64,000 nucleotides of DNA, taken from NCBI GenBank assembly GCA_002368605.1, contig DFEB01000069.1, positions 24,878 to 88,877 on the forward strand, in the 5' to 3' direction. Both the position numbers and the translations under genes were made by a program. The stretch is from Treponema sp. UBA3813. Lineage in GTDB: Bacteria; Spirochaetota; Spirochaetia; Treponematales; Treponemataceae. The notes below the pieces were generated by a model. It made no database searches, was not told where the DNA came from, and saw only the letters and a list, made by a program, of their open reading frames with translations. Of the stretch, positions 1 to 64,000 are shown one piece after another (positions within the stretch are counted from its first letter, which is position 1; each line of letters begins with the position of its first letter).

Positions 1-585
1 TCCTTCTGGTGTGATAAAAACACAGGTCTCTGTCAGAATTACTGGCTGCGCGCCTTGGGCTGGTTTTCAATGGCCATGCTGGACAGCTTGAATCATGCTC
101 CAGACCGTGGCAGCGATAACTGGAATCATTTGAAGACAATGTTCATCAACTTGCAGGACGCAATGCTCCGCGTGCAGGACGAAAGCGGCATGTGGTATCA
201 GCTTCCGGCTCTTCCTGAGGTTGAGGGCAATTATCTTGAGACTTCTGGCTCTTCTATCTTCGCTTACTCACTTTTGAAAGGTTTGCGCACTGGTATCTTG
301 ACCGGCACTCCAAATGAGGCCAAGTACAAGGCGGCCGGAATCAAGGCTTTTGAAGGAATCTGCGAGAAATATCTCAAAACGGACAATGGCGTGCTTTCTT
401 TGGGCGGAATCTGTCTCGTGGCAGGCTTGGGCCCCGAAAAGAACAAGCGCCGAGATGGAACCGTTGCTTATTACTTAAGCGAGCCAATCGTCCAGGACGA
501 TGCGAAAGGAGTCGGTCCCTTTATCCTCGCGTATAATGAATATAAATTAATTCATCATTACAAAAGCGGCTTGCACTGTCATTGA
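1..585 (+). CDS. Glycoside hydrolase family 105 (unsaturated rhamnogalacturonyl hydrolase-like), 3' part
   Basis: The frame is open from base 1, so the 5' end lies outside the window; 194 residues are visible. The segment reading YWLRALGWFSMAMLD matches the (R)xxGW helix typical of the YteR/YesR alpha6/alpha6 barrel, followed by a SGSSIFAYSLLKGLR segment and a VGPFILAYNEY C-terminal helix, all in the order seen in GH105 enzymes. These remove the 4,5-unsaturated sugar from pectin (rhamnogalacturonan) fragments, usually in the cytoplasm. The last ten residues (HHYKSGLHCH) run past the usual end of the family and lie in the 39-base overlap with the oppositely oriented pgeF gene, suggesting the original stop was lost. 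GH88 is the nearest alternative. Confidence 0.8.
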   Translation, partial: SFWCDKNTGLCQNYWLRALGWFSMAMLDSLNHAPDRGSDNWNHLKTMFINLQDAMLRVQDESGMWYQLPALPEVEGNYLETSGSSIFAYSLLKGLRTGILTGTPNEAKYKAAGIKAFEGICEKYLKTDNGVLSLGGICLVAGLGPEKNKRRDGTVAYYLSEPIVQDDAKGVGPFILAYNEYKLIHHYKSGLHCH

Positions 586-1485
586 GCGGCTTCTGGTGTT
601 GGCGTCGATTTGGGGCGGAAGAAAGGCGGCTTGCCTGCGGAATGAGCCGAAAATGTTCTTGCCGTCCGCAAATTTCGTACAGCAGGTGCAGTCTTCCGCC
701 ACCACTATGTTTTCTTCTTTTATGCCCGCTTGTTTTAAAACGAAAAGATTTGCCTCTGTGAGAGAGAGTCGGTAAGGAAATCTTTTGATTAAGTCGGCTT
801 CTTCTTCGCTGGCGGGATTTTCGGCCTTTTCTATGCATTTTTTTCCGAAGTTTTGGGTGAAATAATCAGAGCGTTCCTTGTCCACGAAATAGCAGCAGTT
901 TCCTATGTGCGGGCCGATTGCCGCCAGAATATCTTCAGGCTTTGAGCCGAATTCTTCCTGCATTTTTTTTACGCCATTTCCCGCGATTCCCGTGCCTTTC
1001 CAGCCTGAGTGAAAGGCTCCGATTGCTTTGTTTTTGCGGTCGTAGAGGAAAAGGGGAAGACAGTCGGCAACGGTGACGGCAGGAACTAAAAGGGGATTTT
1101 TTGTGATGAGTCCGTCGCCCCTTAAATCTTTTGTGTCGCCTTCAAACTTTGTTACATAAACATCTTTTGAGTGAATGAGCTCAATGGGGGCAAGGCGCAG
1201 CTTACAGTCGCAGATTCCCTCGGCGCTTGAGCACTTTCCTGAGCAGACTGGCTTTTTTATTTCTGAGAGGATTTTTTTGAGGGTGGCCGTTCGATTTTCG
1301 TTGCTCTCATTCCAGCGGAAGCGCATGGAGCCGGCTTTTAAAAGCGTCATTCCCCAGCGGGCATATTTTTCGGATTCGGTGGAGCAAAGGGGAGCGCCGT
1401 TTTTGTAAAAGGGAAGAGTGATGTAGCTTGCGCTTTGAGAAAAGGCTGTCTCAAGTTCATTTTTGACAGAAATCGTGTTTATCAT
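547..1485 (-). CDS. pgeF: Peptidoglycan editing factor PgeF / multicopper polyphenol oxidase (YfiH) family
   Basis: A 312-residue protein of the YfiH/LACC1 fold. The family's metal- and purine-site motifs are present: His105 in IELIHSKD, Asp141-Cys142 in TVADCLPLF, His159 in AFHSGWKGTG, IGPHIGNCCY, and a C-terminal CTCC ... SFRR. Family members have been described as peptidoglycan-editing factors and as purine nucleoside phosphorylases/adenosine deaminases; which applies here cannot be read from sequence. It is longer than the usual 240-260 residues, and residues 81-94 carry four extra cysteines (CSGKC ... CDC) that could bind metal. The start codon overlaps the upstream gene's stop as ATGA, so translation is probably coupled to the 568-residue protein. 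Its 3' end overlaps the GH105 gene tail to tail. Confidence 0.85.
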   Translation of the reverse strand: MINTISVKNELETAFSQSASYITLPFYKNGAPLCSTESEKYARWGMTLLKAGSMRFRWNESNENRTATLKKILSEIKKPVCSGKCSSAEGICDCKLRLAPIELIHSKDVYVTKFEGDTKDLRGDGLITKNPLLVPAVTVADCLPLFLYDRKNKAIGAFHSGWKGTGIAGNGVKKMQEEFGSKPEDILAAIGPHIGNCCYFVDKERSDYFTQNFGKKCIEKAENPASEEEADLIKRFPYRLSLTEANLFVLKQAGIKEENIVVAEDCTCCTKFADGKNIFGSFRRQAAFLPPQIDANTRSRSMTVQAAFVMMN

Positions 1486-3188
1486 TTTGCGCGCTGTTTA
1501 TCCAAATTTTCCAGTTCAATTACAATGTTGAGGGCATTTTCTATCAGATTTTTTGAAAGCTCGATTTTTTTGACAAAAGGCTCGTTGTTTTTATCCTTCA
1601 TGGAATTAAGATTTTTTACCGTGTCGAATCGCGTGTCTTTTGAAAGCCCCAGAACTCCGTAGAGAATTTTCAGGATAGAGCGGGCCGAGTCCCCGAAACG
1701 GTGAATAAGCGTAGAAACATCGGACTCAAGGGAGCGCATCATCTGATCGACTTTGCTTTGTGCCTGAAGGGTGCGAGATTTGTCTTCATGGATCTTGTTG
1801 AACATCGCCCCTGTCTCTCCGTGAATTGAAAGCCGACGGGTAAGTTCCTGAAAAGAGATTGAAAGCTGAATCATGTTATTGAAGGACTCTGAGAGGGTAT
1901 CATGATTTTCTTTTTTGTTGAAAGAGCCTTGTACGAGCAGGGTTTTCAAGTCTAGCTCGCAGATTGAGAATTTTTCTCGCATAAACCAGTTGAGGAATCC
2001 AAGTGTTGCTTCATAAGTAAATCGGACTCCGCCATCCCACAAGTCTTCCCATGGAGTTTCAGGAAATTTTGGGAAAAAATCGATGGCAAAGTGCAACTTG
2101 AGCCTAGATAAAAGAGCTTCTCGCTTGCAGTCTGCTTCCCATGCCGTCCATTTTTGGTCGAAAATTCGTTTCCATGCATTTTTATACTTAACGAACCAAT
2201 CTTCTCCAGCTGAATACAAAGCTGTTTTCCATTGATAATCTCTGTGAACGACGCAACCAATAGAGCGGATTGGGACGCTTGACATGAACATTTGCAGGAG
2301 ACCGAGGCTTGAGTGTGCCTTTCCTAAAAAATCACCAGCATCACGACCATTTTCTTCTTCAGAAATATGCTTTGTATTTCTTACGGCGAAAAGATAAAGG
2401 GATTCTAGGAATTCATCTGGAATCGAGAGTGAACTACAAAGAATTCTGGCAAATGAATCTACTTCGCTTTCAACTTGATTGAACTGACAAGTAAATCCAT
2501 TTTCGTTTGAAGAAGTAAACTGTGCGAGAAAACGAGCGAATGGAAGATGGACAAATTGTCTGAGCCATTCAGATGCTTTTGCTGCTTCATACATTCGTGA
2601 CTTATCATCAGATGGGATGGAGTCGAATATTTCTTCAAGTTTGCGTAAAAGTGAACTTCTTAAATCTGGGCGAATATCGGGTGAAATCGGGATAGAATAG
2701 GGGTCAACATTTGTTTCGATATCTGCTGTGACTTCAGGCAAAATGATGGTGCTGAGAAAAACATAAAACATTCCTTCATTTTCTTCGGCTATTGAAGTCA
2801 GGTAAGGCTTGAAAAAAGCCGCACAGGATTTTAGTTCTGTGAGACGGTCGTAGAAAGGCGAGAGAAAAAGTTCATTTTTTGAATTTATTATACCGGGAAA
2901 GTTTTTCTCGATGTTGCGGCATATTTCAGAAAGTTTGTATTCGTTATAAATCGCATTTTGGGTTGTATTTGAGAGAATTGACTTTATCCAAATAAAAAAG
3001 CGGAGAAAGACGGATTCGTTTTTTATTTTGATTTCAAAAGGCTCGTTTGTATCGTCGAGTTTTTCTTCGGCGGGATGAAGGGGGGCTGCATCATTTGTGA
3101 CGGAATCGTGCATTTTATCGAGAATTTGCTGCCTTTCCTCGTCAGAAATTCCTGTCGCCATGCGCTCAAAAGAATCTTGTTTTTCCAT
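1482..3188 (-). CDS. Conserved hypothetical protein, 568 aa (possibly the treponemal DUF5312 type)
   Basis: I do not recognise a functional family with certainty; size and composition resemble the treponemal proteins grouped as DUF5312, a recollection I could not test. No signal peptide or clear membrane segment is seen. The protein is acidic at the N-terminus (residues 1-50) and mostly helical, with a charged, probably coiled-coil C-terminal 130 residues containing repeated polar heptads. It is the first gene of a two-gene unit with pgeF (ATGA overlap) and begins directly behind the leuB terminator. No Shine-Dalgarno precedes the ATG; a TATAAA hexamer lies 9 bases upstream at 3198-3203, so a leaderless transcript is possible. 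Confidence 0.7.
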   Translation of the reverse strand: MEKQDSFERMATGISDEERQQILDKMHDSVTNDAAPLHPAEEKLDDTNEPFEIKIKNESVFLRFFIWIKSILSNTTQNAIYNEYKLSEICRNIEKNFPGIINSKNELFLSPFYDRLTELKSCAAFFKPYLTSIAEENEGMFYVFLSTIILPEVTADIETNVDPYSIPISPDIRPDLRSSLLRKLEEIFDSIPSDDKSRMYEAAKASEWLRQFVHLPFARFLAQFTSSNENGFTCQFNQVESEVDSFARILCSSLSIPDEFLESLYLFAVRNTKHISEEENGRDAGDFLGKAHSSLGLLQMFMSSVPIRSIGCVVHRDYQWKTALYSAGEDWFVKYKNAWKRIFDQKWTAWEADCKREALLSRLKLHFAIDFFPKFPETPWEDLWDGGVRFTYEATLGFLNWFMREKFSICELDLKTLLVQGSFNKKENHDTLSESFNNMIQLSISFQELTRRLSIHGETGAMFNKIHEDKSRTLQAQSKVDQMMRSLESDVSTLIHRFGDSARSILKILYGVLGLSKDTRFDTVKNLNSMKDKNNEPFVKKIELSKNLIENALNIVIELENLDKQRAK

Positions 3189-3220
3189 GAAGAATATTTT
3201 ATAGAAAAACTCTGCTTATA

Positions 3221-3247
3221 ACAAGAAAAAACCGCCCGAAGGCGGCT
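3221..3247 (-). terminator. Rho-independent terminator of leuB
   Basis: On the minus strand a 5-bp GC stem CCGCC / GGCGG with a UUCG tetraloop is followed directly by a run of six T. It begins about 10 bases after the leuB stop codon. Confidence 0.9.
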
Positions 3248-3256
3248 CTATTGAAA

Positions 3257-4351
3257 TTATTTGTTGAGTTCTGCTACGACAAGCTCGCCCATCTTTTTTG
3301 TTCCGACGAGTTTGCCCTGAGCCTTGACTTCAGCCATGTGGCTTCCTGCGATGTCGCCTGTTCGCCAGCCTGCGTCGAGAACTGCGTTTACGGCGTCTTC
3401 GATTGCCTTTGCTTCTGTCTCAAGCTTGAATGAGTAGCGGAGAAGCATTGCGGCAGAAAGGATTGTTGCCAAGGGGTTAGCGATGTCTTTTCCTGCGATG
3501 TCCGGGGCTGAACCGTGGATTGGCTCGTAAAGACCTGGGCCTGTTCCATCGCCCAAAGAAGCTGAGGCCAGCATACCGATTGAGCCTGTTACCTGACTTG
3601 CCTCGTCAGTGAGGATGTCGCCGAACATGTTGCTTGTGGCGATGACATCGAACTGGCGTGGCGCACGAACCATCTGCATTGCGGCATTGTCGATGTAGAG
3701 AAAGTCAAGGGTGATGTCCTTGTATTCCTCGTGGACTTTCTCTGCCACAGCCCGCCAGAGTCGGCTTGAGTTGAGGATGTTTGCCTTGTCAACTACAGTG
3801 AGATGCTTTTTGCGGTTCTTCGCGAATTCAAAGCCCATGCGGACGATTCGCTCGATTTCTGCCCATGTGTATTTTTCTGTGTCCCAGGCTGTTTTTCCGT
3901 CTGCGCTAGTTCCGCGCTCACCGAAGTAGATGCCGCCTGTAAGCTCGCGGACAACGAGAATATCAAGACCCTCGCCGACGATTTCGTCTTTGAGAGGGCA
4001 GGCGTCTTTAAGCTGCTTCCACATAACAGCCGGGCGGAGGTTAGCGAAAACCTTCATGCCGCCGCGAAGACCAAGAAGTGCCTTTTCCGGGCGGATTTCC
4101 GGAGCAACATTGTCCCATTTTGGACCGCCGACGGCTCCGAGAAGAGTTGCGTCGCTGTTGAGACAGATGTCAAGCTGATCCTGCGGGAGTGGTTTTCCCC
4201 ATTTGTCGATGGCAGCTCCACCAGCGATTACATTTTTGTATGTCCATTTGTGGCCGTATTTTTTTGCGACAGCGTCAAGAACATTGACAGCCTCTGCAAC
4301 AACATCAGGACCGATTCCGTCACCGGGAATCAAAGCGATTGTTTTTTCCAT
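3257..4351 (-). CDS. leuB: 3-isopropylmalate dehydrogenase
   Basis: A full-length 364-residue isopropylmalate/isocitrate dehydrogenase-family enzyme that oxidatively decarboxylates 3-isopropylmalate with NAD+ in leucine biosynthesis. Visible signatures are [11 protein letters not shown] at the N-terminus, the substrate-site arginines in ANLRPA and [14 protein letters not shown], the lysine of [15 protein letters not shown], the metal-site aspartates in [12 protein letters not shown], and the cofactor loop [15 protein letters not shown], whose following residues fit the NAD-specific type. A Shine-Dalgarno AAGAGGAA precedes the ATG. It stands alone, without leuA, leuC or leuD in the window, has its own promoter at 4411-4439 and its own terminator. 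Confidence 0.96.
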
Positions 4352-4410
4352 TTTTGTTCCTCTTGATTTATTGTCAGCCGAAATGACTCGGCATCTTAAT
4401 TACGGATTTT

Positions 4411-4439
4411 ATTATAGTGATGCAGGGTAATTGCGTAAA
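4411..4439 (-). promoter_or_regulatory. Candidate leuB promoter
   Basis: Minus strand: TTTACG (-35, 4 of 6 matches to consensus), 17-bp spacer, perfect TATAAT (-10, 4411-4416). It predicts a 5' UTR of about 53 bases containing a small hairpin (GCCGA / TCGGC, 4377-4392) ahead of the Shine-Dalgarno. I see no leader peptide with leucine codons or a T-box. Confidence 0.55.
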
Positions 4440-4467
4440 GTGTAGGGAGTCGGTCGCGCATCGCGAA

Positions 4468-4488
4468 CAAACTCACGAGGTGAGTTTG
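4468..4488. repeat. Perfect 9-bp inverted repeat in the leuB / flavin-reductase intergenic gap
   Basis: CAAACTCAC, three bases, then GTGAGTTTG. It sits in the 255-base divergent gap, in a GC-richer patch (about 4451-4530) unlike the AT-rich flanks. There is no T-run, so it is not a standard terminator; it could be an operator or a remnant of a palindromic repeat. Confidence 0.5.
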
Positions 4489-4606
4489 TAGACGAGTCTC
4501 GCTGAAGGCTATGCCTGAAGCGCGTACATATTTTTAATATGGTAGTGAATTTTTTGCATTGTCAAAAAGTCTTATTCCTTATTATATTTATTACATAGGA
4601 GTTTTT

Positions 4607-5161
4607 ATGGAAATTGATTCAAAGAATGCAGTGATTGTGCCTGAGGGAGTTTTTATTATCGGAACTTATGATGAGAACGGCGTTCCCAATGCCATGAATG
4701 CGGCCTGGGGAATTCAGTCTGATTATGAGGAAATCGCTCTTTTCCTTGCCCAGCACAAAACCACCGAAAATCTTAAAAAGACGGGAGCCTTTACGGTTGC
4801 TTTTGCTACAAAAAATACGGTTCAGATTTCTGACTATTTCGGCGTTGAGAGCGGTTCAAACGTGAATAAAATCGAAAAGGCCGGGGTTCATGTGCACAAG
4901 AGCGCGAATGTAAATGCACCGATTATCGAGGAATATCCTTTGGTTCTTGAGTGTGAGGTTACTGAATGGGACGAAAAGCGGGAAATGCTTAGGGGAAAAA
5001 TAGTCGCCCAGCAGGCGGATGAGTCAATCCTTACTGACGGTAAGGTCGATTTGGGAAAACTCCAGCCGATTATGTACGACGCTTCTTTCCATGTTTACCG
5101 AGTAATCGGTGAAGTCGTGGGAAATGCTTTTAAAGACGGGCTTGCGATTAAAAACAAATAA
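4607..5161 (+). CDS. Flavin reductase-like / flavoredoxin-type FMN-binding protein
   Basis: A 184-residue protein with the split-barrel flavin-reductase domain. The opening VIVPEGVFIIGTYDENGVPNAMN, then AAWG, matches the FMN-phosphate-binding strand-turn of flavoredoxins, followed by a TTENLKKTGAFTV segment and a C-terminal MYDASFHVYRVI. It probably binds FMN and transfers electrons or reduces flavin in the cytoplasm; the partner is unknown. An ATG 48 bases upstream is in frame, but the chosen ATG has a good TAGGAG Shine-Dalgarno at 4596-4601 and starts at the conserved domain. It may be co-transcribed with the pyruvyl transferase 21 bases downstream. Confidence 0.85.
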   Translation: MEIDSKNAVIVPEGVFIIGTYDENGVPNAMNAAWGIQSDYEEIALFLAQHKTTENLKKTGAFTVAFATKNTVQISDYFGVESGSNVNKIEKAGVHVHKSANVNAPIIEEYPLVLECEVTEWDEKREMLRGKIVAQQADESILTDGKVDLGKLQPIMYDASFHVYRVIGEVVGNAFKDGLAIKNK

Positions 5162-5182
5162 AATTCTAAGGAAAAACTTTGG

Positions 5183-6241
5183 ATGCAGAAAGTCGTGGTT
5201 TTCAATCTTGTTAACAGCAGTAATTGTGGAGACAAGATTATTGCACAAAGTCTTAAGAGTCATTTTGAGACGAAATTTTCGGTACTAAGCCGAGATATTC
5301 TTGGAAATCAGTCTGACTCTGGATTTTACTCTGTTCGGCGGCGGTTTTCTGCGTTCATCGTTCCGATTCTTCCTCGCTTTTTCAGGCACTTTCTGGTTCG
5401 CTTCTGTGCTTTTTTCAAATTCAGGATTATAAAGTCTGCGTTCTATACTTCTTCCGTTCGTGCTTCTGATTTTGTCGTCATCGGGGGCGGTCAGCTTTTT
5501 CGTGACAATGATTCTTATATGCCTTGTGCCTTAGATTCTCTCTTTCGTGCGATTCAAAAATATGAAAAACCTTTCTTCGTTCTTGGATGTGGTGTGTCTG
5601 GATTTTTGAGTCCTTACGCAAAAAAAGTCTTCAAGCGGATTTTTGAAAGTCATTTGAACAAAAAGAGCATTTTTCGCGATGAGAATTCGATTCAGATTCT
5701 TCAAAAAAACGGAATCACGGGGAATTTTTCTTTTGCTCCCGACCTTGCCTTTGCGCTTGGTTTTAAGAATCATGCGGAAAGCGGTGATTTTTTTGGTATT
5801 TGCGTGACATCACCGCGTACGATTTTATACTATGGAAGAGAAAGTTGGAAAAAATCAGCGAAAATCATCTCAAAAAGAATTCTTGAAGCAGTAGAAGAGA
5901 AAATTGCGGGTGAGCAGAAAATCCTCATTTTCTGCAATGGAAATCCTGAGGATTATTTCTTTGCGAAATTGCTTGTTAAAAAGATTCGGAAAAAATACCC
6001 TCATAAAGAATTCCTGTTTGCCCCCCGTCCGAGAAATCCGGCTGATTTGGAAAATCTTTTGTCGCATTGTCGGAATGTTTTCTCATACAGAATGCATGTT
6101 GCAATTCTCTGCGCGCTTCTTAAAATTCCCTGTGAACTTGAGCGGTGGGATTCAAAAACGGACGGATTGAGTTTTGACGAAAAGACGACGGAACGGAATA
6201 TTCTTGCGGCGAAGTCAGTTTTTTCTTTTGGTGATTTTTGA
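5183..6241 (+). CDS. Polysaccharide pyruvyl transferase family protein
   Basis: A 352-residue protein of the CsaB/WcaK/EpsI fold (GT-B-like). Recognisable elements are the N-terminal VVVFNLVNSSNCGDKII (glycine-rich start of the fold), FVVIGGGQLF, PFFVLGCGVSG, the FRDENS segment, the APDLAFAL motif and a C-terminal FSYRMHVAILCALLKIP, the usual R-x-H-x-x-I signature. Such enzymes transfer pyruvate from PEP to sugars of surface polysaccharides or secondary cell-wall polymers. There are no neighbouring glycosyltransferases, so its substrate is unknown; in treponemes a glycolipid or exopolysaccharide is a guess. It lies 43 bases before pyrE, probably in the same transcript. Confidence 0.85.
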   Translation: MQKVVVFNLVNSSNCGDKIIAQSLKSHFETKFSVLSRDILGNQSDSGFYSVRRRFSAFIVPILPRFFRHFLVRFCAFFKFRIIKSAFYTSSVRASDFVVIGGGQLFRDNDSYMPCALDSLFRAIQKYEKPFFVLGCGVSGFLSPYAKKVFKRIFESHLNKKSIFRDENSIQILQKNGITGNFSFAPDLAFALGFKNHAESGDFFGICVTSPRTILYYGRESWKKSAKIISKRILEAVEEKIAGEQKILIFCNGNPEDYFFAKLLVKKIRKKYPHKEFLFAPRPRNPADLENLLSHCRNVFSYRMHVAILCALLKIPCELERWDSKTDGLSFDEKTTERNILAAKSVFSFGDF

Positions 6242-6284
6242 TACAATAAATTTGTTTTGGGATTTTTATTCAAGGAGAATTTTT

Positions 6285-6971
6285 ATGGAAGATTATAAGA
6301 AAGAATTCATCGACTTTATGGTTGAGTGCAATGTGCTTAAATTCGGAAGCTTCACATTGAAGAGCGGGCGACAGTCTCCCTTCTTTATGAACGCTGGAGC
6401 CTATGTAACGGGAAGCCAACTCAAGCGACTGGGAGAATTTTACGCAAAGGCCATTCACGACAATTTCGGCGATGATTTTGATGTTTTCTTTGGCCCGGCT
6501 TACAAGGGAATCCCTTTGGCCGTGGTGACGGCAGTGGCTTATTCTGAGCTTTACGGAAAGGAAGTAAAATATTGCTCTGACCGAAAGGAAGCCAAAGACC
6601 ACGGAGCCGATAAGGGCGACCTTTTGGGCTACAAAATCAAGGACGGAGACCGGGTTGTAATCATCGAGGATGTAACCACCAGCGGAAAGTCCATCGAAGA
6701 GACCTATCCCAAAATCAAGGCCCAGGAAGAAAAAGAGGGCGGAATCAAAATCGTGGGCGAAATCGTTTCTCTTAACCGCATGGAAAAAGCCCCCGACTCA
6801 GAAAAAGCCGCGCTGGATGTAATCAGCGAAAAATACGGCTTCCCTGCCAGAGCAATCGTAAGCATGAGTGAAGTGGTCGATGCCCTGTACACTAATGGCG
6901 ATAAAAAGCTGATTACTGACGAAATTAAGGCTGAGATTGACAAGTACTACGAGACTTACGGAGCTAGGTAA
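6285..6971 (+). CDS. pyrE: Orotate phosphoribosyltransferase
   Basis: The 228-residue enzyme converts orotate and PRPP to OMP in pyrimidine biosynthesis. The 13-residue PRPP-binding loop is VVIIEDVTTSGKS; GPAYKGIPLA and the flexible loop SDRKEAKDHGADKG are also clear. The ATG at 6285 is chosen because it follows CAAGGAGAA by 8 bases and starts at the conserved DFMVECNVLKFGSFTLKSGR region; a longer in-frame reading from 6174 would run into the preceding gene. No pyrF or other pyr genes are adjacent. A long hairpin follows (6998-7036). Confidence 0.95.
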   Translation: MEDYKKEFIDFMVECNVLKFGSFTLKSGRQSPFFMNAGAYVTGSQLKRLGEFYAKAIHDNFGDDFDVFFGPAYKGIPLAVVTAVAYSELYGKEVKYCSDRKEAKDHGADKGDLLGYKIKDGDRVVIIEDVTTSGKSIEETYPKIKAQEEKEGGIKIVGEIVSLNRMEKAPDSEKAALDVISEKYGFPARAIVSMSEVVDALYTNGDKKLITDEIKAEIDKYYETYGAR

Positions 6972-7011
6972 GTTGAAAGCTGAAAACTGAAAGTTGAAAA
7001 TTCCTCACGGA
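6971..7011 (+). repeat. Dispersed intergenic repeat (GAAAACTGAAAGTTGAAAATTCCTCAC type)
   Basis: An AAGTTGAAAGCTGAAAACTGA stretch running into AAAATTCCTCACGGAG closely matches the tract at 43369-43416; shorter pieces occur near 23703 and 62867. Here its right end forms the left arm of the hairpin at 6998-7036. Confidence 0.6.
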
Positions 7012-7036
7012 GCTCTGTGCGCTCTGTGAGGAATTT
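6998..7036. terminator. Bidirectional hairpin between convergent pyrE and SulP gene
   Basis: A 16-bp stem (AAATTCCTCACGGAGC paired with GCTCTGTGAGGAATTT, one G-T pair) with a 7-base loop. The A/T arms give short T-runs on both strands, suited to terminating both converging transcripts; the T-runs are short, so efficiency is uncertain. Confidence 0.65.
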
Positions 7037-7051
7037 ATAAATCTGCGGTTC

Positions 7052-8764
7052 CTACTTTAAAATCTCTCTTGCCCTTTCCAGGGCTCCTGAGATGTGGTCA
7101 TGGATATTTTCGCGGCCAAGCTTGTCTGCCATGCCGGTTTTTTCGAGAAGTATGTAAGGCTGTGTGTGGATTCCTGAGATTACAATTGTGATGCCTTTTC
7201 GGTCACAGGCGGCTTTTGCCTGCTCTAAGGCGCGAATTCCGCCAGCGTCAAGGTAGATTGTGTTTCTCATGCGCAGAATAAGCACCTTGTAGTCAACGCC
7301 TGCTTTTTCAACGGCGACTTCGAATTTTCGCACGGTACCGAAGAAGAGAGGACCTTCAATTTCGTAAACCATAGCTCCATGGGGAAGGTCGAGTCGTTCT
7401 TCCGGCATGTCTGCGGCGTGAATTCCCGAAGTGAGGGCTTCCCGCTTGTTCTGAACTTCCGACAAATCTATCATCTTTTTAATGAAGAAGAAGGCCGCAA
7501 GCCCCAGACCAACTTCGATTGCCACAGTCAAATCTACGAAGACTGTGATGAAGAAAGTGACTGCAAAGACGGCTGTGTCTGATTTTTGACCGCGGACAAG
7601 GGAGCGGATTGCAGGAAAGCCCGCCATGTTCCATGCCACATTGATTAAAACTGCCGCAAGAGCCGCCATTGGAATGTAAGCCGCGTATTTTCCGAAGAAG
7701 AGGAGAATCAAAAGCAGGGTGAGGGCGTGAACGATGCCCGCTATTGGTGTGCGCCCGCCGTTTTTGATGTTTGTTGCTGTGCGGGCGATTGCTCCAGTGG
7801 CCGGAATGCCTCCGAAGAGGGGAGAAGCGATGTTTGCGATTCCCTGACCGATAAGCTCTGTGTTTGAGTCATGCTTGCCGCCTGTCATACCGTCAGCGAC
7901 CACAGCCGAAAGAAGGGATTCGATTGCCGCAAGGACAGCGATTGAAACTGCCGTGGGGAAGAGCATTCGGATTGTGCTTAAAGAAAAGTCTGGCAGCTGG
8001 GGAGCGGGAAGGGTGTTTGGAATTACGAAATGGCGGCTTCCGTCGGCGAAGGTGCCGATAGTGTCTGTTTTAAGACCGCAGAATTTGTCCAGAAGGATTG
8101 AAGCCACGGTAGCCAGAATCAGGACGATGAAACTTCCCGGAATCTTTTTTATAAATTTTGACCAGATGAAGATAAAAGCGAGGCAAACCGAAGCCATGAT
8201 GAATGAATAAACATTAATCGTTGAGGCTGATTTGATATAAACGATGATTTTTGGCAAAAAGTCGCCCGGCATTTTTGAATATTCCTCGCCTAAAATCCGC
8301 ATTGGTTCAGAAAAGTCCGGAGCAAGGCCGAAAAAGTCTCCGATTTGGCCGGCTGCGATGGTGACTGCGATTCCTGCCGTAAATCCTGTGACGATTGTAT
8401 ATGGAATGAATTTGACCAAACCGCCCATCTTGAATGCGCCCAAAAGAATCAAAAGAATGCCCGCCATGACCGTGGCCGTTGCAAGGCCGGAAAGTCCGAA
8501 CTGGGCGACGACGCCGTAAACGATGACCGCAAAGGCTCCCGTGGGGCCGCCAATCTGAACGGCAGAGCCACCGAAGGCTGAGATACAGAAGCCCGCGATG
8601 ATTGCGGTAAAGAGGCCTGCCGCCGGGTTCACTCCCGAAGCGATGGCGAATGCGATTGCCAGCGGAAGAGCGACAATGCCGACGATAATACCTGCGATGA
8701 GGTCGGAAATAAAGGTGCGAGAATTGTATCCTTTAAGCGAATTGATGAGCTGTGGTTTGAACAT
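7052..8764 (-). CDS. SulP family inorganic anion permease with STAS domain
   Basis: A 570-residue inner-membrane transporter (SLC26/SulP). Residues 20-420 hold about 11-14 hydrophobic segments including GIVALPLAIAFAIASGVNP and the family signature near GGKHDSNTELIGQGIANI; residues ~450-570 form a cytoplasmic STAS domain (GPLFFGTVRKFE ... LDAGGIRALEQ). Members move sulfate, bicarbonate or dicarboxylates; the substrate cannot be read here. No Shine-Dalgarno precedes the ATG, and a CATAAT hexamer lies 8 bases upstream, so translation may be leaderless. It is divergent from the peptide-binding lipoprotein gene, with back-to-back promoters. Confidence 0.92.
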   Translation of the reverse strand: MFKPQLINSLKGYNSRTFISDLIAGIIVGIVALPLAIAFAIASGVNPAAGLFTAIIAGFCISAFGGSAVQIGGPTGAFAVIVYGVVAQFGLSGLATATVMAGILLILLGAFKMGGLVKFIPYTIVTGFTAGIAVTIAAGQIGDFFGLAPDFSEPMRILGEEYSKMPGDFLPKIIVYIKSASTINVYSFIMASVCLAFIFIWSKFIKKIPGSFIVLILATVASILLDKFCGLKTDTIGTFADGSRHFVIPNTLPAPQLPDFSLSTIRMLFPTAVSIAVLAAIESLLSAVVADGMTGGKHDSNTELIGQGIANIASPLFGGIPATGAIARTATNIKNGGRTPIAGIVHALTLLLILLFFGKYAAYIPMAALAAVLINVAWNMAGFPAIRSLVRGQKSDTAVFAVTFFITVFVDLTVAIEVGLGLAAFFFIKKMIDLSEVQNKREALTSGIHAADMPEERLDLPHGAMVYEIEGPLFFGTVRKFEVAVEKAGVDYKVLILRMRNTIYLDAGGIRALEQAKAACDRKGITIVISGIHTQPYILLEKTGMADKLGRENIHDHISGALERAREILK

Positions 8765-8772
8765 AATGTAAA

Positions 8773-8801
8773 ATTATGCTCTTTTATGCTCTTTTATGCA
8801 A
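8773..8801 (-). promoter_or_regulatory. Candidate SulP promoter (leaderless type)
   Basis: Minus strand: TTGCAT, 17-bp spacer, CATAAT (8773-8778), then 8 bases to the ATG. The -35 is poor (3 of 6). The region contains the direct repeat ATGCTCTTTT, two units and part of a third (8777-8799). Confidence 0.4.
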
Positions 8802-8807
8802 TAAGCG

Positions 8808-8837
8808 GTGACTTCCCCCTTTATTTTTTGCTATAAT
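8808..8837 (+). promoter_or_regulatory. Candidate promoter of the peptide-transport operon (leaderless)
   Basis: GTGACT (-35, 4 of 6), 18-bp spacer, perfect TATAAT at 8832-8837. Transcription starting 7 bases after the -10 would begin at the A of the ATG (8844). No Shine-Dalgarno lies between. Confidence 0.6.
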
Positions 8838-8843
8838 TTCGCT

Positions 8844-10757
8844 ATGAAACATCACGCTTCCTTTTCAAGGTACTTTTCCAAAAAAACATTTTTTATCTGT
8901 GCAAATCTTTGTAATCTGTGGATTTTCCTCGCTTCTTGTTCCCGTTCCCCCGAAATGACTCTTTCAGAGATTGAGGCGGCCAGGGCCAGCGGGGCTAACG
9001 AACTGATTGAGAAGACTGTTCACCGCCCGAATTTGACCAATCATTTTGAGACTGGAAAGGTCGGCGGCACTTACAATGACATCATTATGGGGGAGCCCAA
9101 GAGTTTTAACATGCTGGTGGCCGAAAAAGACGGTACTACGGCGGGTGTGGTGGCTCCTCTGGTTCAGTATCTGGCCGACTATGACATTATCAAGCGGGAA
9201 TGGAAGGGGCGTATCGCGGACTTTGAGATAAAAATCGATGAGGAAAATAATAAACTCGATGTGATATATACGATTAAGAGCGATGTCTACTGGTCTTTCT
9301 ACGGAAACGCCAGGCCAAAGGTAAAAGTGACCAGCGACGATGTGATTTTCTGGTACGATGAGATTCAGGGGGATGAAGAATGCGGTTCTTCGGCCTATAA
9401 TTCCCAGTTTATGCCCATGGATGACGGCAGTGAGGCGCGGATTACAATCGAAAAAATTGATGATGCGAGCTTTGTTTTTCATTTTCCGCAGATTGTCGCT
9501 GAGCCGATTCTGCAGACGAATATGGATTTCGGTCCCCGCTTTTTGTACAAGGCCGCAAAGGACAAGGGCGGGGCGGATGCTGTAAAAAAACTCTTCACTG
9601 TTGCCGCAGACCCCAAGGAGCTTCCTTCCTGCGGACCTTATTTCCTTACCGAATATGTTCCGGGGCAGAGGCTTTTGTACAAGCGGAATCCTGAATTCTG
9701 GGACAAGGACGCGAAGGGCGAAAGCCATCATTACCCGGAAGAGTTGGTCTATCAGGTGGTTGGAGATGCGAATACGGCCTATCTTTTGTTCAAACAGGGC
9801 AAAATCGAGGACTATTCTTTTCAGCCGGAGCAGCTGGAGGAAGCCGTCAGGGACGCAGAAAATGTCCTTACTCCCGACGGCCAGTTTATTCCTGAAAATG
9901 CAGAAAAAACAGAGGGCTACACGGTCTTTAATGCGGACGGCTCCATGAACGCTTCATTCTGGTCTTTCAATCAAAATCCTAAAAATCAAGGTGAGGCTTT
10001 TTACAAATGGTTCTGCAAAAAAGAATTTCGTCAGGCAATGAGCTGCCTTTTGAACCGGGAGAGAATCATTTCCCAGACTTACCGGGGCCTCGCCGAGCCG
10101 ACTTACTCTTTCTTCCCCGAAGTCAACCGCTATTATAATGAAGATATTATCCTTCAATACCGCTATTCCCATGCCCACGCGAAAAAATTGCTTGAGGCGG
10201 CGGGATTTTCCAAGAAAGACGATGGATTTTTGTATGACTCAGAGGGAAACAAAGTCGAATTTGATTTGACCATTAACGGAAACGACACGATTTCTTCAGA
10301 TATTGCCCAGATTATCGTGGACGAGTGCAAAAAAGAAGGAATCACGGTTACGCCACGAGCCACGGACTTTCAGAAACTCGTTGACCAGCTGATGACAAGC
10401 TACGACTGGCAGAGTATTATCATCGGTTTTGGTGGCGGCTCTCTTTTCCCCACTCAGGGAAGCAATGTCTGGGTTAGCGACGGAAACCTGCATCTCTGGT
10501 ACCCATTGCAAAAATCCCCCGCCACTGACTGGGAAGCGCGGGTGGACGAGCTTTACCACAAGGCCAAGTGCATCGTGGATTATGAGGAAGCCAAGCCTCT
10601 CTGGGATGAGTATCAGTCGATTTTCCTTGAGCAGTGCCCGATTATCTATCTCATGCGCCGCCGCTCTTTCTACGGCCTGCAAAATCGCTGGGACATGACC
10701 AATGTTTACTACGACAATCTAAACGGCGCGGAAACGAATTATCTTTATTTAAAATAA
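8844..10757 (+). CDS. Peptide ABC transporter substrate-binding lipoprotein (SBP family 5)
   Basis: A 637-residue secreted lipoprotein. The signal peptide has a basic start (MKHH...KK), a hydrophobic core and a lipobox LASC. The mature part has the family-5 layout: an N-terminal lobe with TSDDVIFWYDEI, a middle PSCGPYFLTEYVPGQRLLYKRN strand region, and a C-terminal lobe with FRQAMSCLLNRERI and the YSHAHAKKLLEAAGF helix that typify OppA/DppA proteins. It captures oligopeptides outside the inner membrane for the OppB/CD/F complex downstream. The ATG at 8844 is preferred over a longer frame because it begins the signal peptide. The core of the signal peptide is encoded by a dispersed CACAGATT-type repeat (8892-8931). 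Confidence 0.9.
   Translation: MKHHASFSRYFSKKTFFICANLCNLWIFLASCSRSPEMTLSEIEAARASGANELIEKTVHRPNLTNHFETGKVGGTYNDIIMGEPKSFNMLVAEKDGTTAGVVAPLVQYLADYDIIKREWKGRIADFEIKIDEENNKLDVIYTIKSDVYWSFYGNARPKVKVTSDDVIFWYDEIQGDEECGSSAYNSQFMPMDDGSEARITIEKIDDASFVFHFPQIVAEPILQTNMDFGPRFLYKAAKDKGGADAVKKLFTVAADPKELPSCGPYFLTEYVPGQRLLYKRNPEFWDKDAKGESHHYPEELVYQVVGDANTAYLLFKQGKIEDYSFQPEQLEEAVRDAENVLTPDGQFIPENAEKTEGYTVFNADGSMNASFWSFNQNPKNQGEAFYKWFCKKEFRQAMSCLLNRERIISQTYRGLAEPTYSFFPEVNRYYNEDIILQYRYSHAHAKKLLEAAGFSKKDDGFLYDSEGNKVEFDLTINGNDTISSDIAQIIVDECKKEGITVTPRATDFQKLVDQLMTSYDWQSIIIGFGGGSLFPTQGSNVWVSDGNLHLWYPLQKSPATDWEARVDELYHKAKCIVDYEEAKPLWDEYQSIFLEQCPIIYLMRRRSFYGLQNRWDMTNVYYDNLNGAETNYLYLK
8892..8931 (-). repeat. CACAGATT-type repeat inside the signal-peptide coding region
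   Basis: Read on the minus strand the tract is AATCCACAGATTACAAAGAT followed by TTGCACAGATAA: AGAT-type units about every 10 bases, as at 14721-14802. On the plus strand it encodes the hydrophobic FICANLCNLWIF stretch of the lipoprotein signal. Confidence 0.6.
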
Positions 10758-10778
10758 AATCAGGAGTAAAATAGAAAA

Positions 10779-11522
10779 ATGTTTACAACGATTATTTCTT
10801 TTATTCGAGTCGCATTTTACATGCTCTCAAAAAATAAAGTCCGCCGTCTCGCCCTCAAATATGACAAGGCTGGCGACATTGCCAATCGCGATAAAGTTGT
10901 TTTCGGAATCGTTCCCAAGTGGGCGCGCTTCGTTTTTGAAAAAGTCACTCGGTCTACGGTAGAAGTTACAGGCCTTGAGAAAATTCCTCAGGACAGGGCC
11001 GTGGTTTTCATCGGAAATCATCAGGGAAACATGGATATTCCCCTTTTGTTCGGCTACATCAACAAGCCCATGACTTTCGTAGCAAAAGCCGAGTTGGGTA
11101 AAATTCCCCTTCTTTCTGACTGGATGAAGCTCTTGCAGTGCACTTTCATCGAGCGGAAAAGCCCCCGCAAGTCAATTCAGGCCATTCATGATGCGGCTGA
11201 GGGCGTAAAAAAGGGCTATTCTCAGGTCATTTTCCCGGAGGGAACGCGAAGCAAGGGCGGACCCCACCACGAATTCAAGGCCGGAAGTTTCAAGCTTGCC
11301 TTTATGTCTGGTGCACCCATCGTTCCCGTTACCATCGACGGCACCTGGAGAATCTACGAGGGGCAAAAAAAAGTCAAAAAAGGCCAGCATGTTAAGCTCA
11401 TAATTCACGACCCGATTGAAACGGCAGGGCTTTCAAAAGAAGAGCAGTCAAAAATCCACGAAAAAGTGGAGCAAATCGTATGCGAGCCCTTAAATGAGCA
11501 GGCAGGAAGCAGTAATGCATAA
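10779..11522 (+). CDS. plsC: 1-acyl-sn-glycerol-3-phosphate acyltransferase
   Basis: A 247-residue PlsC-family enzyme that acylates lysophosphatidic acid to phosphatidic acid at the inner face of the membrane. The catalytic H-x4-D motif is NHQGNMD, followed by FVAKAELGKIPL (motif II area), FIERKSPRKS and the substrate-binding FPEGTRSKGG (motif III). One N-terminal hydrophobic helix (residues 1-17) may anchor it. CAGGAG precedes the ATG. It is the second gene of the peptide-transport operon and overlaps the next gene by 8 bases; phospholipid synthesis has no evident link to peptide uptake. Confidence 0.93.
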   Translation: MFTTIISFIRVAFYMLSKNKVRRLALKYDKAGDIANRDKVVFGIVPKWARFVFEKVTRSTVEVTGLEKIPQDRAVVFIGNHQGNMDIPLLFGYINKPMTFVAKAELGKIPLLSDWMKLLQCTFIERKSPRKSIQAIHDAAEGVKKGYSQVIFPEGTRSKGGPHHEFKAGSFKLAFMSGAPIVPVTIDGTWRIYEGQKKVKKGQHVKLIIHDPIETAGLSKEEQSKIHEKVEQIVCEPLNEQAGSSNA

Positions 11523-12630
11523 TAATCAGTCGGGCGCCACCCCTTCACAGTCTAGTCAGCCGCTTGTCGGACTGAAAATTCTTGTCAGGACATGGAGGTC
11601 CAAGTATCCTCTCCTTTCATTCATCACTTCCCGGCTTGTCACTATGCTTGTCGTGCTTTTTGTTTTTGGCTGGGCTCTTTTCGGCTTAATGGCACTGGCT
11701 CCCGGAGATATCGTTGACCAGATGATGCAGCAGCAGCTTATGAGCCAGACAGAGTCAAAGGGCGGCTCAAATAGGGACAATGTTCTTAGCGAAGAGCAGA
11801 TGGCCAAAATGCGTTCTGAGCTGGGCTTGGACAAGCCCTTTACGATTCAGTATTTCCGCTGGCTGGAGCGGGTTGTCATACATCACGATTTGGGCGTATC
11901 GCTGATTTCAAAGGCACCGGTTTCTTTCCTTATTAAAAGCCGTATCGTTAATTCCCTTGTTCTGAATATTATCTCCCTGGTTTTTATCACGGTTTTCTCT
12001 TTTTTGCTGGGCGTTTATTTTTCAAGCAAGGCTGGCACCCGTGTGGATGTGGCGGCTACTTTCTTTGCCCTTTTCTTTCATGCCTTCCCCGGAATCCTTC
12101 TTCTGATTCTCTTGCAACTTTTCGCTTCGATTACGGGGCTTTTCCCTGTGACGGCATATCCAGATTTTCCTCTTTCAGAAAATCCGATTAAATTCATTTT
12201 CAGCTACAATTATCATGTTTTTCTGCCTCTGTTTGCTTCATTTTTAGGCGGAATCGGTGGAACCATGCGCATGATTCGCTCAACCATGCTGGATCAGATG
12301 GGCATGCCTTACATCATGGCTCTTCGCTCAAGGGGAATCAGCGAGCGGCGGGTTTATCTCAATCACGCTTTCAGAAACACTCTCAACCCCTACATCACGG
12401 GAAGTGCAAATCTTCTGGCCTCTCTTTTTTCAGGCTCCCTTGTTTTGGAAATTATTTTCTCATACCCTGGAATCGGACGGCTTTCTTATGATGCGGTCAT
12501 GCAGCAGGATGTGAATCTTGTCCTTGCCTGCACCATGCTTATTGCTGCCCTTGATTTGATTGGTATAACAATTTCAGATATTTTACTTGCGGTCGTAGAT
12601 CCGCGGATCCGTTATGGAAAGGAAGGTTAA
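11515..12630 (+). CDS. Peptide ABC transporter permease, OppB/DppB type
   Basis: A 371-residue inner-membrane permease with a typical first helix (residues ~40-60), the family's periplasmic loop with PGDIVDQMM and the SELGLDKPFTIQYFRWL segment, then five further helices. The EAA loop that docks to the ATPase reads MALRSRGISERRVYLNHAFRN (residues ~258-278). The ATG at 11515 is chosen over 11494 because it follows GGCAGGA by 7 bases, inside the last codons of plsC. Its partner permease is the N-terminal half of the OppC-OppD fusion one gene downstream. Confidence 0.92.
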   Translation: MHNNQSGATPSQSSQPLVGLKILVRTWRSKYPLLSFITSRLVTMLVVLFVFGWALFGLMALAPGDIVDQMMQQQLMSQTESKGGSNRDNVLSEEQMAKMRSELGLDKPFTIQYFRWLERVVIHHDLGVSLISKAPVSFLIKSRIVNSLVLNIISLVFITVFSFLLGVYFSSKAGTRVDVAATFFALFFHAFPGILLLILLQLFASITGLFPVTAYPDFPLSENPIKFIFSYNYHVFLPLFASFLGGIGGTMRMIRSTMLDQMGMPYIMALRSRGISERRVYLNHAFRNTLNPYITGSANLLASLFSGSLVLEIIFSYPGIGRLSYDAVMQQDVNLVLACTMLIAALDLIGITISDILLAVVDPRIRYGKEG

Positions 12631-12631
12631 T

Positions 12632-13630
12632 ATGAAAAAAAATTATGTTGTTTCTCTGCTTGCCGCTGCGCTTGCACTTTTTGTCCTGTTCTCATGTTCT
12701 ACATTGAAAGAATTGGGGCTAGCTCCGTCAGTCTCCTTAAAAGCCGTTTCGCTTGCTTCTGTAGATTTTGACGGAATTACATTCAACTGTGATTATTCGA
12801 TTTCAAATCCGCTTCCAGTGGGCATCTCAATAAAAAAAGTCGCCGCAGATGTTGTCTATGAGTCAAATACATTTACAAGCCTTACTGCCGATGAAGGTGT
12901 TAAAGTCAAGGCTCTCGGTTCGCAGACAAATAAATTGTCTTTCAAAGTTCCTTATGATACGATTCTCTCATTTGCCTCTTCTTCAAAGTCATCTTCAAAA
13001 ACATCTCTACCATTTAAAATAAACGGAAAAGTTTCTCTTGATTTTAATGGCGCAGCTCTTGCCGAATCTCTTGCCTCTGATTTGCCCTTTTCTGTGGATT
13101 TTGATGTTCCTGTTTTTAAACCTTCGCTTTCTCTCTCTAATCCAAAAGTGCAACTTCCCAGTCTGACAGAACTTAAAGATTCTTTTGTTTCCGGGGGCAT
13201 GAATATTGTAAAGGCTGCGACTGTTGCGGCTGCGATTATTGGCGGTCAGTCAGTTGCTGACAGCGTTTTTGACGGAATTGACCTTGATTTTAAGGTTTCG
13301 TTTAATTTAAATGTCGCAAATTCTGGTTCAGCTCCATGGAAGTATGTCCTTAATTCTTGCTCTCTCACAACTTCGTCTGGCAACGCAATTCAGCTTGATG
13401 CTGGCTCAAATAATGAAATTACCTCTTCAAGCGGAACAATTCCTGTGACGGCAAAACTCAATACGCTTACGGCAGGAAAATTCATAGTTCAACTTCTCAA
13501 TAAAAAGGGTGGAAATCCGACATTTACTTTTGACAGCGGATTGTCCTTTACGGAGCTTTCTTATGCTCCTAATATTCCTCTTGCCTATTCAAAAGAAGTT
13601 CCCTTGTCTAATTTTGGAATTTCAAAATAA
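12632..13630 (+). CDS. LEA type 2 / WHy-domain lipoprotein
   Basis: A 332-residue lipoprotein with a signal peptide ending in LFSC (Cys22). Two copies of a beta-sandwich repeat of the LEA14/WHy kind are suggested by VSLKAVSLASVDFDGITFNCDYSISNPLPVGISI near residue 40 (the F-x-x-x-x-x-N-P signature) and by a second similar unit beginning near residue 225 (GIDLDFKVSFNLNVAN). Such domains occur in water-stress proteins and bacterial outer-membrane lipoproteins; the function is unknown. AAGGAAGG precedes the ATG, one base after the oppB stop. It splits the two permease genes, so it is certainly co-transcribed with the transporter and might assist it in the periplasm. Confidence 0.8.
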   Translation: MKKNYVVSLLAAALALFVLFSCSTLKELGLAPSVSLKAVSLASVDFDGITFNCDYSISNPLPVGISIKKVAADVVYESNTFTSLTADEGVKVKALGSQTNKLSFKVPYDTILSFASSSKSSSKTSLPFKINGKVSLDFNGAALAESLASDLPFSVDFDVPVFKPSLSLSNPKVQLPSLTELKDSFVSGGMNIVKAATVAAAIIGGQSVADSVFDGIDLDFKVSFNLNVANSGSAPWKYVLNSCSLTTSSGNAIQLDAGSNNEITSSSGTIPVTAKLNTLTAGKFIVQLLNKKGGNPTFTFDSGLSFTELSYAPNIPLAYSKEVPLSNFGISK

Positions 13631-13636
13631 GGCGGG

Positions 13637-15751
13637 ATGCTTGTGGTGCGCTTGATTCAATACCTCAAAAGCAGACCTCTTGCGCTTGTCTCTTTGGCTC
13701 TGCTTGCTCTTCTCTATCTTTTCATGATTTTTGCTGAATTCATCTCGCCCTATACGCCCACCCGCTCATTTGAGGAAGACACTTTTCATCCCTCAAACAT
13801 CGAACTTAGCGCAAAAGGCTTGGTCGCCAGAGAATACCGGGTCTTGAGCCCCATTACATGGCGGTATGCGAAAGTGAAGGGTAGCGAATTCCACCACAAA
13901 ATCCGCTTTTTCGTAAAAGGCGAGGAATACCGCCTCTTCGGCCTCATTCCAGTGAGCCGTCACCTTTTCGGCACCCTGCCGGACGAAAGCACCGGCGAAG
14001 TCTACCCGGTCTTTCTTTTCGGAGCGGACAATCTCGGTCGTGACCTTTTTTCCCGCATGGTCTACGGAAGTCGAATCTCCCTTACAATCGGCTTTGTTGC
14101 CAGCGCCATTTCCCTGATTCTGGCGATTCTCTTTGGCGGAATTGCAGGCTACTACGGCGGAAAACCTGACTGGTTTGTCATGCGTGTCTGTGAATTCCTC
14201 ATGCTCATACCGAGTTTATACCTTATCCTTTTCTTGCGTTCTATTTTAAACACGAAAATGGATTCCGGCACGGCCTACATGATAATCACGGTGATTCTTT
14301 CCCTGGTCGGCTGGCCTGGAACTGCCCGCACTCTCCGGGGCATGGTTCACTCAATCAAACGGGATGAATTCGTCCTTGACGCGGGCCTTGAAGGAATCCC
14401 TTCCACGGTGATTATTTTCGTCCACATCATCCCCCAGATTACCAGTCTCTTAATCGTCTCTACCACGCTGGCCATTCCGGGCTTTATCATGAGCGAGACC
14501 ACTCTTTCTTATCTGGGGCTTGGCATTTCCGATCCTGCCGTAAGCTGGGGCAGCCTCATAAACCGTGACATCTCCACTCTTTCAAACCTCAAGAATTTCC
14601 CATGGCTTCTTAGCCCGGTCTGGCTTTTGCTTTTAGTCACCCTGGCCTTCAACTTTTTAGGCGACGCTCTCCGGGACTATTTCGACCCCTATCATGTGAT
14701 TTTCCCTACATGGAAGAAAAAATCCACAGATTCACACAGATTAACACAGATTATAAAAAACAGTCAGGATGAAATCAGCGAGAATCCGCGTGAATCCGCG
14801 TCTGCTTCTTTCCTTTCCGTGGAGAATCTCAGGATTTCATTCACTGTCTTGCGAGGCTCTTCCCACACGATTATTCAGTCCGTGCGGGGAGTCTCTTTCC
14901 AGATGAATCGTGGCGAAATACTGGGAATCGTGGGCGAGTCGGGAAGCGGAAAATCTGTCACAACTACGGCGATTCCTGCCCTGCATCCCTCTAACGCCAC
15001 AGTTGAGGGAAAAATCTTTTTTGACGGCGTGGAGCTTACTTCCCTGAGCCAAAAAGAGATGCGCTCATACCGGGGCAAAAAAATCGGCCTGATTTTTCAG
15101 GAGCCGGGCAGAAGCTTTGACCCCCTGCAGAACATAGGCTCGGTCTTCTTCGAGACTTTCCGAAACAGCCAGCCTGAAATCAGTCGCGGCGAGGCAGACG
15201 AAAAAGCCGTGACTCTTCTTGACGAAGTGGGCCTGCCGGACCCCAAAAGCCGCCTTAAAAATTACCCCCACCAGTTCTCAGGGGGGCAGCTCCAGCGAAT
15301 CTCCATCGCCCTTTCCCTTGCCCAGGGCTGCCAGCTTCTGATTGCAGACGAGCCAACCACCGCCCTTGACGTTACGATTCAGGCTCAGATTGTCTCTTTG
15401 CTGGCAAATCTTCGAAAAACGCGAAATCTTTCTATTATATTCATCAGCCACAACATAGATTTGGTGGCAGGCCTTTGCGACAATATCATCGTCATGTACG
15501 GCGGTCTCATTATGGAGAAGGGAAGTAGCGAAGAAATCATGCGCCATGCAAAGCACCCTTACACCCAGGCTCTCCTTGCCTCTTCGCCGAAATTCGGCAG
15601 CCACTACAGCACAGAAAAATTAGTCTCAATTCCCGGCCGCGTCACGGATCCCGCTCACCCGGAGCCGGGCTGTCCTTTCGCGCCAAGATGCCAATACGCA
15701 AAAGATGAATGTAAAAAAAGCGGGATTTGTTACAAAATGGGGGAATCATGA
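13637..15751 (+). CDS. Peptide ABC transporter permease-ATPase fusion (OppC-OppD)
   Basis: A 704-residue fusion. Residues 1-~357 are an OppC/DppC permease: N-terminal helix, a GADNLGRDLFSRM segment, five more helices and an EAA loop (LDAGLEGIPSTVIIFVHIIP). Residues ~390-704 are an OppD ATPase with Walker A GESGSGKS, Q-loop FQEPGRSFDP, signature FSGGQLQRIS, Walker B LLIADEPTTALD and the C-terminal cysteine-rich tail (CPFAPRCQYAKDEC). The linker, residues ~362-389, is encoded by a CACAGATT repeat (14721-14802), so the fusion looks like a by-product of repeat insertion. An internal GTG at 14820 could in principle start a separate ATPase. The stop overlaps prs as ATGA. Confidence 0.9.
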   Translation: MLVVRLIQYLKSRPLALVSLALLALLYLFMIFAEFISPYTPTRSFEEDTFHPSNIELSAKGLVAREYRVLSPITWRYAKVKGSEFHHKIRFFVKGEEYRLFGLIPVSRHLFGTLPDESTGEVYPVFLFGADNLGRDLFSRMVYGSRISLTIGFVASAISLILAILFGGIAGYYGGKPDWFVMRVCEFLMLIPSLYLILFLRSILNTKMDSGTAYMIITVILSLVGWPGTARTLRGMVHSIKRDEFVLDAGLEGIPSTVIIFVHIIPQITSLLIVSTTLAIPGFIMSETTLSYLGLGISDPAVSWGSLINRDISTLSNLKNFPWLLSPVWLLLLVTLAFNFLGDALRDYFDPYHVIFPTWKKKSTDSHRLTQIIKNSQDEISENPRESASASFLSVENLRISFTVLRGSSHTIIQSVRGVSFQMNRGEILGIVGESGSGKSVTTTAIPALHPSNATVEGKIFFDGVELTSLSQKEMRSYRGKKIGLIFQEPGRSFDPLQNIGSVFFETFRNSQPEISRGEADEKAVTLLDEVGLPDPKSRLKNYPHQFSGGQLQRISIALSLAQGCQLLIADEPTTALDVTIQAQIVSLLANLRKTRNLSIIFISHNIDLVAGLCDNIIVMYGGLIMEKGSSEEIMRHAKHPYTQALLASSPKFGSHYSTEKLVSIPGRVTDPAHPEPGCPFAPRCQYAKDECKKSGICYKMGES
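14721..14802 (+). repeat. CACAGATT-type repeat forming the OppC-OppD linker
   Basis: Three CACAGATT units spaced 10 bases apart (14725-14752), an A-rich middle, then GAATCCGCGTGAATCCGCGT. The whole tract is open in the fusion frame and encodes a polar linker rich in S, T, E and N. Confidence 0.75.
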
Positions 15752-16848
15752 CACGAAAACTTGGAATTATCGCGCTGGAGTCTGCCCAAAACGCAGGAAA
15801 CAAAATCGATTCCATCCTTTCTGAATGGCGGGGGGGCGAGCATTTTTTGATTCCAGCCCAATGTCCCCGATTCGGAACCGGCGAGGCTAAGGGAATCGTC
15901 AAAGAGTCCGTGCGGGACCGTGATTTATACATTCTCGTGGATGTCTGTAATTCCTCAATCACTTACAAAATGGACGGTCAGCTTAACCGCATGTCCCCGG
16001 ACGATCATTTTCAGGATTTAAAGAGGGTGATTGCAGCCTGTAACGGAAAGGCCGAGCGAATCACCGTAATCATGCCATTTTTGTATGAGAGCCGCCAGCA
16101 CCGCCGGGTTTTGAGGGAATCCCTTGACTGCGCTGTCATGCTGCGGGAACTTGAGAATATGGGAGTCCATGAAATCATCACTTTTGATGCCCATGACCCC
16201 CGAATGCAGAGCGCAATTCCTTTGAGCGGATTTGAGAATGTCTCCCCGGCCCTGCAATTTACCCAAAGTCTGCTTACAGAATATGAAGACTTAAAAATTG
16301 ACAGCGAGCACATGATGTTTATTTCCCCGGACGAAGGGGCCATGGACAGGGTTGTCTTTATGGCATCAATTTTCGGCGTAAATATCGGCATGTTTTACAA
16401 GCGACGGGATTATAGCGTGGTCGTCAATGGCATGAATCCCATTATCGCCCATGATTTTTGCGGCGAGTCTGTCGAAGGAAAGGATTGTATCGTCATCGAT
16501 GACATGATTTCTTCGGGCGGCAGCATGATTGATGTGGCGCAGCAACTGAAAGCGCGGGGTGCAAAGAGAGTTCTTGTTTTTGCGACTTTCGGACTTTTTA
16601 CCAACGGTTTCGAGAAATTCGACAAGGCCTATGAGGAAGGTCTTTTTGACCGGCTTTTCACGACAAATCTCATTCATCAGAGGTCTGAACTGAAAGAAAA
16701 AGTCTGGTATTACTCTGTGAATGTGAACCTTTATGTGGCGGCAATCATTGATACAATGAATAAGGGAGAGTCAATGACAGAGCTTGTCCGTCCTGCAAAA
16801 CGAATTAAGGAAATGCTTGATTTATATAAAAAGAGCGGAGAGAATTAA
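15748..16848 (+). CDS. prs: Ribose-phosphate pyrophosphokinase (PRPP synthetase)
   Basis: A 366-residue enzyme that makes PRPP from ribose 5-phosphate and ATP. The pyrophosphate/PRPP loop reads CIVIDDMISSGGSM, the flexible loop FLYESRQHRRVLRES corresponds to the PYxRQDR region, and TFDAHDPRMQ replaces the usual T-D-L-H motif. It is somewhat longer and more diverged than the 315-residue bacterial class I enzymes. The ATG overlaps the stop of the fusion gene and follows GGGGGAA. It sits between the OppD and OppF parts of the transporter; PRPP feeds pyrE (6285) and the nucleotide pathways, but there is no obvious reason for its place here. Confidence 0.85.
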   Translation: MTRKLGIIALESAQNAGNKIDSILSEWRGGEHFLIPAQCPRFGTGEAKGIVKESVRDRDLYILVDVCNSSITYKMDGQLNRMSPDDHFQDLKRVIAACNGKAERITVIMPFLYESRQHRRVLRESLDCAVMLRELENMGVHEIITFDAHDPRMQSAIPLSGFENVSPALQFTQSLLTEYEDLKIDSEHMMFISPDEGAMDRVVFMASIFGVNIGMFYKRRDYSVVVNGMNPIIAHDFCGESVEGKDCIVIDDMISSGGSMIDVAQQLKARGAKRVLVFATFGLFTNGFEKFDKAYEEGLFDRLFTTNLIHQRSELKEKVWYYSVNVNLYVAAIIDTMNKGESMTELVRPAKRIKEMLDLYKKSGEN

Positions 16849-16852
16849 TAAA

Positions 16853-17911
16853 ATGTCTGATTTTATCATTCAAGCTGACCACTTAACAAAACGCTTCACT
16901 CTGGACGCGGGCTTTTTCGCCAAGCAAGACCGGTTTGTCTACGCGGTCAACGATGTCTCTTTCGGAATAGAGCGAGGGAAAACTTACGGTCTGGTTGGTG
17001 AATCCGGCTGTGGCAAAACCACCACGGCGAGAATGTTAGTTCGCATGTACAAGGCTGATGGCGGGGCAATCTGGTACAGTTCCAGCGAAAACAGGGCGCT
17101 CCTGCCGACAAGCGGCAGTCGGGCTATCCGCCCTTCCGCTGACGCTCCATTGCCTGCGGCAACTGGCGCCGCTCCTATCCCTAGCGCGTCAAGACAGAAT
17201 GTCCTTCTCTTTAATCGCAAGCAGCTCCGCTCTTACCGGGAAAAAATCAAATATGTCTTTCAAGATCCGTCCCGCTCCTTAAATCCCCGCATGACGGTTT
17301 TCAATATCCTTACCGCCAGCTACAAATATTCTTCAATTTGGCCGGGTAAAAAAGCCGCCTGGGAGGAAGCTGCCAAAATCATGGAAGAAGTTGGCCTTGA
17401 TCCCTTGGACTTGGAAAAACGACCCAGCGAATTTTCCGGCGGCCAGAGGCAGAGAATCTCTATTGCCCGCGCCCTTATCATGAAGCCCGAAGTCATGTTC
17501 TGTGACGAGGTGGTGAGTGCGCTGGATGTTTCCGTCCAGAGCCAGATTCTCAATCTTTTGCAGGATATTCGCCAGAAAAGAGGCATTTCCTTTCTTTTTA
17601 TAGCCCATGATTTACGGGTTTCCTGCTATTTCTGCGACACAATCGGCGTAATGTACCGCGGGCTTCTTGTGGAAGAAGCCCCTGCTCGTGATTTGTACCA
17701 GACAGCCGCCCATCCTTACACGAAACTTCTCTTTCAGGGAAGCGAAAGTTCTGGCGGTGAGTCAAAGGGCGAAGTTAAAACCACTCTTGAAAGCTTGCAC
17801 GGCTGCCCCTTCGCCCATCGTTGCCCCCATGCAAGCGAAAAATGCCGTTCAGAAATCCCTGAATGGAAGGAAATCAGTGCGGGTCACAAAGTTCGTTGTA
17901 ATCTCTGTTAA
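16853..17911 (+). CDS. Peptide ABC transporter ATP-binding protein, OppF type, with in-frame repeat insertion
   Basis: A 352-residue ATPase. Walker A GESGCGKTT lies at about residues 48-56, then Q-loop FQDPSRSLNP, signature FSGGQRQRIS, Walker B VMFCDE, H-loop FIAHD and the C-terminal CPFAHRC tail. Between Walker A and the Q-loop, residues ~80-113 (from RALLPTSGS to IPSASR) have no counterpart in OppF proteins and are encoded by a palindromic repeat (17097-17190); all motifs remain in frame. The Walker B region reads DEVVSALD instead of the usual DEPVSALD. The final codons and stop fall in a CACAGATT-type repeat. It should power peptide uptake with the OppD half of the upstream fusion. Confidence 0.9.
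   Translation: MSDFIIQADHLTKRFTLDAGFFAKQDRFVYAVNDVSFGIERGKTYGLVGESGCGKTTTARMLVRMYKADGGAIWYSSSENRALLPTSGSRAIRPSADAPLPAATGAAPIPSASRQNVLLFNRKQLRSYREKIKYVFQDPSRSLNPRMTVFNILTASYKYSSIWPGKKAAWEEAAKIMEEVGLDPLDLEKRPSEFSGGQRQRISIARALIMKPEVMFCDEVVSALDVSVQSQILNLLQDIRQKRGISFLFIAHDLRVSCYFCDTIGVMYRGLLVEEAPARDLYQTAAHPYTKLLFQGSESSGGESKGEVKTTLESLHGCPFAHRCPHASEKCRSEIPEWKEISAGHKVRCNLC
17097..17190 (+). repeat. Palindromic CGGGCTAT element, copy inside oppF
   Basis: A left hairpin CTGCCG / CGGCAG (17102-17118) is followed by the core CGGGCTATCCG (17120-17130) and ends in CTATCCCTAGCGCG (17175-17188). Core start and end are shared with copies at 32836-32941 and 38801-38911. Translated in the host frame it has no stop and gives a Pro/Ala/Ser-rich segment. 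Confidence 0.85.
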
Positions 17912-17926
17912 ACTGTGTTAATCTGA
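17897..17926 (-). repeat. CACAGATT-type repeat at the 3' end of oppF
   Basis: On the minus strand: CAGATTAACACAG, then TTTAACAGAGATTACA. It resembles the copy at 44066-44100 and provides the last codons and stop (TGT TAA) of the oppF reading frame. Confidence 0.55.
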
Positions 17927-17945
17927 AATAAAAAAGGAGTTTGCC

Positions 17946-18116
17946 ATGACAAATAAAGAGGTTCTGGAAGCGCTCAGGCAGATTAAAACCTATTGCGCGG
18001 CTGATTCACTGGACAAATTGAACTATGCAATTGCTGTCATTGAAAAACTTGATAATGATGGTATAGAAAATCCCCTAAAAACAGATTTTTCAAAACTTTT
18101 AAATAAAGGAAAATAA
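17946..18116 (+). CDS. Small protein of 56 residues, unknown
   Basis: The ATG follows a consensus AAGGAG (17934-17939) by 6 bases, and the frame stops 1 base before the NhaC ATG. The product begins MTNKEVLEALRQIKTYC and continues with a second amphipathic helix (LDKLNYAIAVIEKLDN), so it is probably two short helices with no membrane segment. I recognise no family. The strong ribosome site, tight spacing and absence of any other gene in this gap support real coding; it may be translationally coupled to the antiporter. Confidence 0.65.
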   Translation: MTNKEVLEALRQIKTYCAADSLDKLNYAIAVIEKLDNDGIENPLKTDFSKLLNKGK

Positions 18117-18117
18117 A

Positions 18118-19623
18118 ATGACAGGAACTTTTTGGTCTCTTCTGCCACCGATTGTCGCAATCGCCCTGGCTCTCATCACAAAGGAAGTCTATTCTTCACT
18201 TTTTGTCGGAATTTTAATCGGTGGTGCTTTTTTTGCAGTTGATGCATCAAGCGGATTCACAGGCTTTTTTACTCATGTCTTTAATGACGGTATGATTAAG
18301 CAGCTTTCAGACAGCTGGAATGTGGGTATCCTTGTCTTCCTGGTAGTTCTCGGAACCATGGTTGCCCTTATGAACAAGGCTGGCGGTTCTGCGGCTTTCG
18401 GCGAATGGGCTAAAAAGCACATTAAAAGCCGTGCAGGCGCTCAGGTGGCAACGATTTGTCTCGGAATCCTAATTTTTATAGATGACTACTTCAACTGTCT
18501 CACTGTCGGCTCGGTCATGCGCCCAATTACCAAAAAATACAAGGTTTCACGGGAAAAACTGGCCTATCTTATTGACGCGACTGCGGCTCCTGTTTGTATC
18601 ATCGCGCCGATTTCTTCTTGGGCGGCGGCTGTGGCGGGCTTTGTCAGTGAAGGAGAGAACGGTCTTGCTCTTTTCTGCAAGGCAATTCCTTTCAATTTCT
18701 ACGCTTTCTTCACAATCGGAATGATGTTCCTTCTCGTTTTCATGAAATTTGAATTCGGTCCTATGGCAAGGTACGAGGACTCCCGCCTCAATCTGCCTGA
18801 TGAGGAGTACGAAGAGGTAAGCAGTCGTGGCGGAGTATTCGACCTTGTTTTCCCGATTGTGGCTTTGATTCTTCTTTGTACGATTGGCATGATTTACACA
18901 GGCGGATTTTTTGCCAGCGGCGAAGAACACAAAAATTTCGTGGACGCATTCGCAGCTTCCGACGCATCAGTAGGACTTGTTCTCGGCTCTTTTGCGGCTC
19001 TTGTCCTGACAATCATCGTCTTTTTGATTCGCCGCGTCCTTCCTTTTAAGGACTGCATGGGCTGTATTCCAGACGGCTTTAAGGCCATGGTTCCGGCCAT
19101 TCTGATTCTTACTCTGGCCTGGACTCTCAAAGCCATGACCGATTCGCTTGAGGCGTCAAAGTATGTAGCCGGTCTTGTTGAAAACAGCGCCCAGGGGCTG
19201 CAGAATTTCCTGCCCGCTATCATCTTCGTAATCGCTGCCTTCCTTGCTTTTGCCACAGGCACCAGCTGGGGAACATTCGGAATCCTTATTCCAATTTGTA
19301 TCGCAGTCTTCCCGGCCGTGGATAATCCCTTGCGAATTATCTCCATTTCTGCTTGTATGGCGGGGGCTGTTGCCGGTGACCATTGTTCTCCAATCAGCGA
19401 CACCACGATTATGGCAAGCGCGGGTGCCCAGTGTGAGCATGTGAATCATGTCTCAACCCAGCTTCCCTATGCTATTACAGTTGCGACAATTTCTTTCGTC
19501 ACCTACATCGTAGCGGGCTTTGCTCAGGGCTTGGGAATCGTAGCCAGCGGAATTATCTCATGGATTGTCGGGGCAGTCGCTTTGCTCGGAACTTTGATTG
19601 TTTTAAAAAAGAAAATTAAATAA
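18118..19623 (+). CDS. NhaC-family Na+/H+ antiporter
   Basis: A 501-residue inner-membrane protein with about 11-12 hydrophobic segments. Family landmarks include the opening LLPPIVAIALALITKEVYSSLF, GTMVALMNKAGGSAAF, FIDDYFNCLTVGSVMRP with its charged DD pair inside a membrane segment, and TGTSWGTFGILIPI followed by AGDHCSPISDTTIMAS near the C-terminus. The last motif is the usual substrate-site signature of NhaC/ArsB-like antiporters. It should exchange Na+ for H+ or, as in some relatives, an amino-acid-derived acid/base pair. AAAGGAAA at the end of the preceding small gene acts as its ribosome site. Confidence 0.92.
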   Translation: MTGTFWSLLPPIVAIALALITKEVYSSLFVGILIGGAFFAVDASSGFTGFFTHVFNDGMIKQLSDSWNVGILVFLVVLGTMVALMNKAGGSAAFGEWAKKHIKSRAGAQVATICLGILIFIDDYFNCLTVGSVMRPITKKYKVSREKLAYLIDATAAPVCIIAPISSWAAAVAGFVSEGENGLALFCKAIPFNFYAFFTIGMMFLLVFMKFEFGPMARYEDSRLNLPDEEYEEVSSRGGVFDLVFPIVALILLCTIGMIYTGGFFASGEEHKNFVDAFAASDASVGLVLGSFAALVLTIIVFLIRRVLPFKDCMGCIPDGFKAMVPAILILTLAWTLKAMTDSLEASKYVAGLVENSAQGLQNFLPAIIFVIAAFLAFATGTSWGTFGILIPICIAVFPAVDNPLRIISISACMAGAVAGDHCSPISDTTIMASAGAQCEHVNHVSTQLPYAITVATISFVTYIVAGFAQGLGIVASGIISWIVGAVALLGTLIVLKKKIK

Positions 19624-19632
19624 GGGAAAATC

Positions 19633-20202
19633 ATGGACACAAATAAAATCATCGAGAATCTCAAAAAAAGAGGCTTTGAGGCTGTCTTTGCCGCAAACAA
19701 GGCCGAGGCTGTGGAAAAGGCACTTTCTTTCATTTCCCATGGCTCGTCTGTAGCTTGGGGCGGCTCTGTTTCCATCGAGGAATCAGGCTTGCTGGCCAAG
19801 GTAAAAGCCGGGAATTACAAGCTGATTGACCGTGACACGGCAAAATCCCCTGAGGAACGGGCCGAAATCATGCGACAGGGCTTAACTGCCGACACTTTCC
19901 TCACAAGTTTCAATGCGGTGAGTGAGGACGGAGTTCTTTTTAACATTGACGGAAACGGAAACCGGGTGGCTGCAATCACTTTTGGCCCAAAATCAGTGGT
20001 GGCTCTGGTGGGAATCAACAAAATCGTTCCCAGCGAGGCAGATTTGGAAGAGCGAGCCCTTAAAATCGCCGCTCCCTTAAACGCAAAAAGGCTTAAGCTC
20101 AGTGATGAAAGAGACATCTGTGCTATTTTCTCAAAAACAAGAATCTGTAAAACAAAGGGCAGAATCAAAATCATCCTAGTTGGCGAAAATTTGGGATATT
20201 AA
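19633..20202 (+). CDS. LUD-domain protein (LutC/YkgG-like)
   Basis: A 189-residue single-domain LUD protein. The helix-loop KRGFEAVFAANKAEAVEKAL, the phosphosugar-isomerase-like VAWGGSVSIEESGL and the FLTSFNAVSEDGVLFNIDGNGNRVAAITFGP core, then KIV, are characteristic. LUD proteins are subunits of L-lactate oxidation complexes (LutABC) or stand alone with unknown function; the iron-sulfur partners are absent here, so the stand-alone type fits better. GGGAAAATC precedes the ATG, 9 bases after nhaC, so it belongs to the same transcript. The pseudouridine synthase frame overlaps its end. Confidence 0.87.
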   Translation: MDTNKIIENLKKRGFEAVFAANKAEAVEKALSFISHGSSVAWGGSVSIEESGLLAKVKAGNYKLIDRDTAKSPEERAEIMRQGLTADTFLTSFNAVSEDGVLFNIDGNGNRVAAITFGPKSVVALVGINKIVPSEADLEERALKIAAPLNAKRLKLSDERDICAIFSKTRICKTKGRIKIILVGENLGY

Positions 20203-21199
20203 AATTAAATCTTTCACTCTGCATGTATCTTCATCGGTTTCTCTCAATGACTTGCTTCGGGCGGAATTGCCTCGTTTTTTAGGCTTGGCAGTGTCGAATT
20301 CTAAGATTCGCCGTCTTATTGTGGCGGGCTGCGTGAGCGTTAACGGCAGACAGGTTCGGCTTCCTGCTTTTTCAGTCAAGCCTTCGTCTGTGGTTAAGGT
20401 TCAAATCGAAGAGGAAAAACTTTTTTTTGAAAAACAGCCTGACGATATCGCCTTTGAGCTGACTGAAAAAGACATTCTCTTTGAGGATGAGAGCATTATC
20501 GTGGTAAATAAGCCATCTCACTTTCCCACGGAAGCCGGCATGGTGGGAAGCCGGGACAATCTTCACGCGGCAATCGTGCGTTTTTTGTTCGAGCGGCAGA
20601 AAATCGAAAAGCCGAACGCAAAAAATCCCCCTTATGTGGGAATAATGCACCGCCTTGACCGGGACACCAGCGGAGTGATTCTTTTTACGAAATCCCGCGC
20701 CGTCAATGCCGCTTGCCATGAAATGTTTGAGAATCACACGGCAAAAAAAGTCTACAATGCGGTGGTTTGCCTGCCTTCTTCGAAAATCGAGTCCTTTCCT
20801 GAGGGAAAAAGCTTTACCGTGGATTTTCCTTTGGGGAGAATCAGCCCGAAAGGTCAGGCGGCAAAGTGGGGCAGTGTGAGCGAAAAGGACGGCGGCTTGC
20901 CTGCAAAAACGGAATTCACTGTCTTAAAAGAAATATCGCCGGGCAAAAAAGAGAAAACCAGCCAAAGTCACTTTCTTCTATTAGAATGTCGCCCGCTTAC
21001 TGGACGGACTCACCAAATTCGAGTGCATCTTGCCTCGCAAGGCCTTCCGATTCTAGGGGATTGTCTTTACGGCGGCTGTGACTACGAGAGGATTATGCTT
21101 CATGCCGAGAGCCTTACTTTTCCCCATCCGATTACGGGCGAAATGATGACGATTGAATGTCCTGGCGAGAAAGTTTTTGCTCAGAATTTGGAAAAATAA
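20180..21199 (+). CDS. RluA-family pseudouridine synthase
   Basis: A ~339-residue RNA pseudouridine synthase. An S4-like RNA-binding module (SNSKIRRLIVAGCVSVNG) precedes the catalytic domain with the motif HRLDRDTSG, whose aspartate is the nucleophile, plus LLECRPLTGRTHQIRVHLASQGLPILGD. Such enzymes isomerise specific uridines in 23S rRNA or tRNA; the exact site cannot be told. The start is uncertain: the only plausible codons near the conserved N-terminus are TTG or other non-ATG codons, and TTG at 20180 has no clear Shine-Dalgarno, giving a 23-base overlap with the LUD gene. Residues ~215-235 contain a charged insertion relative to short RluA members. Confidence 0.88.
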   Translation: MAKIWDIKIKSFTLHVSSSVSLNDLLRAELPRFLGLAVSNSKIRRLIVAGCVSVNGRQVRLPAFSVKPSSVVKVQIEEEKLFFEKQPDDIAFELTEKDILFEDESIIVVNKPSHFPTEAGMVGSRDNLHAAIVRFLFERQKIEKPNAKNPPYVGIMHRLDRDTSGVILFTKSRAVNAACHEMFENHTAKKVYNAVVCLPSSKIESFPEGKSFTVDFPLGRISPKGQAAKWGSVSEKDGGLPAKTEFTVLKEISPGKKEKTSQSHFLLLECRPLTGRTHQIRVHLASQGLPILGDCLYGGCDYERIMLHAESLTFPHPITGEMMTIECPGEKVFAQNLEK

Positions 21200-21217
21200 G
21201 GGGCGCGGGGAAAAAGA

Positions 21218-21250
21218 AACCTTTATAAAGGTTGCGTTTGCCTCGCAAAC
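21218..21250. other. Two adjacent inverted repeats upstream of the rpsP promoter
   Basis: A perfect 16-base palindrome AACCTTTATAAAGGTT (21218-21233) is followed by GTTTGC-CTC-GCAAAC (21236-21250). Without a T-run neither is a good terminator. They end 4 bases before the -35 of the ribosomal operon, a position fit for a regulator or a weak terminator of the rluA transcript. Confidence 0.45.
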
Positions 21251-21253
21251 CGA

Positions 21254-21282
21254 TTGATTATTATTTCTAAAAAAGATATAGT
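21254..21282 (+). promoter_or_regulatory. Promoter of the rpsP-rplS operon
   Basis: TTGATT, 17-bp spacer, TATAGT (4 of 6 and 5 of 6 matches). The start is expected near 21289, leaving a ~27-base leader that includes the GGAGG ribosome site of rpsP. Confidence 0.65.
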
Positions 21283-21315
21283 ATTATCTCACTATTCTAT
21301 AATTGGAGGAATATT

Positions 21316-21564
21316 GTGGTCAAAATCAGACTCAAGAAGTTCGGTGCAGCAAAAAGACCTTGCTACCGAATTGTCATTCAGGATTCACGCAAGCCGCGAG
21401 ACGGCGTGACCATCGAAGAGATCGGTACCTACCAGCCAGTTACACAGAAAGACGGCAATCAGGTTACGATTGACATGGAGCGTGCAAAGTATTGGATTAG
21501 CGTTGGTGCACAGCCAACGGACACAGTCAAAAAGATTCTTAGCAAGAACGGCCTTAACAAATAG
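21316..21564 (+). CDS. rpsP: 30S ribosomal protein S16
   Basis: The 82-residue protein starts with the S16 signature VKIRLKKFGAAKRPCYRIVI and continues with DSRKPRDGVTIEEIGTYQP. It is a primary assembly protein of the small subunit. The start codon is GTG, placed 6 bases after a strong GGAGG (21305-21309). It is the first gene of the conserved rpsP-khpA-rimM-trmD-rplS operon. Confidence 0.98.
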   Translation: MVKIRLKKFGAAKRPCYRIVIQDSRKPRDGVTIEEIGTYQPVTQKDGNQVTIDMERAKYWISVGAQPTDTVKKILSKNGLNK

Positions 21565-21584
21565 TTTAGCGGGAGTAACGGGGA

Positions 21585-21818
21585 ATGGAAAAAGACCTGA
21601 TTGAATACATTGCAAAATCATTGGTCGATGATCCCAGTGCAGTCTCGGTAAATGAAACCGAAGGTGAACGAGGTCCAGTCCTTGAACTTCGCGTAGCCCA
21701 GGGTGACATTGGTAAGGTAATCGGCAAATACGGCCGAATTGCTAAAGCGTTGCGCACAGTATTGAGTGCATCAGCCAGTAGAGATGGCAAGCGTTATAGC
21801 CTCGACATACTGGACTAA
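21585..21818 (+). CDS. khpA: KH-domain RNA-binding protein KhpA
   Basis: A 77-residue protein consisting of one KH domain, with the RNA-contacting loop GKVIGKYGR (GxxG) followed by the helix IAKALRTVLSAS. KhpA (YlqC) proteins bind RNA, often with KhpB/Jag, and affect cell division and small-RNA function in Firmicutes. Place and size between rpsP and rimM are the usual ones. The ribosome site is CGGGGAATGG, 21 bases after rpsP. Confidence 0.95.
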   Translation: MEKDLIEYIAKSLVDDPSAVSVNETEGERGPVLELRVAQGDIGKVIGKYGRIAKALRTVLSASASRDGKRYSLDILD

Positions 21819-21824
21819 GAAACT

Positions 21825-22427
21825 GTGGAACAATCTAATAAGAACGACAACTTTATCGTTGGCTTCGTTCGAGCCTCACATGGCATTTCGGGCGAATTTA
21901 AAGTAGAGAGCACTTCTGGAGAATACGAGCATTTCGCTTCGATGAAAGAAGTTGCTTTGAGAAACGGCAAAACCGGGGAGCAAAAGCCCTTTTCGGTGGA
22001 ATACGCGGAAGTCGGCGGCCGTGACTTGTATTTAAAACTTGCGGGAATCGATTCCCCCGAAGCTGTGCAAAAGTACAGCAAATGGGAAATTGTCGTACCG
22101 CGAAAATACGCTTGTCCTTTGCGTAAGAACGAGTGGTATGTCGAAGACTTAAAAAATTGTGCTCTCGTTTACGAGGGTAAAGACGGATTGGCAGAAAATT
22201 CTGCGCCCATACAGGTGGGTACAATCACAGACGTAATGGAAGGCGGTTCTGGAAACCTCTTGGAGGTTTGTCTGGCCGAGAATTGTGATTGTCTTAGCAG
22301 CGATGTCAAATACGATTCCAATGGCAAAATCCGCACGGTCTATGTGCCGTTCAAGGATCAGTTCATCGGAAAGGTTGATGTCAAAAACAAGATAATCCAG
22401 TTGATGCACCTCTGGATTCTGGAGTAA
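21825..22427 (+). CDS. rimM: Ribosome maturation factor RimM
   Basis: A 200-residue 16S rRNA processing factor that binds S19 during assembly of the 30S head. The N-terminal RimM domain (FIVGFVRASHGISGEFKV) and the C-terminal PRC-barrel (WYVEDLKNCALVYEG ... VPFKDQFIGKVDVKNKII) are both present. The start is GTG at 21825, 6 bases after khpA, where an AGAAACT context gives only a weak ribosome site; translation is probably coupled. An insertion around residues 120-128 (GLAENSAPI) is slightly longer than in E. coli. Confidence 0.95.
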   Translation: MEQSNKNDNFIVGFVRASHGISGEFKVESTSGEYEHFASMKEVALRNGKTGEQKPFSVEYAEVGGRDLYLKLAGIDSPEAVQKYSKWEIVVPRKYACPLRKNEWYVEDLKNCALVYEGKDGLAENSAPIQVGTITDVMEGGSGNLLEVCLAENCDCLSSDVKYDSNGKIRTVYVPFKDQFIGKVDVKNKIIQLMHLWILE

Positions 22428-22431
22428 CTCC

Positions 22432-23217
22432 ATGAAATTTACTGTGCTGACCTTATTTCCTGAGATTCCGCGCGCTTTTTTTGAAGCCTCAATCATGGCG
22501 AAAGCGGTTGAAAAGGGAATTATTGCCTACGATTTAGTGAATATCAGGGATTTTGCCTTTGATAGACACAAGACATGTGATGACAAACCGTACGGAGGAG
22601 GTGCCGGCCAGCTTTTGATGGCGGAACCTCTCGGGCGAGCGCTTGACAGCGTAAAGGCCTACAAGAAGCATGTGATTTATGTCACTCCTTCGGGAAAGCC
22701 ATTCACGCAAAAAAAAGCGCAGGAACTTAGTCAGAAAGACGAAATCGTTTTGGTTTGCGGACGATACGAAGGCATCGACCAGAGAATCATCGATTTGTAT
22801 GTAGACGACGAAATCTCCATCGGGGATTATGTCATGTCGAGCGGAGAGCTTGCGGCTACCGTTATAGTCGATTCTGTTTATCGGCTGGTAGAAAATGTAA
22901 TCACTCCTGAAAGCCTCGATGAAGAAAGCTACTCTGACGGACTTTTGGAATATCCTCAGTACACTCACCCGGCTGTGTACAAGGACTTGGCAGTGCCAGA
23001 GGTTTTAACTGGTGGCAACCATGAGTTAATCCGAAAGTGGCGGCTGAAAAAGCGGCTCCAAAAAACACTTGCGAATCGTCCTGATTTAATCAGTAGCGCA
23101 AGGGCACAGGGCTTGCTCACTACAGAAGCCGAAAAGATGATTGAGGAACTGCTGGAAATGCACTTACAGAAGCATGAAGGCAGAAAACGCCGTGGCAAAA
23201 AGCCATCGGTCAATTAG
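22432..23217 (+). CDS. trmD: tRNA (guanine37-N1)-methyltransferase
   Basis: A 261-residue SPOUT enzyme that methylates G37 of tRNAs reading C-leading codons, preventing frameshifts. The trefoil-knot SAM site is visible as LVCGRYEGIDQR and DEISIGDYVMSSGELAA; the start MKFTVLTLFPE and KPYGGGAGQLL are also family signatures. It lies 4 bases after rimM. The C-terminal tail is lysine- and arginine-rich (HEGRKRRGKKP). Confidence 0.98.
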   Translation: MKFTVLTLFPEIPRAFFEASIMAKAVEKGIIAYDLVNIRDFAFDRHKTCDDKPYGGGAGQLLMAEPLGRALDSVKAYKKHVIYVTPSGKPFTQKKAQELSQKDEIVLVCGRYEGIDQRIIDLYVDDEISIGDYVMSSGELAATVIVDSVYRLVENVITPESLDEESYSDGLLEYPQYTHPAVYKDLAVPEVLTGGNHELIRKWRLKKRLQKTLANRPDLISSARAQGLLTTEAEKMIEELLEMHLQKHEGRKRRGKKPSVN

Positions 23218-23229
23218 GAGAAAATAACA

Positions 23230-23700
23230 ATGGATCTTATCAGAACTATTGAAGCACAGCAGGAAGATGAAACTTCCCTCAATTTCAGAGTTGGCGATAC
23301 TGTAAAAGTTCACTTTGAAATCATCGAAGGCAAAACAAAACGAATCCAGATTTTTGAGGGACTCGTTATTGCAATCAAAAACAGCGGAGTTCGCAAAACA
23401 TTTACTGTCCGCAAGATTTCTTACGGTGTTGGCGTTGAGCGAATCTTCCCGGTTTACAGCCCACGCGTTGTAAATGTAGAAATCGTTCGTCCGGGCAATG
23501 TTCGCCGTTCTAAGCTCTACTATGTTCGTGACAAGATTGGTAAGGCAGCTAAAGTCCGAGAACTCATCGGTCAGCCAGCTGTTGAATACCTCAAATGGTC
23601 TCGCGATCTCTCTAAGGCAGCTGCAGAAAAAGAAGCTGCTCTCAAAGCAGAGGTTAAGGCTGAGGAAGCTGCAGAACACGCAAATGCAGCAGAAAAATAA
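23230..23700 (+). CDS. rplS: 50S ribosomal protein L19
   Basis: Residues 1-~115 are a normal L19 ([22 protein letters not shown], then [17 protein letters not shown] and [17 protein letters not shown]), a protein at the 30S-50S interface. The product is 156 residues instead of the common ~115: the last ~35 residues form an Ala/Glu/Lys-rich helix ([19 protein letters not shown]) of low complexity. GGAGAAAA precedes the ATG. It is the last gene of the operon and is followed by a strong terminator. Confidence 0.97.
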
Positions 23701-23725
23701 CAAGCTGAAAACTGCGTGAAGTTTA

Positions 23726-23758
23726 AACCACAGATTCTCTGTCTGTGGTTATTTTTTT
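23726..23758 (+). terminator. Rho-independent terminator of the ribosomal operon
   Basis: A perfect 9-bp stem AACCACAGA / TCTGTGGTT with a 7-base loop is followed by A and seven T. It ends 10 bases before the ATG proposed for the next gene, which must either rely on read-through or have a promoter hidden here. Confidence 0.9.
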
Positions 23759-23768
23759 GCTTATTTTG

Positions 23769-24848
23769 ATGACTCCAGTTCATATTGTACAAGGTCAGCT
23801 TTCTCAAAAGATTCGCTCTACCGTATTAAGGAACGGTTCGACGGTAACGGGGCGGATACTTTCCAAAGACGCTGAGTCTTTTTATACAGTTTCCATTGCC
23901 GGGCAAAAAATCAGCGTAAAGTCAGAGGCAAATCTTGCGCCCGATTCTTTTTTTTCTGCGCGTGTTAGCGTAAAAAATGGACTCGTAGAGCTTTCCCTGA
24001 TAAAAGAAAATGCGGATTCTGGTGGTTTAGTACAGAAATTTACCCCGGAAAAAGGCTCGTTGTCACCACAAATTGCAGACTTTTTGACTTCTCTTGGCTT
24101 TGAGCCTAATGAATCTAGCCTTAAACTCTTTCAGTTTATGCATCAGTTAGGTATGAAAATTGACATTGCTCTGGCAAAAAAAACTCTGCGTTCTTCTCAA
24201 AAAGATTCTGACGCCGATGGTGAAAAATCCCAGATTTCGCTTCTTCTTGAAGAAAAAGGAATAAAATCAAGCGATGAGCGAGTTTCTGCAATCCTTGGGA
24301 AGAATCAGCGTGATTCAGGTGACTCTGAGAGAAAAAGCAAAAATAAAGAAGCTCCTGCTTTAGGACTTTCAACTTTTCCTCAAAAGATAAATTCTTCTGA
24401 TATAAAAAAGTTTTTTGAATCTGTAGATGCGGCAGCCCTTAATCACAAACACGGTGTTTTGACTGCATTTAATACAGTACTTTCTGCTAAAAACAAGGAA
24501 AGTCCGCTTCGTCATTGGATCCTGCTTCCCTTTGAGTGGGATTTTCAAAAGTCAAATGGAGTGATAAAACTCCTCTTTGATTCTGAATTGAAAAATCTGC
24601 AAAAACTTATTATTGATATAAAAAATACTCGAACTAATAGGATTTTTTCGCTCAGTTTCAAGGATAATAAGCCTGATTCCGTAAAATTTGCTTCAAACTC
24701 GGAGGATGATTATTCGTCACCAGAGTCGCTTTCCCTGTTCTCTTCTTTATTCCCGTCTTCGACGCACCTTGAGCAAGTGGATTTTGACTCTTTGCGGGGA
24801 TTTGCCGTATCGGATGAGGAACTTTCGTTTGTGAGAGGAGAGGCTTGA
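23769..24848 (+). CDS. Hypothetical protein with FliK-like (YlqG-type) features
   Basis: A 359-residue protein with no strong signature. The N-terminus (QLSQKIRSTVLRNGSTVTGRIL ... SVKNGLVELSL) looks like the small beta-domain found at the start of several FliK/YlqG-like proteins; the middle is charged and low in complexity, and the C-terminus has a WILLPFEWDFQ strand pair that resembles a hook-length-control C-domain. The position, after rplS and directly before a small FlhB-like gene, parallels Bacillus ylqG-ylqH, which supports the guess. The longer reading from GTG 23745 would start inside the terminator stem, so ATG 23769 is preferred, though it has no Shine-Dalgarno. Confidence 0.6.
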   Translation: MTPVHIVQGQLSQKIRSTVLRNGSTVTGRILSKDAESFYTVSIAGQKISVKSEANLAPDSFFSARVSVKNGLVELSLIKENADSGGLVQKFTPEKGSLSPQIADFLTSLGFEPNESSLKLFQFMHQLGMKIDIALAKKTLRSSQKDSDADGEKSQISLLLEEKGIKSSDERVSAILGKNQRDSGDSERKSKNKEAPALGLSTFPQKINSSDIKKFFESVDAAALNHKHGVLTAFNTVLSAKNKESPLRHWILLPFEWDFQKSNGVIKLLFDSELKNLQKLIIDIKNTRTNRIFSLSFKDNKPDSVKFASNSEDDYSSPESLSLFSSLFPSSTHLEQVDFDSLRGFAVSDEELSFVRGEA

Positions 24849-25115
24849 ATGGAAAGAGACGACATTTTTTCTGCCGTAGCGCTTCGTTATCCTGAGTGGG
24901 CAGATGCCCCATATATTTCGGCAAAGGCTAAGGGCAGTGTTGCGGAACGGCTTGTTCGAATTGCCGAAGAAAATGATGTTCCCGTTGTGGAAAACGCTGA
25001 GATGGCGAATGTACTCTCCTTGCAGAATTTGGGTTCTTTTATTCCTGAAGAAACTTATGCCGCGATTGCCACAATTTTTGCTTTTATACTTAAACTAGAC
25101 GAGCATAAATCATAG
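24849..25115 (+). CDS. Small FlhB-like protein (FhlB/YlqH type)
   Basis: An 88-residue protein matching only the cytoplasmic C-terminal domain of FlhB/YscU export-switch proteins: YISAKAKGSVAERLVRIAEENDVPVVENAEMANVL corresponds to the strand-helix core after the NPTH cleavage site, which itself is absent. Such stand-alone FlhB homologues can partly replace the FlhB C-domain in flagellar export. It starts directly after the previous stop with GAGGAGAGG as ribosome site, so the two proteins are made together. In a spirochete they probably act with the periplasmic-flagella export gate, whose genes are not in this window. Confidence 0.82.
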   Translation: MERDDIFSAVALRYPEWADAPYISAKAKGSVAERLVRIAEENDVPVVENAEMANVLSLQNLGSFIPEETYAAIATIFAFILKLDEHKS

Positions 25116-25124
25116 GTATATAAT
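25096..25124 (+). promoter_or_regulatory. Candidate promoter before the HD-GYP-like N-terminal module gene
   Basis: TAGACG (-35, 4 of 6), 17-bp spacer, perfect TATAAT (25119-25124); start expected near 25131, 24 bases before the ATG. It overlaps the end of the FlhB-like gene. Confidence 0.5.
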
Positions 25125-25154
25125 AGAAATAGATTTCAGAGTTGAGGGGCATGT

Positions 25155-25418
25155 ATGGGCGAAAAGAAATTCAATAAAATTGACTGTAAAGAATTAAGAC
25201 TTGGCATGCGTTTTTCTGCGCCCGTTTTTTTTGACGACGGGGAAAATATGTTTCTTGGAGAAGAAAAAGCTATTAAAAACTATCATATTGATGCCATTCA
25301 GCGATGGAATATTGAATATTTACTTACTTACGGGCATTTGGTTAATGACGGAAAAAATCAAGAAACGCCCGAATCTTTGTACATGCTAGAGGACTTGGAA
25401 GAAGTCGAGGAACTTTAA
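25155..25418 (+). CDS. 87-residue protein resembling the N-terminal module of HD-GYP proteins
   Basis: The sequence IDCKELRLGMRFSAPVFFDDGENMFLGE followed by an IQRWNIEYLLTYG segment resembles the DUF3391-like N-terminal module that precedes HD-GYP c-di-GMP phosphodiesterase domains (the LRxGM ... opening). The protein ends before any HD-GYP catalytic domain, with an acidic tail (LEDLEEVEEL). It may be a stand-alone regulatory module or a decayed remnant; an intact promoter and a GAGGGG ribosome site favour an expressed gene. The link to c-di-GMP is inference only. Confidence 0.6.
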   Translation: MGEKKFNKIDCKELRLGMRFSAPVFFDDGENMFLGEEKAIKNYHIDAIQRWNIEYLLTYGHLVNDGKNQETPESLYMLEDLEEVEEL

Positions 25419-25456
25419 TAATTCATAATGCTTAATTCAGAATTGTGGAAGACTTG

Positions 25457-25843
25457 ATGAAAGACAGTCTGACTGAAGGAAAATCTACCCGCTCTGTCGG
25501 GCAATCGGGTGAAAACAAAGCCTGTGCCTACTTGATTGAGAATTCTTACCGTATTATTGGGCGAAATTTTCGGACAAGAAGCGGTGAAATTGATATAATT
25601 GCACAGAAGGATGATGTTCTTGTTTTTGTGGAAGTAAAGGCTTTGCCTAGTGGCAGTCGTGAGACGCTTTCCCATGAACTTGATTTGAGAAAACAGAGAA
25701 AAATTATCAAAACGGCTAATTTTTTTCTCTTAAATCATCGAGAATATAATAGTAGCAAAATCAGATTTGATGTCATTGTTATTGATATGCCTAATCTGCC
25801 GAGCGTTTATCATATTCAAGATGCTTTTTCGGAGTTCGTATGA
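25457..25843 (+). CDS. UPF0102 / YraN family endonuclease-like protein
   Basis: A 128-residue protein with the restriction-endonuclease-like fold of YraN proteins: the motif SGEIDIIAQKDDVLVFVEVK contains the E-x-D ... E-x-K metal site. Its role is unproven; relatives are thought to act in DNA repair or competence. The start ATG 25457 has GGAAG 6-10 bases upstream; a GTG at 25445 has none. The gap before it contains an AATTCATAATGC tract also seen at 40344-40356. It overlaps the next small gene by 4 bases (ATGA). Confidence 0.85.
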   Translation: MKDSLTEGKSTRSVGQSGENKACAYLIENSYRIIGRNFRTRSGEIDIIAQKDDVLVFVEVKALPSGSRETLSHELDLRKQRKIIKTANFFLLNHREYNSSKIRFDVIVIDMPNLPSVYHIQDAFSEFV

Positions 25844-26025
25844 CTTCTACTAAATCAGTCGTATTAGACGGAACATTCTCACCTCGCGTTATGGAATTGC
25901 GCAAAAAAATTCACGATACGGAATATCTTGATTACGCAGTTCAGAGAATCGCGCAGGTATTAAGCCGTAAAATTGTTGAAGATAACGAACAGCAGTTAAT
26001 GAGGAGAAGGCATGAGTCGAAATGA
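25840..26025 (+). CDS. Small hypothetical protein, 61 residues
   Basis: I do not recognise it. The start overlaps the yraN stop (ATGA), and its end overlaps the following gene by 14 bases, so it sits in a tightly packed operon, which is the main support for coding. The product is hydrophilic, predicted helical (EYLDYAVQRIAQVLSRKIVED) and ends in a basic tail (MRRRHESK). No membrane segment or metal motif. Confidence 0.6.
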   Translation: MTSTKSVVLDGTFSPRVMELRKKIHDTEYLDYAVQRIAQVLSRKIVEDNEQQLMRRRHESK

Positions 26026-26545
26026 TCGACGGCGCGGAGGAAGAAATCGCAGCTGGAACAACCGCTCAAATAGTGAAAGAAATGAAGAGTCTCATGGAAA
26101 CGAGCGCATGGAGCGCAGACAGCACGAAAGTCGGGGAAGTGCTTCTTATGAGAGAAGGCAAGAGCGCCGTCACTTCGCGAATTCTATAAATCAAAAAGAA
26201 ATCGAAGAAAACCGTAACGCAATCCGCGCATTTAAAGAGCAGGTCGTAACTTGTGAAATTTGCGGAGAGCCAATCACTGACATTGCGAATGCAATCAACA
26301 ATAAAAGCAGCGATAAACCTGTTCATTTTGATTGCGTAATTTCAAAACTTACGGAATCAGAGTCTGTTGGGCAAAACGATAAAATCGCATATATCGGGCA
26401 GGGAAGATTCGGCTTGCTTCATTTTGAAAATCCACATGACCAAAAACATTTTACAATCAAGAAAATTATCGAATGGGAAGCTCGTGACAGCGAGCGAGGC
26501 TCATGGCGTAACGAAATGGCGGGCTTGTTCAGTCAGGTAAAATAA
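26012..26545 (+). CDS. Hypothetical protein with basic N-terminus and CxxC ... HxxC zinc-type motif
   Basis: A 177-residue protein of two parts. Residues 1-~70 are disordered and rich in Arg, Asn, Ser and Glu (RRRGGRNRSWNNRSNSERN), a composition common in RNA-binding tails. Residues ~88-115 hold VTCEICGEPI and KPVHFDCV, a C-x2-C ... H-x2-C arrangement fit for one zinc ion, followed by a small beta-rich region (IAYIGQGRFGLLHFEN). AGGAGAAGGC precedes the ATG. Similar proteins occur in other treponemes as far as I recall; the function is unknown, RNA binding being the best guess. Confidence 0.65.
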   Translation: MSRNDRRRGGRNRSWNNRSNSERNEESHGNERMERRQHESRGSASYERRQERRHFANSINQKEIEENRNAIRAFKEQVVTCEICGEPITDIANAINNKSSDKPVHFDCVISKLTESESVGQNDKIAYIGQGRFGLLHFENPHDQKHFTIKKIIEWEARDSERGSWRNEMAGLFSQVK

Positions 26546-26567
26546 GAAGGGAAAAGGGCACTGCCTA

Positions 26568-26655
26568 TGCCAGGAACCGGAATCGAACCGGCACGACGGT
26601 ATTAGCTGTCGAGGGATTTTAAGTCCCTTGTGTCTACCTATTCCACCATCCTGGC
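26568..26655 (-). tRNA. tRNA-Leu (anticodon UAA)
   Basis: Read on the minus strand: 7-bp acceptor GCCAGGA / TCCTGGC with discriminator A, D-arm GTGGAATAGGTAGACAC, anticodon stem AGGGA / TCCCT with loop CTTAAAA (anticodon TAA), a long class II variable arm with CGAC / GTCG stem, and T-arm GCCGG-TTCGATT-CCGGT. The 3' CCA is not encoded. It decodes UUA and, by wobble, UUG. Confidence 0.96.
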
Positions 26656-26748
26656 ATCGTTGAATTCAGTTTCCTAAAAACAACGAATTTATTATATCAT
26701 AAAAAAGTGCTAAAATTCAAGTAATCAGAGGACTGTTTGGTCTTTTTT

Positions 26749-26777
26749 TTGCAATGAATAGGGAAATTCGGTAGAAT
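26749..26777 (+). promoter_or_regulatory. Candidate leaderless promoter of the TatD-family gene
   Basis: TTGCAA, 17-bp spacer, TAGAAT (26772-26777), then 7 bases to the ATG; the predicted start falls on or one base before the ATG, and no Shine-Dalgarno is present. Confidence 0.5.
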
Positions 26778-26784
26778 AATTTTT

Positions 26785-27657
26785 ATGTTCAGTGATACCC
26801 ATTTTCATTTCCATCATTTAATTGAGCGCGGATTGGACGGCGTTGAGATTTTAAGCCAGCTTGCAGAACGCAATACATTTTTCGGACTTGACATAGGCAC
26901 CAGAAGCGATGATTTGCTCCGCCGTCATGTGCAGCTTCAGGAGACGGTGTCGCGATTGCCAGAAAATCTTCGTGAGGCCGCCGACCAAATGCTTTATTAC
27001 AGCGCGGGGATCTGGCCGGATGTGGATGAAATCAAAAATCGCACTGAGGCAATGAAAAAACTGTCTGATTCAATCGAAGCCTTCGCCGACAAAAGCCATC
27101 TGGTGGCAATAGGCGAGTGCGGCCTTGATCATCACTGGAATCCTGGTGGGGCCGACGGAAGGTGCGAGAGCGATTTTGACCAGAGCGTTTACGAAGGCGA
27201 GCGCGAGCTTTTCCAAATGCAAATTGATTTGGCGAAAAAAATGAATCTTCCTGTAATCGTTCACAGCCGGGATGCCTTTGAAGACACTCTTGACTGTATA
27301 AAAAACATGGGCTACCACAAGGGAATCATTCACTGTTATTCTTACGGAAAGGAAGAGGCGCGGCAATTTTTGGATTTAGGCTGGTACATTGCCTTTGGCG
27401 GCGCCACAACTTACACAAAAAAGGCAAAAATGGATGAAATGAAGGAGCTTCTTCGCTTTGTGCCGGATGACCGCATTTTAATGGAAACCGATTCGCCTTA
27501 TCTTGCTCCAGTTCCCTTCCGTGGGCAGACTAATACCCCCGTCTTAATCGAGCATTGCTATCATTTCGTGGCTCAGGCAAGGGGTGTTTTGCCGAGTGAG
27601 TTGAGCCTTACGGTTGACAAAAATATAAAATCGCTTTTTAGGTTTGAAAATGCTTGA
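26785..27657 (+). CDS. TatD-family metal-dependent hydrolase (DNase-like)
   Basis: A 290-residue TIM-barrel hydrolase. Metal ligands typical of TatD are visible: HFH near the N-terminus (SDTHFHFHHL), the glutamate in AIGECGLDHHW, the histidine in LPVIVHSRD, GIIHCYS, and the terminal aspartate in METDSPYLAP followed by FRGQTNTP. Members are 3'-5' exonucleases or DNA-repair/quality-control nucleases. It is slightly longer than usual (260) because of loops around residues 115-135. Its last ~20 codons have a diverged second copy at 28791-28865, beyond the next gene. Confidence 0.92.
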   Translation: MFSDTHFHFHHLIERGLDGVEILSQLAERNTFFGLDIGTRSDDLLRRHVQLQETVSRLPENLREAADQMLYYSAGIWPDVDEIKNRTEAMKKLSDSIEAFADKSHLVAIGECGLDHHWNPGGADGRCESDFDQSVYEGERELFQMQIDLAKKMNLPVIVHSRDAFEDTLDCIKNMGYHKGIIHCYSYGKEEARQFLDLGWYIAFGGATTYTKKAKMDEMKELLRFVPDDRILMETDSPYLAPVPFRGQTNTPVLIEHCYHFVAQARGVLPSELSLTVDKNIKSLFRFENA

Positions 27658-27700
27658 CAAAAATATATGGGGTATAGTTTTCTAGTAAAAGGAGTTTTTT

Positions 27701-28753
27701 ATGAAGAAAATTTTCAGTCAGTTTTTAATTTTTGCTTTTATCGGCTTGCTTTTTTCTTGTGCGAGCACGGGCAGTGTCGCCCGTCAAAAAAAATTGCTCG
27801 AACCAGAATTCACGATGGAAACAGGAAAGATTCTCGATGAAAATTGGGCTAAATATTATGACACAAACGATGAAATTTACCTTGAAAATATTATCGCCTA
27901 CGCTGACACCGAGGATTTGTTCGTCAAGTCGGTGAATGCTGATTTCAAAAAACTTTCCGCCGACGAAAAATTTATGTCTATTATCAAAGAGTTTAACGGC
28001 GAAGTCAAAGATGGAAAGGTTGAATTTCCTTTTGATTTTGAACTAATATCAGGCTTTCTTTTGCGAGATTCAGAAATGAAGGAATCGGCTGCTTATATTT
28101 ATTCACTTTTCCCGATGGATTTGCTTGTTCGGGGAGCGAATAAATCCGCCGCTTTTTGGTCTTTGTGTTCCAACGCCGAGCAGTACGAGAATATCAATAT
28201 CGCGCTTCAAAAGCATATTCCGTTTATGCGCGAAAAGGTTCGGAATACCTTCTATTTGTTCGGCGAGCTTGGGCTAGAGAAAGAAGTCGGCTATGCTAAG
28301 TCAGCAAAAGGAGCGGCGGCTTTTACAGATGGTTCCATTGCGGTCAGCGTTTTGCTTGTCCGTGACATAAAAGAGGCTCTTGGAAAATGGACTTCCGTTC
28401 CCGAGAGCGCTTCACCCGAAATCAGCACTGTCACAAAAGTCACAATGAAGGAAAATTTAATCGCGCCTTTCATTGCGTATAAAATTAATGATGACAAGGT
28501 AAAATTCCCTGTTTATTATGATGTGGAACTTGTAAAGCCAGACGGAACAATCTCAAATTCCTCAAAATCGATGAAAAATTTGCTTTTGGCTGATGCAAAG
28601 CCCGAAAAGGATTTGATTTACACCGCGCCAGTCAACTGTGGCTTTGCCTTTGATGAATCAGACGAAAAAGGCTCATACACAATCCGGGTAAGCGTTTACA
28701 CCAAAAAGAATGTCATCGCCGTGTTCGACCTTGACTTCAAACTTGAAAAATAA
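27701..28753 (+). CDS. Hypothetical lipoprotein
   Basis: A 350-residue predicted lipoprotein with signal peptide MKKIFSQFLIFAFIGLLFSCA (lipobox LFSC). The mature protein is mixed alpha/beta without recognisable motifs; the first half is helical, the second (from ~residue 225) predicted beta-rich and ends with a strand FDLDFKLEK. AAAGGAG precedes the ATG at good distance. It lies between the TatD gene and a relic of a TatD 3' end, so it may have been inserted into, or next to, an older copy of that gene. Confidence 0.7.
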   Translation: MKKIFSQFLIFAFIGLLFSCASTGSVARQKKLLEPEFTMETGKILDENWAKYYDTNDEIYLENIIAYADTEDLFVKSVNADFKKLSADEKFMSIIKEFNGEVKDGKVEFPFDFELISGFLLRDSEMKESAAYIYSLFPMDLLVRGANKSAAFWSLCSNAEQYENINIALQKHIPFMREKVRNTFYLFGELGLEKEVGYAKSAKGAAAFTDGSIAVSVLLVRDIKEALGKWTSVPESASPEISTVTKVTMKENLIAPFIAYKINDDKVKFPVYYDVELVKPDGTISNSSKSMKNLLLADAKPEKDLIYTAPVNCGFAFDESDEKGSYTIRVSVYTKKNVIAVFDLDFKLEK

Positions 28754-28790
28754 AAAAACGGATGCCACAAATCGCCGCGCCAGAAGAACT

Positions 28791-28865
28791 GTCTTTGCGA
28801 GTTTTTTGCCGAGCGAGTTGAGCGTGATAGTCGATAAAAATATCCGTAAGCTTTTCAAGATTTAG
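28791..28865 (+). pseudogene. Remnant of a TatD-family gene 3' end
   Basis: In frame up to TAG at 28863-28865, the tract reads VFASFLPSELSVIVDKNIRKLFKI. The intact TatD protein ends VLPSELSLTVDKNIKSLFRFENA; over 59 aligned bases I count 43 identities. There is no start codon or body of the gene, so it is a fragment, not a second gene. The vapC stop overlaps its end on the other strand. Confidence 0.75.
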
Positions 28866-29323
28866 TCGAACCAATTTTCAACTTGCAAGTCGCTTACTTC
28901 TTGGATTGCCTCGAAGTGCTTTGCGTTCCTTGTGACCAAAACCATGTGGTTTGCGAGAGCGATTGCGGCAATCATGCTGTCATCAAGCTGGGTCGGTTTG
29001 CCCTGTTTTTCGAGTTTTGCCCGCAATTCTGCATGAATTTCCGCTGCTCTCTTTGTGTATGTTTTTATTTTGAATTCGCTTTCTATGTCATTGCGCAGAA
29101 AATCTTGAAGGTAGCGTTTGTTGTGACCATCTTCAAGCCGATACATTCCGAACAACAATTCTTGCCATACAACGGTGCAGATTGCCCAATCTGATACATG
29201 CTCGACCATTTTTTTGAGAACATTGGAATTTGCCTTTCGCCTTATAAGTTCAGAAATGATGTTGGAATCAAGCAAGTAATGGGGGGCTTCTTCGTCAATT
29301 TCGTTTGTATTTTGTTCGCTCAA
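28862..29323 (-). CDS. PIN-domain toxin, VapC family
   Basis: A 153-residue PIN-domain ribonuclease. The acidic metal site can be followed: Asp19 in YLLDSNIISEL, the glutamate of VVWQELLFG, and QLDDSMIAAIA, then VTRNAKHF. Such toxins cut tRNA or rRNA and stop growth when the antitoxin is lost. The N-terminal 15 residues (acidic) precede the domain. The start overlaps the antitoxin stop by 4 bases (ATGA), giving the usual antitoxin-toxin order. Confidence 0.9.
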   Translation of the reverse strand: MSEQNTNEIDEEAPHYLLDSNIISELIRRKANSNVLKKMVEHVSDWAICTVVWQELLFGMYRLEDGHNKRYLQDFLRNDIESEFKIKTYTKRAAEIHAELRAKLEKQGKPTQLDDSMIAAIALANHMVLVTRNAKHFEAIQEVSDLQVENWFD

Positions 29324-29625
29324 TCGTCAAACACTCCTGCAAAAACATCAGTTTCGTAAGTGTCGATAGTGTTGTCGCGCACATTAAAAATCCTGTCGAT
29401 TTCTTCGTCGGTGAGTGTCGGATTCATTTCCTTCTGCCTTTGGGCAATTTTCTCTAAAAATGTGAGTTTCGGTTTTTGGGAAATGAATTCGTTGTATTGC
29501 TCGAAAGAAATGAGAACCGCGACATTTTTGTTATGACGGGAAATAAAAACAGGCTCGCGATTTTCGGCTTTGTGAATAAAAAACGGTAATTTGTTCTTTG
29601 CCTCAAAGATTGGAATTGCATTCAT
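29320..29625 (-). CDS. Phd/YefM-family antitoxin
   Basis: A 101-residue antitoxin. The N-terminal half (MNAIPIFEAKNKLPFFIHKAE, then EPVFISRHNKNVAVLISFEQY) is the DNA-binding Phd/YefM fold, and the acidic C-terminal half should wrap the VapC toxin. A perfect AAGGAGG (29632-29638) 6 bases before the ATG at 29625 fixes the start; a longer frame from 29646 lacks support. Pairing of Phd-type antitoxins with PIN toxins is common. Likely self-repressed through the inverted repeat upstream. Confidence 0.9.
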   Translation of the reverse strand: MNAIPIFEAKNKLPFFIHKAENREPVFISRHNKNVAVLISFEQYNEFISQKPKLTFLEKIAQRQKEMNPTLTDEEIDRIFNVRDNTIDTYETDVFAGVFDD

Positions 29626-29655
29626 AAAACGCCTCCTTGTCGCCAATTATGTCAC

Positions 29656-29692
29656 ATTATAGCTATTCTGTCAAATTTAATATAGCCAGAAT
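29656..29692 (-). promoter_or_regulatory. Toxin-antitoxin promoter with candidate operator
   Basis: A perfect minus-strand TATAAT (29656-29661) lies about 30 bases before the antitoxin ATG. Directly upstream an inverted repeat ATTCTG (29665-29670) ... CAGAAT (29687-29692), centres 22 bp apart, covers the spacer and -35 area, where I see no good -35 hexamer. The layout suits autorepression by the antitoxin. Confidence 0.45.
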
Positions 29693-29706
29693 TGTGGAGA
29701 TTCCTC

Positions 29707-29746
29707 AAAAAAAATCAGCCAAGTCTCATTTTCAGAAACATGGCTG
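29707..29746 (-). terminator. Rho-independent terminator of pgi
   Basis: Minus strand: 12-position stem CAGCCATGTTTC / GAGACTTGGCTG with one mismatch and one G-U pair, 7-base loop, then A and eight T. It starts about 25 bases after the pgi stop. Confidence 0.85.
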
Positions 29747-29770
29747 AGCGAAGTTATTTAAACTGATTGC

Positions 29771-31357
29771 TTACAATGAGAGCAATTCCGTATAAGCCTT
29801 TAATGCGTCTTTTGCCTCACCTGAAAGGACTGTTTTTGCCAGCTTTTTACCCAGCTGAACGCCTTCCTGATCAAAGCTGTTTACATTCCATACAAATCCC
29901 TGGAACATTACTTTGTTTTCGTAGTGGGCGAGAAGGGCGCCAAGACTTTTTGGCGTGAGCTGTTTTCCGTAGATAAGGCTTGAAGGTCTGTCACCGGCGA
30001 AAGTTTTGTTGGGGTCAGAGTCGTCTTTGCCGCAGGCGAAAGCCATAATCTGAGCCGTGACATTCGCTCCCAGTTTTTTCTGGCTTGTAGAGCCTTCGAT
30101 TACCACATCGCTTCCAGCCTGATTCTCTGCAAAGGCGATGAACTGCAAGGGCACGATGTCCGTTCCCTGATGAAGAAGCTGGTAGAATGAGTGCTGTCCG
30201 TTTGTTCCGGGCTCACCGAAAATGACCGGGCCTGTGAGATAGTCGATTTTATCGCCGAAGCGGTTTACGCTCTTTCCGTTTGATTCCATGTCGAGCTGCT
30301 GTAAGTGAGCGGGGAAGCGTGAAAGAGCTTGTGAATATGGAAGGACTGCCGTTGCAGGATAGCCCTGAACATTGCGCTCGTAGACTCCGATGAGGGCATC
30401 CAGCATGGCCGGGTTTTTGAGCAAGTCTTTGTTTGTGGCAAGTTTGTCTTCTTCTGCGGCACCTTTGAGGAAGTCGTCGAAGACTTTTGCGCCGAATGCG
30501 AGTGAAAGGACTGCCCCTCCGACTCCAGAAGTTGAAGAGTAGCGGCCTCCGATGTAGTCGTCCATATAGAAGGCTTCGAGATAGTCCGGGTTGTGAGCCA
30601 GGGGAGAAGTCTCAGAAGTGACGGCAATCATGTGCTTTGAGGGATTAAGACCTGCTTTTTTCAGGGCATCCTTTACGAAAGACTCGTTTGTGAGGGTTTC
30701 GAGAGTAGTTCCTGATTTTGAGACTAGAATGAAGATTGCGTGAGCGAGATCCGTTGAGGCGAGAACTGCCGCAGCGTCGTCAGGGTCAACATTGGAGATG
30801 AACTTTGCCTCCATTTTGAAGGTCTTGTTTGCCTTTGCCCAGTTTTCAAGGGCAAGGTACATTGCACGAGGCCCCAGGTCTGAGCCGCCGATACCAATCT
30901 GGACGACCGTCGTGAATTTTTCGCCCTTTGCATTTACGATTTTTCCAGAGTGGACTTTTTCGGCGAATTCAGCGATTCGTTTCTGCTCTTTAAGGTAAAA
31001 TTCCCGCTTGTTCACGCCGTCAGCCTTTACGTCGTTTCCCAATTGGCCACGGCAAAGGTGATGAAGAACCATGCGCTTTTCGCCAGTGTTGATTACGGCT
31101 CCATTGTAGGTTTCAGCGAATTTTTCTGTGAGCTGGGCCTCGTCTGCCAGTTCTTTAAGGACTGAAATGACTTTATCGTCAACCTGTTTTGCCGCATAGT
31201 TGTAGGTAAGTCCTGCTCCCATAGGAACGGCGCATTTTTTTACGCGGTCAGCTGCATTTGCAGATGAAAGCTCTTTTTTGACGCTCACGGCATTTTTGAG
31301 CGACTGAAGTTTTTTGTAAGAAGAAAGTTTGTCAAGATTTTCCCAAGTAATAGCCAT
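29771..31357 (-). CDS. pgi: Glucose-6-phosphate isomerase
   Basis: A 528-residue SIS-domain enzyme interconverting glucose 6-phosphate and fructose 6-phosphate. Clear motifs are QIGIGGSDLGPRAMYLAL, the sugar-phosphate loop SKSGTTLETL, VTSETSPL, the catalytic region GRYSSTSGVGG and the signature FGEPGTNGQHSFYQLLHQG. AGAGGC precedes the ATG. The gene is monocistronic, with its own terminator, and divergent from the symporter gene. Confidence 0.97.
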   Translation of the reverse strand: MAITWENLDKLSSYKKLQSLKNAVSVKKELSSANAADRVKKCAVPMGAGLTYNYAAKQVDDKVISVLKELADEAQLTEKFAETYNGAVINTGEKRMVLHHLCRGQLGNDVKADGVNKREFYLKEQKRIAEFAEKVHSGKIVNAKGEKFTTVVQIGIGGSDLGPRAMYLALENWAKANKTFKMEAKFISNVDPDDAAAVLASTDLAHAIFILVSKSGTTLETLTNESFVKDALKKAGLNPSKHMIAVTSETSPLAHNPDYLEAFYMDDYIGGRYSSTSGVGGAVLSLAFGAKVFDDFLKGAAEEDKLATNKDLLKNPAMLDALIGVYERNVQGYPATAVLPYSQALSRFPAHLQQLDMESNGKSVNRFGDKIDYLTGPVIFGEPGTNGQHSFYQLLHQGTDIVPLQFIAFAENQAGSDVVIEGSTSQKKLGANVTAQIMAFACGKDDSDPNKTFAGDRPSSLIYGKQLTPKSLGALLAHYENKVMFQGFVWNVNSFDQEGVQLGKKLAKTVLSGEAKDALKAYTELLSL

Positions 31358-31372
31358 TATTTGCCTCTTTTT

Positions 31373-31401
31373 TTGAAAAATATATGAGTTTATTCTATCA
31401 T
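31373..31401 (+). promoter_or_regulatory. Promoter of the sodium symporter gene
   Basis: TTGAAA, 17-bp spacer, TATCAT: 5 of 6 matches in both hexamers. The start is expected near 31408, leaving a 24-base leader without Shine-Dalgarno. Confidence 0.6.
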
Positions 31402-31431
31402 GACTTTAGAAAATATGGTACAGTTTATTTT

Positions 31432-32835
31432 ATGGATAATACACAAAATCGTAACACTTTCTCTTCTTCATTTGGTTTTGTCCTGGCTGCGGCAGGAAGT
31501 GCTGTCGGTCTCGGCAATATCTGGCGTTTTCCTTATCTGGCTGCAAAAGATGGCGGAGGCTTGTTTCTGGTTATTTATTTGATTCTTGCCGTTACATTCG
31601 GTTTTGCCCTTCTTACTACGGAAGTTGCGATTGGCCGAAAAACAAAGCAGAGCCCTCTAACAGCCTACAAAAATCTTCATGCAAAATGGGGCTGGCTTGG
31701 TAAAATTGCCTGCATCATTCCCATGATGATTATGCCTTACTATTGTGTCATCGGTGGTTGGGTTTTAAAATATGCTGTGGCTTTCGTAACGGGACAGGGA
31801 GCAAGTGCGGCAGCTGACTCTTACTTTAGCGGTTTCATCACTTCGTCTGTTTCTCCTATTGTCTACACATTCATTTTCCTTTTTATTTCCTGCTATATTA
31901 TTTACCGCGGTGTCAAAAAAGGAATCGAAGCTCTTTCAAAAATCCTCATGCCGATTCTTGTCGTGCTTATCATAGGAATTTCAATTTTCGCCCTTACAAT
32001 GAGCCATACAGATGATTCTGGTAGTGTTCGCACAGGCTTGCAGGGACTCAAAATTTTCGTTATCCCTGATTTTACAGGTCTTACCCTCAACTCCTTCATG
32101 ATTACACTCATGGACGCCATGGGCCAGCTTTTCTACAGTCTGAGTGTCGCCATGGGTATTATGATTGCTTACGGCTCTTATGTCCGCGATGAGTCAAATC
32201 TCGTCAAGTCAATCAACAGAATCGAAATCTTTGATACGGCAGTGGCAATCCTTGCAGGTCTCATGATTATTCCGACCGTATTCGTCTTTATGGGACGGGA
32301 GGGCGTGAATGCCTCAGGTCCGGGCCTTATGTTCGTTGCAATGCCGAAAATCTTCGCACAGATGGGAATTGTCGGCACATTCGTAGGTGCTCTTTTCTTT
32401 ATCATGGTATTCTTCGCCGCGATAACAAGCTCCATCTCAATTCTGGAGGCAGTCGTCTCCAGCTTTATGGACGAATTTAAAATCTCCCGCCGTCGTGCGG
32501 TAGTGTATGAGGGGGGATTTGCGCTTCTTCTCGGAATCCTTGTTTGTCTTGGCTACAATGCCCTTTATTTCGAGGTAAAACTTCCCAACGGTGTCACAGC
32601 TCAGATTCTTGATATCATGGACTACATCAGCAACAACATTCTCATGCCGATTGTTTCTATTGGGACTTGTCTGCTCATTGGCTGGATTTTAAAGCCAAAA
32701 ACGGTCATTGAGGAAGCCTGCAAAAACGGCGAGAATTTCATCCGTCACAACTTGTATGTATTCATGGTGAAATTTGCCGCTCCCTTCCTTCTTGTGATTT
32801 TGTTCTTGAAGAGTCTTGGAATCCTTAATTTTTAG
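31432..32835 (+). CDS. Sodium:neurotransmitter symporter family (SNF) transporter
   Basis: A 467-residue inner-membrane transporter of the LeuT fold with about 11-12 helices. TM1 carries the substrate/sodium motif GFVLAAAGSAVGLGNIWRFPYL, including the unwound GNIWRFPY stretch; TM6 (AMGQLFYSLSVAMGIMIAYGSY) is equally typical. Bacterial members bring in amino acids or related amines with Na+, here possibly using the gradient handled by the NhaC antiporter. The ATG 31432 starts the conserved N-terminus; a reading from 31384 would start at or before the predicted transcription start. No terminator follows, only the GC-rich hairpin of the palindromic element. Confidence 0.93.
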   Translation: MDNTQNRNTFSSSFGFVLAAAGSAVGLGNIWRFPYLAAKDGGGLFLVIYLILAVTFGFALLTTEVAIGRKTKQSPLTAYKNLHAKWGWLGKIACIIPMMIMPYYCVIGGWVLKYAVAFVTGQGASAAADSYFSGFITSSVSPIVYTFIFLFISCYIIYRGVKKGIEALSKILMPILVVLIIGISIFALTMSHTDDSGSVRTGLQGLKIFVIPDFTGLTLNSFMITLMDAMGQLFYSLSVAMGIMIAYGSYVRDESNLVKSINRIEIFDTAVAILAGLMIIPTVFVFMGREGVNASGPGLMFVAMPKIFAQMGIVGTFVGALFFIMVFFAAITSSISILEAVVSSFMDEFKISRRRAVVYEGGFALLLGILVCLGYNALYFEVKLPNGVTAQILDIMDYISNNILMPIVSIGTCLLIGWILKPKTVIEEACKNGENFIRHNLYVFMVKFAAPFLLVILFLKSLGILNF

Positions 32836-32941
32836 GGCGTAACCGCCGCTTTGCGGCGGTCGGGCTATTCAGGGTTCCGCGCTTCCGCGCTTCATTCTTC
32901 CGCTCGCTTCAGAACGGCTTTGCCGCCCTTCCTATCCCTTA
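32836..32941. repeat. Palindromic CGGGCTAT element, copy between symporter gene and sufU
   Basis: An 8-bp stem ACCGCCGC / GCGGCGGT with a TTT loop (32842-32860), then CGGGCTATTC, GTTCCGC, GCTTCATT, and an end CCTATCCCTTACGC. It fills the whole gap. The sufU stop codon (TAA on minus, 32939-32941) lies in the element's end sequence. Confidence 0.85.
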
Positions 32942-33412
32942 CGCAGTCGGGCAGTCAGGATGTGCTGCCGATGCTGATGCTGTCTCTTTTTTGAGTCCAA
33001 GCATTTCCCGCATGGTTCGCCAGCCTAATTCTGCGCATTTGACTCTGGCTGGCATGTGCTGGATTTCCCTTAATGCGCTGGCTTCGTCAAGTTCTTCTAT
33101 TTCTTCGTCGGTGACACTTCCCTGAATCATTCCCATAAAGATTTCGCACAGGCGCAAGGCTTCTTTTTCGTCTTTACCGATGATTAAATCAAGCATCATG
33201 TCGCAGCTTGCCTGAGAAATGGCGCAGCCACTTCCAGTGAAGGCACCGTCAGAGATTTTGCCGTCCTGAGTTTTTAGGGTGAGTGTGATGTTGTCGCCGC
33301 AGCTGGGATTTACGCCCTGTAGAGAAAGATTTGCCCCTGCTAAATCACTTTTATGGGCGGGATTGATATTGTGTTCGTTTAAAATTTCGCGATAAAGTTC
33401 TTTAAGTTCCAT
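32939..33412 (-). CDS. sufU: SufU-type iron-sulfur cluster assembly protein
   Basis: A 157-residue SufU/IscU-fold protein. The three cysteines of the site are in NPSCGDNITL, TGSGCAISQASC and ARVKCAELGW, each in the usual context; the loop between the second and third cysteine is of SufU length. SufU is a zinc-dependent sulfurtransferase partner of SufS, or scaffold, in the SUF pathway. It stands apart from sufCBD (38030-41466), and no sufS is in the window. The last residues (CPTA) and the stop arise at the edge of a palindromic repeat, so the C-terminus may have been altered by it. Confidence 0.92.
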   Translation of the reverse strand: MELKELYREILNEHNINPAHKSDLAGANLSLQGVNPSCGDNITLTLKTQDGKISDGAFTGSGCAISQASCDMMLDLIIGKDEKEALRLCEIFMGMIQGSVTDEEIEELDEASALREIQHMPARVKCAELGWRTMREMLGLKKETASASAAHPDCPTA

Positions 33413-33451
33413 AAGTTTATTCTATCGTTTTTACTTTTTTCATGGAATATG

Positions 33452-34792
33452 CTATTTCTTTTTGGGTAAAGTCAGGGTGAATTCTGCCCATTTTCCGACT
33501 TCGCTGTCTGCGATGAGAGTACCGCCGTGGTCACTGGCGATTGTCCTCGCTATTGCAAGACCCAGTCCGTAGCCGCCTGTTTTTCGCACTCTGGAAGAGT
33601 CTGAACGGTAAAAGCGCAAAAAGATTTTCTCAAGTTCATCTTTTTGAATTCCCGCGCCTGTATTGTGTACTTTGTAGACAATTTTCTGACCTTCGGAGTA
33701 TGCCTTCACGGTGATTTTTGCTCCGCTCTCAGAATTTTTGATTGCGTTGTCCACAAGAATGATAAAAACCTGTTTGAGAGATTTTTCATCGCCGTTACAG
33801 GAAATACCTTTTTCTATGTCTAATTCCAGCGTTTTTCCAGATTCAAAGGCAACTACTTCAAAAGGAAGCACGGAATTTTCGACCGCATTGGAGAAATCGA
33901 AATCGGAAAAAGTGAGTTCATTGCGTCCGGCGTCATTTTTGGCCAGATAGAGCAGGTCTTTTACAAGTTCGCCCATTCGTTTGTTTTCGGTTTTAATGTA
34001 TTCCAACCATTTGTTGTTTTGAATCTCACTTTCAAGGACATCAATGTTTGCTCCGATAACGGCAATTGGTGTTTTTAGTTCGTGGCTTGCATCGGCAATA
34101 AATTGCTTTTGCTTTTCAAAGGCTTCTTTTGCTGGACGAACCATGTATTTTGAAGTCGGAATCGAAATTAGAACTGACAAAACTATGCTCATGAAATAAA
34201 GCAAGCCAGAATAAATATAAAGTTTACCCAAAGTTTTTAATTCTGAGCTTCGGTTTAGAAGACATATCAGTTGTTCGGCTTCAGAAAGTGATGTAATGCA
34301 GTACATTACTCCGCCGATATTACCGCACATTTCATCTTTGTTGATAATCTGATGAATAAGCAGGTTTATTTCTTCAGTCGTGTAATTGAGGGGAAAATCC
34401 TGAATTACTTCGAGAATTTCCCCTTCGTTTGTGATACGGACGGAAAAATAATTCCGTAGGTTTTCTTTGTTTTCTTGCTCCGGGCGAAAGAAAATTGGTA
34501 AATTCTGAAGAAAATCTTCTGGATGGGCGCGGCTTGCAGAGGAAGTCGCGTCTATGTCGTCAAAATTTTCGTAGCGGGGAAAGTCATCTTGCTTCATTTT
34601 ATTGTCCATGGGGCGTGGCCTTGGACGATGGCCTCCATTTTTCACAAGATATGTGAGAAATGCTTTCGCTTCCTGATTTTCTCTTCGGGTAATTGTGACA
34701 TTGAGCGAGATAAAAATAATCGCAAATACAATCATCTCAATGAGAATCATTGAATAAACAAATTTAAATTGAAGTTGTTTGATGACTTTCAT
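33452..34792 (-). CDS. Two-component sensor histidine kinase
   Basis: A 446-residue inner-membrane kinase. TM1 (residues ~12-32) and TM2 (~195-215) enclose a periplasmic sensor region that includes an odd Pro/Arg stretch (GGHRPRPRPMDNK). The cytoplasmic part has the H-box ADASHELKTPIAV, N-box VDNAIKNS, G1 HNTGAGI and G2 GYGLGLAIAR, as in EnvZ/PhoR-like kinases. The ligand is unknown. It starts 12 bases after the response regulator on the same strand, in one operon, 39 bases before sufU, which may also be read from it. Confidence 0.93.
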   Translation of the reverse strand: MKVIKQLQFKFVYSMILIEMIVFAIIFISLNVTITRRENQEAKAFLTYLVKNGGHRPRPRPMDNKMKQDDFPRYENFDDIDATSSASRAHPEDFLQNLPIFFRPEQENKENLRNYFSVRITNEGEILEVIQDFPLNYTTEEINLLIHQIINKDEMCGNIGGVMYCITSLSEAEQLICLLNRSSELKTLGKLYIYSGLLYFMSIVLSVLISIPTSKYMVRPAKEAFEKQKQFIADASHELKTPIAVIGANIDVLESEIQNNKWLEYIKTENKRMGELVKDLLYLAKNDAGRNELTFSDFDFSNAVENSVLPFEVVAFESGKTLELDIEKGISCNGDEKSLKQVFIILVDNAIKNSESGAKITVKAYSEGQKIVYKVHNTGAGIQKDELEKIFLRFYRSDSSRVRKTGGYGLGLAIARTIASDHGGTLIADSEVGKWAEFTLTLPKKK

Positions 34793-34804
34793 ACTTTCCT
34801 GTTT

Positions 34805-35485
34805 TTAGCGGGTTTCGTCTTCAAGCGAATAACCGATTCCGCGTGCAGTACGAATTCTAATGCCAACTTTGAGATTTTCAATCTTTTTTCGAATAAAAGA
34901 TATATAGACCTCAACATTATTGTACTCGGCATTGGATTCTCCGCCCCAGATTTTTTCGATGAGTTGCTCCTTTGTAATAATCTGGTGGGGATTTTCAAAA
35001 AGCAGGTCGAGAATCTGATATTCTTTGAGAGAAAGTTTGATTGCTTCACCGTCTGCTGACTGAAGCTCGCAGTTCTTTTTGTTGAGGGTAAGGTCGCCGA
35101 AAGTCACAGAGTCGTCTTTAAGCTCTCCCTTGCGTCTTGAAAGGGCGCGCACACGGGCCAGAAGCTCATCGCTTGAGAATGGTTTTGTAAGGTAATCGTC
35201 CGCGCCTGCATCAAGACCTGTGATTTTATCCGAAACATCGTCCTTTGCTGTGAGGAAAATCACAGGAACATTATTATGGTTTTCGCGTAAGGTTTTGAGA
35301 ATGGAAATGCCATCGATTCCCGGAAGCATAATGTCCAAAATGAGGACATCATAAATTCCTGATTCGGCAAATTTTAATCCTTCTTTGCCGTCAAGAACCG
35401 CATCAATGCTGATTCTGTTCTTTTTAAAAATCTCAACAAGAGCCTGTGAGAGTCCTTCTTCGTCTTCAACTAACAATACTCGCAT
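34805..35485 (-). CDS. OmpR/PhoB-family response regulator
   Basis: A 226-residue regulator: receiver domain with acidic pocket VEDEE, phospho-acceptor aspartate in LILDIMLPGIDG, FLTAKDD and the lysine in YLTKPFSSDEL, then a winged-helix DNA-binding domain (residues ~125-226) with the YNNVEVYISFIRKKI recognition helix. The ATG 35485 follows GGAGGA by 5 bases and starts at the domain; a longer frame adds ten unrelated residues. It pairs with the kinase downstream. Confidence 0.94.
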   Translation of the reverse strand: MRVLLVEDEEGLSQALVEIFKKNRISIDAVLDGKEGLKFAESGIYDVLILDIMLPGIDGISILKTLRENHNNVPVIFLTAKDDVSDKITGLDAGADDYLTKPFSSDELLARVRALSRRKGELKDDSVTFGDLTLNKKNCELQSADGEAIKLSLKEYQILDLLFENPHQIITKEQLIEKIWGGESNAEYNNVEVYISFIRKKIENLKVGIRIRTARGIGYSLEDETR

Positions 35486-35599
35486 ATTTTCCTCCGAAAA
35501 TAAAAATCTCAGCAACTTTTTGTATAAGAATAGAATAAACCCACTTGCCTTATAAACTCTTAAAATATACTAAAAATAAACTGAAAATTTAAAATTTTG

Positions 35600-35605
35600 T
35601 ATAAT
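35600..35605 (+). promoter_or_regulatory. Candidate -10 element of icd (leaderless type)
   Basis: A perfect TATAAT, preceded by TTTTG, lies 9 bases before the ATG at 35615. The -35 region is AT-rich with no good hexamer. No Shine-Dalgarno is present, so the mRNA would carry about 3 untranslated bases. Confidence 0.45.
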
Positions 35606-35614
35606 GCAATTATT

Positions 35615-36811
35615 ATGGCAAAAATTCAGATGAAAAACGCAATCGCCGAGCTTGACGGCGATGAAATGACTAGAGTTTTGTGGGCGGTTATCAAAGAAAA
35701 ACTTCTTGAGCCTTTCGTTGATTTGAAAACCGAATATTACGATTTGGGCTTGAAGCACCGAGATGATACCGATGATGAAGTCACCTACGAAAGCGCCGAG
35801 GCTATCAAAAGGCTGGGCGTCGGCGTAAAATGCGCCACAATTACTTCAAACGCAGCCCGCGTAAAAGAATACAACTTAAAGCAGCTTACCCCAAGCCCCA
35901 ACGGAATTATCCGAGGCGAGCTTGACGGCACTGTTTTCCGTGCACCGATTTTCGTAAAGAATGTAGCCTGTGCCGTCACCAGCTGGAAAAAGCCCATCGT
36001 TCTCGGCCGTCACGCTTACGGTGATGTTTACAAAAACTGCGAGATTAAGACTCCTTGCGCAGGAAAGGCCGAGCTTGTCTTCACTGGAGAGGACGGCAAG
36101 GAAATCCGCAAGACCATCATGGAGATGAAAGGTCCCGGCATCATTCAGGGAATCCACAACCTTGACAAGTCTATCGAAAGCTTCGCCCGTTGCTGCTTCA
36201 ACTATGCTTTGGATCAAAAAATCAGCGTATGGCTCGGCACAAAAGACACAATCTCAAAGACATACGACGGCAACTTCAAAGAGATTTTCCAGCGTATTTT
36301 CGACAGCGAATACAAGGCAAAGTTCGACGAAGCCGGAATCGAATATTTCTACACTTTGATTGACGACGCGGTTGCCCGAATCATGAAGAGCGAGGGCGGT
36401 ATGCTCTGGGCCTGCAAGAACTACGACGGAGACGTTATGAGCGACATGATTGCCTCTGCCTGCGGATCTTTGGCTATGATGACTTCAGTTCTTGTTTCTC
36501 CGGACGGAAAATACGAGTACGAGGCAAGCCACGGCACTGTCCAAAAGCACTATTACCGCTACCAGAAGGGCGAAAAGACTTCTACAAACCCTGTCGCGCT
36601 TATTTTCGCATGGACCGGGGCACTTGCAAAACGAGCCGAACTTGACAACACTCCTGAGCTCGCCTCTTTTGCAAAAAAACTTGAAAAGGCTACCCTTGAC
36701 ACAATCGAAGAGGGCACGATGACAGGTGACCTTGCCCGCCTCGCAAGCCCTGCCGCAAAGAAAGTCGTGGACAGCTGGGAATTTATCGACGCAATCGCCG
36801 CCAGATTATAA
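35615..36811 (+). CDS. icd: NADP-dependent isocitrate dehydrogenase (eukaryote-like type II)
   Basis: A 398-residue dimeric type isocitrate dehydrogenase. The motifs [11 protein letters not shown], the substrate-binding [30 protein letters not shown], the metal aspartates in [12 protein letters not shown] and the NADP-site [18 protein letters not shown] mark the mitochondrial/cytosolic-like subfamily rather than E. coli Icd. It makes 2-oxoglutarate and NADPH, probably as a biosynthetic route to glutamate (compare the GltD-like protein at 55315). The ATG 35615 starts the conserved N-terminus. The end overlaps the convergent GGDEF gene by 6 bases. Confidence 0.96.
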
Positions 36812-37855
36812 TTCTTTGAAAGTTTTGTTCTGATAATGAAGACTCATAGCGATGGCATTTGCCGCCGTTATGAGCAAATCCATGTCTTTGTATTGCCAGA
36901 TTCTCGCGGTCGATGTGGAATCTGCTCTGATATAGCCGAAAATCTTATCGTTGTATCGGATTATGGCGTACAAGGACGATTTGATTCCCTGTTTAAGACA
37001 TACTTCATGAAGTTCTTTTTGCCCGATGTTTTCAAGATGAGTGACATCGTTCAGGTAATACACTCCCATTGAGGGGCTTACATTGTCCATAAAGAAAGTG
37101 TTCGTAATCGATTCAAATTCTTCAGTGTTTGAAAGTGTGTGGATTTGAGAAAAATACAGGCCGTCTTTTGTTTGAATTCCTATGTGGTCAATCATGAGGT
37201 TTGAGCCCAAGAAAAGCAGTAAATCTTTGATTCCATCTGCGAGATGTGGAGCTGAATTCAAAAATTTGAAAACCTGAGTGTGCATCTGCATTGAACTGAT
37301 TGTGGTGTCATCGGCTGAATGCAGCTGAATGTTCTTGTGCTTTGACTCAAGGTAAATGATAAAGCAGTTCCGTCCTTTGATTTTGCCACGATACAGTGCT
37401 TTGTCTGTGAGTTCAAAAAGTGCATCGTAGTTGTTTGCATCGGTAGGACAGCGTGAGAGCCCAAAAGTGCAGGTGAGATATAGAGTTTTGTAATCTGGCG
37501 GAGTAACTCCGTCTATGGTCTTATGGACTTCCCGTAAAAGCGACCAGACTGCATCGTATTCGGTGATATTTGGGATGACAACCATAAATTCATCTCCGCC
37601 AAAGCGACCTACAGCGCCACGATTTCCGAAAGAATCTTTTAGTCTGTTTGCTAAAAAAGAAATGACATGATCGCCGACAGTATGACCGTAATTGTCGTTA
37701 ACATTCTTGAAATTGTCGATGTCAACGAGGGCGAGGGAAAATTCCGTGCCTTTTTCAATTAGATGTTTTGCATAATCAACGATGACATCTCTCGTGTAAA
37801 GACCTGTGAGATAATCTGTTTTTAAATCCTTGTTATTAAAAAAATCATCACCCAT
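36806..37855 (-). CDS. GGDEF-domain protein (diguanylate cyclase) with C-terminal GAF-like domain
   Basis: A 349-residue soluble protein with the catalytic domain first: residues ~10-170 form a GGDEF domain with DIDNFK (45-50), GHTVGD and an intact GGDEF at 86-90, so c-di-GMP synthesis is likely. The RxxD inhibitory site expected just upstream is absent (NRGA). Residues ~190-349 look like a GAF domain ([16 protein letters not shown] ... [23 protein letters not shown]). A GGDEF-GAF order is less common than the reverse. No Shine-Dalgarno; a promoter with the -10 9 bases before the ATG suggests a leaderless mRNA. Confidence 0.88.
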
Positions 37856-37864
37856 TTGGATTAA

Positions 37865-37893
37865 ATTTTAATATTAATTTGCTGAATCGTCAA
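37865..37893 (-). promoter_or_regulatory. Promoter of the GGDEF gene (leaderless type)
   Basis: Minus strand: TTGACG, 17-bp spacer, TAAAAT (5 of 6 matches each), 9 bases before the ATG; the predicted leader is 2-3 bases. Confidence 0.65.
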
Positions 37894-37994
37894 TTTTTTT
37901 CTTCTGATATATAAAAAATACTTGTAAATTTTAGTGATATTTTGCTGATATTTTTTTTCCTATGTAAGCGATAGGTAATTTTCTTTTTTTTACA

Positions 37995-38023
37995 TTGTCC
38001 AAAGTGCGGAAATTCAGTATATT
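37995..38023 (+). promoter_or_regulatory. Promoter of sufCBD (leaderless type)
   Basis: TTGTCC, 17-bp spacer, TATATT (38018-38023). Seven bases downstream is the A of the sufC ATG at 38030, preceded by CTCTC with no Shine-Dalgarno. No obvious iron-regulator or IscR palindrome is seen in the AT-rich 174-base gap. Confidence 0.6.
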
Positions 38024-38029
38024 TCTCTC

Positions 38030-38770
38030 ATGGCTAATTTACTTGAAATTCAGAATCTGAATGTTGATATAGAAAAAAAACATGTCATTGACGGCGTGAA
38101 TCTTCTGGTTAATCCCGGCGAAACCCATGTCCTTATGGGGCCAAACGGAGCGGGAAAATCCACCTTGGGCTACACAATCATGGGAAATCCCCGCTACACA
38201 GTATCTGGCGGAAAGATTTTCTTTGACGGCGAGGACATCACCGAACTGGGCGCGGACAAGCGGGCTGCCAAAGGCATTTTCCTTTCTTTTCAGGCTCCCC
38301 TTGAGGTTCCGGGCATTCCTTTGGAATCATTTATCCGCACGGCCTTGCAGCAGAAGACCGGCGAGCGGGTCAAACTCTTCCAGTTCCAGAAGCAGCTCAA
38401 AGAGACCATGAAGCTTTTGAACATGGACGAAAGCTATGCCAGCCGAGACCTGAATGTGGGATTTTCCGGCGGCGAGCGCAAAAAGAGCGAAATCTTGCAG
38501 CTTCTCATGCTTTCTCCCAAACTCGCCATCCTTGACGAGACTGATTCCGGCCTTGACGTTGACGCGGTTCGCACGGTCTCAAAGGGAATCGAAGAATACC
38601 AGAAGCGCATGAACGGCGCCCTTATCATCATCACCCACTCAACGAAAATCCTTGAAAGCCTCAAAGTGGACAAGACCCATATTCTGGTCAAAGGCAAAAT
38701 CATCAAGGAAGGGGACGGAAGTCTTGTTGAGGAAATCAATGCAAATGGTTTCGAGCAGTTTATAAGTTAG
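38030..38770 (+). CDS. sufC: Fe-S assembly ATPase SufC
   Basis: A 246-residue ABC-type ATPase of the SUF complex: Walker A MGPNGAGKST, Q-loop FLSFQAPLEVPG with the SufC-specific extension, signature FSGGERKKSEI, Walker B LAILDETDSGLD and H-loop IITHST. It drives conformational changes of SufB-SufD during cluster assembly. It is first in the operon sufC-sufB-sufD; a palindromic repeat (38801-38911) separates it from sufB. Confidence 0.97.
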   Translation: MANLLEIQNLNVDIEKKHVIDGVNLLVNPGETHVLMGPNGAGKSTLGYTIMGNPRYTVSGGKIFFDGEDITELGADKRAAKGIFLSFQAPLEVPGIPLESFIRTALQQKTGERVKLFQFQKQLKETMKLLNMDESYASRDLNVGFSGGERKKSEILQLLMLSPKLAILDETDSGLDVDAVRTVSKGIEEYQKRMNGALIIITHSTKILESLKVDKTHILVKGKIIKEGDGSLVEEINANGFEQFIS

Positions 38771-38800
38771 GAATTAGGAGTGAGGAGTTAGAAGTTGGGG

Positions 38801-38911
38801 GCTGCCGCTGTCCTTCGACTTCGCTCATGGAACAGCGGCCGGGCTATCCGTGGTTCCGCTAACGCTTCATTCCTTCGGAACAGCTTCGCTGCCACTACTA
38901 TCCCTAGCCCG
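38801..38911. repeat. Palindromic CGGGCTAT element, copy between sufC and sufB
   Basis: Nested inverted repeats: GCCGCTGT / ACAGCGGC (38804-38839), then an outer pair CGGGCTA (38839-38845) / TAGCCCG around an inner GTTCCG / CGGAAC. It is the longest of the three copies and lies wholly within the operon, so it should be transcribed and may act as an mRNA structure. Confidence 0.85.
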
Positions 38912-38931
38912 TTTGATATGGTTGGACTATT

Positions 38932-40338
38932 ATGGAAAACGAAAAAGATAACATAAAAAGCATAGATTCTTCTCCCTACGACTTCCGCTATGAGGAAAAG
39001 GGCTTTTACCGCAACAAGGCTGGCCTCACGTCAGAGATTGTCGCAAAACTTTCCGACGACAAAAACGACCCTGAATGGATGCGTGAATTCCGCCAGAATG
39101 CGCTTAAAATTTACAATGAGCTTCGCGTGCCTGAGTGGGGGCCGGACATCTCTGGTCTCAACATTGACGAAATCGCCACTTACGTGCGCCCCAACACAAA
39201 AATGCAGGGCAAGTGGGAAGATGTTCCCGAAGACATTAAAGACACTTTTGAAAAGCTGGGCATTCCTGAGGCAGAGCGCACTTCTCTTGCGGGAGTGGGC
39301 GCCCAGTATGACTCTGAGCTTGTCTACCACAACTTGCAGGAAGAAGTGGCCAAGCAGGGCGTAATCTACACTGATTTTGAAAGCTCTCTCCGCGGCCCTT
39401 ATGCCGACATGGTAAAAGAGCATTTTATGCAGCTGGTAAAGCCAAATGACCACAAATTCGCGGCCCTGCATGGGGCTGTCTGGTCCGGCGGCTCCTTTGT
39501 TTATGTTCCCAAGAATGTAAAGGTTGAAATCCCCCTGCAAAGCTACTTCCGTCTGAACGCGAAAGGGGCGGGACAGTTCGAGCATACCCTCATTATCGTT
39601 GACGAAGGCGCTGACCTGCACTTTATCGAGGGCTGCTCGGCTCCAAAATACAATGTGGCAAATCTTCACGCCGGCTGCGTCGAGCTTTATGTAAAAAAAG
39701 GCGCACACTTGCGCTACTCAACCGTGGAAAACTGGTCTAAGAACATGTACAACCTCAACACCAAGAGGGCGCGTGTAGAAGAGGGCGGCCGGGTCGAGTG
39801 GGTCTCAGGCTCTTTCGGAAGCCACATTTCCTATCTTTACCCCCAGAGCGACTTGATTGGCCGGGGAGCCAGGGCTGAATTCACTGGCGTTACTTTTGCC
39901 GGCGAAGGACAGAACCTTGACACGGGAGCCAAAATGGTTCACCTCGCCCCTCAAACGACGAGCGTAATCACCACGAAATCTCTCTCAAAATCCGGCGGCA
40001 TCTCAACCTACCGAAGCGCAATCTACATCGGAAAAGAGGCAAAGGGCAGCAAGGCCAGCGTTTCCTGCGAGAGCCTTATGCTCGACAACATTTCCCGAAG
40101 CGACACAATTCCCGCCATGGACATTCACACTGATGACTGTGACGTTGGCCACGAGGCAAAAATCGGCCGAATCTCAAACGACGCGATTTTCTATTTGATG
40201 AGCCGGGGAATCTCTGAGGAAGAGGCAAGGACAATGATTGTAAGCGGATTTGCAAATCCTGTCTCAAAAGAGCTTCCCCTTGAATATGCCGTTGAGATGA
40301 ATAATCTGATTCGCCTTGAAATGAAAGGTTCGCTGTAA
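38932..40338 (+). CDS. sufB: Fe-S assembly scaffold SufB
   Basis: A 468-residue beta-helical SufB. The N-terminal part has PEWGPDISGL and the ESSLRGPYADMVKEHFM region; the core reads AALHGAVWSGGSFVYVPKNV, HFIEGCSAP (with the active cysteine), and the C-terminus DIHTDDCDVGHEAKIGRISNDAIFYLMSRGI, where histidine and cysteine help hold the nascent cluster. It forms SufBC2D with its neighbours. There is no clear Shine-Dalgarno before the ATG (GGTTGGACTATT); the structured repeat just upstream may influence its translation. Confidence 0.97.
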   Translation: MENEKDNIKSIDSSPYDFRYEEKGFYRNKAGLTSEIVAKLSDDKNDPEWMREFRQNALKIYNELRVPEWGPDISGLNIDEIATYVRPNTKMQGKWEDVPEDIKDTFEKLGIPEAERTSLAGVGAQYDSELVYHNLQEEVAKQGVIYTDFESSLRGPYADMVKEHFMQLVKPNDHKFAALHGAVWSGGSFVYVPKNVKVEIPLQSYFRLNAKGAGQFEHTLIIVDEGADLHFIEGCSAPKYNVANLHAGCVELYVKKGAHLRYSTVENWSKNMYNLNTKRARVEEGGRVEWVSGSFGSHISYLYPQSDLIGRGARAEFTGVTFAGEGQNLDTGAKMVHLAPQTTSVITTKSLSKSGGISTYRSAIYIGKEAKGSKASVSCESLMLDNISRSDTIPAMDIHTDDCDVGHEAKIGRISNDAIFYLMSRGISEEEARTMIVSGFANPVSKELPLEYAVEMNNLIRLEMKGSL

Positions 40339-40371
40339 AGCGCAATTCATAATGCGGAACGAGGAATGACT

Positions 40372-41466
40372 ATGACAGAAACACTAAAGTTTAACGAAAT
40401 AAATAAAATCCCCGCCCTTACATGGAACTGGCTCAAGATGAACCGGGATTCCCTTGAATTGCGGGAGATTCCCTCTCTCTTTGAGCCTGAAATCTCTGAA
40501 ATCCCGGAAGGCATTTCCCTGCTTTCTGGGCAAAAAATCGATTTGAACAAATTTCCTGCCCTTAAGTCTGGAATCGGTGAAGAAATTTCTTCCTACCTTG
40601 AAGAAAATGTCTTTAAGGGAGTTGACCAGATTATCGAAATCAGCGGCAAAACCGAAAATCCCCTTCTTCTTTCCTTTGATTACGGAAAAGCGGGAAATTC
40701 TGATTCAGTCTCTCCTCATTTTGCTTCGTCTCAAATCATCTATGCAAAAAAAGATTCTGAAAGCTGCGTGATTTTCCTTTATGAGGGAGCTGATTCTTCA
40801 AAAATCGACTCGGTTATCCGTACAAAAATCTATGCCGAAGAAAATGCCCTTGTGCATGTCATAAAAGTCCAGCTTTTGGGAAAAGACCAGAATCAAATCG
40901 ATGAGACGAGCGCAGTCGCCGGAGAAAATTCTAAGATTCACTTCACCCAGATTGAGCTTGGCGGAAATCACATTGATTCAGGCTTGTACACCCAGCTTGG
41001 CGAATACAAGTCCCGTTTCCAGAGCGAGCTCGCTTTTATCGCAAAGGGGGAGCAGCATTTTGATTTTAACCACGCAGTCATTCACACTGGCAGCGAGACT
41101 GACACGAAAATGCTGGTAAAGGGAGTCCTGGACGGAAATGCCGTTAAAAATTACCGTGGTACCATTGATTTTAAGAACGGCTGTCATGGCTCTACTGGCG
41201 ACGAGCAGGAAGAGACTCTGCTTATGAGCAAAAGTGCCGTCAACAAGTCGATTCCCATGATTCTCTGTGATGAAGAAGATGTTGCCGGAACCCACGGTTC
41301 TACTTTGGGACGCTTGGGAGCGGACGAGCTCTTTTACATGCAGAGCCGGGGAATCAGCGAGGAAGAGGCCAAAAAAATGATGACCAAGGCAAAAGTCCTC
41401 AGCGTGGCAAGCCTCATCCCTCTGGAAAATATTCGGGAAAAAATCGAAAACTGGCTCGAAAAGTAG
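40372..41466 (+). CDS. sufD: Fe-S assembly protein SufD
   Basis: A 364-residue SufD. It shares the C-terminal SufBD fold: HFDFNHAVIHTGSETDTKMLVKG, then MILCDEEDVAGTHGSTLGRLGADELFYMQSRGISEEEAKKMM with the conserved HG pair. The ATG 40372 is preferred over 40366 because GAGGA ends 6 bases before it. The 33-base gap from sufB has an AATTCATAATGC tract. The stop is only 15 bases from the convergent aroB stop and no terminator is visible. Confidence 0.95.
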   Translation: MTETLKFNEINKIPALTWNWLKMNRDSLELREIPSLFEPEISEIPEGISLLSGQKIDLNKFPALKSGIGEEISSYLEENVFKGVDQIIEISGKTENPLLLSFDYGKAGNSDSVSPHFASSQIIYAKKDSESCVIFLYEGADSSKIDSVIRTKIYAEENALVHVIKVQLLGKDQNQIDETSAVAGENSKIHFTQIELGGNHIDSGLYTQLGEYKSRFQSELAFIAKGEQHFDFNHAVIHTGSETDTKMLVKGVLDGNAVKNYRGTIDFKNGCHGSTGDEQEETLLMSKSAVNKSIPMILCDEEDVAGTHGSTLGRLGADELFYMQSRGISEEEAKKMMTKAKVLSVASLIPLENIREKIENWLEK

Positions 41467-41481
41467 TCCATGTCTTTGGGC

Positions 41482-42654
41482 TTACTTGAGCACAGAAAGA
41501 ATATCCTCTTCCGGCACTTCGGTGATGACGGTCTCGCCCACATTCGACTGAAGGATAAAGCGTATTTTGCTGCTGGAATTCTTTTTGTCTTTTTTCATGG
41601 CATTCAAGAGGATTTTCGCGATTTCCTCGTCGCTTCCGTACTTTTTCTTCATTTCTGGGTGAACGGGGCTTGTTTCCCAGCCGAAAGAGGCAAGGCATTT
41701 TTTTACCCGGTCAGCGTATTCCTTGGTGCAAAGGCCGAGATGCTGGCTTAAATCCGCCGCCCGTGCCATGCCCCAGGCAACCCCGTCTCCGTGAGTGACC
41801 ACGCCAAGGCCCGCCATTGATTCCAGGGCGTGTCCGAAAGTGTGACCCAAATTCAGCTGCATTCTGATATTTTTTTCGGTTAAATCCTGCTCCACGACCT
41901 TTGCCTTGGCGTTCACGCAGATTCGGATTCCCTCTTTTATGAGTGAGCCTTTGCGGTCGTTCAAGGCTTCAGGATTTTTTTCAATCCGCTCGAAAAATTC
42001 TGGCTCGTAGAGGAGGGCTGTTTTTACAAGTTCTGCCATGCCTGAGCGATATTCCCTTGCGGAAAGGCTTTCGATAAAGGCCGGGCAGATGTGGATTTTC
42101 TGGGCTGGGAAGAAAGAGCCGATCATGTTTTTGTAGGAATCGAAGTCACAGCCGGTTTTGCCGCCGATTGCCGCGTCCACCATGGAAAGGAGGGTGGTGG
42201 GAACAAGCTCGCAGTGGGCGCCCCGCTTGAAAATCGAGGCCGCGAATGCCGTCATGTCAGTGATGACGCCGCCGCCGATTCCCACGAAGACAGCCGAGCG
42301 CTGGCCGTTGTTGTCCAGAGCCGCCTTAACGATTGCAAGTACGCTTTCGATTGTCTTGTAAGGCTCTCCCGCTCCCAGAATCAAAAGCATGTCCTTCCCC
42401 CGCTTGCCGACAAAGCCCGGTTCAATCTTTGGGTGGGAAAAATCCTCGCCCCGGAAAAAGTCAAGGAAGGAGTGCAGGGCGGGAAGGCTTGCCACGCTGG
42501 TGTCAGTGACGAAAATGCGCTGGGGCAAAGTCTCCTTTTCGGCTGAGTAAAAAACAGAGTTCAGGTCAATCTCGCCGTCATAAAAGCGGATGAAAGTGCG
42601 GTCAGTCCCCGGATGCACCGGCGGGTAAATAATATCTTTCTCTTCGAATGTCAT
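41482..42654 (-). CDS. aroB: 3-dehydroquinate synthase
   Basis: A 390-residue AroB catalysing the second step of the shikimate pathway, with NAD+ and a divalent metal. Visible are the NAD-binding GIGGGVITDMTAFAAS, the VPTTLLSMVDAAIGGKTG core, GMAELVKTALL and the metal histidines in LNLGHTFGHALE and VTHGDGVAWGM. It is some 30 residues longer than usual because of an N-terminal segment (YPPVHPGTDRTFIRFYDG). No Shine-Dalgarno is present before the ATG; instead a repetitive AATTAGGA / CACTCCT tract lies upstream. Confidence 0.96.
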   Translation of the reverse strand: MTFEEKDIIYPPVHPGTDRTFIRFYDGEIDLNSVFYSAEKETLPQRIFVTDTSVASLPALHSFLDFFRGEDFSHPKIEPGFVGKRGKDMLLILGAGEPYKTIESVLAIVKAALDNNGQRSAVFVGIGGGVITDMTAFAASIFKRGAHCELVPTTLLSMVDAAIGGKTGCDFDSYKNMIGSFFPAQKIHICPAFIESLSAREYRSGMAELVKTALLYEPEFFERIEKNPEALNDRKGSLIKEGIRICVNAKAKVVEQDLTEKNIRMQLNLGHTFGHALESMAGLGVVTHGDGVAWGMARAADLSQHLGLCTKEYADRVKKCLASFGWETSPVHPEMKKKYGSDEEIAKILLNAMKKDKKNSSSKIRFILQSNVGETVITEVPEEDILSVLK

Positions 42655-42659
42655 TTTAT

Positions 42660-42731
42660 TTAGTTAGGAGTTAGGAATTAGGAATTAGGAGTTTTTCACT
42701 CCTCACTCCTCACTCCTCACTCCTCACTCCT
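42660..42731. repeat. AATTAGGA tract and five tandem CACTCCT units
   Basis: Repeated TTAGGA(A/G)T units (42660-42692), then exactly five 7-bp CACTCCT units (42697-42731). AGGAGT and ACTCCT pair across a 5-base loop (42687-42703). A related AATTAGGAGTGAGGAGTTAG tract occurs at 38767-38790. Confidence 0.8.
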
Positions 42732-42734
42732 CCT

Positions 42735-43349
42735 TTAGTACTCTTTATTCATCTTTTCGAATTCTTCAATCACTTTGTTCACGCGCTTAAGCTCGCGGTT
42801 CAGGATTTTCTCGTAGTCCAGCTTGCCGCTTCCGATTCGCTCCCGCTCGTCTTCCCAGTTCTGGATGTCCTGCAAAATCAGGAATTTGAATTTTCCCACA
42901 TTCGCTTTTTCCGCCCAGAGTTTTGCTTCCCTCCAGTAATAAAGGCCTGCCTCGTAGCATGTCTTTGCCTTGTTCAGGTTTTCGATGTAGGCATCCCGCC
43001 AGGGCGCGTCGTAAAAGTGGGCAACTTGCTTGTCGTAGGTTCGCCCCAGCCGCATGTGCTGCTCAATCAGCTTGAGATTTATATGCATCATAAAGAGATA
43101 GCGGTATTTTTCCCAGTCTTTCTCGTCGTTGATTTTGACCGGCGCGTAAAGGGGATTGCAGAAGTCCGCCTTGACAGCCTGCTCCAGCCAGTAGATGTTT
43201 TCGATTACATCGTCGGGGTACTGCTGGTAATGCACATGGAAGAGCTTGTAGTAGTCCTCCTTGTACTTGACCATGTAGGAAAAGGCCGGCGTAATCGAGA
43301 ATATCGCAATGAAAACGGCAATCACCGCCGTAAAAAATCTCTTTTTCAT
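42735..43349 (-). CDS. Hypothetical secreted protein, 204 residues
   Basis: Signal peptide MKKRFFTAVIAVFIAIFSITPAFS with a likely AFS cleavage site. The mature part is all-helical and rich in Tyr, Trp, Lys and Glu (YYKLFHVHYQQYPDDVIENIYWLEQAV, NKAKTCYEAGLYYWREAKLW), which could be irregular TPR-like helical pairs. I recognise no family; it resembles conserved treponemal periplasmic proteins. It is followed on the same strand by aroB and preceded by tmk, but the repeat tracts in both gaps make co-transcription uncertain. The ribosome site is weak (AAGAG adjoining the ATG). Confidence 0.7.
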   Translation of the reverse strand: MKKRFFTAVIAVFIAIFSITPAFSYMVKYKEDYYKLFHVHYQQYPDDVIENIYWLEQAVKADFCNPLYAPVKINDEKDWEKYRYLFMMHINLKLIEQHMRLGRTYDKQVAHFYDAPWRDAYIENLNKAKTCYEAGLYYWREAKLWAEKANVGKFKFLILQDIQNWEDERERIGSGKLDYEKILNRELKRVNKVIEEFEKMNKEY

Positions 43350-43368
43350 CTCTTAGAATATCGGCAGG

Positions 43369-43416
43369 AAAAACTGAAAACTGAAAATGGAAAGTTGAAA
43401 ATTCCTCACAGAGAAT
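43369..43416 (+). repeat. Dispersed intergenic repeat (second copy)
   Basis: GGAAAAACTGAAAACTGAAAA, then TGGAAAGTTGAAAATTCCTCACAGAGAATTTT. The segment AAAGTTGAAAATTCCTCAC is shared with 6971-7011. The right end can fold as AAAATTC / GAATTTT, a possible weak terminator for tmk. Confidence 0.6.
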
Positions 43417-43421
43417 TTTTC

Positions 43422-44042
43422 TTAATTGCCAATTTTTAAATGCTCATTGATAATTTCGCTGATTTCTTCGATGGGGCGGCTTGCGTCCAGCCTTATGATT
43501 TTCATGCCGGTCTTCATTTTTTCGTATTCGCTGATGACGGCCCTGTAACGCTCGGCCGTGGCTTTCTGGAAGTCCAGCTTTTCATAGATTTCGGTCTCGC
43601 CCCGGCCAAGAACCCGCTTCAAGGAAATTTCCGGGTCAATGTCGAAGAAAAATAAAATTTCCGGCAGGGGAAAGCTTTCGTTGAGGCGGCGGGGAAGCTC
43701 GTCTCCGCAGGTTACGCTCTGGTAGGTCAGGCTTGAGAATAAATAGCGGTCACTCACCACGATTTTACCGCTCTCAGCTTTGGCCACTACTCCGCAGTTC
43801 GTGCCGCCTTTTCCGTAAAGATGCTCGTTTCTGTCTGCGGCGAACAAAAATGCCGAGGTGCGGGCGTCAAGCTCCACATCTCCTTTAAGCATTTTGCGAA
43901 GGAATTTTCCGGTCTCGCTGTCGGTCGGCTCGGTGGTAAAAAAGAATCTGCCTGCGTCCGGCCTCTTTTTTAAAATCTCAATCTGGGTGCTGGTTCCCGC
44001 TCCGTCTATGCCTTCAAAAACTATAAAATTCTTCAAAATCAT
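43422..44042 (-). CDS. tmk: Thymidylate kinase
   Basis: A 206-residue P-loop kinase phosphorylating dTMP to dTDP. The P-loop is EGIDGAGTSTQ, the DRY motif VVSDRYLFSSLTYQ is present, and the LID region reads RVLGRGETEIYEK. The ATG 44042 follows GCAGGTGAT and starts at the conserved strand; a longer frame from 44063 adds seven residues. A CACAGATT-type repeat lies directly upstream (44066-44100). Confidence 0.94.
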   Translation of the reverse strand: MILKNFIVFEGIDGAGTSTQIEILKKRPDAGRFFFTTEPTDSETGKFLRKMLKGDVELDARTSAFLFAADRNEHLYGKGGTNCGVVAKAESGKIVVSDRYLFSSLTYQSVTCGDELPRRLNESFPLPEILFFFDIDPEISLKRVLGRGETEIYEKLDFQKATAERYRAVISEYEKMKTGMKIIRLDASRPIEEISEIINEHLKIGN

Positions 44043-44065
44043 AATATCACCTGCTAAAATCAAGG

Positions 44066-44100
44066 ACAGATTAACACAGATTCCAGAGATTATAAATACA
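44066..44100 (+). repeat. CACAGATT-type repeat upstream of tmk
   Basis: ACAGATTAACACAGATTCC followed by AGAGATTATAAATACA. The first 17 bases recur exactly at 14735-14752 apart from one base, and the pattern occurs inverted at 17897-17926. This copy is intergenic. Confidence 0.65.
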
Positions 44101-44136
44101 GTTACCGAAAGATTTTTCGATTGTTTTCTTATATGA

Positions 44137-44165
44137 TTGCTAATTCCTAATCGCTACTTTATTAT
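44137..44165 (+). promoter_or_regulatory. Candidate promoter of tamB-bamA-skp
   Basis: TTGCTA, 17-bp spacer, TATTAT; the start would be near 44172 with a 30-base leader. The gene lacks a close Shine-Dalgarno (AAGAAGAG is 16 bases upstream). Confidence 0.45.
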
Positions 44166-44201
44166 ATGCCGATAAAAGAAGAGTAAAGCTGTCGAATTTT
44201 T

Positions 44202-47200
44202 ATGAAGTCCAAAGTTTTTGGCGTAAGCCTGGGAAGCTCAATTTTCATTCTCCTCCTTATCGCAGTCCTCGCGCTCGTGCGGCCTGTTTATCTGCGTATC
44301 AATGAGTCATTGTCAGAATTTGAGGATTCTCTTTCACAAAAACTTCAGGACGAGACAGGACTTGCCTTCTCTTACAAATCGCTTTCGCCGTCAATTTTCA
44401 TCGGCGTGAATTTCAGGAATGTCTCGATTTATGATGTGGAGACAAAAAACAAAATTGTTGGAATTCGGCGGGCAACTCTTACTTACAATGTATTCGGTTT
44501 CTTCTCAAAAAATCCAACGGTCGCCCTCAAAGAACTGACAATCAATGGCGTGACAGTTGAATACGATGCTCTCCAGAATTTTAAATTCAAAGACAAAATC
44601 AAAAGTCTTCTCGAAAAACAATCTGGCACAGGTCAAGAAAAAGATTCTGCTGAATCCTCTCGTCCAAAGGACGCTTTCAGTCTTTCTGGAAAAGAAATTG
44701 ATATTCCTCTCGATATCGTCATCAAGAATCTCTCGGTGCATTACTCCGATAAGATGAACGATTTGCTTCTTGCTCTCAAAAGTCTCAGAATCAAGGGCTT
44801 TAATCTTGCGGAAGGCGTTGATATCAATACGAACGGAAAAGTCACATATAAGACAGGTCTTTGTAAAACTGATGGCAAATGGACTTCGGCAGCCTGTAAT
44901 TTTTCTGTTTCTGGAACATTCTTTCCTCAGTTTGATGGCAGTTCGGCTCTTGTCAGTCTTTCAGGAAGCGGTGGAGTTGATTACTCTCTTTCTCATCTCG
45001 ATATGCTCGTGAATTATTCGGAGAATACGCTTGAAGTGCGAACGATGCGTACCGTGCTTCCTTTCTCGCTTTTTGCCCGATATGATATCAGTAAAAATTC
45101 CCTCGCTTTTTCGGGAGATTTTGAACGCTTTAATCCAATGCGCCTTGTTTCTGTCCGCCGAAAAAATCCAACCGTGAAAAAAATAGACGGTTCTACAATT
45201 TCTGGCACTGTTTCGGGAATTGTTTCTGCCGACTCATTGTCTTATAAAACAGATTTGACTTTTGCTCTTCCTGAAAAATTGCTCGGAGAGCCTGTTTCGC
45301 TTGCCCTCAGATGTGATGGCGATGATAAGAATGTAAAGATTTCCAGACTTGCGGTAAATGGTTCTTTTGTTGACGCCGATTTCACTGGCGCTTTCAATAT
45401 AAAAGAACTTCAGCCTTCAGGTCTTTTTTCCCTAAATTATTTTATGCTGAAAAACGGCGGCATTATTTCTACAGAAATGTATATCGATCCATACCGCAAA
45501 GGATTTACTTGTGTCGCTCCGCAGATTTTCATGAACGAAAAGAGCTTTACTGGTGTCCAGTTTACGCTCCTTCCAGAAAATCAGTCACTTGATTTCCAGT
45601 TCGAACTTCTTGATTTTGCTCATCCGGATTTTGACGAGACCGGACGACTGCAAATCGAGGGCAGCCTATTGCGTGAGCGTGGAAATTATTTGCAGACCAG
45701 CGTTGTATTCTCGAATATTTTTGCTGACAGCATCATTGATACGATTGCCTTTTTCCTGCCTGAGGAAAAGGCAGAAGTCATGCGGGGGCTTTCTTCTTCA
45801 ATGCGGCCTTATATCTTCAATACGGAAGCTTATTTGTCCAGCGACTTCAAAGATTTTTCAATGAACGCCCCGGTCTGTCTTTTTGCGAACACCGAGAAGG
45901 ATAGGGAAATCGTTACATTTGCCCTTGATGGCTCAAAAGAGACTTTGCAGCTTTCGAATTTTGATTTGATTTTCGGAAAACAGAATGCCCACGCAGATGT
46001 CGCAATTGAATTCGGCTCAAGCTTTGACGAATTTTCTTTCGTTACTGATTTGACGGTAAATGCCCTGCCTTATCATTTCTTCGGAAGTTTTACTCCTGAT
46101 TGGATTGCAGTCTCTGGTGATTATAATTTTGACGCCATAGTTTCGATTGATGAGCAGATTGGCGCGACCTTGCAGTTCTCTCAACTGCCCTTTGCCGTAG
46201 GAAAATATGTTTTTGCCGCTTCCACAAGTTCCATCTTGCATTGGAGCCGTGAGCTTGGCTTTGATGTCGATATCGTGAGCCTTGAACTTGACGAACCTTC
46301 TGATTATATGACTTTTAATCCTCACCTGGCGCTTTCTGGTTCTTTGAGTAAATACGGCTTTATTCTGAGTAGTCTTTCTTATAACGACGAAACTTCTTCC
46401 CTTGACGGTGGTGGAAATATAGTCTGGAATATGAATGAAGGTATTTTTGATTCTCTTCACGCTTCAATTTCAGCAGAGAGTCCCATTTCTTCAGAAATCC
46501 TCTCGTTGAACGCTGATTTGACGAATCCTTCCCAGAAGCCTTTTTCGATTGAGAATATAAAAAATGATTTCTACATGTCTGTGGAGGCCATGATTCACTC
46601 GTTTCCATCTTCTCGTCTCATGTCTCTCCAAAATGTTGAGAATACGATTTCGGCTGATATTACGGCGAGCGGAACGATAAATAATCCTTTCTTGTCGGTT
46701 ATTCTTCATCGCTCATCCCTTTCTCTTTACGGATATCCGCTTGTTGCCAGTGGTTCTCTCGTCCTTGATGATTCCGGATTGCATCTTGATAACATTGATT
46801 GTGCATGGTCTGTTCTCAAACTGTCTGACGCGCAGGTTTTCTTTGACCCAGCAGTTTTTGAGGGTGATGCTTCATTTACGATAGATGCTAATCTTATGAA
46901 CAAGACCTTACATGCCCCGCTGAAAATTAAACTTGAAGGTGGCGTTCCTGAAAAGAAATTCGGCGTGCCTGATTATTATTCTGTTACTTTAACTTCTGAT
47001 AAGGTTACTGGTGATTTCATTACTAGTGATTTTCCTCTGAAGGTGACGGCGACACACAGTCCCGGTCGATTTGATATTATGACAGATGAGGCTGAAGGAT
47101 TTAATGCTTCTTACACGAGTGCAGACGGTATGATTTCTGCTGTCGCCGGAAGAAAGAGCCCTGTTCAGATGAACTTAAATGGATCTGTCCATGAAAATAA

Positions 47201-48677
47201 AATGAATATCGACATTACTGGTATTGCCGCTGACATGAGATTCATCTGTTCTGAAGTCGAGATTCCTTTTGTAAGTTTTAATTCAGGACTTCTGAATGGT
47301 GCATTGCGTATTACGGGTCCAACGACTGATCCTGAGTTCACGGGAGCTTTTAGCGTCCTTCATCCAGGTTTCATTATTCCGCTCGTCTCTAAGAATTATT
47401 TCCATGCGGAAAAAGTCATCATGACAGTTGGACACGGAGAAGCCGTTGTTCCGCCGACTCATGTTACTCTTGGCAAGGGATATGGTTCAGTCGAATACCG
47501 CATGGAATTTAACAGATGGATTCCGAATTTCCTTGAGCTGAACATCGACATAGATGACAATCATAAAGTTCCCCTTGATTTAACCTTCCCCTTTATTCAT
47601 GCAAAAGGTCTGGCGAGCGGAAATCTTACTCTTTCTTTCTCAATTCCCCGTGATTTGTCCGTTTCTGGATTTGTTATCGCTGATGATACTGATGTCGAAA
47701 TTGTCGCAACACCTTTGCAGGAACAGTTCTCGGTGGCTAATATCGCTAAATTCTTGCCATCAGTTCCGACGAATAACCCTGCCGATTTGAATGTCATGGT
47801 TGATTTTGACATTGTAGTCGGGCAGAAAGTACAACTTCTTTTCAATCCTTTCCTTCGCGGTGTCGTAACCCCTGGAACACCCCTTTCTATTTATCTCGAT
47901 ACCTATGCGGGAGAATTCTCTTTTGATAGTGACATTACTCTTCGTGGCGGTGAAATCACATGGTTGAACAGAAATTTCTATATGAAAGAGGGTAGGATTA
48001 TTTTCAATGAGACTCAGGATTCTATGGATCCTCGTGTGACTGTGCGTGCAGAAACTCGTGAGCGCGACGATAACGGTAATATGGTAACAATTATTCTTTC
48101 TGCAAATAATCAGAGGGTGAGCGCGTTCAATCCGATTTTCTCTTCAAATCCTGCAAAATCAGAACGGGAGATTATGCTTTTGCTCGGACAAATCATTTCC
48201 GCAGATTCAAGCGGAGCAGGGGAATTCAGCGGAGCCTTTGGAGACATGTTCTTGCAGTCAACTGTCATGCGTCGTGTTGAGAATACATTGCGTGAATTAT
48301 TGAATTTTGATATAGTTTCCATTCGAACGAATATCGTTCAGAATTCCTTGAAGCTGAGTATGGATGAAAAAAACAGCAATAAGCAGCTCACGGTTGGTAA
48401 CTTTCTTGACAACTCGACTGTTTATGTAGGTAAATACTTCGGCAGTTCAATTTATATGGACTCCATGCTTCATTGGACTTATGACGAGCACAAAATCAAC
48501 AATGGTACTTCGGTAAACGGTATCGTTTTCCAGCCGTCGCTTGGTTTTGAGATGGCTTCTCCCTATGTGAACATTCGTCTTGGGATTGCGCCAGATATCA
48601 GTTCGCTTCAGAAAGGACTTATGGATACTTTGGTTCCTTCAACATCTTTGACACTGTCATGGAAATTTGCTTTTTAA
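44202..48677 (+). CDS. tamB: TamB-family translocation and assembly protein (AsmA-like)
   Basis: A 1491-residue protein with one N-terminal membrane anchor (residues ~8-30) and a very long beta-rich periplasmic part, ending in the TamB C-terminal (DUF490) domain: LRGGEITWLNRNFYMKEGRIIF, SMDPRVTVRAETRERDD, KSEREIMLLLGQII and a final strand. TamB-like proteins form a groove that spans the periplasm and assists outer-membrane protein insertion or lipid transport. It is the first of tamB-bamA-skp, the same order I recall for Treponema pallidum, consistent with a TamB-BamA pairing in spirochetes that lack TamA. It is 19 bases from bamA. Confidence 0.9.
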   Translation: MKSKVFGVSLGSSIFILLLIAVLALVRPVYLRINESLSEFEDSLSQKLQDETGLAFSYKSLSPSIFIGVNFRNVSIYDVETKNKIVGIRRATLTYNVFGFFSKNPTVALKELTINGVTVEYDALQNFKFKDKIKSLLEKQSGTGQEKDSAESSRPKDAFSLSGKEIDIPLDIVIKNLSVHYSDKMNDLLLALKSLRIKGFNLAEGVDINTNGKVTYKTGLCKTDGKWTSAACNFSVSGTFFPQFDGSSALVSLSGSGGVDYSLSHLDMLVNYSENTLEVRTMRTVLPFSLFARYDISKNSLAFSGDFERFNPMRLVSVRRKNPTVKKIDGSTISGTVSGIVSADSLSYKTDLTFALPEKLLGEPVSLALRCDGDDKNVKISRLAVNGSFVDADFTGAFNIKELQPSGLFSLNYFMLKNGGIISTEMYIDPYRKGFTCVAPQIFMNEKSFTGVQFTLLPENQSLDFQFELLDFAHPDFDETGRLQIEGSLLRERGNYLQTSVVFSNIFADSIIDTIAFFLPEEKAEVMRGLSSSMRPYIFNTEAYLSSDFKDFSMNAPVCLFANTEKDREIVTFALDGSKETLQLSNFDLIFGKQNAHADVAIEFGSSFDEFSFVTDLTVNALPYHFFGSFTPDWIAVSGDYNFDAIVSIDEQIGATLQFSQLPFAVGKYVFAASTSSILHWSRELGFDVDIVSLELDEPSDYMTFNPHLALSGSLSKYGFILSSLSYNDETSSLDGGGNIVWNMNEGIFDSLHASISAESPISSEILSLNADLTNPSQKPFSIENIKNDFYMSVEAMIHSFPSSRLMSLQNVENTISADITASGTINNPFLSVILHRSSLSLYGYPLVASGSLVLDDSGLHLDNIDCAWSVLKLSDAQVFFDPAVFEGDASFTIDANLMNKTLHAPLKIKLEGGVPEKKFGVPDYYSVTLTSDKVTGDFITSDFPLKVTATHSPGRFDIMTDEAEGFNASYTSADGMISAVAGRKSPVQMNLNGSVHENKMNIDITGIAADMRFICSEVEIPFVSFNSGLLNGALRITGPTTDPEFTGAFSVLHPGFIIPLVSKNYFHAEKVIMTVGHGEAVVPPTHVTLGKGYGSVEYRMEFNRWIPNFLELNIDIDDNHKVPLDLTFPFIHAKGLASGNLTLSFSIPRDLSVSGFVIADDTDVEIVATPLQEQFSVANIAKFLPSVPTNNPADLNVMVDFDIVVGQKVQLLFNPFLRGVVTPGTPLSIYLDTYAGEFSFDSDITLRGGEITWLNRNFYMKEGRIIFNETQDSMDPRVTVRAETRERDDNGNMVTIILSANNQRVSAFNPIFSSNPAKSEREIMLLLGQIISADSSGAGEFSGAFGDMFLQSTVMRRVENTLRELLNFDIVSIRTNIVQNSLKLSMDEKNSNKQLTVGNFLDNSTVYVGKYFGSSIYMDSMLHWTYDEHKINNGTSVNGIVFQPSLGFEMASPYVNIRLGIAPDISSLQKGLMDTLVPSTSLTLSWKFAF

Positions 48678-48696
48678 AAATGGGTAAGGGGATTTT

Positions 48697-51120
48697 ATGA
48701 TAATCCGGCAGCGTTTAATCGCACTTTTTATTTCTGTTGTAATGTGTGTTTTTGCACCATTGACAATCTATTCACAGGATTCATCTTCATCTGATACTTG
48801 GTATTACGGGGCTGTCATTAAGTCTGTTACTTTCAAAGGCTTGAAAAATGTCCGTAGCAAAGAACTTGAAGGCGTTGTCTCTGGCTTTTATGGAAAGAAA
48901 TTCAACGATGAAGTGTTCGCCGACATGATGGATCGTATCTATGCCCTTGATTTGTTCGATGAAATCAATCCTGAAGCTATTCCGGGCGATATGAAACGAA
49001 GCACGGTTACGATTACATTTTTTGTCACCGAAAAACCTGCCATAAGTAGGATTTTAGTCTCAGGAAACAGGCAGCTTCGCACGGCAGAAATAAAAGAATC
49101 TATCACCTCAAAAGAAAAAGATATTTTCGTAGCGTCAAAACTTCCGATAGATGAGCGCGCGATTCGTGATCATTACCTTGAAAAGGGGTTTACGAATATC
49201 AAAGTTTCTTCATCTACAAAAAAAACAGCTAAGGGTATTGAAATCACTTATACAGTTGATGAAGGACACCCGACTGTTATTGCCCATATCAATTTCTCTG
49301 GTAATAAAATCATTTCTTCAAAAACACTGAAGAAAAAAATTAAACTCAAGGAAATCGGTATCATAAGCAAAGGCGCTTTTCAGGAGTCTATGCTTGAGGC
49401 TGACCGTCAGGCAATCCTCGCTTACTATGCAAACGAAGGATACATTGACGCAGATGTCATAGATATTACTCAGACTGTCGAGCAAAATGATAAGAAAAAG
49501 CGTGATGAGCTTACGATTACTTTTGTTATTAGTGAAGGCTCTCAGTATACTTACGAAGGTGTTTCTTTTGTTGGAAACCGAATCTTTTCTGATGAGGAAT
49601 TACAGTCGAAAGTCAAACTCAAGAAAGGCTCTGTTTTTGATCAGACAAAGTTCAACGAAGGTATCATGGCTGTCGCTGATTTGTACTATGAAAATGGATA
49701 CACTTCAAATCGTTTCCAGCAGATTCCTGAAAAAGATGTCGAAAAGAAAACTATTTCTTACCAGTTCATGGTTATGGAAAATGTCCGTTCTCATGTTGAG
49801 GATATTATAATCAAAGGAAACACCAGAACAAAGGAGCATGTAATCCGTCGGGAAATTCCTATTGAGTCTGGTGATATTTTCTCAAAAGCAAAAGTCACGA
49901 CAGGTCTTCGTAATCTATACAACCTTCAGTATTTCAGTGCCGTAGTCCCTGATATCGTTCCAGGTTCAGAAGAAAACCTTGTTGATTTGATTGTCTCTGT
50001 AGAGGAACAGTCCACAACCTCTATTGAATTTGGCGTAACATTCAGTGGAGTTTCTGATCCGGATGAACTTCCCTTTGCTTTGTTTGTAAAATGGCAGGAC
50101 AGCAATTTCAAAGGAAGCGGCCGTTCAATCAGCGCAAGTTCAACTGTCTCTACAGGAACTCAGTCTGTAGGTTTGAGTTATGGAACAAACTGGTTCGGGG
50201 ATTTACCAATCTCTACATCCATAAGTACAGAAATTGCCCATTCGAGCCTTGACGCTTACCGCGTAAAGATTAATAAAGACGGAACTCTCACAGATGATTC
50301 ATATTATATGGATTACGAGCAGTGGCGATGGTCTTCTGGCTTTACACTTGGACGCCGATGGACTCCGGATTTTGCGATTCTTTCTTGGACGGGCGGTATC
50401 ACAACAAGTCTCAAGAATAATATTTACGATGAGGATGTCTATTATCCGACTGACGCGGCTGTCAGTAAATATGCAAACCATTGGGGATGGCAAAACTCTA
50501 TTTGGACGGCCTTTTCTATCGATGACCGTGATGTAAACTATGATCCTTCAAAAGGCTGGTTTGCGAGCCAAAAATTCACATGGTATGGTCTTACTCCTTA
50601 TGAAAGCGAATATTTCTTGCGAACTGATACAAAACTTGAGAAATATTTTACTTTGCTTAAATTCCCGATTACAGAGAATTGGACTTACAAACTCGTCTTC
50701 ATGGCATATTCTGGTCTTTCTCTGCAATTCCCAAAACCTGGTACAGGAATCGGCGATACAAGCAAATTGCATATCGACGGTATGTTCATTGGCCGTGGTT
50801 GGACATCAATTTATAACAAGGTAATGGGCAAGGCTTTGTGGAACAACATTGTTGAACTTCGAATGCCTCTTGTGCCTGGCGTACTTGCCCTTGATTTGTT
50901 CGGGGATGCCGTTATCGTAAAAAGCGAGCCAAAAGATATTATGAATGATATTACTCTTCAGGATTTCTACTTCAGTGTTGGTCCTGGAATTCGCTTTACG
51001 ATTCCTCAGTTCCCCTTGCGCTTGCTTTTTGCAAATACATTCCGCATCAATGACGAAAAGGATGTTGAATGGGATAAAAACTGGAAGTTCGTTCTTTCAT
51101 TCAATATTCCAAATAAATAA
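48697..51120 (+). CDS. bamA: Outer-membrane protein assembly factor BamA (Omp85)
   Basis: An 807-residue Omp85 protein: signal peptide ending near YSQD, about five POTRA domains (residues ~35-420; e.g. IKSVTFKGLKNVRSKELEG, ISRILVSGNRQLRTAEIKES, HINFSGNKIISSKTLKKKI, YEGVSFVGNRIFSDEELQSKV, DIIIKGNTRTKEHVIRREI), then a 16-strand barrel. The loop that in most BamA reads VRGF is here IGRGW (near residue 697), with the arginine kept. AAGGGGA precedes the ATG. It inserts beta-barrel proteins into the outer membrane, with TamB upstream and Skp downstream. Confidence 0.95.
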   Translation: MIIRQRLIALFISVVMCVFAPLTIYSQDSSSSDTWYYGAVIKSVTFKGLKNVRSKELEGVVSGFYGKKFNDEVFADMMDRIYALDLFDEINPEAIPGDMKRSTVTITFFVTEKPAISRILVSGNRQLRTAEIKESITSKEKDIFVASKLPIDERAIRDHYLEKGFTNIKVSSSTKKTAKGIEITYTVDEGHPTVIAHINFSGNKIISSKTLKKKIKLKEIGIISKGAFQESMLEADRQAILAYYANEGYIDADVIDITQTVEQNDKKKRDELTITFVISEGSQYTYEGVSFVGNRIFSDEELQSKVKLKKGSVFDQTKFNEGIMAVADLYYENGYTSNRFQQIPEKDVEKKTISYQFMVMENVRSHVEDIIIKGNTRTKEHVIRREIPIESGDIFSKAKVTTGLRNLYNLQYFSAVVPDIVPGSEENLVDLIVSVEEQSTTSIEFGVTFSGVSDPDELPFALFVKWQDSNFKGSGRSISASSTVSTGTQSVGLSYGTNWFGDLPISTSISTEIAHSSLDAYRVKINKDGTLTDDSYYMDYEQWRWSSGFTLGRRWTPDFAILSWTGGITTSLKNNIYDEDVYYPTDAAVSKYANHWGWQNSIWTAFSIDDRDVNYDPSKGWFASQKFTWYGLTPYESEYFLRTDTKLEKYFTLLKFPITENWTYKLVFMAYSGLSLQFPKPGTGIGDTSKLHIDGMFIGRGWTSIYNKVMGKALWNNIVELRMPLVPGVLALDLFGDAVIVKSEPKDIMNDITLQDFYFSVGPGIRFTIPQFPLRLLFANTFRINDEKDVEWDKNWKFVLSFNIPNK

Positions 51121-51147
51121 TGTCGATTTTCATCGAGAGGTAATGTT

Positions 51148-51669
51148 ATGACTTTTAAGAAGATTTCTGTTTTGGCGATTTTAACTTTTGTTTTTTCTTC
51201 TGGTCTTTTTGCCCAGCAGATTACCCGATTTGGAGTTGTTGATACGGCAAAAGTCTATCAGGCTTATTTCCGCAATTCAGCCCCAGTACGCAATTATGAA
51301 TCAAAAAAGACTGAATTTCAGCGAGAAATTGCAAAGCGTACAGAAGAAATCCAAAAACTTAAGCAGCAGAAGGCGGAGTATACTTCCTCAGGAAATGATT
51401 CTGCCGCTTCACGATTAGAGGCTGATATTATCAAAAAAACTGATGCCCTTACTGAATATACGAACGCAAAGAATATTGAGCTTGAATCCATGAAAAACAG
51501 TTTGCAGAATTCAGATTCTTTCTATAAAAAACTATATTCTGTGCTTGAGCGCGTTGCCGAAGACGGCGGTTACAGCATGATTCTTTCCCTACAGCAGAAT
51601 AATGCGATTCTTTGGTACTCTTCCTCAGTTGATGTCACTGATAAGGTAATCGCAGCCCTCGGTATGTAG
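51148..51669 (+). CDS. skp: OmpH/Skp-family periplasmic chaperone
   Basis: A 173-residue secreted protein. A signal peptide (MTFKKISVLAILTFVFSSGLFAQ) is followed by the conserved strand FGVVDTAKVYQAYF, a long charged coiled coil (residues ~45-125, EFQREIAKRTEEIQKLKQQKAEY) and the C-terminal strand GYSMILSLQQNNAILWYSSSVDVTDKVI. Skp trimers hold unfolded outer-membrane proteins on the way to BamA. GAGAGGT precedes the ATG, 27 bases after bamA. Confidence 0.92.
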   Translation: MTFKKISVLAILTFVFSSGLFAQQITRFGVVDTAKVYQAYFRNSAPVRNYESKKTEFQREIAKRTEEIQKLKQQKAEYTSSGNDSAASRLEADIIKKTDALTEYTNAKNIELESMKNSLQNSDSFYKKLYSVLERVAEDGGYSMILSLQQNNAILWYSSSVDVTDKVIAALGM

Positions 51670-51670
51670 A

Positions 51671-54337
51671 ATGGCTCGCTCAAAAGATGCCCTTGTCGCA
51701 GGTTCTGTTCAGTCTCGTGCAGAACCGGGCGAACTCACTCCGGTAATGCTCCAGTATCTCTCAATCAAAGAAGAACATAAGGATGAAGTGCTGTTTTTCC
51801 GTCTGGGTGATTTTTATGAAATGTTCAACCAAGATGCGATAGAGGTTTCAAGGCTTTTAAATCTTACCCTTACGCATCGCGGAGCAGCTCCCATGTGTGG
51901 CATTCCCTTTCACGCCGCTAAAATCTACATAGCCCGCCTTTTGCGCTGTGGCAAAAGAATTGCAATCTGTGAACAAATTGGCGACCCGAAAGCAAAAGGT
52001 CTCACCGAGCGCAAGGTCATCGAAATCATTACGCCTGGAACGGCCCTTGAAAGCGAATATCTTGACGGAGGCGCTAACAACTTCCTTGCCTGTCTCTGCC
52101 TTCAGAAAGGGCGGGCGGGATTTGCTTACCTTGATGTCACCACTTCAGACTTTTTTGCGACGAGTTGGTACGAATCCGACATGGAAGAGAATTTCTCAAA
52201 GGAAATTGGTCGTTGTCATCCGCGGGAACTTTTGCTTCCCCAGTCTCTCGAAAAAAATGAAATCGTTCAGAATACTCTCTTGCAAAACGAAGAAATTGCC
52301 GTCTCTTACTACCCGGATTGGAATTTTGACCAGAGCCTTTCTTATAAAAGGCTTTTGGCTCAATTCAAAACCGTGAATTTACAGGGCTTTTCCCTAGACG
52401 AAAAATCTCCCGAAGTCGCTCCTGCTGGTTTTTTGCTTGATTATCTTCAAAAAACGGCGACCACAAATGCTCCCCATGTTACGGGCATTAAAGTCTACCG
52501 CGACAGCCAGTTTGTCATTATGGATGATTCTTCACGGCGTAATCTTGAAATCGTGGAGAATTTGCGGGACGGAAGCAGTCAGTTTTCTCTTTTAGAGTGC
52601 CTTTCTCACACGGAAACGGCTATGGGAAAACGGCTTTTGCGTTCATGGCTTTTGTACCCACTCACAAATGTCGAAGAAATCCGCGGACGGCAGAATCATG
52701 TGGAACTTTTCGTCAAAAACCGTAATCTCCTCGAATTTGTCCATGAGCTTTTCGGAAATATCCTTGATATAGAGAGACTTGCTGGTCGGGTCGCTATGGA
52801 GCGGGCCCATGCAAAAGATGTTCAGGCTCTTCGTGCAAGTCTTGAAAACTGGCTCAAAGTTCGTGAACAGCTTGATTCTTGCGGCTTCACTCATACCGAA
52901 AAAAATCTTGCCGAGCAGATTGTCGCCCTTATAAAAAACGCAATTCTCGAAGACCCGGCCACGGCTTTGGGAGAGGGAAGAATCATTAAAGAAGGTTGGT
53001 CGGCCGAGCTGGACGAATACCGCAGAATCCACGACAATGTAAACAAAATCCTTGACGATTATGCAGAAGAAGAAAAGGCTGCCACCGGAATCCAAAATCT
53101 TCGTATCCGCAGTAATTCTCTCACTGGCTACTACATAGAAATCACCAGGGGCAAAAGCGAGCAGGTTCCGGCTCATTTTATTCTCCGCCGAGCCCTTACC
53201 AATGCCGATCGTTACACAACGGTGCGCTTGCAGGAAATTGAAAAACAAATCGGTGAAGCTGAGCTTAAAATTACCGAAACGGAAAAAGCTCTTTTCCTTG
53301 AGCTCCGATCGAAAATAGCAGAGCACACGAATTATCTTCTTCAGACGGCAAAAGAAATTGCCTATGCGGATGTCACGAGCTCTCTCGCTTATGCGGCCCT
53401 TCTTCACGGCTGGGTAAAGCCCTTTGTGGACAATTCAAAGGATTTTATCATTAAAGGTGGCCGTCACCCAGTGGTTGAACTCCATCTTCCCAGTGGCGAA
53501 TTTGTCCCCAATGACATAGAAATTTCTGCCGAAAAGGAAAGTAAATCAGCTTATTTTGCCCTTATAACCGGTCCGAATATGGCGGGTAAATCAACCTATC
53601 TGCGCCAGAATGCCCTCATTGCCCTTCTTGCTCAAATTGGTTCATTTGTCCCGGCTAAAGAGGCTCATATCGGTGCAGTTGACCGCATTTTCTGCCGCGT
53701 TGGGGCCAGCGATAATCTTGCGCGGGGCGAGTCAACCTTCCTCGTGGAAATGACTGAAACCGCCTACATTTTGCGAACGGCGACCGAAAAATCATTCGTA
53801 ATTATGGATGAAGTGGGTCGGGGAACTAGCACGGAGGACGGTCTTTCCATCGCCTGGGCCGTTTCTGAATATCTCTTGAATGCCCTTAAATGCAAGACGC
53901 TTTTTGCCACACATTATCATGAGCTTACTCGGCTCGATCATCCTTCGCTTAAATTGCTTTGCATGGAAGTCAGTGAAGAAGCCGATAAAATCACTTTCCT
54001 CCGAAAAATCAAGGAAGGTGCCAGTGAAAATTCATACGGAATTCATGTCGCTTCCCTTGCAGGCCTTCCCCAAAGCGTAATTCGTCGCGCTAACGAGATT
54101 TTGAACACCCTTCAGAAGGGAGCAGATTCTGCCGTAAGCGAAAATGCCGGCTCACTTCAGACCTTGCAGACATCCGCCGAGGAAAAGCCTCTTGAAAAAT
54201 CCGTCTCAATGCCAGGCCTTTTCAGCGATGAAGAGCTTGTTCTTGACGAAATCTTGAGTTGCGACCCAGATGACATGACTCCGCGCCAGGCCCTTGATTT
54301 AGTTGCCCGTTGGAAAAAATCCCTGAGTGGAAGATAA
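51671..54337 (+). CDS. mutS: DNA mismatch repair protein MutS
   Basis: An 888-residue full-length MutS. The mismatch-binding F-x-E motif is in RLGDFYEMF, domain II/III and the clamp follow, then the ATPase with Walker A TGPNMAGKSTYLRQ (near residue 635), FLVEMTET, Walker B FVIMDEVGRGTSTEDG and a C-terminal dimerisation region. It recognises base mismatches and recruits MutL. The ATG is one base after the skp stop, so it shares that transcript, an order I recall from T. pallidum as well. No terminator is visible behind it. Confidence 0.97.
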   Translation: MARSKDALVAGSVQSRAEPGELTPVMLQYLSIKEEHKDEVLFFRLGDFYEMFNQDAIEVSRLLNLTLTHRGAAPMCGIPFHAAKIYIARLLRCGKRIAICEQIGDPKAKGLTERKVIEIITPGTALESEYLDGGANNFLACLCLQKGRAGFAYLDVTTSDFFATSWYESDMEENFSKEIGRCHPRELLLPQSLEKNEIVQNTLLQNEEIAVSYYPDWNFDQSLSYKRLLAQFKTVNLQGFSLDEKSPEVAPAGFLLDYLQKTATTNAPHVTGIKVYRDSQFVIMDDSSRRNLEIVENLRDGSSQFSLLECLSHTETAMGKRLLRSWLLYPLTNVEEIRGRQNHVELFVKNRNLLEFVHELFGNILDIERLAGRVAMERAHAKDVQALRASLENWLKVREQLDSCGFTHTEKNLAEQIVALIKNAILEDPATALGEGRIIKEGWSAELDEYRRIHDNVNKILDDYAEEEKAATGIQNLRIRSNSLTGYYIEITRGKSEQVPAHFILRRALTNADRYTTVRLQEIEKQIGEAELKITETEKALFLELRSKIAEHTNYLLQTAKEIAYADVTSSLAYAALLHGWVKPFVDNSKDFIIKGGRHPVVELHLPSGEFVPNDIEISAEKESKSAYFALITGPNMAGKSTYLRQNALIALLAQIGSFVPAKEAHIGAVDRIFCRVGASDNLARGESTFLVEMTETAYILRTATEKSFVIMDEVGRGTSTEDGLSIAWAVSEYLLNALKCKTLFATHYHELTRLDHPSLKLLCMEVSEEADKITFLRKIKEGASENSYGIHVASLAGLPQSVIRRANEILNTLQKGADSAVSENAGSLQTLQTSAEEKPLEKSVSMPGLFSDEELVLDEILSCDPDDMTPRQALDLVARWKKSLSGR

Positions 54338-54437
54338 TGGGGAAAGTCTTCCAAATGCGCTGTCCCGAAAAAAAATATAACAAAAAATTATTTCTTTCCG
54401 TTGCCGAAAATTGCTTTTTTTTGCCTATGTATAGGTG

Positions 54438-55223
54438 ATGTCAGGGAAAAATCTTTCTTTTAAAAAAAGCTCTTTCACTTTTTGCTTTGTTTTGCAATGC
54501 ATAGTACAGGATTTTATTTCTTTGCTGCTTGGCGGCGAGAGATGTTTGCGCTGCTCAAAGAAGAGCCTCCGTATTCCCTTGTGCAAGAATTGCCTTCCCC
54601 AATTGCGTTCTTTCGGTTTTAGGAATTCATGCACAAAGTGCGGCCGGGAACTTGTGAGCGAAATCAGAGTCTGCTCTTATTGCAGGGAAAGTCCAGCCTT
54701 GCAAAGTGTTGACGGTGCGTTTTCTCTCTACGGCTATCAGTTGTGGAAGAAGTCTCTGCTCTTTGCTTGGAAAATGGAAGACAAGCGAAATCTTTCTCCT
54801 TATTTTGCCGTCCTTTTTTATGAAAAACTCTGTGCCATCGAAAATGAATTGGGATTTTCTTTGGCTGTCGTTCCTGTTCCTCCCCGTGCAGGAAAAATCC
54901 GTGAGCGTGGCTGGGATCAGATTGAAGAATTGTGTTTTTATCTTGAAAAAGGCTGGGGGGTGAAAGTCTTTCGTCTGCTTGAGCGGCTTTCTCACATTCA
55001 GCAGAAAAAACTCGACCGTCTTCAGCGAATTGAGGGAATTTCATCGTCTTACAGGCTTAAAAATAAGAGGAAAATCCGCAAATTTTGCAAAAAAATTCCA
55101 GAAGCTGTCGTTCTTGCGGATGATGTGCTCACTACAGGCTCAACAATAGAAGCCTGTGCCCGTGAGTTAAAGGCTTTTGGTGTAAGGAAGGTGTTTTCCC
55201 TGACTTTATTTATCGTAGATTGA
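54438..55223 (+). CDS. ComF-family phosphoribosyltransferase-like protein
   Basis: A 261-residue ComF/GntX protein. Two zinc-ribbon pairs are visible in the N-terminal third (CLRCSKK ... CKNC and CTKCGRE ... CSYC), followed by a PRTase fold with VPVPPRAGKIRERGWDQ and the PRPP-type loop VVLADDVLTTGST. Members take part in DNA uptake or recycling of DNA breakdown products; the biochemical reaction is unproven. The first ~25 residues are hydrophobic. The GTG at 54435 and ATG at 54438 are both possible starts; neither has a proper Shine-Dalgarno, and TATGTA (54426-54431) could be a leaderless-type -10. Confidence 0.85.
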   Translation: MSGKNLSFKKSSFTFCFVLQCIVQDFISLLLGGERCLRCSKKSLRIPLCKNCLPQLRSFGFRNSCTKCGRELVSEIRVCSYCRESPALQSVDGAFSLYGYQLWKKSLLFAWKMEDKRNLSPYFAVLFYEKLCAIENELGFSLAVVPVPPRAGKIRERGWDQIEELCFYLEKGWGVKVFRLLERLSHIQQKKLDRLQRIEGISSSYRLKNKRKIRKFCKKIPEAVVLADDVLTTGSTIEACARELKAFGVRKVFSLTLFIVD

Positions 55224-55242
55224 TATTATATTGAATTTTGAT

Positions 55243-55271
55243 TTGCATTTTACTAAATCTATCGTTATACT
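55243..55271 (+). promoter_or_regulatory. Promoter of the GltD-like gene and cheW
   Basis: TTGCAT, 17-bp spacer, TATACT; the start would be near 55278, leaving a ~37-base leader that contains the GAGG ribosome site. Confidence 0.5.
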
Positions 55272-55314
55272 GTAAGGACTAGTAATATTTTTTTTCTTAA
55301 TGAGGTCTAGAATT

Positions 55315-56604
55315 ATGGAAGAAGAGATTAAAGGATATACAATCCAAGAAGCAATAGCCGAAGCACGCCGTTGCTTGAATTGCCCGAAGCCAATGTGCCG
55401 CACGGGATGTCCAATCGAAAATGACATTCCGGCTTTTAATCATGCGGTTTCTTTGGGTAACTTTGGCGAGGCGCGTACTATTGTTGCTCAGCGAAGTAAT
55501 CTTCCAGCTATCTGTGGCCGTGTTTGTCCTCATGAAAATCAGTGTGAAGGTCATTGTGTTCTTGCAAAAGCAGGCAAAGGAATTAAGATTGGTATGATTG
55601 AGCGATTCATTGCTGATTTCGATACAGAAATGAATCTCAATCGGGAAAAGAAAATAGAAAAAATCGGCGGAAAAGTTGCCGTTATCGGTTCTGGTCCTGC
55701 CGGTCTTACTGTTGCAGGCGACTTGGCCCGCAAAGGATACGAGGTCGTTGTTTACGAAGGCGAGAGCGAGCCGGGCGGAGTCCTTCTCTATGGTATTCCT
55801 GAATTCCGTTTGCCAAAAGATGTTGTCCGAAACACTACCAAAAAAATCGCTGATTTGGGGGTTCAGTTCGTTACAAATACAATGGTGGGCACAGATATTA
55901 CGATTGACGAACTTTTCAAGAATGGTTTTGACGCTGTGTTCATCGGAACTGGAACGGCACTTTCAAAAGACCTTGATATTCCTGGCAAAGAGCTCAAGGG
56001 AATCATTCAGTCAAATTATCTCTTGCGCATGGTTCGTCTCTATCAGGACGGCAATGTCGAAAAGAGCGAAGTGCCGATTGACGAGGGAGATGAAGTTATC
56101 GTTATTGGTGCGGGAAATGTCGCTATGGATGCATGTCGTACGGCAATCCGCATGAAGGCAAAAAAGGTAACAGTCGCATACCGCAAGACCGTGGAGTTCA
56201 TGCGTGCGGCAAAGGCTGAATATGACGGCGCGCTTTCTGATGGCGTTGAATTTAAATGGGAACATGCTCCGCTTGAGTATGTCGGTGAAAATGGCATTGT
56301 CACTGGGCTTAAATGCCAGACTCCCAACGGCGAGGTAATCTTGCCTGCAAATAAAATCCTTATCGCAATTGGTTCTCGACCAGCAGCTCGCATTATCAGC
56401 ACTACCGAAGGAATCGAGGCAGATGAGGGCGGCTTCGTTGTTACAAAGCAAAAGCCCTACGGTATGACCACGAAGCGAGGTGTTTTTGCTGGTGGTGATG
56501 TCGTTCACAAACCGGCTACTGTTGTACTTGCAATGCGTGAGGCAAAAAAAGTCGCTGTTGGAATTTCAGAGTTCCTCGAAGCGAAAAAATTGCTTGGTGA
56601 ATAA
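55315..56604 (+). CDS. NADPH-dependent glutamate synthase small-subunit-like oxidoreductase (GltD family)
   Basis: A 429-residue flavoenzyme. The N-terminal domain has two iron-sulfur cysteine groups (CLNCPKPMCRTGCPI and CGRVCPHENQCEGHC); then an FAD-binding GSGPAGLTVAGDLARKGY, E-x-x-x-x-GG region YEGESEPGGVLLYGIP, an NADPH-binding GAGNVAMDACRTAIR and a C-terminal GVFAGGDVV FAD motif. No large GltB subunit is adjacent, so it may act as stand-alone GltD, sulfide dehydrogenase subunit (SudA) or NfnB-like electron carrier. The ATG 55315 fits the spacing from TGAGGT (55299-55304) and starts before the first conserved helix. Confidence 0.85.
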   Translation: MEEEIKGYTIQEAIAEARRCLNCPKPMCRTGCPIENDIPAFNHAVSLGNFGEARTIVAQRSNLPAICGRVCPHENQCEGHCVLAKAGKGIKIGMIERFIADFDTEMNLNREKKIEKIGGKVAVIGSGPAGLTVAGDLARKGYEVVVYEGESEPGGVLLYGIPEFRLPKDVVRNTTKKIADLGVQFVTNTMVGTDITIDELFKNGFDAVFIGTGTALSKDLDIPGKELKGIIQSNYLLRMVRLYQDGNVEKSEVPIDEGDEVIVIGAGNVAMDACRTAIRMKAKKVTVAYRKTVEFMRAAKAEYDGALSDGVEFKWEHAPLEYVGENGIVTGLKCQTPNGEVILPANKILIAIGSRPAARIISTTEGIEADEGGFVVTKQKPYGMTTKRGVFAGGDVVHKPATVVLAMREAKKVAVGISEFLEAKKLLGE

Positions 56605-56636
56605 AAAACAGTCTAGGAGTTAATCTAGGGGGATAT

Positions 56637-57137
56637 ATGGCAGAAAATACTCAGATTCAGTTAGTTACATTCCAGCTTGGCGGAGAAATCTATGGCGTGG
56701 ACATCATGGATGTAAAAGAAATCGTCAAAGTAACGAAAGTTCGTCCGATTCCAAACGCTCCTTTCTATGTCGAAGGAATTTTCAATCTCCGAAGCGAAAT
56801 TATTCCAGTTATCAATTTGCACAAACGGTTCCAAATTCAAAAACTTGCTGTTGCCGAAGGTGACGAAGAGTTTGAAGGCGGATTCATCATTTTGAACATC
56901 GAGAACAACCGCATCGGCATTATCATTGACCGAATTGCCCGCGTCGTTGCCATTGATACGGCTGACATCAAAGATCCGCCGCAGATGATTAGCGGAATCG
57001 GCACTGAGTACATACACGGCGTTATTCGTCAGGATGATAAATATCTCATCATGCTCGATATGCGCCGCTTGTTTAATGCTAAAGAACTTCAGAAGATTCT
57101 TGATCCGGGCGATTCAAGCGCAGGTGAAGAAGAGTAA
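56637..57137 (+). CDS. cheW: Chemotaxis coupling protein CheW
   Basis: A 166-residue CheW with the two-SH3-like-barrel fold: QLVTFQLGGEIYGVDIMDVKEIV, RPIPNAPFYVEGIFNLRSEIIPVINLHKRF (the receptor/CheA-contact region with NLR) and IIIDRIARVVAIDTADIKDPP. It couples chemoreceptors to the kinase CheA, which is not in the window. AGGGGGA precedes the ATG. Three bases separate it from the DegT-like gene. Confidence 0.96.
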   Translation: MAENTQIQLVTFQLGGEIYGVDIMDVKEIVKVTKVRPIPNAPFYVEGIFNLRSEIIPVINLHKRFQIQKLAVAEGDEEFEGGFIILNIENNRIGIIIDRIARVVAIDTADIKDPPQMISGIGTEYIHGVIRQDDKYLIMLDMRRLFNAKELQKILDPGDSSAGEEE

Positions 57138-57140
57138 TTC

Positions 57141-58211
57141 ATGATTCAGACCTTTAGCTCAACGATTCGCAGAAAGGAAATGGATGCGGTTTTAACTTGC
57201 ATGGTTGATGAAAAACTTGGACCTGGCGAGTTAAACGCAAAATTAATTCAAAGCGTAAAAGAATTTACCGGTTGTGATGGAGCTGTTGCGTTCAGAAGTC
57301 CGGCGATTGCATTCTCCTATGTTTTAAAAGCATTGGATTTACAGCCAGGCTCTTCTGTGATGATTTCAGCCCTTGCTCCGTCATGGCATTATACAGCTGT
57401 TAAAAATTTAGGATATGAGCCTCTCGTTTTAGATGTTAATGAAGATGATGGTTTGCTTTCTCCAGAGGCTGTTGAAGAGGGAATAAAAAAAGGCGGAAGA
57501 CTTCTTCTTCTTCATGAGACTATGGGAATTTTGCCAAAAATCGAAGGAATCCTTTCTTTTGGCATCCCTGTAATTGAGGATATTTCCCATTCAGTTGGAG
57601 CAAGCTATGTTTTTTCAGCCGCAGAAGAAGATTCTGCCGCTAAAAGTGAAGACTCTGGTAAAAAAGCTGGAATGGCAGGCCTTTATTCTATTCTTGGTCT
57701 TGAATCGAACGATACCATTACGGCTGGAGGCGGTGCTGTTCTTATCGCGCCAAAACGCCGGGAGTGGATCGTTCTCAAAAAGTTCACAGATGCCGCTCCC
57801 GAAACGGATATTCTGCCAGATATGAACAGTGCGCTGGGCTTTATTCAACTCAAGGAATTTGCCCGCAACGAGCAGGCCAGAAAGGCTTTGTTTGCGATTT
57901 TCCAAAAATCACTCATGAGCGGAAAAAACAAGACTTTCGCCCGTGATGCCGAAAATGGCTCAACGATTTGGTCTTTTCCGGTGGTGCTTTCTGGAAGTTT
58001 TAAAGACGCGAAACAATATGCCTCGCGAAAAGAAATTGAAATTCGTCCGGCATACGAAAAATCAGTAATTGCCGTCCTTGAAGAAATGGAGCAGGCAAAT
58101 TATATTCATGCGAAGTCGCTTTTCCTTCGCACCGTGCTTTTTCCTCTTTATCCTCGTTTGGGGTCGGAATCAGCAACAAAAATCGCAAAAGTGTTGGGGA
58201 CATTGCCGTAA
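57141..58211 (+). CDS. DegT/DnrJ/EryC1-like protein, apparently without the catalytic lysine
   Basis: A 356-residue protein with the fold-type I PLP layout of sugar aminotransferases: VAFRSPAIAFSYVLKAL near the N-terminus (cofactor phosphate region), SVMISALAPSWHYTAV and the PLP-nitrogen aspartate in PVIEDISHSVGA (near residue 145). At the place where the family has SFxxxKxxTTGEGG, this protein reads YSILGLESNDTITAGGG (from residue 182), and I find no lysine there, so aldimine formation is doubtful. It may be a non-catalytic relative or a dehydratase-type variant. It is tightly linked to cheW (3-base gap) and followed 6 bases later by nadK, so it is co-expressed with both. Confidence 0.65.
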   Translation: MIQTFSSTIRRKEMDAVLTCMVDEKLGPGELNAKLIQSVKEFTGCDGAVAFRSPAIAFSYVLKALDLQPGSSVMISALAPSWHYTAVKNLGYEPLVLDVNEDDGLLSPEAVEEGIKKGGRLLLLHETMGILPKIEGILSFGIPVIEDISHSVGASYVFSAAEEDSAAKSEDSGKKAGMAGLYSILGLESNDTITAGGGAVLIAPKRREWIVLKKFTDAAPETDILPDMNSALGFIQLKEFARNEQARKALFAIFQKSLMSGKNKTFARDAENGSTIWSFPVVLSGSFKDAKQYASRKEIEIRPAYEKSVIAVLEEMEQANYIHAKSLFLRTVLFPLYPRLGSESATKIAKVLGTLP

Positions 58212-58217
58212 AAATTT

Positions 58218-59069
58218 ATGAAAGTAAAAAAGTCGCTCATCGTCGTAAACAGTTTTAAGGAAGAATCAAAGACTCTCGGCGCTGAAATCCAGGCATATCT
58301 TAAAAATCTTGGGATTCAGGCTGATATCTTTGTCTTCAACGGATTCTCTGAGCAGTATCCATTCTATGGCTACGATTTTGTCATTACGATGGGCGGTGAC
58401 GGCACGGTCTTGTTCGCCGCACGGGGTTGCGCGCCTATGGGCATCCCCATTTTCCCTGTGAATTTTGGTTCTTTCGGCTTTATTGCCAGCGTCCAGCGGG
58501 GAGAATGGAAAAAGGAACTTGACGACTTTTTGGCTGGTAATTCCGTCATCGATGAGCGGAGTATGCTCCGGGCTGATTTGATTCGCGGAGGTCAGCGAAG
58601 ATTAACGGCCACGGGGTTAAACGATATCGTTATTTGCGGCAAAACGGCGGCACATACGATTTCTTTCAATGTTCTTTATGATAAGGTTCCTCTCGGAGAA
58701 ATAAAAGCCGACGGAATCATAATTTCCACGGCCACCGGCTCTACGGCTTATTCTGCCAGCGCAGGCGGACCAATCATTGACCCTGGCTTGGATGCTATGG
58801 TCTTAACCCTTATGAACGCATTTTCTCTTTCAAGTCGGCCTTTGGTTCTAAGTCCAGACGGTTCTCTTGAAATTGAGATTCTTCCTTCCCGAATTTCAGA
58901 TGTAGTTATCAGCGTTGATGGTCAGATTCCGGTTGATTTGCATGTTGGCGATGTCATCAGAATCAATCAAATCGATGACAAGGCCAAGTTGATTGGCTGC
59001 ACCAAAGAAAAATTCTACAACGCCCTTCGCTCAAAATTAAACTGGTCGGGAGGTCCGCAACATGCTTGA
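58218..59069 (+). CDS. nadK: NAD kinase
   Basis: A 283-residue ATP-NAD kinase making NADP+. The catalytic GGDGTVLFAAR and the following NFGSFGFIASV, the NAD-site LNDIVICGK and the TATGSTAYSASAGGPIIDP motif are all intact. No Shine-Dalgarno is obvious in the 6-base gap, so translation is probably coupled to the preceding gene. Its end overlaps recN by 8 bases, the neighbour arrangement found in many bacteria. Confidence 0.96.
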   Translation: MKVKKSLIVVNSFKEESKTLGAEIQAYLKNLGIQADIFVFNGFSEQYPFYGYDFVITMGGDGTVLFAARGCAPMGIPIFPVNFGSFGFIASVQRGEWKKELDDFLAGNSVIDERSMLRADLIRGGQRRLTATGLNDIVICGKTAAHTISFNVLYDKVPLGEIKADGIIISTATGSTAYSASAGGPIIDPGLDAMVLTLMNAFSLSSRPLVLSPDGSLEIEILPSRISDVVISVDGQIPVDLHVGDVIRINQIDDKAKLIGCTKEKFYNALRSKLNWSGGPQHA

Positions 59070-60822
59070 AGATCTTTCAATTAAAGATTTTGCCCTCATT
59101 GATCAGGCTTCCCTTGAATTCGGCGAAGGATTTACGGTTCTTTCTGGAGAAACCGGAGCGGGTAAGTCTCTCTTAATCGGAGCACTCTCTTTTCTTCTTG
59201 GCGGCAAGGCTGGCGTTGAGCAAATCCGCACTGGAGCACATGAATCGGTCGTTTCCGGCACATTTTTCTTAGGCAAAACTCCTCAAACGGTAAGGGAACT
59301 TTCTCCAGAAGATGAGCCTTCCAACGCTTTTGAGTGGCTTAATCTCCATGGCATTGAAGCTGAGGACAGCCGTGTGCTTTTGCGTCGGGTAATCCGCGAA
59401 AACGGTAAGTCAGGAGCCTGGATTGGAAGCACTCCCGTCACACGCTCTGATTTGGCCGAATTCAGTTCATTTTTAATCGACATTCACGGCCAGCACGAGC
59501 ATCAGTCTCTCATGAAAGTGAGCGAGCACCGTAAATTCCTTGATTCTTACGCGGCTCTTACTGAGCGGGTCGCTGAATTCACTTCCCTTTATTCAGAATT
59601 AGTCGCCAAACGAAAATTGCTTGATGAGCTTAATTCCGATGACCGGGACAGGGCGCAAAAAATCGATTTTCTCACCTTTGCCGTAAAAGAAATCAGCGAG
59701 GCAAAACTAAAGCCAAACGAAGACATTGAGCTTGACGAAGAAGAAAAAAAACTTTCCTCTTTTGAAAAACTTTATTCCGATGTGGAGCAGCTTAATTCTG
59801 CTCTTTCTGGCGGAGAAGGCGAGGCTGTTGTCTCAATGCTTAAAAAACTCCGTGTCATTGCAGACAGCGCCGCTTCCTCAGACAAGTCACTTCAAAAACT
59901 TTCAGAGCGATTGGACAGTGCCTTTTATGAGCTTTCCGACATTGCAGATGAATACAAATCCTACGAGCAGGGGCTTGTTTTTGACCCGGCCCGCCTTGCA
60001 GAGGTTCAGGAGAGGCAGACCCTTATCTACAATCTCAAAAAGAAATACGCTTTCTCTGTTTCGGCTCCCCTTGCAGAAGTTATTTCATATTGCGAAAAAG
60101 CCAAGAGTCGCCTTGAAGAGTTAGACGGCTCTTCCAACAAAAAAGACGCTCTTGAAAAAGAAATCGCCGAACTGGGCAAAAAAGTCTATGTCGAGGCGAA
60201 AAAGATTTCCGAAGCGCGAAAAGCTGCCGCCCAGAAAATGTCGGCTGGAGTCGTCTCTGTGCTTTCTGCCCTGGGCATGAATGGAACTCGTTTTTCTGTT
60301 CAGGTGGCAGAAAAATCCGGAACAGATGTTACCCAGAAATGCGGGCCTTACGGAATAGATGACATCGAATTCCTTATCAGCGCAAACCCCGGCCAGCCCT
60401 TGCAGCCACTTGCAAAAATTGCCTCTGGCGGTGAGTTGAGCCGTGTCATGCTTTCCCTCAAAACGATTCTCTGCCAGTCGGATTCGACGGGCGAATCTAC
60501 CGTGGGAACCATGATTTTCGATGAGATTGACACGGGAATTGGCGGCGAGGTGGCTGTCTCAATCGGAAGTCACCTTAAAAAACTTGCAAAAAATCGGCAG
60601 GTTTTGTGTATCACACATCTTGCAAGCATCGCCGTTTATGCCGATAATCAAATTAAGATAGAAAAAGCAGTCTCAGACGGAATGACGCAGACTCATGTTC
60701 ATGGAATTTCCGGCGAAGAGCGGGTTTCTGAGATTGCCCGAATGCTCTCTGGGGACACGGCGAGTGCCGAATCATTGGAACACGCCCGGTCAATGCTTGC
60801 TAAGTTTGGGGGGATAAACTGA
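59062..60822 (+). CDS. recN: DNA repair protein RecN
   Basis: A 586-residue SMC-like ATPase for double-strand-break repair. Walker A is LSGETGAGKSLLI, the Q-loop region LIDIHGQHEHQSL is typical of RecN, two coiled-coil arms follow (residues ~155-390), then the signature IASGGELSRVMLSLK and Walker B MIFDEIDTGIGGEVA, and VLCITHLASIAVYAD. It starts inside nadK, and its stop TGA overlaps the start of the next gene by one base. Confidence 0.96.
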   Translation: MLEDLSIKDFALIDQASLEFGEGFTVLSGETGAGKSLLIGALSFLLGGKAGVEQIRTGAHESVVSGTFFLGKTPQTVRELSPEDEPSNAFEWLNLHGIEAEDSRVLLRRVIRENGKSGAWIGSTPVTRSDLAEFSSFLIDIHGQHEHQSLMKVSEHRKFLDSYAALTERVAEFTSLYSELVAKRKLLDELNSDDRDRAQKIDFLTFAVKEISEAKLKPNEDIELDEEEKKLSSFEKLYSDVEQLNSALSGGEGEAVVSMLKKLRVIADSAASSDKSLQKLSERLDSAFYELSDIADEYKSYEQGLVFDPARLAEVQERQTLIYNLKKKYAFSVSAPLAEVISYCEKAKSRLEELDGSSNKKDALEKEIAELGKKVYVEAKKISEARKAAAQKMSAGVVSVLSALGMNGTRFSVQVAEKSGTDVTQKCGPYGIDDIEFLISANPGQPLQPLAKIASGGELSRVMLSLKTILCQSDSTGESTVGTMIFDEIDTGIGGEVAVSIGSHLKKLAKNRQVLCITHLASIAVYADNQIKIEKAVSDGMTQTHVHGISGEERVSEIARMLSGDTASAESLEHARSMLAKFGGIN

Positions 60823-61625
60823 TGGCAAAAGTTATGACTGAAAATCGCGAACTCTGTGAAATCAAGTGCGAACCGTACAAAAAAATGATAAAGGAAGCTA
60901 CAGACCGCGAGACGCAGGTTTTGGAATCTATAAAAAAAACACCGGCGGGCGTAGAATATCAAAAACTTAATCTCTGTGATGAGATGATTGGCGTTGCAAC
61001 CTATTATATACAAATCAACGCACTTACTGTCGAGTTAGTTAATACAAAGGATAATGAAGCCCTGAATAATGCGCGAAAAATGCTCTACAAGGCGATTATC
61101 TATTTGGAAGAAGTTGTTTCAAATGTGGTTGATGCCCTGCAGTCTGACATGGAAGAAAAACTTGCTTCGATTTCAAATGCTTCCGTAGAAAAAAGATTTT
61201 ATTTAATCCGTAAACTCGGACTCTGTATCGATATTCTTATTGAGGCTTTTGGTGACAACTCAAAATGGAAAGAGTCTTTCGTTGAATTGCAGGGACGCTT
61301 TGCAACTGTCGCAAAAAATCTTCTCGATCTAAAAAAAGCAACAAAAGATTATTTTGATCCCAATTCCCCGGACTATGAGACTTCTGTCCTTTACATCCGC
61401 CTTATTCGCAAATTGTATGATCAGTCGGCGACAGCCTATCGTGACCGATATGAGCTTGCCACCCACCGAATTGATGATATGCGCATTGCGATTTTGTTCC
61501 TTTCTGGTGCACGGCGTGTGGCAATTGCACTTGGAGAAGCAGAGGAAGCTGAAGAAATCAAAAAGAAGGCCGGCGTATGGAAGCAAAAGGTTGAAGCCGA
61601 CCAAAAACGAGGCGTTGCAAAATAA
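60822..61625 (+). CDS. Conserved hypothetical helical protein, 267 residues
   Basis: No family recognised. The protein is soluble and almost entirely helical, with long amphipathic helices (RKMLYKAIIYLEEVVSNVV, RFATVAKNLLDLKKATKDYF) and a C-terminal charged helix (GEAEEAEEIKKKAGVWKQKV). Start and stop are one-base or four-base overlaps with recN and the HD-domain gene, so the three form one transcriptional and translational unit. I recall similar proteins in other treponemes; a structural or regulatory partner of the HD protein is a reasonable guess. Confidence 0.7.
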   Translation: MAKVMTENRELCEIKCEPYKKMIKEATDRETQVLESIKKTPAGVEYQKLNLCDEMIGVATYYIQINALTVELVNTKDNEALNNARKMLYKAIIYLEEVVSNVVDALQSDMEEKLASISNASVEKRFYLIRKLGLCIDILIEAFGDNSKWKESFVELQGRFATVAKNLLDLKKATKDYFDPNSPDYETSVLYIRLIRKLYDQSATAYRDRYELATHRIDDMRIAILFLSGARRVAIALGEAEEAEEIKKKAGVWKQKVEADQKRGVAK

Positions 61626-62866
61626 TGCAAAACAACTTGGACAAAAAACTGATTCTCAAAATCTTCGAAGGATTTTCTATCCAGCGGTGGAATGATTTGG
61701 TTCGTCCTTTTGATTTAGTCGAAATGGACAAAGCCGCCGAAAAAATGGTTGCGGCATACATAATCGGAAAATATGAAGAAAGTGAAGGCCACTCAATCGA
61801 CTGGGAATGGATGATTTATGCCTCTCTCTTCGATTTGCTCAAAAAAATCACGCTGAGCGATATAAAATCTCCTGTCCAGCAGATGATTCGCGAAAAATAC
61901 CCCGCTGAATATAAAAAACTCAATGAATGGGTTCTCTCAAAATACGCCGGCATTGTTTCGGATTCAGACTTGCTTGCTCGCTTTGAAAATTTCCTTGAGC
62001 TTGACGCAAATCTTAGCCGAAGCGATTTTTCACTCACGGAGAGAGTTCTTGAGGCCGCTCATAAATTCTCTACGCTTAGGGAACTTGAGATGATTGCCCC
62101 GGTCAATGAAAAAGAGCGTATTGTCACGATTCATAAAGAACTGAGCGAAAATTTAAAGCAGTACCTTGACTTAAAGGGAGTGAAATTGCTTTTGGAGCGA
62201 AAGCAGCCCTTCCACTTTATTATGAAGACGGAGCAACTTCGCTTTCAGACTAGGTGGAATCAGACTCCCCGCGTTCCAGAAACCAGCGTTCTGGGACATT
62301 GCTTTTTCGTGGCGGTGGGAACTCTTCTTCTTCTCCGTGCAACTGGTGAAAAACCTTGTGCAAAAAGGCTTTTTAATGATTTTTTCAGCGCCCTCTTCCA
62401 CGACTTACCAGAGTCTGTCACCAGGGACATTATTTCCCCAGTCAAGCAGGCTACTAACGAACTTCCCGGTATCGTGAAGCAAATCGAAGACGAAATCGTT
62501 CACGCCGAGCTTGTTCCGCTTATGGACGAATCTTATGTGGACGAAATTCTTTATTTTACGAATGATGAATTCCAGAACCGCATCCTTGTGACCGAGCTTG
62601 ACGGACAGAAAACGGCGCAGGCTGTCAGCTGGGAGGAATTGCGCGACAATTACAATTCTGATGTCTATTCTCCTGTTGACGGAAAACTGGTGCGACTGGC
62701 TGACCATTTGAGTGCTTTTATCGAGGCGGATTCTTCAATCAAATACGGAATCACTAGTAAGCAGCTTACGGGAGGCCGGGACAATATCCTTAAAAGCTAT
62801 CTTTCTGGCACGAAAATCAACGGAATCGACGCCATGCAGCTTTTCTGGTCTATCATGGAAGATTAA
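61625..62866 (+). CDS. HD-domain hydrolase (YfbR-like region)
   Basis: A 413-residue protein. The N-terminal half (1-~200) is helical and unrecognised; residues ~205-390 form an HD domain with RVPETSVLGHCFFVA (first His), FSALFHDLPESVTRDI (HD pair plus the E-S-x-T-x-D segment typical of YfbR/COG1896 phosphohydrolases), PVKQAT and a late VRLADHLSAFIE aspartate. YfbR enzymes dephosphorylate deoxynucleotides; whether this larger protein does so is inferred. The start overlaps the previous stop (TAATG). Confidence 0.8.
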   Translation: MQNNLDKKLILKIFEGFSIQRWNDLVRPFDLVEMDKAAEKMVAAYIIGKYEESEGHSIDWEWMIYASLFDLLKKITLSDIKSPVQQMIREKYPAEYKKLNEWVLSKYAGIVSDSDLLARFENFLELDANLSRSDFSLTERVLEAAHKFSTLRELEMIAPVNEKERIVTIHKELSENLKQYLDLKGVKLLLERKQPFHFIMKTEQLRFQTRWNQTPRVPETSVLGHCFFVAVGTLLLLRATGEKPCAKRLFNDFFSALFHDLPESVTRDIISPVKQATNELPGIVKQIEDEIVHAELVPLMDESYVDEILYFTNDEFQNRILVTELDGQKTAQAVSWEELRDNYNSDVYSPVDGKLVRLADHLSAFIEADSSIKYGITSKQLTGGRDNILKSYLSGTKINGIDAMQLFWSIMED

Positions 62867-62938
62867 AAAACTGAAAGTTGAGCCTAAAAAAGGAAAATTG
62901 TTAATTTTTTACTTACTTTTGCCGAAAATTTCTAAGAT

Positions 62939-63913
62939 ATGAAATGTTCGGTTTTTAAAGTCGTTTTTTCAATTTTGATTTTCTCGGCTGTCTCTTATTT
63001 ATATTCTGACACGATTCACGAGGTTCAGAAGGGTGAGACATTATATTCCATAAGCAAAAAGTACGGAGTGTCTGTTGCAGATGTTCAGTCTGCCAACGGT
63101 TTGTCTGACAATGGTATCAAAGTCGGTCAGAAAATCAAGATTCCTGACGGAAAAACAAGTGGAGCGGCTCCGTCCGTGAGTTCAAAAACTTCAGCAGCTA
63201 CGACTTCTGCTCCTGTTGCGGCAAAGCCGACTTCTAATCCTGCCTCCACGACAAAGGCGGCCACTTCTTCAGATGAAAGTTACATTGTTCAAAAAGGAGA
63301 GACATGGTTCGGCATCTCGAAAAAATACGGAATCACGGTTGCTGACTTACAGAAATTGAACGGAGTTGGAAGCGATGCGGCTTTGAAAGTTGGACAAAAA
63401 ATAAAGGTTCCCGGAGAAAAATCGGGGGCTAAAAATGCTGTATCTACGGCAAAAAATGTTACAGAAACAGGGAAAAAAGCTGAAGAAGTTAAGAAAACTG
63501 AATCAAAAGTTCCTGATTTGGAAAATCCGCGCTCTTATTCGGGTAAAAAAGCTGATTCTTCGTTAGTCTGGCCTGTAAAAACTGAAAACATTGTCTATAT
63601 CAATGGAAAAGTCGGCGGCGTGAGCATGGCAGCAAAGAAAGACGAAGAAGTGAAGGCAATCCGCGCTGGAACTGTCATGTTCTCCGGCTCTTACCGAGGT
63701 TTTGGAAATGTTGTTTTCATTCAGAGTAAAACAGGGCATATTTACGCATACACAGGACTTGGCTCAATTGATGTTTCAAAAGGCGATTACATAAATTACA
63801 GTTCAGAAATCGGCACGGCCGGAATTGACACATACACTGGAAAGTCACAGATATCACTCATGGTATTTCAGAACGGGCAGCCAATCGACCCTGCAAAAGC
63901 TCCGAGGGGATAA
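62939..63913 (+). CDS. LysM-repeat protein with degenerate M23 (LytM-like) domain
   Basis: A 324-residue secreted protein: signal peptide (residues 1-~20), LysM 1 (~24-67, VQKGETLYSISKKYGVSVADVQ), Ala/Ser/Thr-rich linker, LysM 2 (~118-160, VQKGETWFGISKKYGITVADLQ), charged linker, and a C-terminal M23-type beta-fold (VWPVKTENIVYINGKVGGVSMAA ... GFGNVVFIQSKTGHIYAYTGLG ... QISLMVFQNGQPIDPAKAP). The zinc ligands of active M23 peptidases (H-x3-D and H-x-H) are replaced (GKVGGVS, YAYTG, SLMVF), so it should bind peptidoglycan without cutting it, like EnvC/NlpD-type activators. No Shine-Dalgarno is visible. Confidence 0.88.
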   Translation: MKCSVFKVVFSILIFSAVSYLYSDTIHEVQKGETLYSISKKYGVSVADVQSANGLSDNGIKVGQKIKIPDGKTSGAAPSVSSKTSAATTSAPVAAKPTSNPASTTKAATSSDESYIVQKGETWFGISKKYGITVADLQKLNGVGSDAALKVGQKIKVPGEKSGAKNAVSTAKNVTETGKKAEEVKKTESKVPDLENPRSYSGKKADSSLVWPVKTENIVYINGKVGGVSMAAKKDEEVKAIRAGTVMFSGSYRGFGNVVFIQSKTGHIYAYTGLGSIDVSKGDYINYSSEIGTAGIDTYTGKSQISLMVFQNGQPIDPAKAPRG

Positions 63914-63939
63914 AAAGTTAAAAACCCTGGCTTTTCCTG

Positions 63940-63969
63940 TTGACACGCCCGCCCTGTTTTTGATATGAT
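63940..63969 (+). promoter_or_regulatory. Strong stable-RNA promoter
   Basis: Perfect TTGACA (63940-63945), 18-bp spacer, TATGAT (63964-63969) preceded by TGA, an extended -10. The expected start is near 63976, about 6 bases before a tRNA-like 5' end. Confidence 0.75.
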
Positions 63970-63981
63970 TCACAACATCAC

Positions 63982-64000
63982 GGGGGCGTAGCGAAGCTGG
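63982..64000 (+). tRNA. Probable tRNA gene, 5' end only
   Basis: GGGGGCG-TA-GCGA-AGCTGG fits a 7-base acceptor strand, the TA at positions 8-9, a D-stem GCGA and the start of a D-loop with GG. The rest lies outside the window, so the amino acid cannot be named. Confidence 0.55.

Follow-up and report, generated by a model that had tools for sequence, protein, structure and literature searches.

Rickettsia palindromic elements (RPEs) were reportedly described by Ogata in 2000 and 2002, and palindromic elements are also described from Wolbachia. We know of no transposase for RPEs. In the available passages of PMC2229807 and PMC3733652, RPEs and the Wolbachia elements are protein-coding palindromes, and CGTC is said to end the RPEs of R. 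conorii. A second class comprises the REPs, or GTAG- and CGTC-tagged palindromes, which are 20-40 bp long and accompany RAYT transposases; the available part of PMC3733652 also reports CGTC repeats from Bacteroidetes and Spirochaetes and, in several species, REPs located within genes. A third class is that of bacterial MITEs with translated insertions, namely NEMIS, ERIC/RU and YPAL in passages of PMC2229807, and the QMITE of Coxiella in a passage of PMC5896051. Going by these excerpts (PMC2229807, PMC3733652, PMC5896051), Rickettsia and Wolbachia are the main known sources of in-frame palindromic elements, and other bacteria supply scattered cases.

The window examined here is a stretch of 64,000 nucleotides from Treponema sp. 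UBA3813 (contig DFEB01000069.1). It encodes an oppF-type ABC ATPase (16853..17911, plus strand; 352 aa; Pfam ABC_tran E 4.6e-30, oligo_HPY E 7.7e-13), upstream of which lie a fused OppC-OppD gene (13637-15751) and a phosphoribosyltransferase-like gene. A first-pass annotation had placed a palindromic repeat inside OppF at 17097-17190. The tract is indeed there, but its terminal stem puts the bounds at 17094-17187 (plus strand, 94 bp), and its core (17119-17187) scores 74.3 bits (E 2.8e-18) with our covariance model. As the annotation had also held, its place is within an intact ATPase, after Walker A and before the Q-loop: the element makes up codons 81-112, has no stop, and together with its edge codons (17093-17188) encodes RALLPTSGSRAIRPSADAPLPAATGAAPIPSA. 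Walker A (16997-17023), the Q-loop VFQDP (17255-17269), the signature (17435-17455) and Walker B (17492-17509) are intact, the AHD motif is also present, and the Pfam domain match is interrupted by the insert and resumes beyond it. The proposal that these residues are absent from OppF proteins agrees with the comparison to the solved chain Rv1281c (8j5q_D), in which 10 residues stand opposite 47 (query residues 74-120, as delimited by the ends of the local alignment). The observation is confirmed: a structured, dispersed palindromic repeat has one of its copies here, in frame within an intact OppF.

We compared the OppF site across 63 loci encoding OppF relatives. Six of them (L017, L018, L019, L020, L030 and L066) carry the element inside OppF, in the same loop and in frame. 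In these copies the whole structure of 94-106 bases is present, the terminal stem is compensated, and the covariance model returns 71-83 bits. The site is empty in L021-L029 and, by the model, in the remaining loci; close OppF relatives thus provide the empty sites that the annotation had suggested looking for, and the extra residues, which it expected to be missing from unrelated genera, are confined among the 63 loci to a group of Treponema relatives. At the site in L024, 13 bases repeat the beginning of the L020 element exactly and look like a remnant of a deleted copy. The loop of L019 (3001-4101) also contains a second palindromic repeat, which encodes VVEPVETT and adjoins the first element, likewise in frame.

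When a tree of 22 OppF proteins was built without the loop, the presence of the element needs four changes, two of which are forced by well-supported branches. The OppF copies of the window, L018 and L019 resemble one another. The L020 copy has its nearest kin outside this site, the best same-site copy ranking 31st of 79 in a set without L030, whose element is identical to it. Because the copies at the OppF site are not all one element, the site was hit or overwritten more than once, with at least two arrivals or replacements. Pairs of identical elements were also found in diverged genes. Those of the window and L017 match at 94/94 positions within genes that match at 764/900, and the element lies inside a tract (17040-17339) that matches at 289/300, which suggests recombination. 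Those of L020 and L030 (both at 3227-3329) match at 103/103 positions within genes that match at 788/900, with divergence beginning at the right element boundary. Identical elements in diverged genes would in any case not be the outcome of simple neutral drift after one insertion.

Such identity could also arise if the inserted peptide had been recruited for a function, for example as a regulatory or interaction loop, and were kept by selection, and the recurrence of the element at the OppF loop and at the adjacent OppC-OppD linker in many genomes would fit that history as well. We regard recruitment as unlikely. The identity covers synonymous sites, and the tract of about 300 bases shared by the window and L017 points to recombination or recent copying; moreover, the element is patchy on the OppF tree, and differing sequences occupy the same loop.

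The consensus layout of the repeat has a terminal stem (P1), a hairpin on the left (P2) and a third, long stem (P3) around hairpins P4, P5 and P6. In the OppF copy, all on the plus strand, the P1 arm GCGCT (17096..17100) pairs with AGCGC (17183..17187), for which other copies have the compensated versions GCGCA/TGCGC, GCACT/AGTGC, GGGCT/AGCCC and GTGCT/AGCAC. P2 (CTGCCG...CGGCAG, 17102..17118) varies from copy to copy. The strands of P3 carry the cores GGGCTATCCGCCC (17121..17133) and CCGCTCCTATCCC (17169..17181), with two P3 pairs mismatched, and P5 is the hairpin TTGCC-TGC-GGCAA (17150..17162). The hairpins of some copies (L009, L088, L093, L102, L146, L150, L153 and L154) contain nested or adjoining palindromes of their own: TGTCATTGCC...GGCAATCCCAT, GGTGGTTTCGATACGG...CAACCACC and GAGCAC...GTGCTCG.

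We drew this structure ourselves from a MAFFT alignment of the core in 15 copies, a first alignment of whole elements having misaligned the variable left hairpin. In the core alignment, 98.8% of 244 cells are paired, with 34 double changes and no one-sided changes, in the same copies from which the structure was drawn; changes on both sides occur in 9 of 17 pairs, and slid controls pair at 43-59%. A larger set, in which 80 matches at 78 chosen loci amount to 78 distinct copies (top-scoring and with an alignment fitted to the model), gave 99.5% of 1298 cells paired, compared with 45-56% in slid controls; 204 cells were changed on both sides, 2 were G-U and 6 were unpaired. The model, R1, covers the core only, and P1 lies outside it. 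The fifth P1 pair is complementary in 49 of 53 copies that had been located by requiring four of the five P1 pairs; these copies measure 78-213 bp, with a median of 101. The covariation supports the stems of the repeat.

The OppF copy is a poor representative of its own fold. Two of the six unpaired cells fall in it, and four of the six in in-gene copies, although the excess of non-Watson-Crick cells in in-gene copies (4/317, compared with 4/981 in other copies) is not significant (p 0.11). When folded as single-strand DNA, four copies other than the OppF copy reached z of -2.17 to -2.69, and the two other window copies show a clear consensus fold (DNA z -2.58 and -2.17). The OppF copy reached only -0.99 as DNA (31 of 200 shuffles were as good) and -0.58 as RNA. 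Two of its P3 pairs are gone, and its fold hardly surpasses that of shuffled sequence.

Within the window, the covariance model found exactly three copies at E<=1, each at E<=1.1e-16, two of the three being in the model seed. The second copy (32835..32944, plus strand) lies between convergent ORFs (31384-32835 and 32939-33412), filling the gap of the pair and touching both ORF ends, and the third (38797..38910, plus strand) lies between an ORF ending at 38770 and one starting at 38932. The annotation had derived the kinship of these three tracts from shared core ends. The structural model bears out the kinship, whereas short core words, searched with one or two mismatches, occur in the window no more often than chance would give, and an exact pattern with both core ends had no match, the 3' core of the OppF copy reading CCTATCC.

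Used as a DNA query against the host genome, the tract returned itself and eight further places. The covariance search that the annotation had advised, in which a lack of further copies would have counted against it, returned at least 51 matches at E<=0.1 and at least 44 at E<=1e-4, with 150 of 872 first-look candidates scored. By crude ORF calls on 50 of the 51, 26 copies are intergenic, 19 lie over an ORF edge and 5 lie inside an ORF. Across the genus, 124 of 146 genomes have a match at E<=1e-6. Across the phylum, 14 of 198 do, of which 11 belong to the same genus, two to another genus of the family and one to another family. In the phylum of a genome titled Bacteroidetes, a match reaches E<=1e-5 in at least 16 of 395 genomes, for each of which 12 candidates were scored; eight matches read from that phylum have both core ends and a P3 that pairs by eye, and four of the eight have an exact 4-base P1 arm no more than 70 bases upstream. 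Plasmid and phage collections contained no match to one copy, and viral contigs no match to one pattern.

Could the repeat instead be a structured RNA element, such as an mRNA stabiliser, an attenuator or an RNase III target (roles that have been put forward for REP and NEMIS repeats), which is also kept within the oppF message? Its conserved multi-helix structure would suit such a role, as would the 45 of 50 host-genome copies that are intergenic or at ORF edges by the crude calls, and the position of the two other window copies at or just past gene ends. Yet G-U occurs in merely 2 of 1298 cells, though selection at the RNA level tolerates G-U. Because G-U pairs are so nearly lacking, in copies that were chosen for high scores, the pairing appears to matter in DNA rather than in RNA. 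In addition, the OppF copy is without two P3 pairs and without its fold, and Rfam held no family match, neither at the gathering cut-off (12 sources, which gave only a tRNA) nor at E up to 10 (401 bases). We consider an RNA element slightly less probable still than recruitment of the peptide.

A search for copies in coding frames, also suggested by the annotation, uncovered further in-frame hosts. The accepted hosts are OppF, OppC-OppD, RsuA, an RluA-like protein, a WYL regulator, LigT-Vsr, FeoA-FeoB, a UvrD-like helicase and one protein with no Pfam hit. The OppC-OppD linker (14702..14812, plus strand) is empty in the window and holds the element in frame in relatives, where the insert lies between Pfam domains. 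It is filled in L021 and L025, and in at least 11 of 146 genomes of the genus (G002, G004, G020, which contains L021, G038, G051, G061, G063, G078, G090, G101 and G114); these counts are lower bounds from a peptide search that favoured one reading frame and missed the window OppF copy. In the host genome, three of the five ORF-internal copies were accepted: those in OppF, in an RsuA-like synthase (L148) and in the RluA-like protein (L150), where the element is on the opposite strand and before the domain. The element is likewise on the opposite strand in the FeoA-FeoB linker (L134), between the domains, and in the UvrD-like helicase (L137), where the domain match resumes after the insert, as it does in RsuA. 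The match stops at the insert in the WYL regulator, found in two genomes (L131 and L205; profile 53/70), and in the LigT domain of the LigT-Vsr fusion (L202; profile 129/152). The remaining host is a long protein in two genomes (L196 and L197), of which L196 was scanned. This protein (L196, 1313-3883) also contains a repeated HAEQTNC and a HAELVSAS peptide, which look like a further translated repeat.

Filled and empty sites were compared for three hosts, OppF, OppC-OppD and RsuA. The empty RsuA site is in an orthologue that is 95% identical over residues 3-186; the sequence next to the element in the filled gene is different as well. In other Treponema, repeated peptides of the type SPKGSALKN / SPKGQ..PLKSPK are found in the OppC-OppD linker (L048, L049 and L058) and in the RsuA loop (L220 and L222), and several repeat families seem, from such peptides, to use the same variable loops. 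Several candidate hosts were set aside by our own judgement: in L199 and L204 the element precedes the likely start; L200, L203, L206 and L207 were weak or chance cases; L144 and L153 were spurious ORFs; L124 and L125 were open frames with no recognised gene; and in L201 the CarB frame ends after the element. In this last case (693-1640), the frame of the carbamoyl phosphate synthase large chain ends shortly after the copy, which reflects either a disrupted gene or a misassembly driven by the repeat.

The presence of the same element in frame in unrelated proteins counts against an old, native variable loop of OppF whose likeness to the repeats would stem from convergence or from a shared GC-rich, Ala/Pro-rich bias. 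The site does vary in length and sequence among aligned Treponema OppF proteins, and the window, L018 and L019 copies are alike. However, the OppF copies preserve the complete structure with its compensated terminal stem, and the L020 copy has closer matches at other places than among the remaining OppF copies of the comparison, which makes a native loop very improbable. Hardly credible at all is an assembly artefact in which a misjoin at the repeat put the element into oppF: many of the genomes are MAGs, prone to breaks or misjoins at repeats, as the CarB frame of L201 may illustrate, but seven OppF genes, from differently titled isolates, carry the element with the frame kept on both sides.

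We asked whether the element itself is built to code. Copies have 2.75 open frames, compared with 2.51 in shuffled copies, and because the frames are about as open as in the shuffles we dropped the idea. Nor are in-frame copies always of length 1 mod 3, another idea that was dropped: of 18 measured, 12 are at 1, five at 0 and one at 2, three more in-frame copies having been excluded as lacking an exact terminal stem. In 43 copies outside the in-frame set, T occupies 78 of 129 positions immediately upstream (background 0.32), and the first downstream base is A in 26 and C in none. No consistent target duplication was found in 53 copies, the strongest offset (z 3.5) resting on 2 of the 53. An intergenic filled/empty pair, the window and L017, differs by 92 inserted bases, which are a 91-base element and one A. 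This asymmetric insertion with no duplication recalls single-strand transposition.

A search for Y1_Tnp, the sole enzyme family sought as a mobilising gene, found none in the host genome, which is 88.5% complete. Across the genus, 40 of 146 genomes encode Y1_Tnp: 10 of the 31 with at least 20 matches and 30 of the other 115 (Fisher p 0.50; matches per genome are lower bounds). Its presence is thus unrelated to copy number, and mobilisation by Y1/RAYT finds no support as a general explanation, while being possible in itself.

Our preferred reading is that a dispersed DNA repeat lands in genes and is tolerated where frame and fold are kept, and we think it very likely to be right. A non-coding multi-hairpin repeat would multiply as DNA in Treponema genomes and would at times land inside genes. 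An insertion would survive where it adds whole codons, has no stop and spares the fold, as in a surface loop or an interdomain linker. The host gene would then carry an extra low-complexity peptide rich in Ala, Pro, Ser and Arg, which is not a designed product of the element. We infer that the host proteins are produced and remain functional with this peptide in place, that the peptide is about neutral, and that tolerance in loops and linkers best explains survival inside genes; the OppF loop is presumably disordered and tolerant of the insert. The manner of spread is more conjectural: it may proceed by a single-stranded or cruciform form of the DNA, through some enzyme and with no target duplication, perhaps with a preference for T-rich sequence directly before the left end of the element. 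More tentatively still, and with the odds against it, the repeat could belong to an undescribed family of cruciform or single-strand mobile repeats, acting at the DNA level and common to Spirochaetota and Bacteroidota. Its pairing would change without passing through G-U, by arm-to-arm copying or folded-strand transposition, and it would keep re-hitting or overwriting the same protein loops. If so, palindromic repeats would constantly supply the spirochaetes of gut and rumen with new loops.

Two questions should be testable here, given many sequenced Treponema species and empty and filled sites in one gene: how a repeat moves with no recognised transposase, and whether conserved proteins gain new loops through repeat insertion. 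A practical warning also follows: where a protein of this kind is annotated with an extra loop, the loop may be repeat DNA. The annotation knew of no equivalent in Treponema, and the family was recognised neither in Rfam nor among the papers listed by literature searches (by core words, Treponema palindromic elements and peptides; most subscription papers and all preprints were outside the scope).

How, then, does the element compare with the known classes? Like the REPs in the available passages, it is a dispersed palindrome, mainly intergenic and sometimes within ORFs, and CTAC (GTAG on the other strand) borders its inner stem in 43 of 53 copies. It departs, however, from the definition in those passages, by which REPs are 20-40 bp long and have GTAG or CGTC at the end: it measures 78-213 bp (median 101), its GTAG is internal rather than terminal, and, while RAYT transposases accompany REPs, no Y1 gene was found in the 88.5%-complete host genome and such genes show no correlation with copy number in the genus. 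Like MITEs, as far as their accessible descriptions go, it is a small repeat with complementary ends that is sometimes fused in frame to genes. DDE-type MITEs are recognised by target-site duplication and conserved terminal inverted repeats; here duplication is not consistent, the sequence of the 5-bp terminal stem differs between copies, and no parent insertion sequence was found, Y1_Tnp alone having been sought. In its behaviour the element resembles RPEs, as the annotation had supposed. The host phylum differs, the Treponema element has multiple hairpins and a covarying 5-bp terminal stem, and the CGTC given for R. conorii RPEs in the passages available is found, at any position, in just 11 of 53 copies. 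Like RPEs, it is a self-complementary element of about 100-150 bp that is found both between genes and in frame inside conserved proteins. It is repeated in many copies, and its in-frame insertions lie in conserved, apparently intact genes and, for OppF, OppC-OppD and RsuA, are absent from orthologues. A structurally different family thus appears to do in rumen and gut Treponema, with nine accepted host proteins, what RPEs do in Rickettsia.
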